In this document: positions 1 to 37,998 of the stretch, in pieces
How positions within the stretch are numbered: position 1 is the first letter of the stretch
How the letters are laid out: each line of letters begins with the position of its first letter
Source of the DNA: a virus
IMG/VR virus record: IMGVR_UViG_3300041411_000402
Location: 1 to 37,998 of that record
Length of the DNA stretch: 37,998 nucleotides
Strand: one strand, 5' to 3'
The notes under the pieces: generated by a model
The model's database searches: none
Told to the model about the DNA's origin: nothing
What the model saw: only the letters and a program-made list of their open reading frames with translations
Made by a program: the position numbers and the translations under genes

Positions 1-348
1 ATGTTGCTGAAGAAAGTGATCCCCGCAATCCTGTTGTTATCCGTATGCGGCCAGGCGCTGGCGGCACAAATCATTACCGTCAGCCGCTTTGAGATCGGTA
101 AAGAGAAGTGGCCGTTTAACCGTGAAGAGGTGATGCTGACCTGTGAGAAAGATGGTGCGATGTTTGCCATCAACCCGAGCACGCTGATGACATACCCCCT
201 GAACGATATCGCCGACACACTGTTCAAAAACAAACAGGTGAAAGCGCAGCCGATCAGCGTGATTCAGGTTGAAGATAAAGCGCATCCGGGCCAGATGATG
301 AGTCTGCAGCCGATTGTTGAGCGCACCCAGGCGCTGTGCGGTAAATAA
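1..348 (+). CDS. yebY: YebY family periplasmic protein (DUF2511)
   Basis: 115-aa protein with a clear Sec signal peptide: a KK-containing n-region, a hydrophobic stretch at about residues 6-18, and an AxA-type cleavage site near residues 20-22. The mature part has the VSRFEIGK, NREEVMLTC and INPSTLMTYPLND blocks I recognise from E. coli YebY (DUF2511), and two cysteines that could form a disulfide. Its biochemical role is not established. Its neighbour, the sRNA SdsR, is also beside yebY in E. coli, which supports the identification and shows that this is core chromosome. The ATG is the first base of the window, so an upstream extension cannot be excluded, but the signal peptide makes this start likely. 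Confidence 0.88.
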   Translation: MLLKKVIPAILLLSVCGQALAAQIITVSRFEIGKEKWPFNREEVMLTCEKDGAMFAINPSTLMTYPLNDIADTLFKNKQVKAQPISVIQVEDKAHPGQMMSLQPIVERTQALCGK

Positions 349-464
349 ACCTGTCGGGTGCAGCACCGCGCTGCGCCCAACCCCTCTTTTTTGCCGTTGC
401 GATCACAAACTGATCCGGTTTATGGTCCTGCGCCTCCCGTTTGCTGGCAATTCCACCGCGCTGT

Positions 465-470
465 TCTAAT
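465..470 (+). promoter_or_regulatory. Probable -10 element of sdsR (sigma-S type)
   Basis: TCTAAT ends 8 bases before the expected SdsR 5' end at 479. No good -35 is evident, which fits the known RpoS dependence of sdsR in enterics. Assignment by position only. Confidence 0.45.
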
Positions 471-478
471 GTTAAATG

Positions 479-577
479 GCAAGGCGACATCGCCTTCATA
501 AATGCCAACTTTTAGCGCACGGCTCCTTGAGAGCCATTTCCCTGGACCGAATATAGGAATCGTATTCGGTCTTTTTT
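479..577 (+). ncRNA. sdsR: SdsR (RyeB) small regulatory RNA
   Basis: The sequence from GCAAGGCG at 479 to the T-run at 572-578 matches the E. coli/Salmonella SdsR RNA as I remember it. It includes the conserved unpaired segment AATGCCAACTTTTAGCGCAC (502-521), the CGGCTCC...GAGCC hairpin, the TTTCCCTGGACCG segment, and a terminator stem GACCGAATA/TATTCGGTC. It lies next to yebY as in E. coli. SdsR is an Hfq-dependent, RpoS-controlled sRNA that represses several mRNAs by base pairing. The 3' arm of its terminator and the T-run coincide with attL, so the prophage uses this gene as attB and regenerates its 3' end. Confidence 0.92.
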
Positions 578-578
578 T
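562..578 (+). other. attL core in the sdsR terminator
   Basis: GTATTCGGTCTTTTTTT is identical to 34108-34124. It forms the 3' arm of the SdsR terminator hairpin and its T-run. The integrase gene lies just inside, as expected for a P2-family element. The crossover point within the repeat cannot be resolved from sequence. Confidence 0.88.
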
Positions 579-647
579 GGTTAGCTTTTAAAAACAATAT
601 CTTAGATTTAAATCAATGAGTTAAACGCTACCCTGTTATCTTCTGTT

Positions 648-1712
648 CTACTCTGCTGGACCCTGTGCCGCCACTTTGTCGCCATTTTTCTTTGCCAATA
701 ACGCCAGCGGATTGCAGCGAATTGCATCCTCAAGATGATCTGGCGCGAAGTGCGCATAACGCATCGTCACCCTGATGTCGGAATGCCCGAGAATACGCTG
801 CAGCACGATGATGTTTCCCCCGGCCATCATGAAGTGGCTGGCGAAGCTGTGTCGCAGTACATGGCTCATCTGGCCTTCGGGTAATTCAATGCCGGCCAGG
901 CGAATGACCCGATAAAACTGGCGATAGCACTCTGAAAAAAAACGGCCTTCTTTGTCTTTTAATTCGTTATACAGGGCATTGTCGATGGGTACCGAGCGGT
1001 TCTTTTTGCCTTTGGTATTGATGAAGGTAATTTTGTTTGGAGATAATTGTGAGGCTTTAAGATTCGCGGCTTCACTCCACCGGCACCCGGTTGAAAGGCA
1101 GATTTTGATAATCAGCGTCAGATCAGGGTTATCGTGAACTTTGCAGGCAGCAAACAGCTTTTGTATCTGGGCTTCAGTCAACCATGCCATTTCTTTCTCT
1201 GGCTGATCAAACTCGCGTATATTTTTAAGTGGGTTGGGGTAGTTGATTTCGCCAAGCCGTTCCAGCTCATTAAAAAGAGCGCGCAGGAATGCATGTTCAC
1301 AGTTAATGGTACCCGGTGAGACCTTTAAAGATTTATCACTGGTTTTGTATCCGTTCTGTATGAGGCCCTGTAAACGCCGATCCCGATAATGTGCCCAATC
1401 CTTCGAAGTGATAGAGGCAGCAACGGGGTTTCCCATGCCATTGCAAATAATATTGAGTTTGCCGAGTCGGCCTTTTCTGTCACTTAGCGAGCAACCGTGC
1501 AGTTTGTACCATAGCTCGATAAGTTCGTTAAGCTTGCGGTTATCCTCTTTCTCAGCCAGCCAGGGTTTAGCCTTCATTTCGTCCTGAGTGTATTGCTCAA
1601 AGGCAATGGCTTCAGCTCGGGTCCTGAACTGTCGTCTCACTCGTTTACCATCCCTTCCATTGAGATAGCACTCGCAGAGCCACTTACCTGTATTCAATTT
1701 CCTTATTGCCAT
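648..1712 (-). CDS. int: P2-type tyrosine integrase
   Basis: 354-aa tyrosine recombinase that should catalyse attP x attB recombination at sdsR. The N-terminal Arm-binding/SAM-like part begins MAIRKLNTGKW, as in P2 Int. The catalytic residues are visible: R211 (TGCRWSEAA), H284-x-x-R287 (SHVLRHSF), H310 (LGHS) and nucleophile Y319 (MRYAHF). I chose the ATG at 1712 because it matches the P2 Int N-terminus and has an AAGGGGG Shine-Dalgarno. The longer reading frame to 1787 would run through the promoter. The gene points toward attL and is separated from ogr by a terminator. A LexA-box-containing promoter lies directly upstream. Orientation relative to attP is reversed compared with P2. Confidence 0.95.
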   Translation of the reverse strand: MAIRKLNTGKWLCECYLNGRDGKRVRRQFRTRAEAIAFEQYTQDEMKAKPWLAEKEDNRKLNELIELWYKLHGCSLSDRKGRLGKLNIICNGMGNPVAASITSKDWAHYRDRRLQGLIQNGYKTSDKSLKVSPGTINCEHAFLRALFNELERLGEINYPNPLKNIREFDQPEKEMAWLTEAQIQKLFAACKVHDNPDLTLIIKICLSTGCRWSEAANLKASQLSPNKITFINTKGKKNRSVPIDNALYNELKDKEGRFFSECYRQFYRVIRLAGIELPEGQMSHVLRHSFASHFMMAGGNIIVLQRILGHSDIRVTMRYAHFAPDHLEDAIRCNPLALLAKKNGDKVAAQGPAE

Positions 1713-1737
1713 GCAGCCCCCTTGATAAAAGGGGATT

Positions 1738-1766
1738 AAATTACTGTATATAAAAACAGTATTCAA
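1738..1766 (-). promoter_or_regulatory. int promoter with near-consensus LexA (SOS) box
   Basis: On the minus strand TTGAAT (1761-1766) and TAATTT (1738-1743) are separated by 17 bases, giving a plausible sigma-70 promoter. The spacer is almost entirely a LexA box, TACTGTATATAAAAACAGTA read on the plus strand (1742-1761): CTG-N10-CAG with an AT-rich centre and the flanking TA of the E. coli consensus. Only int is immediately downstream (start 1712), so int is predicted to be repressed by LexA and induced by DNA damage. Confidence 0.75.
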
Positions 1767-1796
1767 TGTTTGATTATGGATTTTCAAACATGAAAA

Positions 1797-1813
1797 AGCC
1801 CGCTTAGCGGGCT
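1797..1813 (-). terminator. Rho-independent terminator after ogr
   Basis: AGCCCGC-TTA-GCGGGCT hairpin, followed on the minus strand by a T-run (1792-1796 read in reverse). It lies just beyond the ogr stop codon at 1817 and should end the tail/ogr transcript before the int promoter. Confidence 0.85.
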
Positions 1814-1816
1814 AAA

Positions 1817-2032
1817 TTAATGCAGCAGGGAAGGTTGCTGTTGGCTGGTGTAGAGTGGCACCTTATTGATTTGACCAGGCGAGACAATCATTCCAGTCAC
1901 GGTCTCGTGTGTTTTGAATGTGCAGCTGCAATTGATATTCTGGCACTGGTGATAACGTTCTTTTGTTTCTTTTGAAACATAGCGGCTGCTTTTTGCATGG
2001 GCTGCTGTCTGGCATAAAGGGCAGTGCATCAT
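1817..2032 (-). CDS. ogr: Late transcription activator Ogr/Delta family
   Basis: 71-aa zinc-binding activator of P2-type late promoters. It has the MxHCPLC start, the TKERYHQCQN block and a CxxC (residues 4-7) / CxxxxC (HQCQNINC) zinc-ligand arrangement characteristic of P2 Ogr, P4 Delta and 186 B. It acts on late promoters by contacting the RNA polymerase alpha subunit (family knowledge). The start at 2032 is preceded by GAGGAT at good spacing; a longer frame exists but has no family support. It is the last gene after D, as in P2. Confidence 0.93.
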   Translation of the reverse strand: MMHCPLCQTAAHAKSSRYVSKETKERYHQCQNINCSCTFKTHETVTGMIVSPGQINKVPLYTSQQQPSLLH

Positions 2033-2111
2033 GATTAATATCCTCGAAAAAGGGCAGGGGAGAGCCACTTAGTTTGAATATGCAAATCACGATTTGCAAA
2101 TTACACCCTGA

Positions 2112-3287
2112 TTAGGCCGTTTCCGTTTCACCCTCTGTTTCTGACTGAAATCCAATATCTGAAAGCAGCACCTCAAACTCAAGCGCGGTTGTATAACCGC
2201 TGCCGCTTAGGTTATGCGTGACCTTACTGATAATCCACGGCTGCGCATCAATCACCGACTTAAAGCCGCTAACCCTGACCGGCGTCTCCGGGTACAGGTC
2301 GGCACGTCCCATCGCGAGCGTGAGCGAGAACTCAGCGACGCCGCGCTGCAGCTTATCCCACTTTGCTTTAGCGGCCCGCATTGCTGCCGCTTTCGTCGCA
2401 TACACGGTCGTCAGCGTGAATATGTTGTCTTCTGTTCCCGCCAGATAATCACCCTCTCTGGCCTCGGGTGTTTTGGTCGCGGTCGTCTTTTTCTTTTTAG
2501 CCGCCGGGTGTTCCAGCGCGCGCAGGTGCTTTTCTTTCGGCTTGCGCTTTACCTTAACTTTCTTAGGCTTGGGGTCTTTGGTATGCAGCCAGCTTGCCGA
2601 GACGCCAGTGTATGCACCACGGTCGGCAATGCTGAAGCTGTGCCGGTCGCCATCCTGCCGCGTGATAGTCATCTGCGGGATTGGCTTGCCACTGGCGGTG
2701 ACGCCGTTACCGGGCTTTATAAACAGAAGCCGTCCGGCCTTTACTGCCGCAACAGCGCCGTAAAGTGTGGCGAGCCGCGTCAGAAATTTAGCGTCAGTCT
2801 CCTGCGTCTGATCGATGTGAGCCACGGCAATTCCGGCGAATCCATCGGCCAGCATTGGCTTAAGGTTGTTGCGCCCGGCTATCTGTGTCACGACTTCCCC
2901 CAGGGTGGTGTCGTGATAGGACACCTCCCGGCGGGAATTAAGCGAGCCACGGAAATCAGCGCTGCGGGCGCGGATTGTCATGGTGTCCGGCGCGCCGTGG
3001 TGCTCAACCTCATCAACGGTGAAATTACCTTTGCCGAAAAGCGTCTGCCCCTTCCAGCCGAGAAACAGCGTTATCACTGCGCCGCGAACCGGCATTGCCA
3101 GCTGACCGTCGGCGTCGTCCAGCTCAATATCCAGCTGGTCAGCTTCAAAGCCGCGATTATCAGTCAGCGTCATCGAGATAAGGCGATCCCGGATATTGGT
3201 TGTGACGTCTTTAGAGTTAACCTTCAGCATGAAATCCGGCGTCAGTTGCGCCCCCGCCTGCACCGGCAGGCTGCTAATTCCGATCAT
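2112..3287 (-). CDS. D: Tail protein gpD (baseplate hub, late control)
   Basis: 391 aa, close to P2 gpD (387 aa). It belongs to the gp27-like hub family at the tail tip, joining the tube to the spike protein V. The N-terminal VQAGAQLTPDF segment, the LDIELDD motif and the C-terminal EVLLSDIGFQSE are as in the family. A very lysine-rich insert at about residues 240-275 (KPKKVKVKRKPKEK, then PAAKKKKTTATK) divides the protein and is probably a flexible surface loop. The start overlaps the end of U by 4 bases, showing translational coupling. Confidence 0.93.
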   Translation of the reverse strand: MIGISSLPVQAGAQLTPDFMLKVNSKDVTTNIRDRLISMTLTDNRGFEADQLDIELDDADGQLAMPVRGAVITLFLGWKGQTLFGKGNFTVDEVEHHGAPDTMTIRARSADFRGSLNSRREVSYHDTTLGEVVTQIAGRNNLKPMLADGFAGIAVAHIDQTQETDAKFLTRLATLYGAVAAVKAGRLLFIKPGNGVTASGKPIPQMTITRQDGDRHSFSIADRGAYTGVSASWLHTKDPKPKKVKVKRKPKEKHLRALEHPAAKKKKTTATKTPEAREGDYLAGTEDNIFTLTTVYATKAAAMRAAKAKWDKLQRGVAEFSLTLAMGRADLYPETPVRVSGFKSVIDAQPWIISKVTHNLSGSGYTTALEFEVLLSDIGFQSETEGETETA

Positions 3288-3811
3288 CCGAGCATCCCCG
3301 CTGCAGTTGAAATCAGGCTACCGGCCGCCGACTTAACGCCGTCGATTGCTGACGTAAGCTGGCCTGGCAGACTGGCGGAACCGTTGATCAGTCCGTCAGC
3401 CTGCTTTTTCAGATCGCCAAACATAGACGTCAGCGACTCGTCGACGCGCTTCAGGCTCAGGGTAAACATGATTTTACTGGCCGTCCCGTTTGGATAAAAC
3501 TCGCTGAAGCTGTTAGAAATACTCTCGATCACGTACATGCCGTAAATCATCCCGCTGCCACCAATCAGCGGCCACGCCATCCCCTCGTCGGCCATCAGGC
3601 GGATTGTCATCAGCGACACCGAGCCGCCCGTGATTTCCGGGCGAAGCTCACCGGAAAGCGTAATTTTTTCATCGCCCGGACCGATAAATTGCGCCGACGG
3701 ACGCTGCCCGAAGCGGCTGTTAGTGGGCCAGCGATAGTCGATATTCTGCTGCATATCCCCGTAAGGCAGGGTCTGCCGCATAAACGGCATCATGCCGTAA
3801 ATCATCATCAT
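3284..3811 (-). CDS. U: Tail protein gpU
   Basis: 175 aa (P2 gpU 159 aa), tail terminator/completion type protein of the P2 family. The signatures FMRQTLPYG, DYRWPTNSRFG, ITLSGELRPE, GMIYGMYVIESIS and FTLSLKRVDES align with P2 gpU. The C-terminal about 25 residues (alanine/glycine/serine-rich) are an extension. Three consecutive Met codons at the start leave the exact N-terminus uncertain by two residues. It lies 3 bases after T and overlaps D. Confidence 0.92.
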   Translation of the reverse strand: MMMIYGMMPFMRQTLPYGDMQQNIDYRWPTNSRFGQRPSAQFIGPGDEKITLSGELRPEITGGSVSLMTIRLMADEGMAWPLIGGSGMIYGMYVIESISNSFSEFYPNGTASKIMFTLSLKRVDESLTSMFGDLKKQADGLINGSASLPGQLTSAIDGVKSAAGSLISTAAGMLG

Positions 3812-3814
3812 CGG

Positions 3815-6277
3815 TTAATCCTCCCAGCCCATTTTGCTGCGGTTCTGTGCCTGGCGGTTGCGCTGCTCTCTGGCCTGGTGCTGCGCCATCAGCGCCATTG
3901 CGTCGTCTTTGGTCATCCCCTCATGCATATTGATTTCATACTGATAGGTATTCTGGCTGCGGTCGGTAAATCCGCCCCCGGCTGACGGGGCTGAAACCGG
4001 ACGGTAAGGCGCGCCACCATAGGCGATGTTGTATTGCAGCCCGCCGGTATCTGCGCCCGCGCCGCCGGTTGCCACCGGATCAGGCGACGGCACCTTGTCT
4101 TTCAGGCCATCGGATTTCGTGTCGATAATGCCGAGCTTATCCAGCACCCAATCAATGCCGCCCATCAACTGATCGAGCGCGTGACCCGGAATTTTCAGCG
4201 CCTCGGCCAGCATGTTGCCGAATTTCTTACCCATATCTCCGGCGGCGGCAAGTTCGGTCTGCGTGGTTCTGACCGGCTCCAGCAATTTGCCGAACCAGTC
4301 CCAAAGCTCTTTGACCTTACCGCCTACCCACTCAAAAGCGGGCTTCAGCGAGCCGAAGGAGGCGCTGATCGGCCCCATCGCAGCGGTGAAGCCTTCGGCC
4401 ATGCCTGCAATAAAGGCGCTAATGGGTTCCCAGTATTTGCGTACCAGCAGCGCACCGGCCACGATTGCCGCCGCGACGGCCACTACCGGCAGCGTGATAG
4501 CACCGAGCGCGGCCGTAATCGCTCCGCCCGCGATGCTGAATACCGTGCCGAGAAACCCCGCACCGGCAATCAGGGTATTCACGCCCGCAATTACCGGCCA
4601 GGCTACCAGCCCGATTGCGCCCAGCGCCCCGGCCAGCATCAGCCCGCCCATTACCACTTTTGCGATACCGCCAGCCAGCTCCGGGTTAGCTTTAATCCAG
4701 CCATCCACCTTAAGCAGCAGCGCCGCCGTGTCCTGTGTAAGCGTGCGAAGAGCGCCGTCGTTCTGATCAAACAGGTCAGTGCCGACGGCCTCATACGCAG
4801 ACTGCAGCTCTTTCAGGTCGCCGCCGAGATTATCCTGCATGACCTGGACCAGCTCGGCCGTTTTACCATCAGAGGCTTTAAACGTGGCGGTCAGCTGATC
4901 GAGCTTGCCGGTTGAGGCAGCTGTCATCAGCACGGCAGCCGATGAGCTGGCCTCCTCACCGAAAATGGTTTTCATGTACTCTGCGCGCTGGCCCGTTCCC
5001 AGCTTGTGACGATCAAAACTCGCCTGCATTTCTTTCAGAATGGTGAAGATCGGGCGGGTATTTCCTTTGCCGTCTGCAGTTTTTATTCCCAGCTCTTTGA
5101 TAGCCTTGAATGATTCGCCGGTAGGAGCCTGCAGCCTGCTCAGCACGGCGCGGCTTCCCGTACCGGCCATTGAGCCGGTTATTTTGGCATCGTGTAAAGC
5201 GCCGACCATCGCTGCCGCCTGCTCGATGCTGACGCCCGCGTTTTTCGCTACCGGGGCGACGTAGGTCAGCGAGTCGCTAAGCCCGTCAAAGTCAGCGGCC
5301 GTTTTATTCATGGTCATCGACAGCACGTCGCCGATGTGTGCCACCTTATCGTTTGAAAGCTGAAAGGCTGACTTCATCCCCATCAGCAGCCCGGCGTTTT
5401 CTTCCATCGTGCGCTTGTTTGCCAGCGCCATGTTGAGCGTGACCGGCGTAACGGCCTGAACGGCTGCGGCATCGCCGCCGCCTTTGGCGATAACGATTTG
5501 CGCGCCGGCTGCATCATCGGCAGAGGCGGCTGTTGTATCGCCCAGCTGACGAGCCTGCGCACGCAGGGCTTTCATTTCCGGCGATTCTTTTCCCACACCG
5601 AGCACGGCCTGCAGCTCGGAATTTTTCTGTGCAAAATCAAACCCCGGCATCAGCAGCGAGGTTGCCGCCATGCCGCCGACCGTTGCAGCCCCGATACCGG
5701 CCGCACCAATATTGCGCACCTTACCTGACAGCTCCTGGCCTTTACGGTAGCGCTCGCTTGTCTGGTTCAGCCGCTCCTGCTGTGCATTGAGCCGCTGCAG
5801 CTCCATTTTCTGACGGCTCAGGCTGACGGTTGCCTGCGCCGAGGCGGATTTCAGGAGCTGCTGCTCGCTGCTCAGGCTCTTAGTGGAAATCCCCGCCGCA
5901 TTAAGCGCCTCGCGCTGCTGCTGCACCGAAAGGCGAAGGCTGTTGGTTTTGGTCTGCAGCTCAGACGCCGCCTGCCGGGCCTTTTCCAGTGCGCGGGCCT
6001 GCTGCGTCGTCGGGCGCTCCGTGTTTTTAAACTGTACGGCCAGCGCTGCCACCTCCTGCTTTGCGTCTTTGAGGCTCTGCTGCGTGACGGCCAGCTGCGC
6101 ACTGGCCTTACGAAAGCCGTCAATTTTCCCCGCCTGCGCATCCAGCTCCTTAATCGTCGTCTGCGTCTGGCGTATGTCTGACGACAGGTTTTTGGCTGCG
6201 GTCTGCACGGCTTTGAAGGGGCGCGAGGCTTTGTCTACCGCATTCAGCAGCACCTGCACCTTGAGGTTATTGCTCAT
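3815..6277 (-). CDS. T: Tail tape measure protein gpT
   Basis: 820 aa (P2 gpT 815 aa). Residues about 10-190 are long coiled-coil-forming, Gln/Ala/Lys-rich sequence. A TP901-type tape-measure core follows (about 210-520, with GKESPEMKALRAQARQLG and NKTAADFDGLSDSL). Then comes a strongly hydrophobic segment with several potential membrane helices (about 540-620), typical of tape measures that enter the host envelope. Its length sets the tail length. The start overlaps the end of the E' frame by 11 bases, as in the E/E'/T arrangement of P2. Confidence 0.93.
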   Translation of the reverse strand: MSNNLKVQVLLNAVDKASRPFKAVQTAAKNLSSDIRQTQTTIKELDAQAGKIDGFRKASAQLAVTQQSLKDAKQEVAALAVQFKNTERPTTQQARALEKARQAASELQTKTNSLRLSVQQQREALNAAGISTKSLSSEQQLLKSASAQATVSLSRQKMELQRLNAQQERLNQTSERYRKGQELSGKVRNIGAAGIGAATVGGMAATSLLMPGFDFAQKNSELQAVLGVGKESPEMKALRAQARQLGDTTAASADDAAGAQIVIAKGGGDAAAVQAVTPVTLNMALANKRTMEENAGLLMGMKSAFQLSNDKVAHIGDVLSMTMNKTAADFDGLSDSLTYVAPVAKNAGVSIEQAAAMVGALHDAKITGSMAGTGSRAVLSRLQAPTGESFKAIKELGIKTADGKGNTRPIFTILKEMQASFDRHKLGTGQRAEYMKTIFGEEASSSAAVLMTAASTGKLDQLTATFKASDGKTAELVQVMQDNLGGDLKELQSAYEAVGTDLFDQNDGALRTLTQDTAALLLKVDGWIKANPELAGGIAKVVMGGLMLAGALGAIGLVAWPVIAGVNTLIAGAGFLGTVFSIAGGAITAALGAITLPVVAVAAAIVAGALLVRKYWEPISAFIAGMAEGFTAAMGPISASFGSLKPAFEWVGGKVKELWDWFGKLLEPVRTTQTELAAAGDMGKKFGNMLAEALKIPGHALDQLMGGIDWVLDKLGIIDTKSDGLKDKVPSPDPVATGGAGADTGGLQYNIAYGGAPYRPVSAPSAGGGFTDRSQNTYQYEINMHEGMTKDDAMALMAQHQAREQRNRQAQNRSKMGWED

Positions 6278-6703
6278 CCGGGGTTGCTCCGCTGCGGATA
6301 AAGGCTTTATGCCGCCAGTCCATCAGCTCGGCCAGCGGCATGTCGTACATCTCGGAGGGTTGCCAGTGAAATATCGTGGCAATGTCGGCCATGAGGTCAT
6401 TGACCGTCAGGCCGTGCGGCCAGTCTATTCGTCCGACTTCGACTGCAAAAAACCGATCACCCTGCCGCCCAGCGTAATCAGGTCAACCGGATCGAGAGCA
6501 TTACATTCGGCCTTAGTCAGTGCTGGCAGGGTAATGCGGGGCAGCACTGTAAGCAGCGCGTCAACATCTGACTGGCACAGATCGGCCAGGCGCACGCCGC
6601 GCAGGCTTCCGGCCGTTGGCTTAATCAGCTCCACGCTTTTGATTTCGGTGTCGCCGCGCTTCAGCGGGGTTTCAAACTCTACAACGTTATCTTTCTTTTC
6701 CAT
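6267..6703 (-). CDS. E+E': Tail chaperone gpE+E' (-1 frameshift product)
   Basis: The minus-strand frame that overlaps the 3' end of E is open from the slippery site to the stop at 6267-6269. It encodes an extension reading AVEVGRIDWPHGL, then MADIATIFHWQPSEMYDM and MDWRHKAFIRSG, recognisably P2 E' (MADIA.IFHWPPSELY). A -1 shift at the heptamer T TTT TTG gives a fusion of about 145 aa, close to P2 gpE+E' (142 aa). As in other tailed phages, the two isoforms are thought to act as tape-measure chaperones during tail assembly. Frameshift efficiency cannot be judged from sequence. Confidence 0.88.
6425..6703 (-). CDS. E: Tail protein gpE
   Basis: 92 aa (P2 gpE 91 aa). Conserved pattern: basic/acidic N-terminus, GSLRGVRLADL, then DVDALLTVLPRITLPALT and the LDPVDLITLGG block. 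It is the unshifted product of the E/E' chaperone gene. The last codons carry the frameshift heptamer. It lies 58 bases downstream of FII and just upstream of T. Confidence 0.92.
   Translation of the reverse strand: MEKKDNVVEFETPLKRGDTEIKSVELIKPTAGSLRGVRLADLCQSDVDALLTVLPRITLPALTKAECNALDPVDLITLGGRVIGFLQSKSDE
6446..6452 (-). promoter_or_regulatory. Programmed -1 frameshift site T TTT TTG
   Basis: On the minus strand the end of gene E reads GGT TTT TTG CAG, giving the heptamer TTTTTTG in the correct phase for a -1 shift (X XXY YYZ). This is the same heptamer as in P2 gene E. Shifting there enters the E' frame, open for about 60 further codons. Confidence 0.88.
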
Positions 6704-6761
6704 GATGGTTCTCTGTTCACTGTCGTCAGGTAAGGCCAGCGGCGGGCGCTGGCGTCAGGGT

Positions 6762-7271
6762 TTATACCAGGCCGAGGTTTTTACGGCGCTGCTCAAGCCG
6801 GTCAACGCCGTTGACCTTCTCCACCATGTTGATGGTGTCGATTTCGATCAGCTCTTTGCCGTTAAAGGTCAACTTGTAATAGGTGTTTTTACTGGTGATT
6901 TTGGTTTCGGTGTCTTCGCCCTGTTTGGCTTCGCTGAAATCAAACGACTGATGCTTACCGCGCACTTCAATCTCTACCGCGATTTCCTCGCCGGTATCGT
7001 CGCGCTGGTAAGAGCCGGTAAAGCGCAGGGGAATGTCAGGCGCACCCCACTGCGTGAGCACCAGCTCATCAATGCCGCCGATGCTCCACTCAACATCGAG
7101 CGCGTCATCTTCCAGACCGTTATCAATGAAGGCCGCGCCGCTCATGCCGCCCGCGCGGAACGGGTCGAGCTTGCGCGCCAGCTTCGGCAGGGTCACGGCG
7201 GTGACAATGCCCTGATAGCTGTTGGCGTTATTAAAAAGGTTCATGCCCTTAAGTTTGCGTGGCAGTGCCAT
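6762..7271 (-). CDS. FII: Major tail tube protein gpFII
   Basis: 169 aa (P2 FII 172 aa). The N-terminal MALPRKLKGMNLFN and the motif DGLE/NGLEDD with ...VEWSIGGID are family hallmarks. It forms the inner tube through which DNA passes. It is translated from the same operon as the sheath gene FI, 12 bases away. Confidence 0.94.
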   Translation of the reverse strand: MALPRKLKGMNLFNNANSYQGIVTAVTLPKLARKLDPFRAGGMSGAAFIDNGLEDDALDVEWSIGGIDELVLTQWGAPDIPLRFTGSYQRDDTGEEIAVEIEVRGKHQSFDFSEAKQGEDTETKITSKNTYYKLTFNGKELIEIDTINMVEKVNGVDRLEQRRKNLGLV

Positions 7272-7283
7272 TTATCCGGCTCC

Positions 7284-8453
7284 TTAGCTGTTTACGGATG
7301 CGGCGAAGTTCGCCAGATAGGTGTCAGTAATGCGCTGGCGCAGCGTCAGGTCTTCCAGCGGCGGAACCGGCGTATAGTCGTAATCAATAAAGAGCTTGCC
7401 CACCTTCAGGGTGTCTTTATCGTTGGCGCTTTCGTCATACCAGGCAGACGCACCCAGCAGATAACCGGCGTTAACCAGCTCGCGGAACTTCGCATTGATG
7501 CCCGCGATAATTTCGCGCACCAGAACCGGCGTCAGCGGCTTATCAACCGCCCACATGTGCGCCTCGGCCATCGTATCGGCCAGCACCTGCGCGGTGCGGG
7601 TGTAGTTCTCAAACTGAAACAGCGGATCGTCGCTGCAGGTACGATTGCCCCAGAAGCGGAAACCGTCTTTACGGATCAGCGTGGTAACGTCTGCCTCGTT
7701 GAGCAGGTCGGCGTCGGTGCCGGTCTGCTGCAGATCCCAGAATACTGATGCGGAAATGCCGGTCACGCCGTTGACGCCGACGTTAGACAGGGTTTTATGC
7801 CAGCCAGTGTCGTTGTCGATTTTGGCGCGCAGGCCCAGCGCGCGCGCGGTCGCAAAGGCGGTATCGGATTTACTGGTCGTGGTGTTCCACGCAAGGAAAT
7901 CAGGCCAGATAACCATCAGCTCACGCTGACTGAAGTTCTGGCGATAAAGGCGGGCTTCGGAAATGGTTTTACATTCCCATGCTGACACGTAGGCGAAGGC
8001 GCGCAGCTGCTGCGCGATGCTCGCAAGCGCGGTTGCCACTGACATTGAATCCAGCCCCGGCACGCCGATAATACGCGGCTTAACATCGAGCTGTGTCTGC
8101 GCGGCGAGCAGCGCTTTCATGCCGGTATACTGGCCGTTTTCATCCGTGCCGCCGATGATATTGGACGTGGTTTCGGCTTCGTCGGCACCTTCAGCCACGC
8201 GCACGACGACGGTCACGGGTTTTGACTGGTCGGCGATGGCCTGCAGCGCGGCAGCGAGCGTGCCTTTTTTACCTGCTTTGCCGACAGCTGCCTGCACGTT
8301 GGTGATAAGTACCGGCGTATTAAGCGGGAAGGTTACCGCGTCCGCATCCTGCGCAGTGCAGACCATGCCCACGATTGCGGTTGATACGGTTGTAATGGTG
8401 CGCGTGCCGTCGTTGACTTCAACGACGCGGACACCATGATGATAATCTGACAT
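7284..8453 (-). CDS. FI: Contractile tail sheath protein gpFI
   Basis: 389 aa (P2 FI 396 aa). It starts [10 protein letters not shown], exactly the P2 FI pattern, so I use the ATG at 8453 rather than two upstream codon options. Conserved blocks include [25 protein letters not shown] at the C-terminus, and the [19 protein letters not shown] region. It is the first gene of the FI-FII-E-T-U-D operon. Its late promoter should lie in 8454-8533 or slightly upstream, but I could not assign an Ogr site with confidence. Confidence 0.95.
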
Positions 8454-8533
8454 CTGATGCACTCCGTTTTGAGGGTGTGCTCAGGGTGTCAGGTCAGGTT
8501 TAGCGGTGCATCTGATGGGGGTTTGCTGGTCAG

Positions 8534-8875
8534 TCAGCAGACAGAATTAGTAATCTGGCGCTGCCTGTCGGCCGGTATGTACCGGTAAAGGGTTTTTACT
8601 GACACCTCCAGCACAAGTGCAATCTGCTGCAGCGTCGCGCCGTTCGCCAGCATTCTTTCAGCCCGGCCGATCACGTCCGGGGGCATTATGCGACGCCTGC
8701 CGCCGATGCGCCTGTATTCCGTGCAGCCGCCAGACCCGCGCGGGTGCGCTCTACGATCAGCTCGCATTCCATTTTGGCCAGGGCGCCCATGATGTGAAAG
8801 AAAAAACGGCCATTGGCGTGCAGGTATCCATGCTGTCGGTGAGACTGCGGCAGTTAACGTCACGTTGGAACTCTG
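8534..8875 (-). pseudogene. Decayed Hin/Gin/Cin-type DNA invertase
   Basis: The minus strand carries three pieces of one serine recombinase in three frames. The first is DVNCRSLTDSMDT up to about 8810. The second is RFFFHIMGALAKMECELIVERTRAGLAAARN (8804-8712), recognisable as the MGRFFFH-MSALAEMERELI block of Hin-family invertases. The third is IGGRRR plus the C-terminal helix-turn-helix (ANGATLQQIALVLEVSVKTLYRY) ending at 8534. Two single-base losses explain the frame changes (ATGGCCG for ATGGGCCG, and ACAGGCGC for ACAGGCCGC). The N-terminal catalytic serine region is absent. The enzyme is dead. It probably once inverted tail-fibre segments, consistent with the crossover-like site inside gene H at 11184-11209. 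Confidence 0.85.
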
Positions 8876-8880
8876 GCGGG

Positions 8881-9357
8881 GATACCGGTGGCAGTGGCGT
8901 TCTGGCTATAGAGTGTAGCGGAAATCGTCTCGCTGAATTTGAAACTTGAAACGCTCTATCATCCTTCATTGATATAGGTGGACATAACTACACTATCTCA
9001 AAAACTTGGCGTTAATTGCTGCTATATGGATGGTAATTTTACAGTTCTAATTATTGATGTTAAAAACGCAACAATGATTGCTAGTATAAGGTTAATTGTA
9101 GGGGCCTAAGAGGTAATCCGCATAATTACACTTCTGCAAGATGCAGGTGATATGGGCCGTGCAACCGCAATAGAAACCTGAAGTCTGGCTAAGTATAAGC
9201 GATGCCGTTTAGCGTTGAGTAGAGTAGATGCAACTTAAGTATCAGGAATTGAATAGTTTTGAATGCCGGTTTAGTTTGCATATGATCATTCATCGTGTGA
9301 AGCAGACTGAATAAAATTTCTTAACGGTAATATTGTATTATTGGCTTGATTGCGGGG
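8881..9357. other. Non-coding stretch between invertase relic and cargo gene
   Basis: About 480 bases with no convincing ORF on either strand. It may hold decayed remains of a formerly invertible tail-fibre segment, since it lies between a dead invertase and the fibre genes, but I see no recognisable fibre sequence. The composition shifts from GC-rich to AT-rich at about 8960. Confidence 0.5.
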
Positions 9358-9385
9358 TTGACAAAGTATTTTTTTTGGTTAGATT
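9358..9385 (+). promoter_or_regulatory. Predicted sigma-70 promoter of the 302-aa cargo gene
   Basis: TTGACA (9358-9363) and TAGATT (9380-9385) with a 16-base spacer, about 80 bases upstream of the start at 9467. A perfect -35 suggests expression independent of phage late control, i.e. in the lysogen. Confidence 0.6.
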
Positions 9386-9466
9386 TGTTGTCATTACTAT
9401 TAATAATGACCCTGATATTGGCAAGCGGTCAGCCTTGCATCTCATCTGAATCATACAAGGAATAGC

Positions 9467-10375
9467 ATGAGCAAAGAATTAAGGAATAATATTATCACTG
9501 CTTTAGTAACGGCCTCTCTGACAGCTGTAGGTTTTTTTGGCAAGGAACACTATGATGAGAAGAACAGGAATAGCGAATTTGTAGCCACCCTTTATAAGGA
9601 TTTATATAACAAGGGAGCAACTGAGCATGATAACTTCAATAAAGCATATTCAGACTTGCATTCTCTTTTTGCAAAAGGTTATGGATTAACAAGTTATGAA
9701 TTGGAACCTGCATATAAAGAATTCATTAAATCAATTGAATCCTACCAAAGGTATATTGATGAGCTTGAGCGATATGGGAATTCGAATCAGGTAAGGGTCG
9801 CAAAAAACCTTAATGAATGGATGTGGGCACTTTATGCTGACTTTAAAATGCAATATGACAAGGCAGAACAATTACAAAACCGATCCAGAGAGCTGTTACG
9901 TATTGAAAACACCAAGAGTGAGTGGTTTAAAGAATCGAATAACAGATTTGATAAAGAACTTGAAGATTTTATGCAGTCAGAAAATAAGGTTTATTACACT
10001 ACAAGCTTAAATGAAATGCCAGTAATTCGGGGGCTTGAGCAATATTTTAATTATCAGTTTAGAGTGTCTTTGGGTCTTGATGTTACATCAGATATGCAGA
10101 AAGAAATTGAAGAATTACCACAGTTAACTAAAAAGAAGCCTGAGACAGAATACAAAGATAAAAAATTACCTTTCGTTTTTGCTGAGCAAAGAGTTTTTGA
10201 AGCTCCAACTCTTGAATTTAGAGGTGAGACTGATGTGCTGAAATATAAAGACGATATGTTGAGGGAAAATATAAAAATGAAGTTCCTTTCTTTTGTTATT
10301 GATAATGACAAAGAACTGCGTGACTCACTTGAGAAAAGGAAAGAGTTAAAAAAGGATATTGAAAACCCTCAATAA
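9467..10375 (+). CDS. Hypothetical membrane-anchored cargo protein at the Z/fun position
   Basis: 302 aa, AT-rich, and on the strand opposite to the tail genes. I recognise no family. Residues about 8-25 form a short hydrophobic segment that could anchor the N-terminus in the inner membrane. The rest is hydrophilic, highly charged and largely helical (about 40-175 coiled-coil-like, with many E/K/N residues), ending in an EKRKELKKDIENPQ tail. It has its own promoter and a good AAGGA ribosome site 5 bases upstream. It occupies the place of P2 fun(Z), between the tail-fibre assembly gene and FI, a position known in P2 for a superinfection-exclusion gene (T5). A phage-exclusion function is therefore a reasonable inference only. 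Confidence 0.85.
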   Translation: MSKELRNNIITALVTASLTAVGFFGKEHYDEKNRNSEFVATLYKDLYNKGATEHDNFNKAYSDLHSLFAKGYGLTSYELEPAYKEFIKSIESYQRYIDELERYGNSNQVRVAKNLNEWMWALYADFKMQYDKAEQLQNRSRELLRIENTKSEWFKESNNRFDKELEDFMQSENKVYYTTSLNEMPVIRGLEQYFNYQFRVSLGLDVTSDMQKEIEELPQLTKKKPETEYKDKKLPFVFAEQRVFEAPTLEFRGETDVLKYKDDMLRENIKMKFLSFVIDNDKELRDSLEKRKELKKDIENPQ

Positions 10376-10392
10376 TAATATAAGATTTTTTG

Positions 10393-10420
10393 CCCAGAGT
10401 TTTACTAGGTAAACTCTGGG
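10393..10420. terminator. Hairpin between cargo gene and gene G
   Basis: CCCAGAGTTT (10393-10402) and AAACTCTGGG (10411-10420) form a 10-bp perfect stem between the convergent ends of the 302-aa gene and gene G. No T-run follows on either strand, so it may be a weak or processing terminator. Confidence 0.45.
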
Positions 10421-10442
10421 TCTAAAACTACAGGCCTAATTG

Positions 10443-10844
10443 TCAGGCTGGCTTTTCAGGCCATGTAATATTTAAAATTTCTTTAGTGCTGACTCGCATT
10501 AACATGACGCGGTATTTCTTCCAAGCGATAAGCTGGCTTGCCTCGTCATCCGTAGCAATCCCTAAATCGCTCGCATCCTGTAGGGGTTGAATGACCGTGT
10601 CAGCTTCAGCCCGCAGCCTGCTGCGCTTGTCGTCTGCCTGGCTGATAAGTTCCTCTGCTGACGGCGGCGGCTGCTCTGTAAGGCATGGAAGCATGTCAGC
10701 ACCGCAGGCAATCAGCTTTCCTTCAGCCTGTCCGGCAAGTAAATCGGCCCATTTTTTGTCGGTGATTTTTACAGCATCGTCAGGGATAACCAGATTGATA
10801 CTGGTATCGTAAAAAGCATTTGTAGACGGTGAATATTTTTTCAT
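10443..10844 (-). CDS. G: Tail fibre assembly protein (G/Tfa family)
   Basis: 133 aa, tail-fibre assembly chaperone of the Caudo_TAP/Tfa type. The N-terminus is YSPSTNAFYD, with a central PPPSAEELISQADDKRSRL segment and C-terminal LIAWKKYRVMLMRVSTKE...WPEKP, all typical of the family. It probably folds or caps the adjacent fibre H, whose stop codon it directly follows. It is shorter than P2 G (175 aa) but normal for Tfa proteins. Confidence 0.88.
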   Translation of the reverse strand: MKKYSPSTNAFYDTSINLVIPDDAVKITDKKWADLLAGQAEGKLIACGADMLPCLTEQPPPSAEELISQADDKRSRLRAEADTVIQPLQDASDLGIATDDEASQLIAWKKYRVMLMRVSTKEILNITWPEKPA

Positions 10845-11804
10845 TCAGTACCCCAGCGCCAGCCAAGTAATTCCCTGAAGAGTTGAGTCAGGGCCAGTAT
10901 TTGTGAGATCAAAAGAGGATTTATTACGAAATCCTGCCCCTAAGCCATATTCACCGGACGACGGTAAAGCCGATCCCTTACAGGCGATCACGACGACACC
11001 TGCATTGGGGAATTCAATCGGCAGAACAACGGTTGTGGTTGTTTTCTGCTTAAAGCCGCCAGACCCCCATTGCAGAATCACCCCGTTTGGTAGCCGGGTG
11101 TAACCATTGCCCGATTTTACTGCTGCGAAGAAACTCATATCAGGAAGCTGATTATTGCCATTACCTACCGTCTTTTTTGCTGCGTCGCCTAAACCGAGGT
11201 TTTTGAGAACGTCAGCAACCAGCCCGGCGTCTTTGATTTCTGACAGGGCGCTTGCGATCTGCAGGTACTGGCCGTGGGGGTTATCAGCATCGATATGCTT
11301 TTTCATTACGCTGTTAGCGTAGGCCTTCACCTCGATCACCGCGTCATCAACATACTTTCGCGTTGCCAGCACCACTGACGGATCAATTTTCAGCGTGACG
11401 GCGGTTGTGCTGTTCACGATTAAAATCATGCGCACGGTCTGCGTCCGCCCGCTGCCTTCAGCCAGTTGCGGCTTATAGGTTTCCGGGCAGTTAGCAACGG
11501 CAATCAGCACGCCGTCGGCATCATACAGTCCGATTTCGCGGATCCAGAAACCGCCCTCGCTTTCCGGAATAATCTGCTCGGCAATAATCTGGCTGCTGTT
11601 TGCCGCGTCAACGGTCAGGGAATTAAGCTGCGCGCGACGCTTCTCGCCGATGAGCTTTGTCTGTGCCGCGTCAGGCGTCGGCAGCGTGCCGCCACCATCG
11701 CCGACACCCATAGAGGCGATGTTCACTTTCGTGCCGAGTGCGGCGGCGTTCGCCAGCTTAGCCGCGCCCTGATTGGTCAGCAGGGCAAAATATTTTGTCG
11801 TCAT
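10845..11804 (-). CDS. H: Tail fibre protein gpH (short form)
   Basis: 319 aa against 669 in P2 gpH, so the shaft is much reduced. Residues 1-150 are the conserved baseplate-attachment domain (MTTKYFALLTNQGAAKL, ESEGGFWIREIGLYD). A KHIDADNPHGQYL segment and a NLGLGDAAKKT repeat unit follow. The C-terminal about 105 residues (LPNGVILQWG to ITWLALGY) form a receptor-binding head resembling gp53-like fibre tips. An invertase crossover-like sequence encodes the NLGLGD portion. The gene overlaps I by 4 bases. Confidence 0.9.
   Translation of the reverse strand: MTTKYFALLTNQGAAKLANAAALGTKVNIASMGVGDGGGTLPTPDAAQTKLIGEKRRAQLNSLTVDAANSSQIIAEQIIPESEGGFWIREIGLYDADGVLIAVANCPETYKPQLAEGSGRTQTVRMILIVNSTTAVTLKIDPSVVLATRKYVDDAVIEVKAYANSVMKKHIDADNPHGQYLQIASALSEIKDAGLVADVLKNLGLGDAAKKTVGNGNNQLPDMSFFAAVKSGNGYTRLPNGVILQWGSGGFKQKTTTTVVLPIEFPNAGVVVIACKGSALPSSGEYGLGAGFRNKSSFDLTNTGPDSTLQGITWLALGY
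11184..11209. repeat. Gix/cix-like DNA invertase crossover site inside H
   Basis: The 26-bp window centred on the dinucleotide GA at 11196-11197 has the symmetric core TAAACC-GA-GGTTTT and further similarity to Mu gix (from memory). It lies at codons about 199-207 of H, the usual junction between constant and variable fibre parts in invertible fibre loci. No second inverted copy was found between here and the invertase relic. Confidence 0.6.
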
Positions 11805-12409
11805 GCGCTCACTTCCGTCAGGTCAATAAGATGCACCGCCGCGCCAGAATAGACCGGCCCGCCGACGCTGATAAGTTCAGGGGTGTAAGGGTAAACAGTC
11901 AGCTCGTCGCCGCTGTAGCTGGCAACGGCGACCGGCAGAGTGCCGTTAGCATCGAGATTAATGGACAGACCGATAAGATGACGGCTGCAGGGCTTGGCGT
12001 CAGCTATCAGGCGCTCCAGCTCGTTATACATTTCCTCGGTAATGCCGGTATCAAGTACGCCCACGTCCAGCCGGAACGTGCCTGGCGCTTCGTTGGTTTT
12101 CCACCACTCAATTATCTTGATGAGATAGCCCAGCGGCTCAACGACGCGTCGGATTGCCCCGATAGTGCCCTTGTGCCGGTGCACGTACTGCGAGGCGGCA
12201 ACCACGGCGCGCTTTGTCGATTCAGGCCAGTCTGAATCCCAGCGGTCAACTGACCACGCCCACGCCAGATAGGGCAGAAGCTCCACCGGGCAAGTGTACG
12301 GATTCCATAACTGGCGCAGCGGCACGCTCATCGCGCCGGGGCTTGCCAGCGCCTCGGCGGCAGCAATCTCAAGCGCTGACGAGCCGGTCGGCAGCAGGCG
12401 ATCACTCAT
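11801..12409 (-). CDS. I: Baseplate protein gpI
   Basis: 202 aa (P2 gpI 176 aa). The LLPTGSSALEIAAAEAL start, LPYLAWAWSVDRWD and the TKRAVVAASQYVHRHKGT segment are diagnostic. It joins the tail fibres to the baseplate. It overlaps J by 8 bases and H by 4, typical of the tightly coupled V-W-J-I-H-G operon. Confidence 0.93.
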   Translation of the reverse strand: MSDRLLPTGSSALEIAAAEALASPGAMSVPLRQLWNPYTCPVELLPYLAWAWSVDRWDSDWPESTKRAVVAASQYVHRHKGTIGAIRRVVEPLGYLIKIIEWWKTNEAPGTFRLDVGVLDTGITEEMYNELERLIADAKPCSRHLIGLSINLDANGTLPVAVASYSGDELTVYPYTPELISVGGPVYSGAAVHLIDLTEVSA

Positions 12410-13310
12410 CCGATCCTCCCACTGTCAGCGTGTAGCCTGTGCAGTAAGCGGCCTGCGTTTTGTCGAGCACCACATCAGCCGACGGCTTAATCAGGTTGAC
12501 GCGCTGCACGCCCTCAACGTGCATGGCGGCATAGAGCGCAGACAGACGAATGTCGCGGCCGAGGCGCTTCTGCGCGCTGACAAAGGCGGCGAGCTTTGCC
12601 TCTGAGGCGGCGCGGATTGGCTCTGACTCCGGTCCCGGATAGAGGTAAAGCTCGGCCACGATTTCGTATTCCACAATCTTTGCTGACTGCACGCTCACCC
12701 GGTCGGCAACCGGGCGCACGTCCTCATCATTGAGCGCTGTATTCACCACGGCCAGCAGATCATCACCGGCCACGCCGTTGCCCTCACGCGCGAGCACTGT
12801 CACCGTGACCACTGAAGGCGACGGGCTGATGGCTGATGCATCGGCTACCCGGCCGTCAGCACTTCTGGCATGGTACTCATAGGCGCCGGTTGGCCCGGCC
12901 ACGCTCAGCCCTTCAAAGGCGGAGGCGATGCGCAGCCGGAAATCATCGTTACTTTCCATCACTGCGGGGGTTGGCGGAATGGTTGTATCGTCGGCCGGGG
13001 TAATGATCAGGCGGGGTACGCCATTGTTTACGCCGAGCTGGTCAAGGTCGCCGTCCAGCGCATACGCAACCATGACGGCCTTTGCCGCCTCGTTGATGCG
13101 CTGGCGCAGGATCAGCTCACGATAGGCATTTTCCTGCAGCAACTTAACGATGGGTTCTGACTCCAGCGTCAGCGTGCGGGCGACGGCGTCCTGCTGGTCA
13201 GCAGGGTAAAGAGAAATCAGCGTTGCTTTTCGCTCGGCCAGCAGGGTTTCATAGTCCAGCGACTCCACCACATCTGGCGCGGGCAACTGGCTCAGGTCGA
13301 TAGTTGCCAT
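12402..13310 (-). CDS. J: Baseplate wedge protein gpJ
   Basis: 302 aa, equal to P2 gpJ length. The IDLSQLPAPDVVESLDYE start, LQENAYRELILRQRINEAAKAVMVAYA and LDQLGVNNGVPRLI are family signatures of the gp6/Baseplate_J group that forms the contractile baseplate wedge. It begins 4 bases after W ends. Confidence 0.94.
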   Translation of the reverse strand: MATIDLSQLPAPDVVESLDYETLLAERKATLISLYPADQQDAVARTLTLESEPIVKLLQENAYRELILRQRINEAAKAVMVAYALDGDLDQLGVNNGVPRLIITPADDTTIPPTPAVMESNDDFRLRIASAFEGLSVAGPTGAYEYHARSADGRVADASAISPSPSVVTVTVLAREGNGVAGDDLLAVVNTALNDEDVRPVADRVSVQSAKIVEYEIVAELYLYPGPESEPIRAASEAKLAAFVSAQKRLGRDIRLSALYAAMHVEGVQRVNLIKPSADVVLDKTQAAYCTGYTLTVGGSDE

Positions 13311-13314
13311 AGTC

Positions 13315-13665
13315 TCAGCTCACAGGAACGGTTAAGGAAAAAGGCTGCGCGTTGTCGGTGCGGTTGCCGGACAGCTCAACCACCATTGCGCCGTTGATAT
13401 CCGACTCAAAGCTGATGGCAGTCAGCATTACGCGCGGCTCCCATTTCAGGATCGCCATATAGCAGGCCGACATAATCTGCAGGCGCAGCGCCTCGTTTTG
13501 CGGCTGGTCAATCAGGGCGGATAAAAGCGAACCATACTGGCGGCGCATCACCCTGGAGCCGATCGGGGTCAGAAAAATGTCGCTAATCGACTGCCGGATA
13601 TGATCGAGGTCGGTCAGCGTGCCGCCGGTTTCCCGGTTCATGCCAATATATTTTGCGGTTGTCAT
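13315..13665 (-). CDS. W: Baseplate protein gpW (gp25-like lysozyme fold)
   Basis: 116 aa (P2 gpW 115 aa). Contains YIGMNRETGGTLTDLDHIRQS, the IFLTPIGSRVMRRQYGS motif characteristic of gp25/GPW family wedge proteins, and the usual C-terminal beta strands. The start overlaps V by 4 bases. Confidence 0.94.
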   Translation of the reverse strand: MTTAKYIGMNRETGGTLTDLDHIRQSISDIFLTPIGSRVMRRQYGSLLSALIDQPQNEALRLQIMSACYMAILKWEPRVMLTAISFESDINGAMVVELSGNRTDNAQPFSLTVPVS

Positions 13666-14246
13666 ACCGGCGCTCCCGTTTTTCCGCCGCTGTCGCCTGG
13701 ATGGATATGCGAATGCAGCACCTTGCCGTTTGAGGAAAGGTTGCCGCCGGTATGCATCACATCACCTTTCATCGTGCCGCCCTTAGTGACCTCCAGCTGC
13801 GCAGTTTTGAGCAGCGTTGTGCATTCCACCTCTGGCGAGTCAAACAGGATTTTTACCGCCGCTTTTATGGTTGCGGTCTGTATGCCGGTTGCCTTCAGCG
13901 CGCCGGTTTCCGGCTCGTACTCGATCACCGCGCCGTCAGGAAATGACCAGTGCAGTGCATCGGCCGAGGCAGACGGAGCCGGGTTGTCATCCGAGAAAAT
14001 GCCCGGCAGCACAAAGCCGGTATCGAGTTCGCCACCGAGGCAAAGAATAAGCACCTGCTCTCCCACTGACGGCGCATTCCAGGAGCGGGTTTTACCCGCG
14101 CGGGCGGTCAGCCAGTGCAGCCAGCCGGTTGTGTTATTTCCTGTGTCTACGCGGCATAACCCGCTGTCCAGTTTTACGTCGGACACGGTACCAATGCGTA
14201 TTAAGTTGCGTAGGAGACGCATGATTTCATTTAGTTGAATGTTCAT
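13662..14246 (-). CDS. V: Baseplate spike protein gpV
   Basis: 194 aa (P2 gpV 211 aa), the trimeric membrane-piercing spike. The OB-fold region (WLHWLTARAGKTRSW, SVGEQVLILCLGGELDTGFVLPG) is well conserved. The C-terminal apex keeps GGNLSSNGKVLHSHIHPGDSGG; the HxH in SHIHPG should bind the apical iron as in P2 gpV. The shaft is about 17 residues shorter than in P2. No strong ribosome site precedes the ATG at 14246. The 5' end is AT-rich, close to the edge of the inserted cargo block. Confidence 0.93.
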   Translation of the reverse strand: MNIQLNEIMRLLRNLIRIGTVSDVKLDSGLCRVDTGNNTTGWLHWLTARAGKTRSWNAPSVGEQVLILCLGGELDTGFVLPGIFSDDNPAPSASADALHWSFPDGAVIEYEPETGALKATGIQTATIKAAVKILFDSPEVECTTLLKTAQLEVTKGGTMKGDVMHTGGNLSSNGKVLHSHIHPGDSGGKTGAPV

Positions 14247-14287
14247 GCGTATAAAATGAAGGGTCTAATGTATTTTTTAAAGTGAGT

Positions 14288-14315
14288 CCTGTTTACCTAG
14301 CTGTCAACAAACAGG
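14288..14315. repeat. Inverted repeat upstream of V
   Basis: CCTGTTT (14288-14294) and AAACAGG (14309-14315) flank a 14-base loop. It straddles the stop codon of the radical SAM gene and lies about 45-70 bases upstream of V. It could be a weak terminator for the cargo operon or part of a late-promoter control site; neither is demonstrated. Confidence 0.4.
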
Positions 14316-15575
14316 CTCACTAAGCTTTGATTTAGCTTCGTCTAAGAGAATTGAAAATTCCGTCTTAATTTTTTTGTATATTGGAAGCCCAAACTCATCA
14401 AGTGTAAGCGTATTTGAAATTCCATTAAAAAATGACGGTTTAAAAACCCCTAAGTCACCGCTCCATATCTTCATTAAGTACCCAATCCATTCCGGAATGT
14501 CATGGTTCCCAATTGATATCCTGGCTTTAGAGTTTAGGTATGATGATATTTTCTTATTTGGGATCCAATGACTCAGCAACTCATCAAATAAAATGAGATC
14601 ATTATCGTTTTTGTTTTTAATTGCACCTAAAACATTTCCTCTAAAAAAGTTGGCGTCTTTGAGGTAAATGTCGGCTGCACCGCAGCAACTATTTCCATCA
14701 GAATAATGGAGTATATCGTTGTCAGCAAAACCAAAACTTAACCCTAATGCTCGCGCATATTCAAACATACGTATGAGCCAATATTGCCTAACTATGAGAG
14801 GTAATGAAAATTCCCTGCCCGATTTTATAGCCCCGAGTGATCTATAATGCTGAACAGGATTGTTTGAAAGTATTCTTTTCAAACTAGATCCAAACTTCAA
14901 GTTTGCATCCATTGGGACTTTTAAATATTCAGCAGAAATATGCTTGACTCCATTTTTTGAAGCCTCATCTAATAAATCAAAAGAACTAAGCTCATGCCCT
15001 GGGATTATGGGTTGAAACCTAAGAGAAACAGGTAAGTCATATGATGATAATAGACCGGCGCAAGAAATTATATCTTTCAATGGTGGGCATTTCTTATCAA
15101 CAGAACTTCTATAGCCCTCATTAATTATTGTTGTGGAAAACCTAATGTAACAGTTTGAATGCTTTATAACCTCTAGGTATTTTCCACTTGATAACAATGT
15201 TCCCTTTGTACTTATTATGAATGGGTAATTAAATTCATTTAATACCTTTATGTACTCAAGAGTTACTCCTGTTTTAGCTTCAATATTAGAAAAAGGGTCT
15301 GACATACCACCTAACTGAAAAGGTATTCTTCTCAAGATGAACTCATCAAGAGCAGAAGCTATTTCACCTTTTACAACTCTCTTTAACCTTTTTTTTAAAA
15401 TCTCAGGATTGGCTACTTTTAATGGCTGTTCTCTTCCAAAACCTTGTCGAGTTTTTGCGAAACAGTAAGCGCAACCATAACCACAGTTATTATAAGTGTC
15501 TAGTCGCAAAGGCGTTGCGCAAAATGGTAGTTGGCTGGTTAGGGCTGTAGAATACCTGTAAACATCTTCCTTCAT
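14304..15575 (-). CDS. Radical SAM protein, SPL/Rv2578c-like (cargo)
   Basis: 423 aa. The radical SAM cluster motif C31-x3-C35-x2-C38 is present in NNCGYGCAYCFAKT, in the YxNCxxxCxYCFA context shared by spore-photoproduct-lyase-like (SplB/Rv2578c) proteins. LGGMSDPFSNIE (about 93-104), ISTKGTLLSSGKYLE and RFQPIIPGH match later SPL-type motifs. It should bind a 4Fe-4S cluster and S-adenosylmethionine; the substrate is unknown. The C-terminal 150 residues have no recognised domain. The gene is AT-rich and lies between S and V in the late operon, 19 bases after a three-TM partner gene. I infer a two-gene cargo system, possibly defence or lysogenic conversion. Confidence 0.85.
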   Translation of the reverse strand: MKEDVYRYSTALTSQLPFCATPLRLDTYNNCGYGCAYCFAKTRQGFGREQPLKVANPEILKKRLKRVVKGEIASALDEFILRRIPFQLGGMSDPFSNIEAKTGVTLEYIKVLNEFNYPFIISTKGTLLSSGKYLEVIKHSNCYIRFSTTIINEGYRSSVDKKCPPLKDIISCAGLLSSYDLPVSLRFQPIIPGHELSSFDLLDEASKNGVKHISAEYLKVPMDANLKFGSSLKRILSNNPVQHYRSLGAIKSGREFSLPLIVRQYWLIRMFEYARALGLSFGFADNDILHYSDGNSCCGAADIYLKDANFFRGNVLGAIKNKNDNDLILFDELLSHWIPNKKISSYLNSKARISIGNHDIPEWIGYLMKIWSGDLGVFKPSFFNGISNTLTLDEFGLPIYKKIKTEFSILLDEAKSKLSEPVC

Positions 15576-15594
15576 TATTCATATCCCTTTGATA

Positions 15595-16407
15595 TTAATT
15601 GTTATTTAATTCAGTTAATTTTATCCAGGCATTACACGCCCAATCAATAAACAATGTTGCGCCATGATATATATGTTGAGTTAAAACCACTAAAAATAAA
15701 GCAAGGCTTAGCAAAAGAAAGATTATGATAAGAGATCTTGCAAAAGTTCTTGATTCTGAATACCTTCCAAAAATCTCATGAAACATTCCTTTATCAGCAT
15801 ATTCATCAATAACTAACTTGTTGTCTTTTCTGATGTAATGAGGGAATGATAGCTTGTAATTTACCCCACCATTTTCAAAATAAAAATCAGTTGTTCCCTC
15901 TTCAACGACAGGCTTTTTAAACCCTTTTTTACCTTTAGCTTCCTCGGTAATTTTAGTATCTATTGCAATTGCGTACTTTTTTATAAAAACCCTTTCTGTG
16001 AATTTGTTACGATCAATTTTATGTTTAAGGAGATGACATGCTTCCCAAGTCATCCATCTATAATCATGATTATATGTCAAATACTCTCCATAATCGTTAT
16101 ATTTTTTTATAAACGCTGGGCAAAATGCATAGTAAATCCCTAACGCGATAACAAAAAATAACGATGAAAGCCAAAGTAACTGCCAGCTAAATGGAAGCTC
16201 CGCGTTAATTGGGATTACTTGCCCGTCAAAGTTTAAATTTATTTGATCGGGAAGATTAGATAATGCAACTGCAATCATTGGAACTATTGAAAACCATAAT
16301 ACAAAATATCTGAAAATTGACACCTGAAAGAATGTTTTATATCTCTCCCAGCGCCAAACCTTATTTTTCATATATTGGAAAAATTCTTTGCAACGACCAT
16401 CACTCAT
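15595..16407 (-). CDS. Three-TM hypothetical protein, partner of the radical SAM gene
   Basis: 270 aa, unrecognised. There are hydrophobic segments at about residues 30-50, 74-98 and 224-246. The central region (about 100-222) is soluble and charged, with KKYNDYGEYLTYNHDYRW and FYFENGGVNYKLSFPHYI. It is aromatic-rich at the N-terminus. It starts 19 bases after S ends and is followed 19 bases later by the radical SAM gene, so the two are very likely one transcription unit. A membrane effector paired with an enzyme is one possible reading, but sequence alone gives no function. Confidence 0.8.
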   Translation of the reverse strand: MSDGRCKEFFQYMKNKVWRWERYKTFFQVSIFRYFVLWFSIVPMIAVALSNLPDQINLNFDGQVIPINAELPFSWQLLWLSSLFFVIALGIYYAFCPAFIKKYNDYGEYLTYNHDYRWMTWEACHLLKHKIDRNKFTERVFIKKYAIAIDTKITEEAKGKKGFKKPVVEEGTTDFYFENGGVNYKLSFPHYIRKDNKLVIDEYADKGMFHEIFGRYSESRTFARSLIIIFLLLSLALFLVVLTQHIYHGATLFIDWACNAWIKLTELNNN

Positions 16408-16426
16408 TCTTATTTCCTCAGGTTAT

Positions 16427-16888
16427 CTATTGTCCATCCCAAACTTCAACCACTATTCTCATTATATCTCCAAAAAATTTATCATCAATTCCTAATAGTG
16501 GGCGTGCTTCATAGCGTACATCTTTGCCGTTTCGCGACGGCTGATCCCGAAGCCCATAGTGATGCACCCGCACCAAGCGTTGAACCTTCCCGACGAACTC
16601 GACCAAAGCTTCATCCGAGGTCGCCCGTGCCTTCATATATTTCGCCGTGCGCAGTTTGGCGAACATCTCGCGCTTCACCCGGCCTTTCTTGCCGCGTATC
16701 GGCTGCTCTTTACGCGGCTTGAACGGCGTGCCGTCCGGTGCCTGTTGCTTTTTGATGTTCTGCTGCTGGCTGGCGCGCATCTTCTTCGCGATACTGCGCG
16801 CCATCTCTTTACGCGCCGGGGCTGACAGGCTGCTGATAAGCGCCTCCAGCCGGTCATTTACAAGCTGAAGCTCGCTCATGTCTGCCAC
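16427..16888 (-). CDS. S: Tail completion protein gpS
   Basis: 153 aa (P2 gpS 150 aa). Basic N-terminal half with LEALISSLSAPARKEMARSIAKKMRASQQQNI and the KQQAPDGTPFKPRK block of the P2 S family. The last about 26 codons become AT-rich right up to the cargo genes, suggesting that the C-terminus was rewritten when the cargo block was acquired. It overlaps R by 13 bases. Confidence 0.92.
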   Translation of the reverse strand: MADMSELQLVNDRLEALISSLSAPARKEMARSIAKKMRASQQQNIKKQQAPDGTPFKPRKEQPIRGKKGRVKREMFAKLRTAKYMKARATSDEALVEFVGKVQRLVRVHHYGLRDQPSRNGKDVRYEARPLLGIDDKFFGDIMRIVVEVWDGQ

Positions 16889-17343
16889 TCGCTGACCAAC
16901 TCGCCGTGAACATAAAGCTGCACCGGCCGCGCGTCATTCTCATGCAGTGAGTTCTCACCGACGTGCGTCACGTGCAGCCCGTCGTCGGCCTGCTTCACTA
17001 TCACGCGCTCGCTCAGCTGCAGCTCAATGCTGATATCGCTGGCCGTGTCGCTGATAACGTCTGCCTGGAAGGTAAAGCCCGTCCGGCGCTTTTCCTCGGT
17101 TGCCATAATGTCGGGTTCATTTGTACGCAGCCATGCCAGCAGCGGCACGATCAGCAGGTCGATGTTACCGGCGTAATCGGTAATGACCATGTTGAGCCGG
17201 TACTGGTATTCAAACGACAGCGAGCTGGCAAGCGTCGAGACGATGCGCCCGCTGTCGATAAACACGTTGAGCGCGTCAGGGTTTCGCTGCAGTTCCGGCA
17301 CGCTGTCGGTCAGTGCCTGACGCAGTTGTTGAGGTTTCAGCAT
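16876..17343 (-). CDS. R: Tail completion protein gpR
   Basis: 155 aa, the same length as P2 gpR. It begins MLKPQQLRQAL, the family start, so I use 17343 rather than the longer frame. Contains VFIDSGRIVSTLASSLSFEYQY and NIDLLIVPLLAWLRTNEPD motifs. It is needed for tail completion and head-tail joining in P2. It is overlapped at its 5' end by lysC. Confidence 0.92.
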   Translation of the reverse strand: MLKPQQLRQALTDSVPELQRNPDALNVFIDSGRIVSTLASSLSFEYQYRLNMVITDYAGNIDLLIVPLLAWLRTNEPDIMATEEKRRTGFTFQADVISDTASDISIELQLSERVIVKQADDGLHVTHVGENSLHENDARPVQLYVHGELVSEWQT

Positions 17344-17596
17344 CGTGTTGTTCCTGGCAGTCTTTGATGATTTCGACCTGCAACCCGCAGGCGGCGAGTG
17401 CGGCCTCAAGCTGGCGATTATCCGCCGCCAGATCGCCCGCCGTTTTAAGGCTGTTTCCCGGCACCGGGCAGCTTGTCACGCGAGGACACCCAATCCAGAT
17501 AATCTCTGGCACTGGCGAAGGCCGGACGGGCGTGCAGCCGGATAACATCGTCAGGCAGAGCAGCAGCAGACCAGTCACGCAGTATCGGATTCGCAT
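17276..17596 (-). CDS. lysC: Outer-membrane spanin lipoprotein LysC (Rz1-like)
   Basis: 106-aa frame with a lipoprotein signal ending in LSGC (lipobox), so acylation at Cys21 is expected, followed by a proline-rich segment (PVRPSPVPE). The gene lies out of frame across the 3' end of lysB (152-base overlap) and extends 68 bases into R, the nested Rz/Rz1 layout. With LysB it should form the spanin complex that disrupts the outer membrane at lysis. Confidence 0.85.
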   Translation of the reverse strand: MRIRYCVTGLLLLCLTMLSGCTPVRPSPVPEIIWIGCPRVTSCPVPGNSLKTAGDLAADNRQLEAALAACGLQVEIIKDCQEQHDAETSTTASGTDRQRAGTAAKP

Positions 17597-17867
17597 CGGT
17601 TTCTCTCTGTATGGTCATTTCACGGTTAAGCGCGGCCGTGCTGGCGCGCCCCTGCATCAGCCGCAGCTCGGCCTCGCGTTTCTGGCTGGCCCTTGCATCC
17701 GCATCCAGCCTGGCTATCGTTTTGTCGCGGCTCTCGATACCGGCCGACAGCGTGCCGATAATGCGCTGCGCGCTGGTCAGGTCGTCTTTTGCGACTTTCC
17801 ACTGCCAGCCGGTCATGCCCAGCGCCAGCAGCGCGACGGCCAGAAGCAGCGCTATCAGGCGCGTCAT
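17445..17867 (-). CDS. lysB: Inner-membrane spanin LysB (Rz-like)
   Basis: 140 aa (P2 LysB 141 aa). N-terminal membrane helix at about residues 3-22, followed by a long coiled coil (about 25-90: KVAKDDLTSAQRIIG, RLDADARASQKREAEL), typical of an i-spanin. It overlaps the endolysin gene by 4 bases and lysC out of frame. Confidence 0.9.
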   Translation of the reverse strand: MTRLIALLLAVALLALGMTGWQWKVAKDDLTSAQRIIGTLSAGIESRDKTIARLDADARASQKREAELRLMQGRASTAALNREMTIQRETDANPILRDWSAAALPDDVIRLHARPAFASARDYLDWVSSRDKLPGAGKQP

Positions 17868-18373
17868 GACACACCCCGCAGGCAGTAGGTTGTCTCATTC
17901 GCGCGGCGGTTCTCCAGCCCGTGATTTCTCACGCCCTTAACGAATATCCAGCGCCGCAGCTCGTTACAGGCATCACGCCAGTGCTGCAGCCGGATATACC
18001 GGGCAAAGGTCGAGGCGCAGGCTGCGCGCACGCCGACGTTAAACGCGAATGACACGGCCGTGTCATAGACCGGCTGCGGCATGTCGCTGCGCATACAGGC
18101 ATCGATCCCGCGCTCGACGCGCATTACGTCATACACCAGATTGACAGCCGCCTGCCGCTCGCTGACCTGGCTTTGTGACGTCACGCCTTCTGTGTGACCG
18201 ATGCCGTTCGTCCAGACTCCGGCGCTGCACTGATAAGGCGAGGTGCGGCACCCCTCGGCGTTGGCGATGAGCGCCAGTCCGGCCTCGGACGTTTTCAGGG
18301 TTTTGAACTGTGGCAGCAGCGCAGCAATTGCCAGCACGACCACCACGGCGCAGCGCTTAACGGTCTGGCTCAA
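17864..18373 (-). CDS. SAR endolysin (HP1 Lys/P1 Lyz-type lysozyme)
   Basis: 169 aa. The N-terminus (about residues 5-20) is a weakly hydrophobic signal-anchor-release helix. The catalytic E-x8-C-x5-T triad of T4-lysozyme-like SAR enzymes is present: E40, C49 and T55 within EGCRTSPYQC-SAGVWT. C-terminal GLENRRANE and the Cys before the end resemble the HP1 endolysin. It replaces the unrelated P2 gpK (lambda R type) in the same position. It cleaves peptidoglycan after membrane depolarisation by the holin (family knowledge). Confidence 0.88.
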   Translation of the reverse strand: MSQTVKRCAVVVVLAIAALLPQFKTLKTSEAGLALIANAEGCRTSPYQCSAGVWTNGIGHTEGVTSQSQVSERQAAVNLVYDVMRVERGIDACMRSDMPQPVYDTAVSFAFNVGVRAACASTFARYIRLQHWRDACNELRRWIFVKGVRNHGLENRRANETTYCLRGVS

Positions 18374-18575
18374 GGTTCACCCCCCGCAGGCGCTGCAGCT
18401 CGTAGGTTTTACGGCGGTAATGCCAGTTGATAAAGAACGTCGCGACGTTAGTAATGAGCGTGATAACGGCCACGCCCGAACCGACCATAAAGGCGATATC
18501 CTGTGGCGTATGACGCCCGAACCACATCAGGATGAGGCCAATCAGGTAGTTGATCACAGAGCTGATTTTTTCCAT
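18357..18575 (-). CDS. Holin, HP1/pinholin-like class
   Basis: 72 aa from the ATG at 18575 (GGGA ribosome site; a GTG 12 bases upstream is less likely). Two hydrophobic segments, about residues 8-20 and 28-48, then a basic tail with NWHYRRKTYEL. This is not homologous in appearance to P2 Y but resembles the small HP1-family holins that go with SAR endolysins. It overlaps the endolysin gene by 17 bases. Confidence 0.8.
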   Translation of the reverse strand: MEKISSVINYLIGLILMWFGRHTPQDIAFMVGSGVAVITLITNVATFFINWHYRRKTYELQRLRGVNLEPDR

Positions 18576-18577
18576 TT

Positions 18578-18781
18578 TTAGTCCCACAGGTTGACGGTTT
18601 CACCTGCTGAAGAGTCAGGCAGATCGGGCAGCGTTACCTCACAGCCGTGCGGCAGCACCGGCCCGCTTTCGGCGAGACCCGGATTAGCCGCATAAACCAG
18701 CTCGACGGCCTGCCCGGTGCGCCCGTAATAGCGCTGGCAGATTTCGTCAACGGTATCGCCCTGCTGCGCGTAAACGTTCAT
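18578..18781 (-). CDS. X: Tail protein gpX (LysM-like)
   Basis: 67 aa, equal to P2 gpX. A single LysM-like motif: QQGDTVDEICQRYYGRTGQ, then VYAANPGLAESGPVLPHG and VTLPDLP. It is part of the tail tip/hub region. Its start codon shares one base with the end of L. Confidence 0.93.
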   Translation of the reverse strand: MNVYAQQGDTVDEICQRYYGRTGQAVELVYAANPGLAESGPVLPHGCEVTLPDLPDSSAGETVNLWD

Positions 18782-19251
18782 CAGAGGAGATCCACAATGC
18801 AGCCAGGCTTACCAGCGATGCGGCTGATGTTGAATCGCGCATCGCGCCAGTACTCGTCGGCGCTCGCCTCGATTTCGCCCGCTTTTTTTGTGCCGCTGGC
18901 GTCATAGCCGCGATAGCGCTCAACGATGGTTGCGGCGGTCAGCGCGCTGACGGCGGCAAGGTAGGCCGTAACCTTTTCGCTCTCGCCGTCGAGCGATTCG
19001 GCAGGCACGTCGGCCAGCACCTTAAAGCCCGCCGCCATCTGCGCTGCGCGCCAGTCATACAGCTCGGCATTAACTTCTGAAATCGCCGTCTTCACGGCCA
19101 GGCGCAGGCGCTGCGCCGTGACCGTTCCCTCATAGCGCAGCGAATCGCGCATCTGCTGCAGGTCAACGTCAGGCCAGAAAAACGTATTCTTTACCGGCTG
19201 CTCGGCAGCGTCTGCCGGTCGCGGGGCGGGGATAACAACCGTGTTATTCAT
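18781..19251 (-). CDS. L: Head completion protein gpL
   Basis: 156 aa (P2 gpL 169 aa). The core VKNTFFWPDVDLQQMRDSLR, NAELYDWRAAQMAAGFKVLADVPA and ERYRGYDASG are diagnostic. The ATG at 19251 has an AAAGG ribosome site and directly precedes the conserved region; the longer frame adds an unlikely leader. It stabilises the packaged head as a connector adaptor. Confidence 0.92.
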   Translation of the reverse strand: MNNTVVIPAPRPADAAEQPVKNTFFWPDVDLQQMRDSLRYEGTVTAQRLRLAVKTAISEVNAELYDWRAAQMAAGFKVLADVPAESLDGESEKVTAYLAAVSALTAATIVERYRGYDASGTKKAGEIEASADEYWRDARFNISRIAGKPGCIVDLL

Positions 19252-19343
19252 AATCGGCCTTTGAAATAGGTGGGCGGTGGAGGAGGGTGCAGACACTGAA
19301 AGTGCGTTGCCGTCCTGCCGCCCGTGCGCGGGGTCGCGTTCGG

Positions 19344-20012
19344 TCAGCGGCTGGCGATGGCCTGCTTTTTCATCGCCGTTCCCAGCCGCTCAATGTCTTT
19401 TTTGACGCCGCAGCCGTCATGCAGCTGATGCGCCCTTACAAGGTGGGTCATCGCCTCCGAAGCCCTGCCCGCATCGCGAAGCACGTACCCGGTTATCTTG
19501 TGCAGCTTGGCGCGCACCTGATCGGGCATGTCTTCGGATTCCGTCATCGCAATGGTTGCCAGCAGCAGGTCAACATCGACCGGCGCTTTTGCCGTCCAGG
19601 CGCGCGTTGCCGCGCTGGCGACTTCCTCGGCCAGCAGGTAAGGCAGGCTGGCGCGCTTAAAGCCGTCTGGCGGCACAAGGCCATGCGTCAGCGCGTACCG
19701 GGCAATCTCAAGCGCGCCGGGCACGTCGCCCGCATCGAGCCGCCAGATCATGACGGTCATCAGCACGGCATCCTGTGCGCCTTTGCCTTTTTCCAGCACG
19801 CCCGCTACCCACGGCAGGTACTCCGGCAGCATCTGGCGCTTAAGCTCCGCCTTGCGCTCGTTAGAGTGCACTTTCTTCAGGCGGCGCTTATCGTCGTTCA
19901 GCTTGATGAGCATCTGCTCATAGCCGCTGGCGCAGCGCAGCGGGTTGTCGGCACTCTGCGAGGCTTCGATAGCCTGCTGGCGCATGCGGTGACGTCGGGC
20001 AGGGCTTAACAT
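19344..20012 (-). CDS. M: Terminase small subunit gpM
   Basis: 222 aa (P2 gpM 247 aa). Begins MLSPARRHRMR, with a central LPEYLPWVAGVLEKGKGAQDAVLMTVMIWRLD-type block. In P2 this endonuclease subunit recognises and cuts cos with gpP. It is preceded by N with a 3-base gap. Confidence 0.92.
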   Translation of the reverse strand: MLSPARRHRMRQQAIEASQSADNPLRCASGYEQMLIKLNDDKRRLKKVHSNERKAELKRQMLPEYLPWVAGVLEKGKGAQDAVLMTVMIWRLDAGDVPGALEIARYALTHGLVPPDGFKRASLPYLLAEEVASAATRAWTAKAPVDVDLLLATIAMTESEDMPDQVRAKLHKITGYVLRDAGRASEAMTHLVRAHQLHDGCGVKKDIERLGTAMKKQAIASR

Positions 20013-20015
20013 GCG

Positions 20016-21095
20016 TTACGCCTCCGGGGTTACTGCTGCCGGGGCTTCTGCAGCCGCGCTGAACTCACCGACTTCGATGTTTTCAACCAGGCAACCGGCC
20101 GCGTAATCCTCGATCACGTAGTCCTCGTTGATGGACTCATAGTTTTCGATGCGGTCGCGCTTCGGCACTTCGTCAATCAGGCGGCGATGCGTGCCTTCCT
20201 GCCAGTAAACCGACAGATTATCGAGGCGGGTGATCATCAGGGCGCTGGCCGGGAAGTAAGGTACGCGCACCGCTGGCAGGTTGCCGATTCGCTTCTGGCT
20301 GACGATAAGGTCGGCGGCCAGCTGCTCGGTGTTGGCTTGCGACTGGTTGACGATCGGGAAATACTTGTCAGCCAGCAGCTGACGGCCGCAGATCACAACC
20401 AGCTCCGGGTCTTCCTGATACCACGGCTCAATCAGGGTATTGGTGGCATCCATCACCAGCGCGTCGAGGTTGGCATAATCGCCGCCTTGGCCGACGCGGA
20501 TTTTCGCCGACACCACGGCACCGGTTTCGTCGGTGACTTTGCTCAGCACGCGCTCCGGCGCATGCTCGCGGTACTTCTGCAGCCAGCCCACGGCCACGTC
20601 CTGCAGCATGGGGAACTTCGCACGGTTCGAGGTTTTGGCGCGGGTCACGCCGTTGAAGCCGATCATGATGCGGTCAAGCGCCTGGCGCTTCACGATGGCG
20701 TCACGCAGGCGGGCCTGAAAATCTTCATAACGCGCCCACAGGTCGAGCGTGTTATAGCGGATATGAAAGTCATAGTTGACCTGCACACACTCATAGCCGT
20801 TAGAGTCCAGCGCAGCAAAATCAGCGGTTTCGCGCTCGTCGCCGCCTGCCGTGTCGGTCACGCTGGCAATCGAACCGGACACGCCGATCCCGATTTTCTC
20901 GCCCTTAATTTCGGACACCGGCACGATGTTGACGCGGGTCAGGAAGTCGGAAGACTCCTGCACGCGGCTCATCAGGGTCTGCGTGACCGACGGCTCAACG
21001 GTAAACTTTTTGTTCATGTCGTCGGTTTCGACGCCGTTCAGCTCGGCGAGGCGTGTCATGAACTGGTTAAACTTAAAGCGGGTATTCTTGCGCAT
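20016..21095 (-). CDS. N: Major capsid protein gpN
   Basis: 359 aa (P2 gpN 357 aa). HK97-fold capsid protein with MRKNTRFKFNQFMTRLAELNGV, FLTRVNIVPVSEIKGEKIG, and the C-terminal RRLIDEVPKRDRIENYESINEDYVIEDY, all close to P2. In P2 the N-terminus is cleaved by gpO during maturation. The last about 12 residues (alanine/proline-rich) are an extension. Confidence 0.95.
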   Translation of the reverse strand: MRKNTRFKFNQFMTRLAELNGVETDDMNKKFTVEPSVTQTLMSRVQESSDFLTRVNIVPVSEIKGEKIGIGVSGSIASVTDTAGGDERETADFAALDSNGYECVQVNYDFHIRYNTLDLWARYEDFQARLRDAIVKRQALDRIMIGFNGVTRAKTSNRAKFPMLQDVAVGWLQKYREHAPERVLSKVTDETGAVVSAKIRVGQGGDYANLDALVMDATNTLIEPWYQEDPELVVICGRQLLADKYFPIVNQSQANTEQLAADLIVSQKRIGNLPAVRVPYFPASALMITRLDNLSVYWQEGTHRRLIDEVPKRDRIENYESINEDYVIEDYAAGCLVENIEVGEFSAAAEAPAAVTPEA

Positions 21096-21147
21096 TGGCG
21101 TTCCTGTTTATCTCTGTGTTGGGTTTTAACGTTCAGGCAACGCCTGA

Positions 21148-21996
21148 TTAGCAGTCTGTCTGCGCGCCGGACTTCGGATCGCTGCCGGTTGCCGCCGGGC
21201 GGCGGGTAAAGCTGCCGTCGGTCTGCGAAAGCTGGCCCTGCAGCGCAGCGAAAGCGGCGCGGTCTTCCCCGGCCTGCTGTTCTATTGCCTCCAGACGTGC
21301 GGTGAAGGATTGCTCCAGCGCCGACAGCTCCTGCGTCTGGCTCTCCGCGTTCAGCTGCACCTGCTCGGCGACGGCCGTTACCGCCGCGCTGACGTCGGCG
21401 AACTGTTCGCCATCGGTTTTCTTTTTCGCGGAGAACATCGCCGAGATTCGCGCCAGCAGGGACGGTGACGACTCGGCCACCTCTTCAAACTCGATCACGG
21501 TTTCTTCGGCGGCGCTGAAAAGGTTGTCTTTATGCTGTTTGCGGGATTCCAGCGGGTTAGTGTTCGCCGAGGCGCTGAAGCTCAGGATTTCCGTGCCGAG
21601 GCTGGCCGGATTGTCGGTAACAGCCAGGCCGATTAGATATGCCTCACCGGTATCCGCGAACTTGGGGTTGTACTGAATTGAGGTATAGATTTTCTGGCGT
21701 GCTTTGGTCATAGCAACCAGCTCATCTGTTGGATCGATATCCCCGTATAGCGCCAGCTTGCCTTTTAGCGGCCCGTCAGCAATTTCTTCAATTGATAGCG
21801 CCACCACATCACCAAAACGGCGAAACGGGCTGTCAGGCGTGATGCCTTTGATGTGCTCAAGGTCAATTCGCGCCCCGTACATCGTCGGGTCATAGTTTTT
21901 CGCCATTTGCGCAATGTGCTCACGCGGAATTGCGCGGCCGTCAGTGGTTGCGCCTTCAACTGCGATACGAAAACGCTTGGCTTTGATTGCTGCCAT
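21148..21996 (-). CDS. O: Capsid scaffold/maturation protease gpO
   Basis: 282 aa (P2 gpO 284 aa). The N-terminal half is a herpesvirus-type serine protease with a visible triad D19, H48 (DLEHIKG) and probably S106 (IYTSIQYNP). The C-terminal half is a helical, Gln/Ala/Glu-rich scaffold. It directs prohead assembly and cleaves N, L and itself. It starts the O-N-M-L-X operon, divergent from P. Confidence 0.94.
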   Translation of the reverse strand: MAAIKAKRFRIAVEGATTDGRAIPREHIAQMAKNYDPTMYGARIDLEHIKGITPDSPFRRFGDVVALSIEEIADGPLKGKLALYGDIDPTDELVAMTKARQKIYTSIQYNPKFADTGEAYLIGLAVTDNPASLGTEILSFSASANTNPLESRKQHKDNLFSAAEETVIEFEEVAESSPSLLARISAMFSAKKKTDGEQFADVSAAVTAVAEQVQLNAESQTQELSALEQSFTARLEAIEQQAGEDRAAFAALQGQLSQTDGSFTRRPAATGSDPKSGAQTDC

Positions 21997-22140
21997 TAAT
22001 CAGGCTCCGGTCAGGTGTTGGGTCGGTTCCGGGCCAGTTTCCCCGTCGCCACCCAATCCCTCAACGAATGCCAGCCCGCTGATGCATCAGCAAACAGGGA
22101 CAGCAGGCGCGCCATTTTCGGCACCGGTAGCCTTGCCGTT
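21997..22140. promoter_or_regulatory. Divergent late promoter region (PO / PP)
   Basis: The 144 bases between the divergent genes O and P must hold the two Ogr-dependent late promoters by analogy with P2. A dyad-like pair TTGGGT (22018-22023) and ACCCAA (22049-22054) is visible, but I could not fit it to a TGT-N12-ACA Ogr site, so exact sites are not called. Confidence 0.5.
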
Positions 22141-23904
22141 ATGAACATGACACCGACAACCATCATCAGCGATCCGCGCCGTCAGGCCGCGCTGCTTTAC
22201 TGGCAGGGTTATTCCGTGCGCCAGATTGCGGAGACGCTCGGACAGAAAACGCCAACCGTGCAGAGCTGGAAACTGCGCGACGCGTGGGACAACGTTGCGC
22301 CCATCAGTCGCGTTGAATCCAGCATGGAGGCCCGGCTGATCCAGCTCATCATGAAAGAGGTAAAGGGGAATAGTGATTACAAAGAGATAGAAGCGCTCGG
22401 CCGTCAGATTGAGCGCCTTGCCCGCGTTGAGCGCTACCGCAGCAGCGGCAACGAGGCCGACCTAAACCCCAATGTGCGCAACCGCAACAAAGGCGAGCGC
22501 CAGCCGGTTGTTAAGAATGAGTTCAACGACGAACAGACAGACAAGCTGACCGGCGTGTTTATGGATAACTGCTTTGAGTATCAGCTCAACTGGCACCGTG
22601 CCGGGCTGACTCACCGCATCCGCAATATCCTTAAGTCGCGCCAGATTGGCGCAACGTTTTACTTTGCCCGCGAGGCGCTGATCGACGCGCTGACCACCGG
22701 GCGCAACCAGATTTTTCTTTCGGCCAGCAAGGCGCAGGCGCACGTCTTCAAAAACTACATCATCGACTTCGCCCGCCAGGCTGACGTTGACCTCAAAGGC
22801 GATCCCATCGTACTGCCGAACGGCGCGCGCCTGATATTCCTCGGCACCAACGTGCGCACCGCGCAGAGCTACACCGGCAACCTCTATCTGGATGAATATT
22901 TCTGGATCCCGAAATTCCAGGAGCTGCGCAAGGTTGCCAGCGGCATGTCGCTGCACAAAAAATGGCGCACGACGTATTTTTCCACGCCGTCGGCCCTGTC
23001 GCACAGCGCCTATCCGTTCTGGTCAGGCGAGCTGTTTAACAAGGGACGGCGCAGCAAAGATGATCGCATCGAGATAGACCTGTCGCATTCTCACCTGGCG
23101 AAGGGCGCGCTGTGCGGTGACGGCCAGTGGCGGCAGATTGTCACGGTTGAAGACGCGCTGACCGGCGGCTGCAACCTGTTCGACATTGACCAGCTGCAGC
23201 TTGAATACAGCCCGGCGGAATATCAGAACCTGCTGATGTGTGAGTTTGTAGACGACGAGGCGAGCGTGTTCCCGTTCGCCGAGCTGCAGAGCTGCATGAT
23301 CGACAGCCTGGAAGAGTGGGAAGATTTTAACCCGTACCTGCCGCGCCCGTTTGCATACCGGCCAGTCTGGATTGGCTATGACCCGTCACATACCGGCGAC
23401 AGCGCAGGCTGTGCGGTTATCGCGCCGCCGCTCGTAGCGGGCGGTAAATTTCGCGTGCTGGAACGTCACCAGTGGCGGGGCATGGACTTTGCCGCGCAGG
23501 CGAAATCTATCGAGGAATTAACGAAAAAATACACCGTGGAATATATCGGCGTGGACGCCACCGGCATTGGCCAGGGTGTTTTCCAGCTGGTACGCCAGTT
23601 TTACCCGGCCGCGCGCGAAATCAAATACTCACCGGAAGTGAAAACCGCAATGGTGCTGAAGGCGAAAGACACCATCAGCAGCGGGCGGCTTGAGTATGAC
23701 GCCGGGGCGACAGATATCACGCAGTCTTTTATGGCTATCCGCAAAACCATGACGGCCAGCGGCAACCGCTCAACCTACGAGGCGAGCCGCAGCGAAGAGG
23801 CCAGCCATGCTGACGTCGCCTGGGCAATCATGCACGCACTGTTAAACGAACCGCTTACCGCAGCCAGCGGCGGCGCTAATCCCTCAATTCTGGAATTTTA
23901 CTGA
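22141..23904 (+). CDS. P: Terminase large (ATPase) subunit gpP
   Basis: 587 aa (P2 gpP 590 aa). Order: N-terminal helix-turn-helix (about 12-45, YWQGYSVRQIAETLG), ATPase with Walker-A-like KSRQIGAT (165-172) and Walker B LYLDEYFW (248-255), then a C-terminal nuclease-like region with IGYDPSHTGDSA and VDATGIGQGVF. It packages DNA from cos. I chose the ATG at 22141, which gives the P2-like start; an upstream in-frame ATG at 22015 would overlap the divergent promoters. Confidence 0.94.
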   Translation: MNMTPTTIISDPRRQAALLYWQGYSVRQIAETLGQKTPTVQSWKLRDAWDNVAPISRVESSMEARLIQLIMKEVKGNSDYKEIEALGRQIERLARVERYRSSGNEADLNPNVRNRNKGERQPVVKNEFNDEQTDKLTGVFMDNCFEYQLNWHRAGLTHRIRNILKSRQIGATFYFAREALIDALTTGRNQIFLSASKAQAHVFKNYIIDFARQADVDLKGDPIVLPNGARLIFLGTNVRTAQSYTGNLYLDEYFWIPKFQELRKVASGMSLHKKWRTTYFSTPSALSHSAYPFWSGELFNKGRRSKDDRIEIDLSHSHLAKGALCGDGQWRQIVTVEDALTGGCNLFDIDQLQLEYSPAEYQNLLMCEFVDDEASVFPFAELQSCMIDSLEEWEDFNPYLPRPFAYRPVWIGYDPSHTGDSAGCAVIAPPLVAGGKFRVLERHQWRGMDFAAQAKSIEELTKKYTVEYIGVDATGIGQGVFQLVRQFYPAAREIKYSPEVKTAMVLKAKDTISSGRLEYDAGATDITQSFMAIRKTMTASGNRSTYEASRSEEASHADVAWAIMHALLNEPLTAASGGANPSILEFY

Positions 23905-24944
23905 TGAGCAAACGCAGAGGCCGCAAGGCTCACACCGCCACCGCGCAGCCTGTACAGGCAACCGCACCGCAGCAGCACGCCGAGGCCTTTACCTTTGGTG
24001 ACCCGAAGCCGGTCATGGATAAGCGCGACATTCTGGATTATGCCGAGTGCATCGGTAACGGGCGCTGGTTTGAGCCGCCAGTCAGTTTTAGCGGGCTGGC
24101 TAAAAGCCTGCGCTCGGCCGTGCATCACAGCTCGCCGATTTACGTAAAGCGCAACATTCTGGCCTCAACGTTTATTCCGCATCCGATGATGAGTCAGCAG
24201 GAGTTCAGCAAGTTTGCGCTGGATTATCTGGTCTTCGGCAACGCATTTGCCGAGCTGCGCCGCAATGGCCTGGGTAAGCCGCTGCGCCTTGAAACCAGCC
24301 CGGCCAAATTCACCCGCAGGGGCGTGAAGGATGGCGTTTACTGGTTTGTGAATGACTGGAAGGAGCCGCACGAATTTTCGGCCGGCAGCGTGTTTCATCT
24401 GCTGGAGCCGGATATCAATCAGGAGCTGTACGGCCTGCCGGAATACCTCAGCGCGCTTAATTCTGCCTGGCTGAATGAGGCGGCGACGCTGTTCCGCCGC
24501 AAGTATTACCAGAACGGCGCGCACGCCGGTTACATTCTTTACATGACCGATGCGGCGCAGAGCAGCAGCGACGTTGACCGGATGCGGCAGGCAATGCGCG
24601 ACACGAAAGGGCTGGGTAACTTCCGCAACCTGTTTATGTACGCGCCGAATGGCAAGCCGGACGGGATCAAGATTCTGCCGCTCAGTGAAGTGGCGACGAA
24701 AGACGATTTCTTTAACATCAAGAAGGCCAGCCGCGATGACCTGCTCAGCGCGCACCGCGTGCCGCCGCAGATGATGGGGATTATCCCGGACAATTCCGGT
24801 GGATTCGGTGACGCGGTGAAAGCGTCTCAGGTATTTGTGCGTAACGAGCTGACTCCGCTTCAAGAACGTATGAAAGAGATAAATAATTGGATTGGAGATG
24901 AAGTTATAAGATTTAAAATTTATAACTTAGGCAGTGATGGTTAA
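23904..24944 (+). CDS. Q: Portal protein gpQ
   Basis: 346 aa (P2 gpQ 344 aa). PBSX/P2-type portal with DYLVFGNAFAELRRNGLG, LLEPDINQELYGLPEYLSALNSAWLNEAATLFRR-type region and HRVPPQMMGIIPDN. The ATG overlaps the TGA of P (TGATG). The last about 70 bases switch abruptly to AT-rich sequence (from about 24868), marking the junction with the convergent cargo gene, so the last about 20 residues differ in composition from the rest. Confidence 0.94.
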   Translation: MSKRRGRKAHTATAQPVQATAPQQHAEAFTFGDPKPVMDKRDILDYAECIGNGRWFEPPVSFSGLAKSLRSAVHHSSPIYVKRNILASTFIPHPMMSQQEFSKFALDYLVFGNAFAELRRNGLGKPLRLETSPAKFTRRGVKDGVYWFVNDWKEPHEFSAGSVFHLLEPDINQELYGLPEYLSALNSAWLNEAATLFRRKYYQNGAHAGYILYMTDAAQSSSDVDRMRQAMRDTKGLGNFRNLFMYAPNGKPDGIKILPLSEVATKDDFFNIKKASRDDLLSAHRVPPQMMGIIPDNSGGFGDAVKASQVFVRNELTPLQERMKEINNWIGDEVIRFKIYNLGSDG

Positions 24945-24967
24945 AAAAGCCCGGGGTGGGCTTTTTT
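24943..24967. terminator. Bidirectional terminator between Q and the DUF4365 gene
   Basis: AAAAAAGCCC (24943-24952), loop GGGGT/G, GGGCTTTTTT (24958-24967). T-runs on both strands terminate the convergent transcripts. It overlaps the stop of Q. Confidence 0.9.
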
Positions 24968-24968
24968 A

Positions 24969-26552
24969 CTAACCCTTGAAGAAGTTAATAGTTATCACTC
25001 CTTCACTACTATAACTATCAACGATTGAATCAATAGAGTCTTTTATCTGCTGTGTGATATTTTCTCCAGAAGGGCAGTCAATTAACTCTTCAATAGATAC
25101 ATTAGGTTTTCCAATTGCATGCCAACCATCAAGTAAATTGGCCTGCCCCTTGACAGATATAATCATATAGATTGTAAGGTTGCCCAGTTTTGAAGATAAA
25201 ACCATTATGCAAACCACTTCGCCTTCAATTTTTTTGGCGGATTCTTCTTGATCTATATGGAATCTCATAATGTCATAAGGCTGTTTATTTGAACTAAGCA
25301 AGGGCTCGATAGATTGAAGCGACTCTTGGCTATTTCTTAGTTCATCAAAAGACATTTGCACTTGTGATTCAATATTTAAATTCCCAGCTAGTTCTGAGGC
25401 AATGACAATTAATTTCTCAAGTGACTCTAAATGTTTAATGTACTTTGATTCTGAACTCTCCTCAATGACCTTGTCGCTAATCATAACAAGAGATTTTTTG
25501 AATTTTTCGGAAAAAATCTTTATTTCCATCTGGCTTTCTTGTGAGGTGATCCATTTTCTAAAAATTATTGCGTCTCTCAGCTCAAAAAGACTAAGTCTCA
25601 CACCGTCGTCAATGAACTTATAATGTGAATTGCCAGTTAACGCAACTAACATATCGAAACTCTTAGTTTTAACTCTGAACTTAGCCATCTGCTTAGGAGC
25701 CACGGCTGAAACCTGTGAGAAAAACAACTCGCATTCAAATCTTAAGCGTTTTTTACTTTTAAGGTGTGTGAAAGTTATGTTTCCTTTATCAGTGCTTTGT
25801 TTAACATCAAAGGAAATAAATGCCTCAGGTGAACGAAGGTCTGCGTCTTCTGATAAGATTTCAAAGCGAGTATCATAAGTCATGACATCGGTAACTTTAA
25901 TTTTATCAATCCATCCCAGAGATGCACTAACAACATCATTTTCAGGGCTAAGAGTGCTAGCTTTAAATTTCATTTGCCCCCAGCTTTTCTCGTAGCCTAA
26001 CGTTTTTAATTGATGTTGTTTTTCTTTAACATATTCATTCATTCCTTTTGGGATGTGGCTATCAATGGCTTTAATAAAAACATCGCCTGTCAGATGACTT
26101 AATTTATTTGATTCATCATATTTTATTGTCAAGGTTTTCTTATTAAAATTCTTTCTGGCCTTGTTCAAGCTATTTTCTCTTGCACTTTTAAGGACATCAA
26201 ATATGATGTCCTTGCTAATATGAACAAGGAAAACATCATCTGGTTCTGATTTGTTGTTATACTCTAAGAATAATATAAAGCTTGGTAATGGTGTGTTACA
26301 CAGTCGCATAAGATTTGACAGTGTTATTGCAAGTTTTCTTTTTCTATGATCTGTAGCTTTGATTTGTATTTTGAACTCTTTTGATGCGGGCGCTTTATCA
26401 GCTAAAACTACTTCGTCATATTCGTGTGGGTACTCCACAATATAATCCCACCCTGTACTATCCTCAATGCTTCCATTGCATGTTAAACCCATCGTAGCAC
26501 ATAAATTATTGAAAAATGTTTCTCCCATTCGACCCAAGTTTCTTTTAATCAC
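24969..26552 (-). CDS. DUF4365-like PD-(D/E)XK nuclease-domain protein (cargo)
   Basis: 527 aa, AT-rich. The N-terminal about 150 residues look like a DUF4365/PD-(D/E)XK nuclease fold: E11 in GRMGE, D36 in TGWDY, and Q63-x-K65 in FKIQIKAT, with a following basic helix. The remaining about 370 residues are unrecognised; they are beta-rich in the middle and helical near 370-430. The start is a GTG at 26552 with GAGGG 5 bases upstream; a possible -10 TATACT lies at 26569-26574. The gene sits between cos and Q, convergent with Q, at the extreme left of the virion map. An abortive or restriction-type antiphage role is inferred from the nuclease domain and position. Confidence 0.85.
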   Translation of the reverse strand: MIKRNLGRMGETFFNNLCATMGLTCNGSIEDSTGWDYIVEYPHEYDEVVLADKAPASKEFKIQIKATDHRKRKLAITLSNLMRLCNTPLPSFILFLEYNNKSEPDDVFLVHISKDIIFDVLKSARENSLNKARKNFNKKTLTIKYDESNKLSHLTGDVFIKAIDSHIPKGMNEYVKEKQHQLKTLGYEKSWGQMKFKASTLSPENDVVSASLGWIDKIKVTDVMTYDTRFEILSEDADLRSPEAFISFDVKQSTDKGNITFTHLKSKKRLRFECELFFSQVSAVAPKQMAKFRVKTKSFDMLVALTGNSHYKFIDDGVRLSLFELRDAIIFRKWITSQESQMEIKIFSEKFKKSLVMISDKVIEESSESKYIKHLESLEKLIVIASELAGNLNIESQVQMSFDELRNSQESLQSIEPLLSSNKQPYDIMRFHIDQEESAKKIEGEVVCIMVLSSKLGNLTIYMIISVKGQANLLDGWHAIGKPNVSIEELIDCPSGENITQQIKDSIDSIVDSYSSEGVITINFFKG

Positions 26553-26720
26553 GGTACCCTCATTAATAAGTATAAAGATTAAGAACTAATCGGTTGATCG
26601 TTGCGGAAAGTGAAATCTAACATGGGTATTATGAAAATGTTACTCCTCCGCTATGAGATTACTAACTTTCTCAGCCTAGATCCAAGCAATTGGTCTGCTC
26701 ATCTTAACCTCTTGCGCGCA

Positions 26721-26739
26721 ATGCTATCCCCGCCACGCC
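26721..26739 (-). other. cos site (P2/186-type cohesive end)
   Basis: The reverse strand reads GGCGTGGCGGGGATAGCAT. P2 has GGCGAGGCGGGGAAAGCAC and 186 has GGCGTGGCGGGGAAAGCAT (from memory), so it differs from 186 at one base. The following TGCGCGC is also shared with P2. It is the 19-nt cohesive end cut by terminase M/P. Its position puts the DUF4365 gene at the left end and the gpA/59-aa ORF at the right end of the packaged genome. Confidence 0.85.
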
Positions 26740-26750
26740 TGCCCGCTTTA

Positions 26751-26870
26751 TGCATCGCTTTTCATGCAGGTGCATGTGTTACCTCTAAACGCGCCAGCAC
26801 CGGCCTCACACACGCTTAGCGATCCAATTTGGATCATGCGGATTCATGCAAGCAAATGCACTTTGATGCA
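26751..26870. repeat. TGCA motif cluster beside cos, partly 10-bp phased
   Basis: TGCA occurs at 26751, 26765, 26771, 26847, 26857 and 26867. The last three are ATGCA units spaced exactly 10 bp apart. A perfect palindrome GATCCAA-T-TTGGATC lies between the groups at 26821-26835. Helically phased motifs next to cos may be terminase small-subunit or host-factor sites; this is inference. Confidence 0.5.
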
Positions 26871-26875
26871 GAAGC

Positions 26876-26898
26876 AAAAAGCCACCTGAAAGGTGGCT
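26876..26898 (-). terminator. Rho-independent terminator of the right-end transcript
   Basis: On the minus strand AGCCACC-TTTCA-GGTGGCT is followed by TTTT (26876-26880 read in reverse). It lies 28 bases after the 59-aa ORF and before cos. Confidence 0.85.
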
Positions 26899-26925
26899 AG
26901 TGAACGGTAAGGAAGAGGCAATTAA

Positions 26926-27105
26926 TCATTCAGCCTGGCGGTATATGGCAGCTTCGAAAACAGATGTGTCGATTGTCCCTGCCAGGTCGCTGATCATCGA
27001 CAGTGCCATTTTTAACTCATCTTCTTTGCAGTGTGCGATCAGTGATACGTCAGCAATGAACTGGATGCGTGCAACCGTCTCGCTTAGATTATCTATTTCT
27101 ATCAA
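26926..27105 (-). CDS. 59-aa protein in the 186 tum position, LexA-controlled
   Basis: Open frame from a TTG (27105) preceded at 8 bases by GGAG, with no ATG available in frame upstream. It encodes IEIDNLSETVARIQFIADVS, continues with IAHCKEDELKMALSMIS and ends FEAAIYRQAE. It is predicted all-helical and acidic, with no DinI likeness. It lies between a LexA-box promoter and a terminator, right of gpA and just before cos, where 186 encodes the LexA-regulated antirepressor Tum. A functional counterpart of Tum is a reasonable hypothesis; homology is not evident. Confidence 0.7.
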   Translation of the reverse strand: MIEIDNLSETVARIQFIADVSLIAHCKEDELKMALSMISDLAGTIDTSVFEAAIYRQAE

Positions 27106-27132
27106 ATGATTAACTCCTTCTAGTCAAAAAAA

Positions 27133-27152
27133 TACTGTATGTATAAGCAGTA
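27133..27152 (-). promoter_or_regulatory. LexA (SOS) box upstream of the 59-aa ORF
   Basis: TACTGTATGTATAAGCAGTA (plus strand) has the CTG-N10-CAG LexA core with flanking TA. On the minus strand TATACA, a good -10, lies inside the box, with a weak TTCCAA -35 17 bases upstream. This resembles the p95 promoter layout of phage 186. Confidence 0.75.
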
Positions 27153-27212
27153 TCATGGCGTTTTGGAATCGTAAAGAATCGTGCGGCTCAGATTAGTCCG
27201 ACTGCCGTTTTA

Positions 27213-29441
27213 TTAATCAGGCACAGGTATGCCGCTTTTTTTCGCAAGAGCATTAAATCTTTTTAAGGGAGTAGGATTCTTGTTCCGTCTATGGAACAGA
27301 TAGCCGCTTGTACCGCTCCAGTAAGAAAGCTCCCCAACCTTGATTGTATAGCCTTTCATCATGCGCACAGCTTCGCCGTCGGACAGTGTTAACCTGAAGA
27401 TCTCGAAGAAACTCTTTTTCAACGCCTCCCGTTCTTTGCAATGACTAACTTCAGGTGGGTATTTGTCCGGCTCAGGTTGCTCCTGCGCTGGCTTTTCTCT
27501 TAATCGCTTAATAATCCTTCTTCGCTCGGCGCGAGTAGGGGGCTTTGTGAAATCGATAGCTGCTTCAGAGCCTGTTGGCTCCGTACAGTTATTGACAGAA
27601 CTCCGAGAGGACGCGGGCGCGTCCTTAATTTCAAAACCCAAATCAACGGCACGTTTCGGGACAATCTTCCATTGCATCATACGGGTTAAAATTGACGTAT
27701 CGTCGCCAACTTCAGTTGCGTAAACACCCTTGATACGCACGGTTTCCTCTCCGTACTCATTCATGTCTTCGCTTGCCTGATACCAGGTGCGCACAGCCAG
27801 CTCGTCGCGGCGCACAAATGGGCCACCCTGCGCGTTAACGTATCCGGCCCAGTCTCCTGCGTCGGCGGCGTCATGCACGGCCGCAAACTCAACGCTCAGG
27901 CCGTGCGCGGTTTCGCTGTCTGCCATGCGGCGCAGTTCGCGGTAAACCGTGACCGGCGCACCGCCCACAAACTGAAATTGCCGGATGTGCCAGCGTGCCG
28001 CCCAGGCAGAAACGGCCGAGGCGATTTCTTTCAGATCTTTGCCGCTCTCGTCGTCTGTCTCGCCATCCAGCGCATAACCATCAATATTTTTGGAAATGTA
28101 TTTAGCAACGTAACCCGTCGCGCTACCTTTTGCCGGGTCGATTGCCTCGGCATGAAAACGGGCCTTACGGGCCTTGTCGGTTATCAGCTCGCTGCCGTCT
28201 TCCTGCCAGGCGTAGTCGCGCATAATCTCGCGCACGCGTTCAGCCTGCTCCGGGCACATAAACATGAGCATGTGCCAGTGCGGGGTTGCATCGTGATGAG
28301 GTTCGGCAACGCGGATCCCGAAGATGCGGATTTCTTCGCGGTGCAGCTTGGCGCGGATTTTCTGCCAGACGCTGCAGAGATAACGCTGCGTGTCGGCCGG
28401 GCTGGCACCGTTCCATTTGCGGTTGCGATGCCCGGTTTTGATTGTGGCGTGATAGCGCGCCGGGGCAGTCAGCGTATAGAACTCGCCGATAAAGCCCATT
28501 TCATTGCAGATGTTTTCGAAGCCACGAATGCGGGTCATCAGTTCGCAGCGACGTATCGCCGGGTTGGCCACACTGCCGTCGTACTTCTCGATCAGGCTGA
28601 TGCGGTTGCCTTCTTCGTCTTCCAGCTCCATTCCCTTTAAAAATTCACGAGTACGGCGCTTCTGCTCACGCCACTCAGAAACAGTCATGCTGCTGGCATA
28701 GGGGGTATGCTTTTTGCTGACGTTTGCCAGTGCGATTTGGAGATGTTCACGCCATGATGCGGCAACGCGACGCAGCCTGCCTTTCCACCACTTTTCCGTC
28801 TGCATACGCAGTATTGCCGGAGTAACTTCCTCCGGGTCAAAAAAGCGCGACGTGATCTTTTCCCATAGTGGAGGTGTCTGGCTCAGCTCGCGGGTGATGG
28901 TGGCGGCGGTCATGTAAACACGGTGCGTGTATTTGTAATCTGACTCGTCGCTGGCCTGCGCGTGTGCCTGTACCAGCTCGGCGAGAATGAAATTAGCCAC
29001 ATCCCCAGCAAGCAAATCGACGTCAGCGCGAGCCATATCTGGCAGGCGGTTAAAGCGGCGCATCAGATTGAAAAGCTGACCACCTGCTACCGCCGCATTG
29101 TCGCGCTGGGTTGCGTTACCGCCGAGTAAACTTAATGTGCTCCCCTTCATCACGCCGAGACGATATTGAGCATTAACGGTTTCAACGCGTGGCAATGTGC
29201 GCTCAACGAAAGTTTTCGCTAAGTACGCATTGGCACGATCAATACCCTGCGTTTTTTCCAGTTCACTAACCCGACGCCTTACATCAATCTGAATCAGCGC
29301 TGGCTGCTTTTCGAGTAGTTCCTGCGCATGCACTAAAGCCGCAATCATCTGACTGCGGCAGTGCATTTCCTCATTGGTGGCATAAGGGCTGGCGATAGCT
29401 TCCCGTGGAGTATTCCACGGGTAAGCAAATTCCTCATGCAT
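27213..29441 (-). CDS. A: Replication initiator gpA (HUH endonuclease)
   Basis: 742 aa (P2 gpA 761 aa). Rolling-circle initiator: FYTLTAPARYH (about 321-331), the metal-binding H388-W-H390 in HHDATPHWHM, and tandem tyrosines Y444 and Y448 in GYVAKYISKNIDGY, corresponding to the two catalytic tyrosines of P2 A. It nicks its own origin, which in P2 lies within the A gene, to start modified rolling-circle replication. The C-terminal 120 residues are basic and variable. The ATG overlaps the stop of the upstream zinc-finger gene (TGATG). Confidence 0.95.
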   Translation of the reverse strand: MHEEFAYPWNTPREAIASPYATNEEMHCRSQMIAALVHAQELLEKQPALIQIDVRRRVSELEKTQGIDRANAYLAKTFVERTLPRVETVNAQYRLGVMKGSTLSLLGGNATQRDNAAVAGGQLFNLMRRFNRLPDMARADVDLLAGDVANFILAELVQAHAQASDESDYKYTHRVYMTAATITRELSQTPPLWEKITSRFFDPEEVTPAILRMQTEKWWKGRLRRVAASWREHLQIALANVSKKHTPYASSMTVSEWREQKRRTREFLKGMELEDEEGNRISLIEKYDGSVANPAIRRCELMTRIRGFENICNEMGFIGEFYTLTAPARYHATIKTGHRNRKWNGASPADTQRYLCSVWQKIRAKLHREEIRIFGIRVAEPHHDATPHWHMLMFMCPEQAERVREIMRDYAWQEDGSELITDKARKARFHAEAIDPAKGSATGYVAKYISKNIDGYALDGETDDESGKDLKEIASAVSAWAARWHIRQFQFVGGAPVTVYRELRRMADSETAHGLSVEFAAVHDAADAGDWAGYVNAQGGPFVRRDELAVRTWYQASEDMNEYGEETVRIKGVYATEVGDDTSILTRMMQWKIVPKRAVDLGFEIKDAPASSRSSVNNCTEPTGSEAAIDFTKPPTRAERRRIIKRLREKPAQEQPEPDKYPPEVSHCKEREALKKSFFEIFRLTLSDGEAVRMMKGYTIKVGELSYWSGTSGYLFHRRNKNPTPLKRFNALAKKSGIPVPD

Positions 29442-29665
29442 CAGGTATTACCCTGCCGGTGTTTACTGCACTTTTCCTCAATTTCCTGGCAGGAGACACA
29501 GCGAGTTACACCCAGATACGCACGTCGGCGCATTTCAGGAATTGGGACATCACAGTCTTCACAAAATGAGGAACTTACAGCCGGCGCGCGATTGACAATA
29601 TTTGCGATGTTGCGAGCCAGCATTTCGTCGGTGCGCTGCTGCACGATGTCCATTGAGTCAGCCAT
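29441..29665 (-). CDS. TraR/DksA-family zinc finger protein
   Basis: 74 aa. C4 zinc finger CEDCDVPIP...CVSCQEIEEKC with the RRAYLGVTRCVSCQ sequence typical of TraR/DksA C-terminal domains. The N-terminal helix carries MADSMDIVQQRTDEMLARN. TraR-like proteins bind the RNA polymerase secondary channel. It is a regular gene of P2/186-type early operons just before A. The start overlaps the upstream gene's stop (TAATG). Confidence 0.92.
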   Translation of the reverse strand: MADSMDIVQQRTDEMLARNIANIVNRAPAVSSSFCEDCDVPIPEMRRRAYLGVTRCVSCQEIEEKCSKHRQGNT

Positions 29666-29895
29666 TAGTGCGCCTCCTCAATCTGTGCCTGGATTTTTTC
29701 CGCTTCCTGATTAAGCAGCTCGGCTGCTTCGATGTGTGTCATTCCATCACTACGGATTTTACATGCCAATACATTGAGGCGTGAGGCCATAAGTTCTGCA
29801 CGAGCAAGACGCTCTTCCTTACGTGCATCATTCAGCATCATATCTAGTTCAATATATGAAGCAGGTTTACTGGTGTTAGATGATTTATTCAGCAT
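29665..29895 (-). CDS. DUF2732-family early protein
   Basis: 76 aa, predicted helical, with MMLNDARKEERLARAELMASRLNVLA-type core and IEAAELLNQEAEKI, matching the small DUF2732 proteins of P2/186-like early operons. Function unknown. Start ATG at 29895 with GGAAAA upstream. Confidence 0.78.
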   Translation of the reverse strand: MLNKSSNTSKPASYIELDMMLNDARKEERLARAELMASRLNVLACKIRSDGMTHIEAAELLNQEAEKIQAQIEEAH

Positions 29896-29962
29896 GAGAT
29901 TTTCCTTTTTTCAGGCAAAGCGAATCCCGGCGGGTTTACGCCAATTAATTGCTTTGGGTTAT

Positions 29963-30304
29963 TTAGCTTAAAAGAGTCATTCGTTTGGGAAACAAACTTA
30001 CAACGGCTTTCAGGTGGTTCATTGCGCGAATCAGTGCGTTTCTTTCTTCATTATTGAGATCATTAAAATCAGCTGAGTGCCGGTCTTTGCCGATATTCGC
30101 CAGGAAAAAGATAGCGCTTAATGCTCGTTTGTTATCCTGATAATTGCTGTCGGTCACATCGCGCATTTCAGCAATAAAACGGGCTATATCGTTTGCGCAA
30201 TTTCCGCCCATCAATTGAGCCCGAAGCAGAGCAACATGATTCAGCGCGGAAACGCGTTGACCGGCTGTCAGTTCGACCAGCATGGAATCGCCTTCGATAG
30301 CCAT
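29963..30304 (-). CDS. DUF5347-family early protein
   Basis: 113 aa. VELTAGQRVSALNHVALLRAQL, ANDIARFIAEMRD and ALIRAMNHLKAVVSLFPKR are the typical DUF5347 pattern of P2/186-like phages. Function unknown. The ATG at 30304 overlaps the end of fil by 37 bases; an internal Met (30283) is an alternative start. Confidence 0.82.
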   Translation of the reverse strand: MAIEGDSMLVELTAGQRVSALNHVALLRAQLMGGNCANDIARFIAEMRDVTDSNYQDNKRALSAIFFLANIGKDRHSADFNDLNNEERNALIRAMNHLKAVVSLFPKRMTLLS

Positions 30305-30456
30305 GATTTGCCTCTCTTAGGTAATGCCTGTGCTTTTACTTCTGAAGACGACGGAGTTGCCGGGTTCCAGCGCTTACCGTTTTCTCCCATGATCCAACCG
30401 TGTCCGTAAGACATAGATGGGCTTTGGCGTTTAAGCCTTGCTGCCAATGAGATCAT
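30268..30456 (-). CDS. fil: Fil (filamentation) family protein
   Basis: 62 aa. The start MISLAARLKRQSPSMSYGHG and WIMGENGKRWNP correspond to the 186 Fil/DUF2724 family (MxSLAxLLxxQxPSxxYGHGWI). In 186, Fil expression blocks host cell division. It follows cII by 9 bases as in 186. Confidence 0.82.
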   Translation of the reverse strand: MISLAARLKRQSPSMSYGHGWIMGENGKRWNPATPSSSEVKAQALPKRGKSWLSKAIPCWSN

Positions 30457-30465
30457 GATTACCCC

Positions 30466-30975
30466 TCAACTCATAACAAATGATGCACCGATGCCGCTGA
30501 TAGCATCGACCGTTGAGGACAAGGCCGGGTTAGCCTGAATACGCGCCTGTACTGCCATTGCGGCTAGCGCTAAGCAACGAATACCGCTATTAACATTTTG
30601 CAGCAGGCCGCGTTTACAGTTGGCAGTCATAGGTTCTGTAGAGCTTGCCCCAGCTGCTAACTGGCCTACTTCTGCGGTGGCTTTCATGACATACAGGGGG
30701 AATTTTTCATCTGCGACTTCGTTTACCGGCACACAGGGGAGACACTGGATTTGCGCCAGCAAGCCATCAACTAACGTTGCATCCTCAGTGACATCGGTAA
30801 GAGCTAAAACCTCTAAGACGGTAAGCTGATGCGGCTGGTCTGGATTCAGCTTATTACGCAGAGTTTGCGCACGCATTCCGGACTGCTTCGCTACGTCTTC
30901 CATGTTGTGAGCTAACGCGAATTTGCGACATGCATCGTCGTAATGCGTATGGGTAGAAACCTTGAAATCAAACAT
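30466..30975 (-). CDS. cII: CII-type early regulator (186 CII family)
   Basis: 169 aa from the ATG at 30975, the same length as 186 CII. Begins MFDFKVSTHTHYDDACRKFA; a helix-turn-helix is at about residues 25-50 (AKQSGMRAQTLRNKLNP). The start has AGAGGGAT 7 bases upstream; the longer frame (to 31089) would overlap the preceding gene. In 186, CII activates the establishment promoter pE for cI. Together with CI and the Cox/Apl-like protein it marks a 186-type switch. Confidence 0.9.
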   Translation of the reverse strand: MFDFKVSTHTHYDDACRKFALAHNMEDVAKQSGMRAQTLRNKLNPDQPHQLTVLEVLALTDVTEDATLVDGLLAQIQCLPCVPVNEVADEKFPLYVMKATAEVGQLAAGASSTEPMTANCKRGLLQNVNSGIRCLALAAMAVQARIQANPALSSTVDAISGIGASFVMS

Positions 30976-30990
30976 GCTCAGATCCCTCTT

Positions 30991-31008
30991 AACTTGCAAA
31001 ATCAAGTT
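30991..31008. repeat. Inverted repeat upstream of cII
   Basis: AACTTG-N6-CAAGTT, perfect 6-bp arms, just upstream of the cII ribosome site and touching the stop codon of the preceding gene. It could be a binding site (for CII at a pE-like promoter, or another regulator) or an RNA hairpin. Unassigned. Confidence 0.45.
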
Positions 31009-31408
31009 ATGGCTTGATGTAGCGGCATTTGATTGCCTGCTGGCGGTTCTTTTCACGCCACGCAGCAACATTGATAAGCGGATTGCCATGTTTGGTCATG
31101 GTGGTTTCTACCACTTCGCCTGTCTTACGATTGGTACGGTTCTGCGTATAGGTGAAAGATGGGGTAGGGGCGAGCAGCACAACCCCATTAGCAATCCATT
31201 TCTCCAGCACTGACAGGCTAATGCGGTTGGCTGCAGCAAAGTCCTGTTTGGACATTGTTGGAGATGTGGCTAGCGTGACGGCTTTGTTTACGGCGTCGTT
31301 TACCGCTTCGCTGATGGCTGGCATCAAAATCGCTGCGACATTGGCAATAAAATCTTGAGATTGCACTAAGTTAAATGGGCTCTGACTGTTTGCATTTTCA
31401 GTATGCAT
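31007..31408 (-). CDS. Cox/Apl-like early regulator (probable excisionase/repressor)
   Basis: 133 aa. The central segment MSKQDFAAANRISLSVLEKWIANGVVLLAP reads as a short winged-helix/helix-turn-helix of the Cox/Apl/AlpA kind, followed by a Cox-like tail NPLINVAAWREKNRQQA. The N-terminal 45 residues are helical and not seen in P2 Cox (91 aa). It is the first gene of the early operon, divergent from cI, with AGGAGATA upstream. The position argues for control of the lytic switch and excision; family assignment is tentative. Confidence 0.65.
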   Translation of the reverse strand: MHTENANSQSPFNLVQSQDFIANVAAILMPAISEAVNDAVNKAVTLATSPTMSKQDFAAANRISLSVLEKWIANGVVLLAPTPSFTYTQNRTNRKTGEVVETTMTKHGNPLINVAAWREKNRQQAIKCRYIKP

Positions 31409-31465
31409 AACGCAATATCTCCTCGTGGTCGTTTTGTTCTATCGTGTTTCATGTGGTGTGAGAGC

Positions 31466-31496
31466 ACTTTAGATCGTAAAAACGATTTGGTAAATG
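31466..31496. promoter_or_regulatory. Overlapping divergent early/cI promoters around a palindrome
   Basis: Minus strand: TTTACC (31489-31494), 17 bases, TAAAGT (31466-31471), driving the early operon. Plus strand: TTTAGA (31468-31473), 17 bases, TAAATG (31491-31496), driving cI. The shared spacer holds the palindrome ATCGT-AAAA-ACGAT (31473-31486), the best candidate operator for CI or the Cox/Apl-like protein. The layout is deduced, not tested. Confidence 0.55.
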
Positions 31497-31522
31497 ATTA
31501 TTTATCACTTATTGGTGTTTTT

Positions 31523-32380
31523 ATGATTGAAGAGAAGGGCGGTAGCGCTCAGATTCTCGAAAGACTCATGTCTTCTTATGGAGTTAACACTCAGAAAGAT
31601 CTAGCTGCGGCTCTTGCTATACCTGCCAATAATATAAGTGGTTGGACGCAGCGTGGAAGCGTGCCGGGTAATGCTATTATCAAGTGTGCATTAGATACTG
31701 GAGCAGAGCTTCAGTGGCTGGTAACAGGTAAACTTGCAAATGCGAAATCAGCATCGTTCAATTCAAAGTATTCTGGCAGGTTACTTTATGAAGAAATAAT
31801 GGCTAATGGTGGTAAACCCGTTTTACGACGCATTTTAGACGCTTATGGTTTTACCATGCAGAAGCAGCTTTGCGACTTGCTCGACATTTCTTCAGGCACA
31901 GTTAGTACATGGATTAGAAGAAATCACTTCCCGGGTGATGTTGTTGTAACTTGTTCATTGGATACGGGTGTTTCTCTGCAATGGCTTGCAACAGGTAAAA
32001 GTGATGTAAGGCTCTCGGAGACTACAAACCATGATATGACAACGTTTCATCAATTAAAAAAGTTGAGAATTGAATCTGGTAAGCTAGTATCAGATGGCTA
32101 TTTTATAATAGATCCTTCTTTTACATCATCTCCTATTGAGGAAACTGCATTGGTTGTCAGGGGAGTGAATGCTTGGCTCGTGGATTTTTCCAATAAAAAT
32201 TTTTCAAACGGGAAGTGGATGATTGAAATTGATGGTAGTGTAGATATTTATAATGTAAAAAAGCTACCCAAAAAAAAGTTGCTCTTAGAAAATAGCGGTT
32301 ATGAATTTGACTGTGATATGGAGCTTGTAGCTCCTTTAGGAATAGTAACTAAAACAATTTTCAATCATGAAATTAGCTGA
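31523..32380 (+). CDS. cI: 186-type CI repressor with duplicated helix-turn-helix domain
   Basis: 285 aa, against about 190 for 186 CI. Residues about 9-70 and 99-160 are two copies of the phage CI-repressor HTH domain. Each contains a QK-L---L-I pattern, then ISGW/VSTW, R-S/N-x-VPG/FPG, CALDTG/CSLDTG and LQWL-TGK. The C-terminal 110 residues (FHQLKKLRIESGKLVSDGYF to GIVTKTIFNH) resemble the 186 CI oligomerisation domain. I use the ATG at 31523; the frame is open further upstream, but through the promoter region. No strong ribosome site is visible. No LexA-like Ala-Gly cleavage site or Ser/Lys dyad was recognised, so SOS relief would need an antirepressor. Confidence 0.88.
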   Translation: MIEEKGGSAQILERLMSSYGVNTQKDLAAALAIPANNISGWTQRGSVPGNAIIKCALDTGAELQWLVTGKLANAKSASFNSKYSGRLLYEEIMANGGKPVLRRILDAYGFTMQKQLCDLLDISSGTVSTWIRRNHFPGDVVVTCSLDTGVSLQWLATGKSDVRLSETTNHDMTTFHQLKKLRIESGKLVSDGYFIIDPSFTSSPIEETALVVRGVNAWLVDFSNKNFSNGKWMIEIDGSVDIYNVKKLPKKKLLLENSGYEFDCDMELVAPLGIVTKTIFNHEIS

Positions 32381-32403
32381 ATCTAAAAATCACGGATATG
32401 ATT

Positions 32404-32967
32404 ATGAATGATCAGATTGAATCTTTCCGAAATTATTTAAGAGACAACAGTGTTCAAGACACATTTAGACGCTTCATTATGCATCAAGACTGTAAGGTAA
32501 TTACTGAAGATCAAAGTTATGGCTTGAAAAATATTGTGTGCGAAAATTTCAGTGTAGGATTTGAACATGTTGTGATAGTAGGTTCATGTAAACTTGGGTT
32601 TAGCATTAAACCTGATAAAAGATTTGTACCTTTTGGTGATGAGTCAGATATAGATGTCGCTATTGTCTCCTCGGGATTATTTGAGTCTGTTTGGAAAGCT
32701 GCGATGGATTATAAATACTCATGCGCAGATTGGCCAATGAAAAGACAATTTTTCAAATATTTATCAGAAGGTTGGATAAGACCAGATAAGTTTCCCAATG
32801 ATGACGCATTTCCTTTTGGTAAGGAATGGTGGTTATTTTTTAATAAAATCACAAGTTCTGGGAGCTATGGCGATTATAAAATTGCAGCTGGTATATATTA
32901 TAATAGCTATTTCTTAGAAAAATATCAGACAACTTGTCTTGAACAATGCGCTTTGGAGTTAAAATAA
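32404..32967 (+). CDS. MNT-like nucleotidyltransferase (cargo, lysogeny operon)
   Basis: 187 aa from ATG 32404 (GGA 7 bases upstream; ATG 32398 is also possible). Nucleotidyltransferase signature: VIVG60-S61, then D82-x-D84 in GDESDIDVAIV, the GS...DxD pattern of MNT/polymerase-beta-type enzymes. The spacer between GS and DxD is long (about 20 residues, with GFSIKPDKRFVPFG). The rest is aromatic-rich and unrecognised. It lies 23 bases after cI on the same strand and shares bases with the start of the DUF262 gene, so it should be transcribed with the repressor. The substrate is unknown: it may AMPylate a protein partner, as MNT antitoxins do, or act on a nucleotide. Confidence 0.85.
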   Translation: MNDQIESFRNYLRDNSVQDTFRRFIMHQDCKVITEDQSYGLKNIVCENFSVGFEHVVIVGSCKLGFSIKPDKRFVPFGDESDIDVAIVSSGLFESVWKAAMDYKYSCADWPMKRQFFKYLSEGWIRPDKFPNDDAFPFGKEWWLFFNKITSSGSYGDYKIAAGIYYNSYFLEKYQTTCLEQCALELK

Positions 32968-33974
32968 TGGACACGTCAGCTTCTAACAGAAGGTTAAGGG
33001 TTTTATTAACAGCCATTGGTAATGGAAGTTTAGTTCCTCAACCAGAGTTTCAAAGAAGATTGGTTTGGATTAATAAAGATAAAGTTGAATTTATAAGAAC
33101 AGTTGTTGAAGGGTATCCTTTTCCTGAAATATATATAGCAGCTGGAAAATTAGACCCTAAAACAGGTATAGGAACAGAAGTTTTAGTCGATGGCCAGCAA
33201 AGAATAACAACTTTATATCAATATTTTAAAGATAATGCTGATCTGAAGCTGCCTGATGACTTGCCTAAATATTCCGATCTCAAAGAAGATAAGCAAATTG
33301 CTTTTCTGGAATATAGTGTGGTAGTTAGAGATCTTGGTGCGATGGAATTGAGTGTTATTAAAGATGTGTTTCAAAGAATCAACTCCACAAGTTATGGCCT
33401 AAATGCTATGGAGATTGATAATGCTAGATATGGTGGTGAATTTAAAAAGTTTGGGGAGAAAATTTCTACAAAAGATTTCTTTAATAGAAATAAAATTTTC
33501 ACCGCCACCGATATAAAAAGAATGAATGATGTACGTTATTGCTTAGGATTGGTTATCACAATGATGACAACCTACTTTAATCGTGATAAAGAGATTGAAC
33601 AATTTCTTGAAAAATATAACGAAGCTTTTTTAGACTCTGATAAAATTGAAAGTGAATTTGATACCGTACTGAAATTTATAGATTTACTAAATTTCAACCC
33701 GTCAAGTAGATCAATGAAAAAGGCAGACTTTTATACATTATTTATTGAGATGCATCGCTTATTGATAAAAAATAAAAAGGATTTATCGCCTGTCGATGTT
33801 AGGAAAAAACTGGATGATTTTTATGAGCAAGTAGACTTTGTGGCAGAGGGAAATTATAAAGGTAGTGATGATAGAGCAAACGTTTATTACAAAGCAGCTT
33901 TACAAGCAAGCAATGATAGGGCCAACAGGATATTAAGGGGTAAAATAATTTCTTCACTCTTTGAATCAACCTGA
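32967..33974 (+). CDS. DUF262 (ParB/Srx-like) protein (cargo, lysogeny operon)
   Basis: 335 aa. The start shares one base with the stop of the nucleotidyltransferase gene (TAATG), with GGAG 8 bases upstream. N-terminal DUF262 motifs: PEFQRRLVW (26-34), GYPFPEIYI (49-57) and the catalytic-type D75-GQQR-79 followed by ITTLYQYF; FQRINSTSYGLNAMEI is also typical. This is the NTPase/nuclease-like domain seen in GmrS/GmrSD, SspE and BrxU. The usual C-terminal DUF1524 HNH nuclease is absent; the last 150 residues are helical and unrecognised. The tight coupling suggests a two-protein system made in the lysogen. Confidence 0.88.
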   Translation: MDTSASNRRLRVLLTAIGNGSLVPQPEFQRRLVWINKDKVEFIRTVVEGYPFPEIYIAAGKLDPKTGIGTEVLVDGQQRITTLYQYFKDNADLKLPDDLPKYSDLKEDKQIAFLEYSVVVRDLGAMELSVIKDVFQRINSTSYGLNAMEIDNARYGGEFKKFGEKISTKDFFNRNKIFTATDIKRMNDVRYCLGLVITMMTTYFNRDKEIEQFLEKYNEAFLDSDKIESEFDTVLKFIDLLNFNPSSRSMKKADFYTLFIEMHRLLIKNKKDLSPVDVRKKLDDFYEQVDFVAEGNYKGSDDRANVYYKAALQASNDRANRILRGKIISSLFEST

Positions 33975-34010
33975 AACTGATTTCACTCATTCTATCTCAT
34001 TGGAAACCAT

Positions 34011-34048
34011 AATGAGGTTTGAATATTTCTGAATGCTCAAACCTTATT
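34011..34048 (+). terminator. Hairpin after the cI operon
   Basis: AATGAGGTTTGA (34011-34022) pairs with TCAAACCTTATT (34037-34048), 11 of 12 Watson-Crick plus one G:U. It is the first strong hairpin after the DUF262 stop and before attR. It lacks a T-run, so termination is likely but inefficient or factor-aided. Confidence 0.5.
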
Positions 34049-34107
34049 GTGTCGCCATTTAAACGCCATAGATGCTCATAACTTCATGATTTATATATAT
34101 AATTATA

Positions 34108-34124
34108 GTATTCGGTCTTTTTTT
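34108..34124 (+). other. attR core
   Basis: Identical 17 bp to attL (562-578), with one extra T at 34125. Only the terminator 3' arm is copied here; the rest of sdsR is at the left end. Sequence on either side differs from attL. Confidence 0.88.
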
Positions 34125-34221
34125 TGTTCTATGATTTATAAAGATTTTTCTGTGACTTTTACGAAATATCCCGAAATCACACTATTCAATCTATGCCATC
34201 ACATATTCCTGATCGCTTGAA

Positions 34222-34428
34222 TCACGATTGTTTTTTCTTCATAGAAAAGTTTTTTATGGTCGAATGGCCTTTACAAAAAACTTCTTCGCTTCTCACATCA
34301 AATAGTCGAATTTCAGCGCGTCTCATCTCATGAAAATTCAGCAGGTCTGGCCCAATCTTAATACCTCTCATTTCGCGCGCTTCGACTAATACTCTCATTA
34401 ATGCATCTGGGGCGTTACGTTGGATCAA
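34222..34428 (-). pseudogene. Probable remnant of a lambdoid integrase
   Basis: A 68-codon frame containing LVEAREMRGIKIGPDLLNFHEMR, close to the ARDKAGI...PTFHEIRSL block (catalytic His-x-x-Arg) of lambda-type integrases. The frame degenerates after RLFD, and the downstream LGH and Tyr motifs are absent. It is not preceded by the rest of an integrase. It lies only about 100 bp outside attR, suggesting an older element in the same insertion site. The identification rests on one motif. Confidence 0.42.
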
Positions 34429-34655
34429 GTCTTCATGACAAACATGCCGTTATTGATTTCGATAATGCAGACACAGTGACGTTAATCATTCATCCGATGT
34501 CCACTGAGTGAAGGTATGCTAGGGGACACAGCTCGTGCCGAGGGATTCACGTATTTATAGTTCTCTGACGGACGGATAGGCAAATTTCGGAGAGTGATCG
34601 TTTTATCTTAGTGTGGCACTATAATGCAGCCATTATCATGAACGAGGGATTGAGA

Positions 34656-35330
34656 ATGATATCAGGAACAGCAGCAAAACAGGAACCTGGACGTTACTAC
34701 ACATTTGAGTCGAGATTGCCTCAGGGCGTTTTTTTTGAGATTCGCCCCAGCCATTTGCCAGGAAATGCAAAGCCCGTAACAGATGAAACCAGCGGTATGT
34801 GTATCGGTTACTCGGTCGCACAGGCTCCGGGTTTGTGGCAGATTTATGACGTTCAGGGGCATTTTGTCAGGCTGGAAGAAGCGCCACTTGAAACACCCCT
34901 GATTGATCCCACGGATATTGCCCTGTTTGGCCTAGGTATTTTTCGTATCCTTCGTACAGGGCGGGTGCTGTTTGAATCAGGGGCACGTGCCGCTGTTTAT
35001 GCGAAGCTCAGTCAATCCACTATATCCTTTCTGCGCAGCAGACTGAAACTAGGGCTGCATGCACGTAACCTTAAAATGACTGAGGCTGCTGCAAAACACA
35101 TGTATGAACCGGGTCGCTATGTCCCTCTGCAAATTCAGGAGCGAGCCATTCGATATGGCAAGAGAATGGCAGATCCCCGTAAAGGTGATGGCATGTTCAG
35201 ATATGAAACCAGAATGTTCAAGCTACGCTTTAATAAGCAAACACTGCAGTATGAGTACAAAGAATACACCCTCGAAGTTGTGGTGCGTGAATCAGACTGG
35301 ACGATATCGCATTTCAAATATATGGATTAA
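34656..35330 (+). CDS. Orphan polymorphic-toxin-like protein
   Basis: 224 aa from ATG 34656 (GAGGGA 6 bases upstream). Residues about 80-135 (LIDPTDIALFGLGIFRILRTGR to RSRLKLG) resemble the linker that precedes toxin domains in polymorphic toxins. Residues 140-224 look like a small nuclease domain: H148, GRYVP (153-157), AIRYGKRMADP, YTLEVVVRESDWTISHF with T216/H219. A RNase of the BECR type is my best guess. No secretion signal, PAAR, Rhs repeats or two-partner domain is present, so delivery is unknown (possibly a type VI cargo). A matching immunity gene follows 17 bases later. Confidence 0.7.
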   Translation: MISGTAAKQEPGRYYTFESRLPQGVFFEIRPSHLPGNAKPVTDETSGMCIGYSVAQAPGLWQIYDVQGHFVRLEEAPLETPLIDPTDIALFGLGIFRILRTGRVLFESGARAAVYAKLSQSTISFLRSRLKLGLHARNLKMTEAAAKHMYEPGRYVPLQIQERAIRYGKRMADPRKGDGMFRYETRMFKLRFNKQTLQYEYKEYTLEVVVRESDWTISHFKYMD

Positions 35331-35347
35331 CTGAAAGGAAGGCTTTT

Positions 35348-35788
35348 ATGTTTGATTTTCGCAATGAGGATTTCACCTTCGTGATTTCTCCTTTTGAAAG
35401 GATACCCGACAATGAAGCAGATCCTGCTGGGCACTTATGGGATTGGATCCAGTCATGGATAGAATTCTCCGTAAGCGGCGTGAAAGTACAGTTTCAGACT
35501 GAATTTACTGTAGGTGAGCTAAGAATTTTAAAGGGTGAGTTTGCCGCGAATTATCAGGCAATAATCGCACAGCGCGAATTAAAACCTTTCATTTTTCGCA
35601 GCGAGCGTGGTCAGCTCAACATGGTTATCAGGAAAGTGACTGGTAAAGATGGTGTAATAGTAGAGTTTGATATTCGCCCGGAATCCCATGCCGACAGCGT
35701 TCAGGTTAAAGGCAGCTTTGGCCTTGATGAAAGCTATTTCCCCGATATTCTGAAGAGGCTGGATGAAATGATTCAATGGCCTAATTAA
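35348..35788 (+). CDS. WapI-type immunity protein
   Basis: 146 aa. The start MFDFRNEDFTFVISPFERIP and the alternating beta-strand pattern (VKVQFQTEFTVGELRILKGEF, ending in FPDILKRLDEMI) resemble the WapI family of immunity proteins that neutralise contact-dependent toxins. A strong AAGGAAGG ribosome site and the 17-base distance from the toxin gene support a toxin-immunity pair. Cytoplasmic, no signal peptide. Confidence 0.7.
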   Translation: MFDFRNEDFTFVISPFERIPDNEADPAGHLWDWIQSWIEFSVSGVKVQFQTEFTVGELRILKGEFAANYQAIIAQRELKPFIFRSERGQLNMVIRKVTGKDGVIVEFDIRPESHADSVQVKGSFGLDESYFPDILKRLDEMIQWPN

Positions 35789-35945
35789 ACATTTAGCCAT
35801 TGAAAATTTTTAACTGAAAGCTTTGGGCGTAAAATAGTTTTTTATGCAGGTTTTTCCGTCCATGCAATATTCGATGCGGCAGTATCAGCACCTGTACTGC
35901 CAAGCAGGGGAAAAATGCTGACGCTCTATATGAGATTCTGAATAA

Positions 35946-36122
35946 ATGAAGCGTGCTATTTTATGGCTGATTCAGTCTTTTTTCTATTTAGTTCCTGCTG
36001 CAGTTATTGTGGCTGGCGTGTATATCTTCATCTGCTTTGTTCCGCAGTATGCAGCACTTCTTAGTTTTGCATGGGTTATCGTAGTTTCTTATGTGTATAT
36101 TAAATTTAACCGATGGTATTGA
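35946..36122 (+). CDS. Small two-TM membrane protein
   Basis: 58 codons starting MKRAILWLIQSFFYLVP, with hydrophobic segments at about residues 4-30 and 36-53 and a basic C-terminus (KFNRWY). No family recognised. No good ribosome site is seen just upstream. It lies 157 bases after the immunity gene and may belong to the same accessory island. Confidence 0.5.
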   Translation: MKRAILWLIQSFFYLVPAAVIVAGVYIFICFVPQYAALLSFAWVIVVSYVYIKFNRWY

Positions 36123-36341
36123 TAAAATCCTGACATATTAGTGAGCTTAAAATTTGAGTGGAAAAGCGAACGCAAAATAACCCTATTAGCTTAAGGTGCC
36201 CGGCCTCCATCCCCAAAAACCCACTCCACTCTGCAAAAGCAGAAACAACCCTGCCAGCCTCGCACCCAAAGCTTACCTGTCATCTTGTCATCACCGCGGT
36301 TTGGCTTATCCTTAAAGCTTCAATCAAAAGGAGCATCGTTT

Positions 36342-37364
36342 ATGAAAGCGGCAATTGCTAACAGTGAACACAAGGTTGAAGTGGTTGAGAAGACGCTGCG
36401 TCCTCTCAAAACGGGCGAAGCACGGCTCAGGATGGAATGCTGTGGCGTATGCCATACCGATCTGCATGTGAAGAACGGGGATTTCGGTGATAAAACCGGC
36501 GTGACGCTGGGTCATGAAGGTATCGGTATTGTTGAGGAAGTCGCGCCAGATGTGACCTCACTTAAGCCAGGCGATCGTGCCAGCGTGGCATGGTTCTTTA
36601 AGGGCTGCGGTCACTGCCAATACTGCAACTCCGGTAACGAAACGCTCTGCAGAGAGGTCGTTAATGCCGGTTATACCGTCGATGGCGGTATGGCTGAAGA
36701 GTGTATCGTCGTTGCAGACTATTCGGTCAAAGTCCCCGACGGGCTTGATCCTTACGCCGCCAGTAGTGTCACCTGCGCCGGTGTCACCACCTATAAAGCG
36801 GTGAAAGTGTCCGAGGTAAAACCGGGTCAGTGGCTGGCGATTTACGGTCTTGGCGGGCTGGGAAACCTCGCTCTGCAATATGCGAAAAACGTCTTTAACG
36901 CCAAAGTGATCGCGGTTGATGTGAGTGATGGGCAACTGGCACTGGCGAAAGAGATGGGCGCCGACCTGGTCGTAAACTCGGCCAGCGAAGATGCGGCTCG
37001 CTTTATTCAGGAGCAAACCGGTGGGGCGCATGCGGCTGTGGTAACGGCGGTTGCCAAAGCAGCGTTTAACTCTGCTGTCGATGCGGTCAGGGCCGGTGGT
37101 CGGGTGGTGGCTGTCGGACTGCCGCCGGAAGCGATGAGCCTGAATATTCCGCGTCTGGTGCTCGATGGCATTCAGGTGGTGGGATCGCTGGTCGGGACGC
37201 GTAACGATCTGGCGGAAGCTTTCCAGTTTGCGGCAGAAGGGAAGGTGGTGCCGAAGGTGACCAAAAGGAAGATTGGTGAGGTCAATGCCATCTTCGATGA
37301 GATGATTCAGGGCAAGATCCGCGGCAGGATGGTAATCGACTTTAGCGGTCAGTCTGCTGAATAA
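36342..37364 (+). CDS. adhP: Zinc-dependent alcohol dehydrogenase AdhP
   Basis: 340 aa, NAD-dependent medium-chain alcohol dehydrogenase oxidising primary alcohols such as ethanol. Catalytic zinc ligands C37 (CCGVCHTD), H58-E59 (LGHEG) and C145; structural zinc C89-C92-C95-C103 ([16 protein letters not shown]). Rossmann motif GLGGLG at 169-174. C-terminus [11 protein letters not shown] use the ATG at 36342 (AAAGGAG 8 bases upstream); the frame upstream has no family support. It is monocistronic: a terminator follows at 37382. Confidence 0.95.
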
Positions 37365-37381
37365 TCCGTGCTTATAATCGC

Positions 37382-37408
37382 AGAAGCCCGCGCCGTGCGG
37401 GCTTTTTT
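37382..37408 (+). terminator. adhP terminator
   Basis: AGAAGCCCGC-GCC-GTGCGGGCTTTTTT: a GC-rich hairpin with a six-T run, 18 bases after the adhP stop. Confidence 0.88.
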
Positions 37409-37577
37409 ATGCCTGTAAGGCCAGTTCCCTCCCTCTGAATACGTAAGAGCACATTCCGTTAAAGCATTAATAAGCGCGGCTTTATGTTTCATGATGTGAT
37501 TTTCACTTGAACTTTACCGGTAACATTATAGTTTATGGGGTGAAGTCTGATTACACACATCTGAAGGAGGGTTATTT

Positions 37578-37715
37578 ATGGCTAAGCATCACTTACTCAA
37601 ATCCATTGAAATTGCAGCGATTGTGCTGTTTGTCCTGATACTGGCGTATCTGGCGGTTACCGGGCTGCTTTCATCAACTGGCGTTGATCACGCCTGGCCG
37701 TATCCCAGTAAGTAA
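37578..37715 (+). CDS. 45-aa single-TM small protein
   Basis: MAKHHLLKSIEIAAIVLFVL start with one membrane helix at about residues 10-31, then a short tail ending AWPYPSK. A very strong GAAGGAGGG ribosome site 7 bases upstream supports translation. No family recognised; such small membrane proteins are often stress-related regulators, but nothing specific can be said. Confidence 0.7.
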   Translation: MAKHHLLKSIEIAAIVLFVLILAYLAVTGLLSSTGVDHAWPYPSK

Positions 37716-37783
37716 TTGAGTGCCGCACCAGGGAAATTATAAATAATATAAATAGATAACTGATCCTGATACAGGACATAAAA

Positions 37784-37803
37784 AACCCCGCAATCGCGAG
37801 GTT
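37784..37803 (-). terminator. Terminator of the minus-strand gene at the window end
   Basis: On the minus strand AACCTCGC-GATT-GCGGGGTT is followed by TTTT (37779-37783 in reverse), 10 bases after the stop at 37813. Confidence 0.85.
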
Positions 37804-37812
37804 AATCAGAGT

Positions 37813-37998
37813 CTACACCAGGCTCACCGAAAGCAGAGTCAGCTCTTCGGTTTCCAGCGACAGGCTTTTTTTGGTTTCGAACATAAAGGCTTCCAGCGCC
37901 TCCTCGACATCGTCGCCCTCGATAAAGGCGTGAGTCGTGACATGATTTTCACCTTTGGGCTTAATCACGTAAGAAACAAACCACTTCTTCTTTTGCAT
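37813..37998 (-). CDS. Hypothetical small protein (61 aa, may extend beyond window)
   Basis: MQKKKWFVSYVIKPKGENHV start, acidic middle (IEGDDVEEALEAFMFE), and LTLLSVSLV end. No signal or membrane segment, no family recognised. The ATG coincides with the last base of the window, so the true start may lie outside. A clear terminator follows, which supports a real gene. Confidence 0.7.
   Translation of the reverse strand: MQKKKWFVSYVIKPKGENHVTTHAFIEGDDVEEALEAFMFETKKSLSLETEELTLLSVSLV

Follow-up and report, generated by a model that had tools for sequence, protein, structure and literature searches.

A stand-alone homologue of the antirepressor half of coliphage 186 Tum as a probable SOS-controlled antagonist of a CI repressor

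The viral DNA analysed here (IMG/VR record IMGVR_UViG_3300041411_000402, positions 1 to 37,998; 37,998 nucleotides, hereafter the window) carries, directly after the replication gene gpA and before the inferred cos region, a small gene, tumA, that very probably represents the antirepressor component of the Tum system known from 186 and PSP3, set up as a free-standing single-gene SOS unit acting on a non-cleavable CI. The homology of its product, the layout of promoter and operator, the terminator, the selection acting on the frame and the co-occurrence with one type of CI are all observed in the window and its relatives. Read on the minus strand from gpA towards cos, the locus consists of a putative −35 element, a LexA box, a ribosome site, a 59-codon ORF and a terminator (Table 1), and tumA is a monocistronic unit that ends at its own terminator and lacks dinI. 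The original prediction of a LexA box, ribosome site, acidic 59-codon ORF and terminator between gpA and cos held for every element, and so did its placing of the gene at the position of 186 tum. All these elements are conserved in about 80 related Pantoea/Erwinia prophages, and the LexA box lies over the −10 as in p95 of 186.

Table 1. Positions of the tumA locus and of associated features in the window (position 1 is the first letter of the stretch).
Feature	Position	Strand	Remarks
tumA	26926..27105	-	59 codons from TTG 27103-27105; free-standing homologue of the 186 Tum N-terminal half (antirepressor part); acidic product
tumA codon 2	27100..27102	-	ATA here; ATG, the family start codon, in 81/83 relatives
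Ribosome-binding site AAGGAG	27114..27119	-	conserved in relatives
LexA box TACTGCTTATACATACAGTA (plus strand TACTGTATGTATAAGCAGTA)	27133..27152	-	three deviations from the 20-bp consensus
First hexamer of the tumA LexA box	27147-27152	-	equivalent of the -10 in 186 p95
Putative -35 TTTACG	27170..27175	-	17 bp upstream of the first box hexamer; 77 of 83 loci have the exact sequence
Intrinsic terminator	26880..26898	-	stem, then T run; directly 3' of tumA
CI repressor	31523..32380	+	285 aa from ATG 31523; tandem Phage_CI_repr HTH pair with Phage_CI_C; presumed TumA target
gpA replication protein	27213..29441	-	upstream neighbour of tumA
Probable cos region	26714..26776	.	stretch common to many P2-like phages; cos assignment inferred
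First LexA box	1742..1761	-	26 bp upstream of the int ATG
int (integrase)	648-1715	-	downstream of the first LexA box

To judge by its conservation, the frame is a real gene, since its relatives, 80 of them on viral contigs and four in genomes of Pantoea/Erwinia, keep the same frame and a near-identical length, and the dN/dS of 0.076 across 55 distinct alleles indicates purifying selection. A chance ORF was rejected on the same grounds (over 80 relatives and the dN/dS value), and an ORF on the opposite strand, 26900-27109(+), was set aside, the constraint being carried by the minus frame. Of 82 relatives, 81 retain the terminator, and in each of the 83 loci examined a LexA box precedes codon 1 by 25-28 bp, although it has decayed in two. 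In these two loci (L059 and L091), the box reads TTCTGCTCATGCAAACAGTA while the ORF is intact, which makes them natural candidates for non-inducible prophages.

The tumA box of the window differs from the 20-bp LexA consensus at 3 positions, and no such site arose in 100 shuffles. As had been predicted, it is the second LexA box of the window, the only other such site being the one before the integrase gene, with 2 mismatches.

Profile and tblastn searches place the ORF on the Tum line. The window ORF matches the protein family phrog_1993 (E 1.3e-20), and the same profile matches residues 1-61 of the 146-aa 186 Tum (1e-22) and the TumA protein of phage PSP3 (NP_958094; 2.7e-32). A tblastn comparison also relates the window ORF to PSP3 TumA (44% identity, E 7e-6), which its record annotates as 'similar to 5' end 186 tum; UV induction of prophage' and follows with tumB, the DinI half. 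These matches indicate that the window ORF corresponds to the antirepressor portion of Tum and lacks the DinI portion. It thus belongs to an already known kind of antirepressor and not to the new type that had been proposed, because a single family spans the window ORF, 186 Tum 1-61 and PSP3 TumA. For an antirepressor unrelated to Tum one could cite the lack of any match when the ORF was scanned against Pfam and NCBIfam, the missing DinI part and a direct identity of just 20% to the N-terminal half of 186 Tum, a figure that also counts against our own reading. The phrog_1993 matches and the PSP3 tblastn match refute non-relatedness, and the locus and promoter plan are those of 186 tum; we regard such an origin as extremely unlikely. 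A PADLOC search of the ORF gave no match. An AlphaFold2 model of the protein contains three helices (pLDDT 73, pTM 0.54), and a PDB fold search with this model returned no match with E below 4; the structure says no more than 'helical'.

The expectation that the ORF has no DinI-like part was borne out, no DinI match being found in the window or in the 78 close relatives searched. This arrangement is not new: among 83 PSP3-type tumA loci, all with a LexA box just upstream, DinI follows closely in 49, and 34 (about 40%) have no recognisable dinI. The antirepressor half thus commonly stands without DinI, and phrog_1993, a widespread, un-annotated family of small ORFs listed as of 'unknown function', can now be placed on the Tum antirepressor line.

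Among named systems, PSP3 TumA is the closest counterpart, being likewise a small family member encoded on its own after gpA, with a LexA box upstream, and 41-44% identical; in PSP3, however, the DinI-like tumB lies directly downstream, whereas in the window a terminator follows. Coliphage 186 shares the LexA box overlapping the −10 and a non-cleavable CI as target, but its Tum domain is fused to a DinI-like half, while the window TumA stands alone. Fels-2 also carries a small ORF after gpA, STM2728, whose family (phrog_698) weakly matches the window ORF; it is more distant, and a dinI homologue (the DinI-like STM2726.1) lies downstream. Lemire et al. (2011; PMC3121763) had already discussed that tum is split in PSP3 and Fels-2. 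The antirepressors GfoA, GftA and FsoA of the Gifsy phages and Fels-1 inactivate repressors that are not cleaved (PMC3121763) and, like the window TumA, are small and LexA-controlled, but they belong to lambdoid phages and act on another repressor type. We saw no PHROG link between the window ORF and the Gifsy antirepressors; the ORF after dinI in Gifsy-2, taken as GftA from gene order, matched phrog_4847 only.

How tumA may act can be proposed by analogy. 186 Tum binds CI and blocks its operator binding (PMC3121763), and it is described as an anti-CI factor under the LexA-regulated promoter p95 (PMC7708051). In PSP3, the upstream tum half carries the antirepressor activity, according to a personal communication available second-hand (PMC3121763, where Christie is cited through Bunny et al. 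2002), which makes this precedent a weaker prop of our reading. Following these two phages, LexA bound to the box overlapping the −10 would keep tumA off in the lysogen; upon DNA damage, cleavage of LexA would allow tumA to be transcribed up to its own terminator; TumA, a predicted three-helix protein of about 59 residues, would then bind the non-cleavable CI and prevent it from binding its operators; and with CI off the operators, the early promoter would be released and the early lytic operon would start.

The CI of the window has the properties that such a partner would need. The domain search found no peptidase S24 match in it, and its sequence has neither an Ala-Gly nor a Cys-Gly dipeptide; self-cleavage of the LexA type is thus not to be expected, in line with the earlier claim that it lacks an obvious RecA-cleavage site. 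It has two HTH domains, unlike 186 CI, which has one. Among viral contigs with a tandem-HTH CI and enough DNA after gpA, TumA and a LexA box follow gpA in 53 of 54, against TumA in none of 75 contigs with the P2 C repressor; these counts are of related phages and not of independent events, and the CI query was taken from a TumA-positive locus, both of which temper their value for our reading. Together with the homology to Tum and TumA, this pairing supports the suggestion that the gene encodes an antirepressor. P2 is the non-inducible prototype (PMC5322425). Only one tandem-CI contig, L325, has sufficient DNA after gpA and yet lacks both TumA and a LexA box.

What makes the system chiefly interesting is that related phages combine a near-identical small protein with repressors that differ greatly. 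TumA has a mean pairwise identity of 90%, while in 30 distinct tandem CIs the first HTH domain (HTH1) averages 62%, the second (HTH2) 85% and the C-terminal part 44%, the last falling into 21 clusters at 75% identity. The C-terminal part of the window CI is 22-35% identical to the others, and the window TumA is 74-97% identical to theirs. A co-variation test found no positive correlation between TumA identity and the identity of any CI domain. Four loci have a single-HTH CI (58% identical to HTH2 and 18% in the C-terminal part) beside a TumA of the same family, and two PSP3-type loci encode identical TumA proteins although one (L221) has a tandem-HTH CI and the other (L222) a CI of the 186 type. 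Across the 30 distinct relatives, HTH1 occurs in about five types, and the genes neighbouring cI are at least 90% identical in most loci; the cI locus is a hot spot of immunity diversification.

Were antirepressor and repressor a narrowly co-evolved pair, one would not expect to see a constant TumA next to a CI that varies. Such a pattern would be understandable for an SOS effector with some other task, such as modulating SOS, replication or excision, and the missing correlation of TumA identity with any CI domain points the same way. We nevertheless consider such a task quite improbable, given the strict pairing of TumA with the non-cleavable CI class, its absence with P2 C, the precedents of 186 and PSP3 (PMC3121763, PMC7708051) and the fact that the SOS-modulating DinI half is exactly the part missing here.

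Within the antirepressor reading, the contact of TumA is most likely the second HTH module of CI, as judged from the alignments, because this is the only part of CI nearly as constant as TumA. The simplest view of the pattern, though a somewhat doubtful one, would see the nearly invariant TumA as a broad antirepressor that acts on many heteroimmune tandem-HTH CIs through the conserved HTH2, leaving HTH1 and the C-terminal domain free to diversify. Alternatively, HTH2 may be conserved for DNA binding, with the constancy of TumA arising from another cause. The HTH2 idea gives a testable proposal for the place at which TumA binds CI, and if the broad action is real, SOS triggering of one prophage could spread to heteroimmune prophages that share its host cell.

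The window copy itself departs from its relatives at two otherwise constant sites. Codon 1 varies over the 83 loci (TTG in 57, CTG in 24, TTA and CTA in one each), and codon 2 is ATG in 81 of them; the family would accordingly be read from codon 2 and not from codon 1. The predicted TTG start therefore stands as a plausible candidate for the window copy, where codon 2 is ATA and TTG is left as a fallback, but it fails as the start of the family. The second departure is in the first hexamer of the LexA box, which is TACTGC in the window and TACTGT in 186, where the same hexamer is the annotated −10 of p95; the CTGT half-site occurs in 79 of the 83 relatives and is CTGC in the window.

The absence of the family's ATG and of the −10 T in this copy sits uneasily with a working antirepressor gene. 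It raises a real prospect, which we put at somewhat short of even, that this copy is a TumA relative that has become an expression-dead or strongly weakened remnant in a poorly SOS-inducible prophage, a state compatible with the family assignment. The constancy of both sites elsewhere and the coincidence of the altered hexamer with the p95 −10 favour a remnant. There is also a precedent in Gifsy-1 of strain D23580, in which one SNP in the −10 before dinI-gfoA abolishes detectable phage (PMC5322425), and because of it the window copy may be poorly expressed compared with its relatives. Decay is harder to reconcile with an intact protein that reaches about 95% identity with relatives, with a TTG that has a good ribosome site, with the occurrence of TACTGC in a second locus (L050) and with the retained CTG...CAG core of the LexA box. 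The changes in start and promoter may decide whether the window prophage is SOS-inducible.

Several other features of the window were recorded. In 70 of 80 relatives, int is preceded by a LexA box with at most 5 mismatches, suggesting that the same SOS signal may drive integrase and excision. The box at 1742-1761 adjoins ogr rather than cI. In 186, int is located downstream of cI, whereas the window has at that place two ORFs (32398-33974), one of 189 aa without a Pfam match and one encoding a GmrSD_N (DUF262-like) protein with a PADLOC match to NsnA (2.5e-30); these are possible defence genes. Between cos and the portal gene, a 527-aa ORF (24969-26552) with weak matches to DUF4365 and PDC-M02A is probably a cargo or defence gene, and a 27% identical protein is encoded at the same place in one relative (L084). 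Near the right end of the prophage, a 239-aa ORF lies ahead of a gene for a WapI-like immunity protein (34611-35788), and the two form a possible effector-immunity pair.

Follow-up and report, generated by a model that had tools for sequence, protein, structure and literature searches.

A conserved nucleotidyltransferase–DUF262 gene pair carried by a P2-like prophage is a candidate two-component anti-phage module

PD-T4-2, which pairs DUF262 with HEPN, and Menshen, in which DUF262 accompanies a predicted OLD nuclease, are listed among defense systems that lack DUF1524; the NTPase activity of DUF262 is reported to switch on the nuclease of SspE (PMC10952713). In MNT–HEPN, the first gene is thought to encode the antitoxin (PMC3710099). 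Two further reports describe MenT-family nucleotidyltransferases (NTases) as toxins acting on tRNA acceptor ends (PMC10435456, PMC11541572). Here we describe a locus in which an NTase gene is coupled to a DUF262 gene, the usual RNA- or DNA-cutting partner of DUF262 apparently being replaced by a nucleotidyltransferase. An earlier note, written from this DNA sequence, did not recognize the arrangement as a named system. We likewise found no description of it in PADLOC 2.0.0 or in a literature search from which preprints and most subscription journals were out of reach; it may have been described elsewhere.

The window, a 37,998-nucleotide stretch of a virus record (IMG/VR IMGVR_UViG_3300041411_000402), holds a P2-like (Peduoviridae) prophage, which has integrated at the gene for the SdsR sRNA (Table 1). 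The prophage is bounded by a 17-bp direct repeat, GTATTCGGTCTTTTTTT, which is the 3′ end of the host SdsR/RyeB gene. Integration at this position preserves the terminator sequence. As the second copy begins at 34108, the stop codon of the DUF262 gene lies 134 nt from attR, in line with the earlier note, which placed the pair just before this site. The integrase gene is across attP from the cI region (31403–34124) and oriented opposite to cI, unlike in PSP3 and RCIP0057, where the integrase gene follows cI. The int–attP part of this prophage seems to have been rearranged. In the relatives PSP3, vB_EcoM-613R3, and RCIP0057, the slot of the NTase–DUF262 pair holds a small gene (DUF2511 in PSP3) and the integrase gene, and the pair is thus cargo. 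A 527-aa ORF (24969–26552, minus strand, 35% GC), with weak matches to DUF4365 and PDC-M02A, is a second AT-rich cargo gene. It is located between the portal gene and gpA, the region in which P2 has lysogenic-conversion genes. The flanking chromosome (34611–35788) contains a 239-aa ORF followed by a WapI-like immunity gene (PF24716), possibly a contact-toxin immunity remnant.

Table 1. Positions of the prophage ends, the cI region and the NTase–DUF262 pair in the window.
Feature	Coordinates	Strand	Evidence or remark
attL core, 3′ end of SdsR/RyeB gene (482–578)	562–578	.	Direct repeat; RF00111, 98.2 bits
Prophage integrase	648–1787	−	PF00589, PF24624; far end, away from cI
gpA	27213–29441	−	
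CII-like gene	30466–31089	−	
cI repressor, 285 aa	31523–32380	+	PF07022 twice, PF16452; 53% identity to PSP3 CI
NTase, 189 aa; second possible start 32404	32398–32967	+	Family-level PF01909/PF18765/GlnE; invariant GSxKxGxS and DxD; AF2 pLDDT 96.9
NTase active-site region, G62-S63-x-K65 to D84-x-D86	32581–32655	+	Invariant in 79 members
DUF262/GmrSD_N protein, 335 aa, translationally coupled to NTase	32967–33974	+	PF03235 E=1.5e-19; PADLOC NsnA 2.5e-30, PD-T4-2_A 5.7e-16; Foldseek BrxU 1.3e-4
DGQQR nucleotide-pocket motif, residues 75–79	33189–33203	+	D75, G76, Q78, R79 invariant (78 members); Q77 in 93%
attR core	34108–34124	.	17-bp repeat of 562–578

The cI, NTase, and DUF262 genes are on one strand, with both cargo genes between cI and attR. 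This layout, as read in the earlier note, was borne out, including the TAATG overlap: the TAA of the NTase gene occupies 32965–32967, and the DUF262 gene starts inside TAATG. The 23-base gap after cI, also reported there, holds with the second ATG of the NTase gene (32404); from the first (32398) it is 17 nt. The two cargo genes are AT-rich as described: GC content is 33.3% in the NTase gene and 32.6% in the DUF262 gene, compared with 51% for the phage and 39% for cI. CI carries its helix-turn-helix domain in two copies. From 31200 to 34600, no terminator-like site was found, and promoter-like sites were not above chance. cI is presumed to be the first gene of the lysogenic transcript, and the pair is probably transcribed with it in lysogeny, given its position and the lack of a terminator in this region. 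Fusion to cI as part of the system, which the note had proposed, was not supported. No gene was coupled upstream of the NTase gene in 66 of the 82 checkable loci, and an intrinsic tie to cI was rejected. The cI linkage is peculiar to this phage and cI is outside the conserved module; "lysogeny-expressed" therefore describes only the insertion site of this phage.

Pairing outside this phage, a check that the earlier note had suggested, was found widely. Genomes (one per species) were scanned with an NTase profile. Among the best 80 of 122 relatives, a DUF262 gene was immediately downstream of the NTase gene in 77 loci. This count comprises 74 loci that passed a strict adjacent-downstream test, L039 and L097, which failed it only through use of an upstream start codon, and L118, in which insertions split the NTase gene and DUF262 is present. 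Of the three loci without the pair, one is decayed (L071), one is deleted (L111), and the third sits at the end of its contig (L116). A profile scan of viral contigs gave 12 with the NTase, all 12 with DUF262 immediately downstream. Separate NTase and DUF262 scans of the viral contigs led to the same contig or to contigs with both genes. A chance neighborhood in one phage was rejected on the counts of 77 of 80 loci and 12 of 12 contigs. In two close viral relatives, the pair was beside or near an integrase gene, with no cI gene coupled to it. Only two plasmid matches were found for the NTase, both with the pair and with NTase identity of ~30% or lower. No homolog of the pair was found in complete E. 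coli genomes, and no NTase homolog in the phage collection.

The gene order was always NTase then DUF262, and the spacing was mostly −23 to +12 nt, most commonly −4 nt. The pair was found on prophages, plasmids, and chromosomes, and its hosts, by record titles, include Pseudomonadota, Bacteroidota, cyanobacteria, Actinomycetota, Bacillota, Planctomycetota, and Nitrospirota. Its GC content was below that of the flanks in all 87 loci measured, by 12 points on average. In 369 sampled gammaproteobacterial genomes, the NTase occurred in two (one being the center genome), both times adjoining DUF262, and a DUF262 match occurred in 32. These numbers indicated that the NTase goes with DUF262 and not the reverse.

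Both motifs named in the earlier note, GS...DxD of the NTase and DGQQR of the DUF262 protein, are present. The window NTase reads GSCKLGFS...SDIDVAIVS, and G62, S63, K65, S69, D84, D86, and Y176 are invariant in 79 family members. The residues that the note called D82/D84 were numbered from the second ATG. The window protein had no match in Pfam, NCBIfam, or PADLOC models and matched one PHROG of unknown function. Within the family, 30 of the 79 members matched PF01909 (best 3.5e-4), 11 matched PF18765, and three matched GlnE. The AF2 model had no significant PDB match; weak top ranks included CutA, TUT4, and CdnD, the last with an E value of about 5. A third catalytic acid was not obvious. 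The family-level matches together with the invariant motif residues point to a divergent pol-beta NTase with a conserved active site. Judged by sequence, the protein is a pol-beta superfamily member outside any named family. Its identification as a CD-NTase, AbiEii, or HEPN protein was rejected, since a match to those families was absent in all 79 members.

The predicted structure of the DUF262 protein has a BrxU/SspE-like fold (ParB/Srx) with a helical C-terminal part, and BrxU was its best Foldseek match. The best PADLOC match was NsnA, above PD-T4-2_A. As the earlier note had remarked, the usual DUF1524 is absent; Pfam found no other nuclease domain either. The protein has a single histidine in its whole sequence, and it is not conserved in the family. 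A hidden nuclease was rejected on these grounds.

Elsewhere, genes for short DUF262 proteins are coupled to a gene downstream whose product has a HEPN, AAA_15/DUF3696, or RelA_SpoT domain. HEPN pairs were found in P2_4B2, ST16-OXA48phi5.4, and several others. The RelA_SpoT partner was found in one gammaproteobacterial genome (E=5.7e-10). A Rhizobium sp. 007 plasmid carries DUF262 and a homolog of this partner as overlapping genes with a DNA methylase next door, and in pTiK1_93 the homolog is near DUF262 with an IS element between them. These DUF262–RelA/SpoT loci from the gammaproteobacterial genome and the Rhizobium plasmids (L125:2112–4138, L173:1911–3972, and L174:1261–4645), one interrupted by IS5, adjoin methylase or restriction genes. 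To our knowledge, the DUF262–RelA/SpoT pair has no published name. In two further loci (L007:3004–4715 and L126:1312–3038), DUF262 is coupled to partners of ~210–220 aa without a Pfam match, possibly further effector types.

On the DUF262 tree, the NTase-partnered rows formed one or two neighboring groups (2 changes versus 19.8 in shuffles), apart from the HEPN- and OLD-partnered rows (SH-aLRT 100). In this sample, their nearest relatives were the RelA-partnered row and the two rows with the ~210–220-aa partners, some of these being on long branches. Core DUF262 residues, including the C-terminal R324, were common to all partner groups. E54, Y116, R121, and R321 mark the NTase clade, with Y116 and R321 also present in the nearest relatives. 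As DUF262 is coupled to HEPN, OLD-like, RelA_SpoT, and NTase partners, it is the part that stays the same, and the partner is what varies. It is most simply read as a shared switch, with the NTase as one of several interchangeable effectors.

We put at roughly 0.52 the probability that the NTase and the DUF262 protein form one two-component anti-phage module, probably acting by abortive infection and carried as prophage cargo, with DUF262 as sensor and the NTase as effector. The DUF262 protein would be the common sensor or switch. Its DGQQR pocket would bind and hydrolyze NTP upon encountering foreign or modified phage DNA, and the protein would then release or activate the partner NTase. By nucleotide transfer to something essential in the host, with the tRNA acceptor end as the likeliest target and a protein as another, the NTase would halt the growth of the infected cell, which would protect against the phage. 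The choice of tRNA is a first guess by analogy with the MenT toxins alone, which act on tRNA acceptor ends. More tentatively, at a little below even odds, DUF262 switches on a dedicated NTase killer, evolution having joined one NTP-gated DNA sensor to four or more effector chemistries (HEPN RNase, OLD-type ATPase/nuclease, RelA/SpoT transferase, and NTase).

The direction of control could also be the opposite, with the upstream NTase as an antitoxin that AMPylates a DUF262 toxin, as MNT does the HEPN toxin in type VII toxin–antitoxin systems. The NTase gene always comes first, as in MNT–HEPN, and this order counts against the NTase as effector; moreover, PF01909 and GlnE, among the nearest Pfam families, include protein adenylyltransferases. 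However, neither a toxin nor a nuclease domain is present in the DUF262 protein, its R324 is common to HEPN- and OLD-partnered DUF262 proteins, and the other DUF262 pairs each include an obvious effector. Loci with a damaged gene give some guidance. Two transposase-type insertions split the NTase gene in L118, and a frameshift in a run of T disrupts it in L109; DUF262 is intact in both. The reverse was seen in L088, where DUF262 has a nonsense codon and the NTase is intact. Either gene alone is thus tolerated, as would be expected of a sensor with a dormant effector; a free toxin would fit less well. The L109 frameshift is in a nine-T run (L109:6418–6427), for which phase variation or a sequencing error is possible. 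Effector swapping and the RelA/SpoT example favor the NTase as effector, and we lean toward that role on comparative grounds and regard an AMPylating antitoxin as less likely.

A further alternative is a minimal analog of CBASS, in which infection would prompt the NTase to make a small nucleotide signal that the DUF262 pocket receives. An operon that couples an NTase gene to a downstream gene for a nucleotide-binding protein would suit it, as would CdnD among the weak structural matches. But the CdnD match is not significant, the NTase has only ~190 aa, no member matches the CD-NTase family, and DUF262 proteins of this type also work with partners that produce no signal. We consider a signaling system of this kind improbable.

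A defense role for the pair, which the earlier note had proposed, is likely, because PD-T4-2 and Menshen contain homologous DUF262 proteins and because defense families are rich among the neighbors. Proteins beside the pair (134 and 135) matched 245 and 224 PADLOC families, respectively, whereas 134 control proteins from distant places in 31–32 of the same genomes matched 33; the neighbor count is rough and inflated, as one methyltransferase matches many models. Mobile-element maintenance, superinfection exclusion, or prophage regulation in place of general anti-phage defense has a small chance, for the pair is found on prophages and plasmids and in this phage behind cI, but the defense-gene enrichment over the same-genome control, the close kinship with tested defense modules, and the lack of a repressor link at most loci stand against it.

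A C5-methyltransferase gene was present in nine of the 88 pair loci and in none of the 32 control stretches. It was coupled upstream of the NTase gene in four (L019:2282–6889, L020:2703–5594, L113:3781–8126, and L117:363–4732). Such neighbors, confined to a minority of the loci, fit a sensor that reads how DNA is modified. The methyltransferases of L113 and L117 carry an Arm DNA-binding domain of the integrase type, and the DUF262 proteins of L019, L113, and L117 are extended to ~500 aa. L019 also has an HNH protein that weakly matches SRA, and an MvaI/BcnI enzyme is encoded in L115.

The best reading is an uncharacterized, probably abortive, defense module, its function being inferred by comparison. 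If this is true, it is a widespread unnamed anti-phage module, spread over many phyla, with an undescribed NTase branch; it would have been missed because the NTase matches no curated family. Several separately named systems would then follow one scheme, in which a common DUF262 switch is combined with exchangeable effectors. What DUF262 senses would be directly testable, since nature swapped the effector and kept the sensor.

Among the known systems, PD-T4-2 shares with this locus a short DUF262 protein without DUF1524 (PD-T4-2_A, E=5.7e-16) in a translationally coupled two-gene operon, and P2-like phages carry it too. Its partner is a HEPN protein (PF18735), whereas here it is an NTase without a HEPN match; the NTase gene precedes DUF262, and the DUF262 proteins belong to a separate clade. 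In the other pairs, the DUF262 gene comes first. Menshen provides the best PADLOC match, its DUF262 protein NsnA, but an NTase gene takes the place of the OLD/AAA_15-DUF3696 ATPase gene, and the pair has no ATPase gene adjoining it. GmrSD, BrxU, and SspE have the same GmrSD_N domain (PF03235) with DGQQR, and BrxU is the closest in fold; the protein described here differs in lacking the DUF1524/HNH (His-Me finger) nuclease.

On the NTase side, type VII MNT–HEPN and MenT/AbiEii are likewise two-gene operons that encode a small pol-beta NTase with GS...DxD. The partner in MNT–HEPN is a HEPN RNase and here is DUF262 (77 of the best 80 of 122 relatives). MNT has 10 residues between GS and DxD, compared with 20 here. 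MenAT and AbiE differ in that none of the 79 NTase members matches AbiEii and the partner is DUF262, not AbiEi or MenA. CBASS differs in its CD-NTase, a family the NTase does not match. The link to the pol-beta superfamily is the invariant GS...DxD motif, the fold search itself not being significant. The DUF262–RelA/SpoT pairs (L125, L173, and L174) are, together with the two rows whose ~210–220-aa partners lack a Pfam match, the nearest non-NTase relatives on the DUF262 tree in this sample. Their RelA_SpoT-domain partner is encoded downstream of DUF262 and is likewise a nucleotide transferase.
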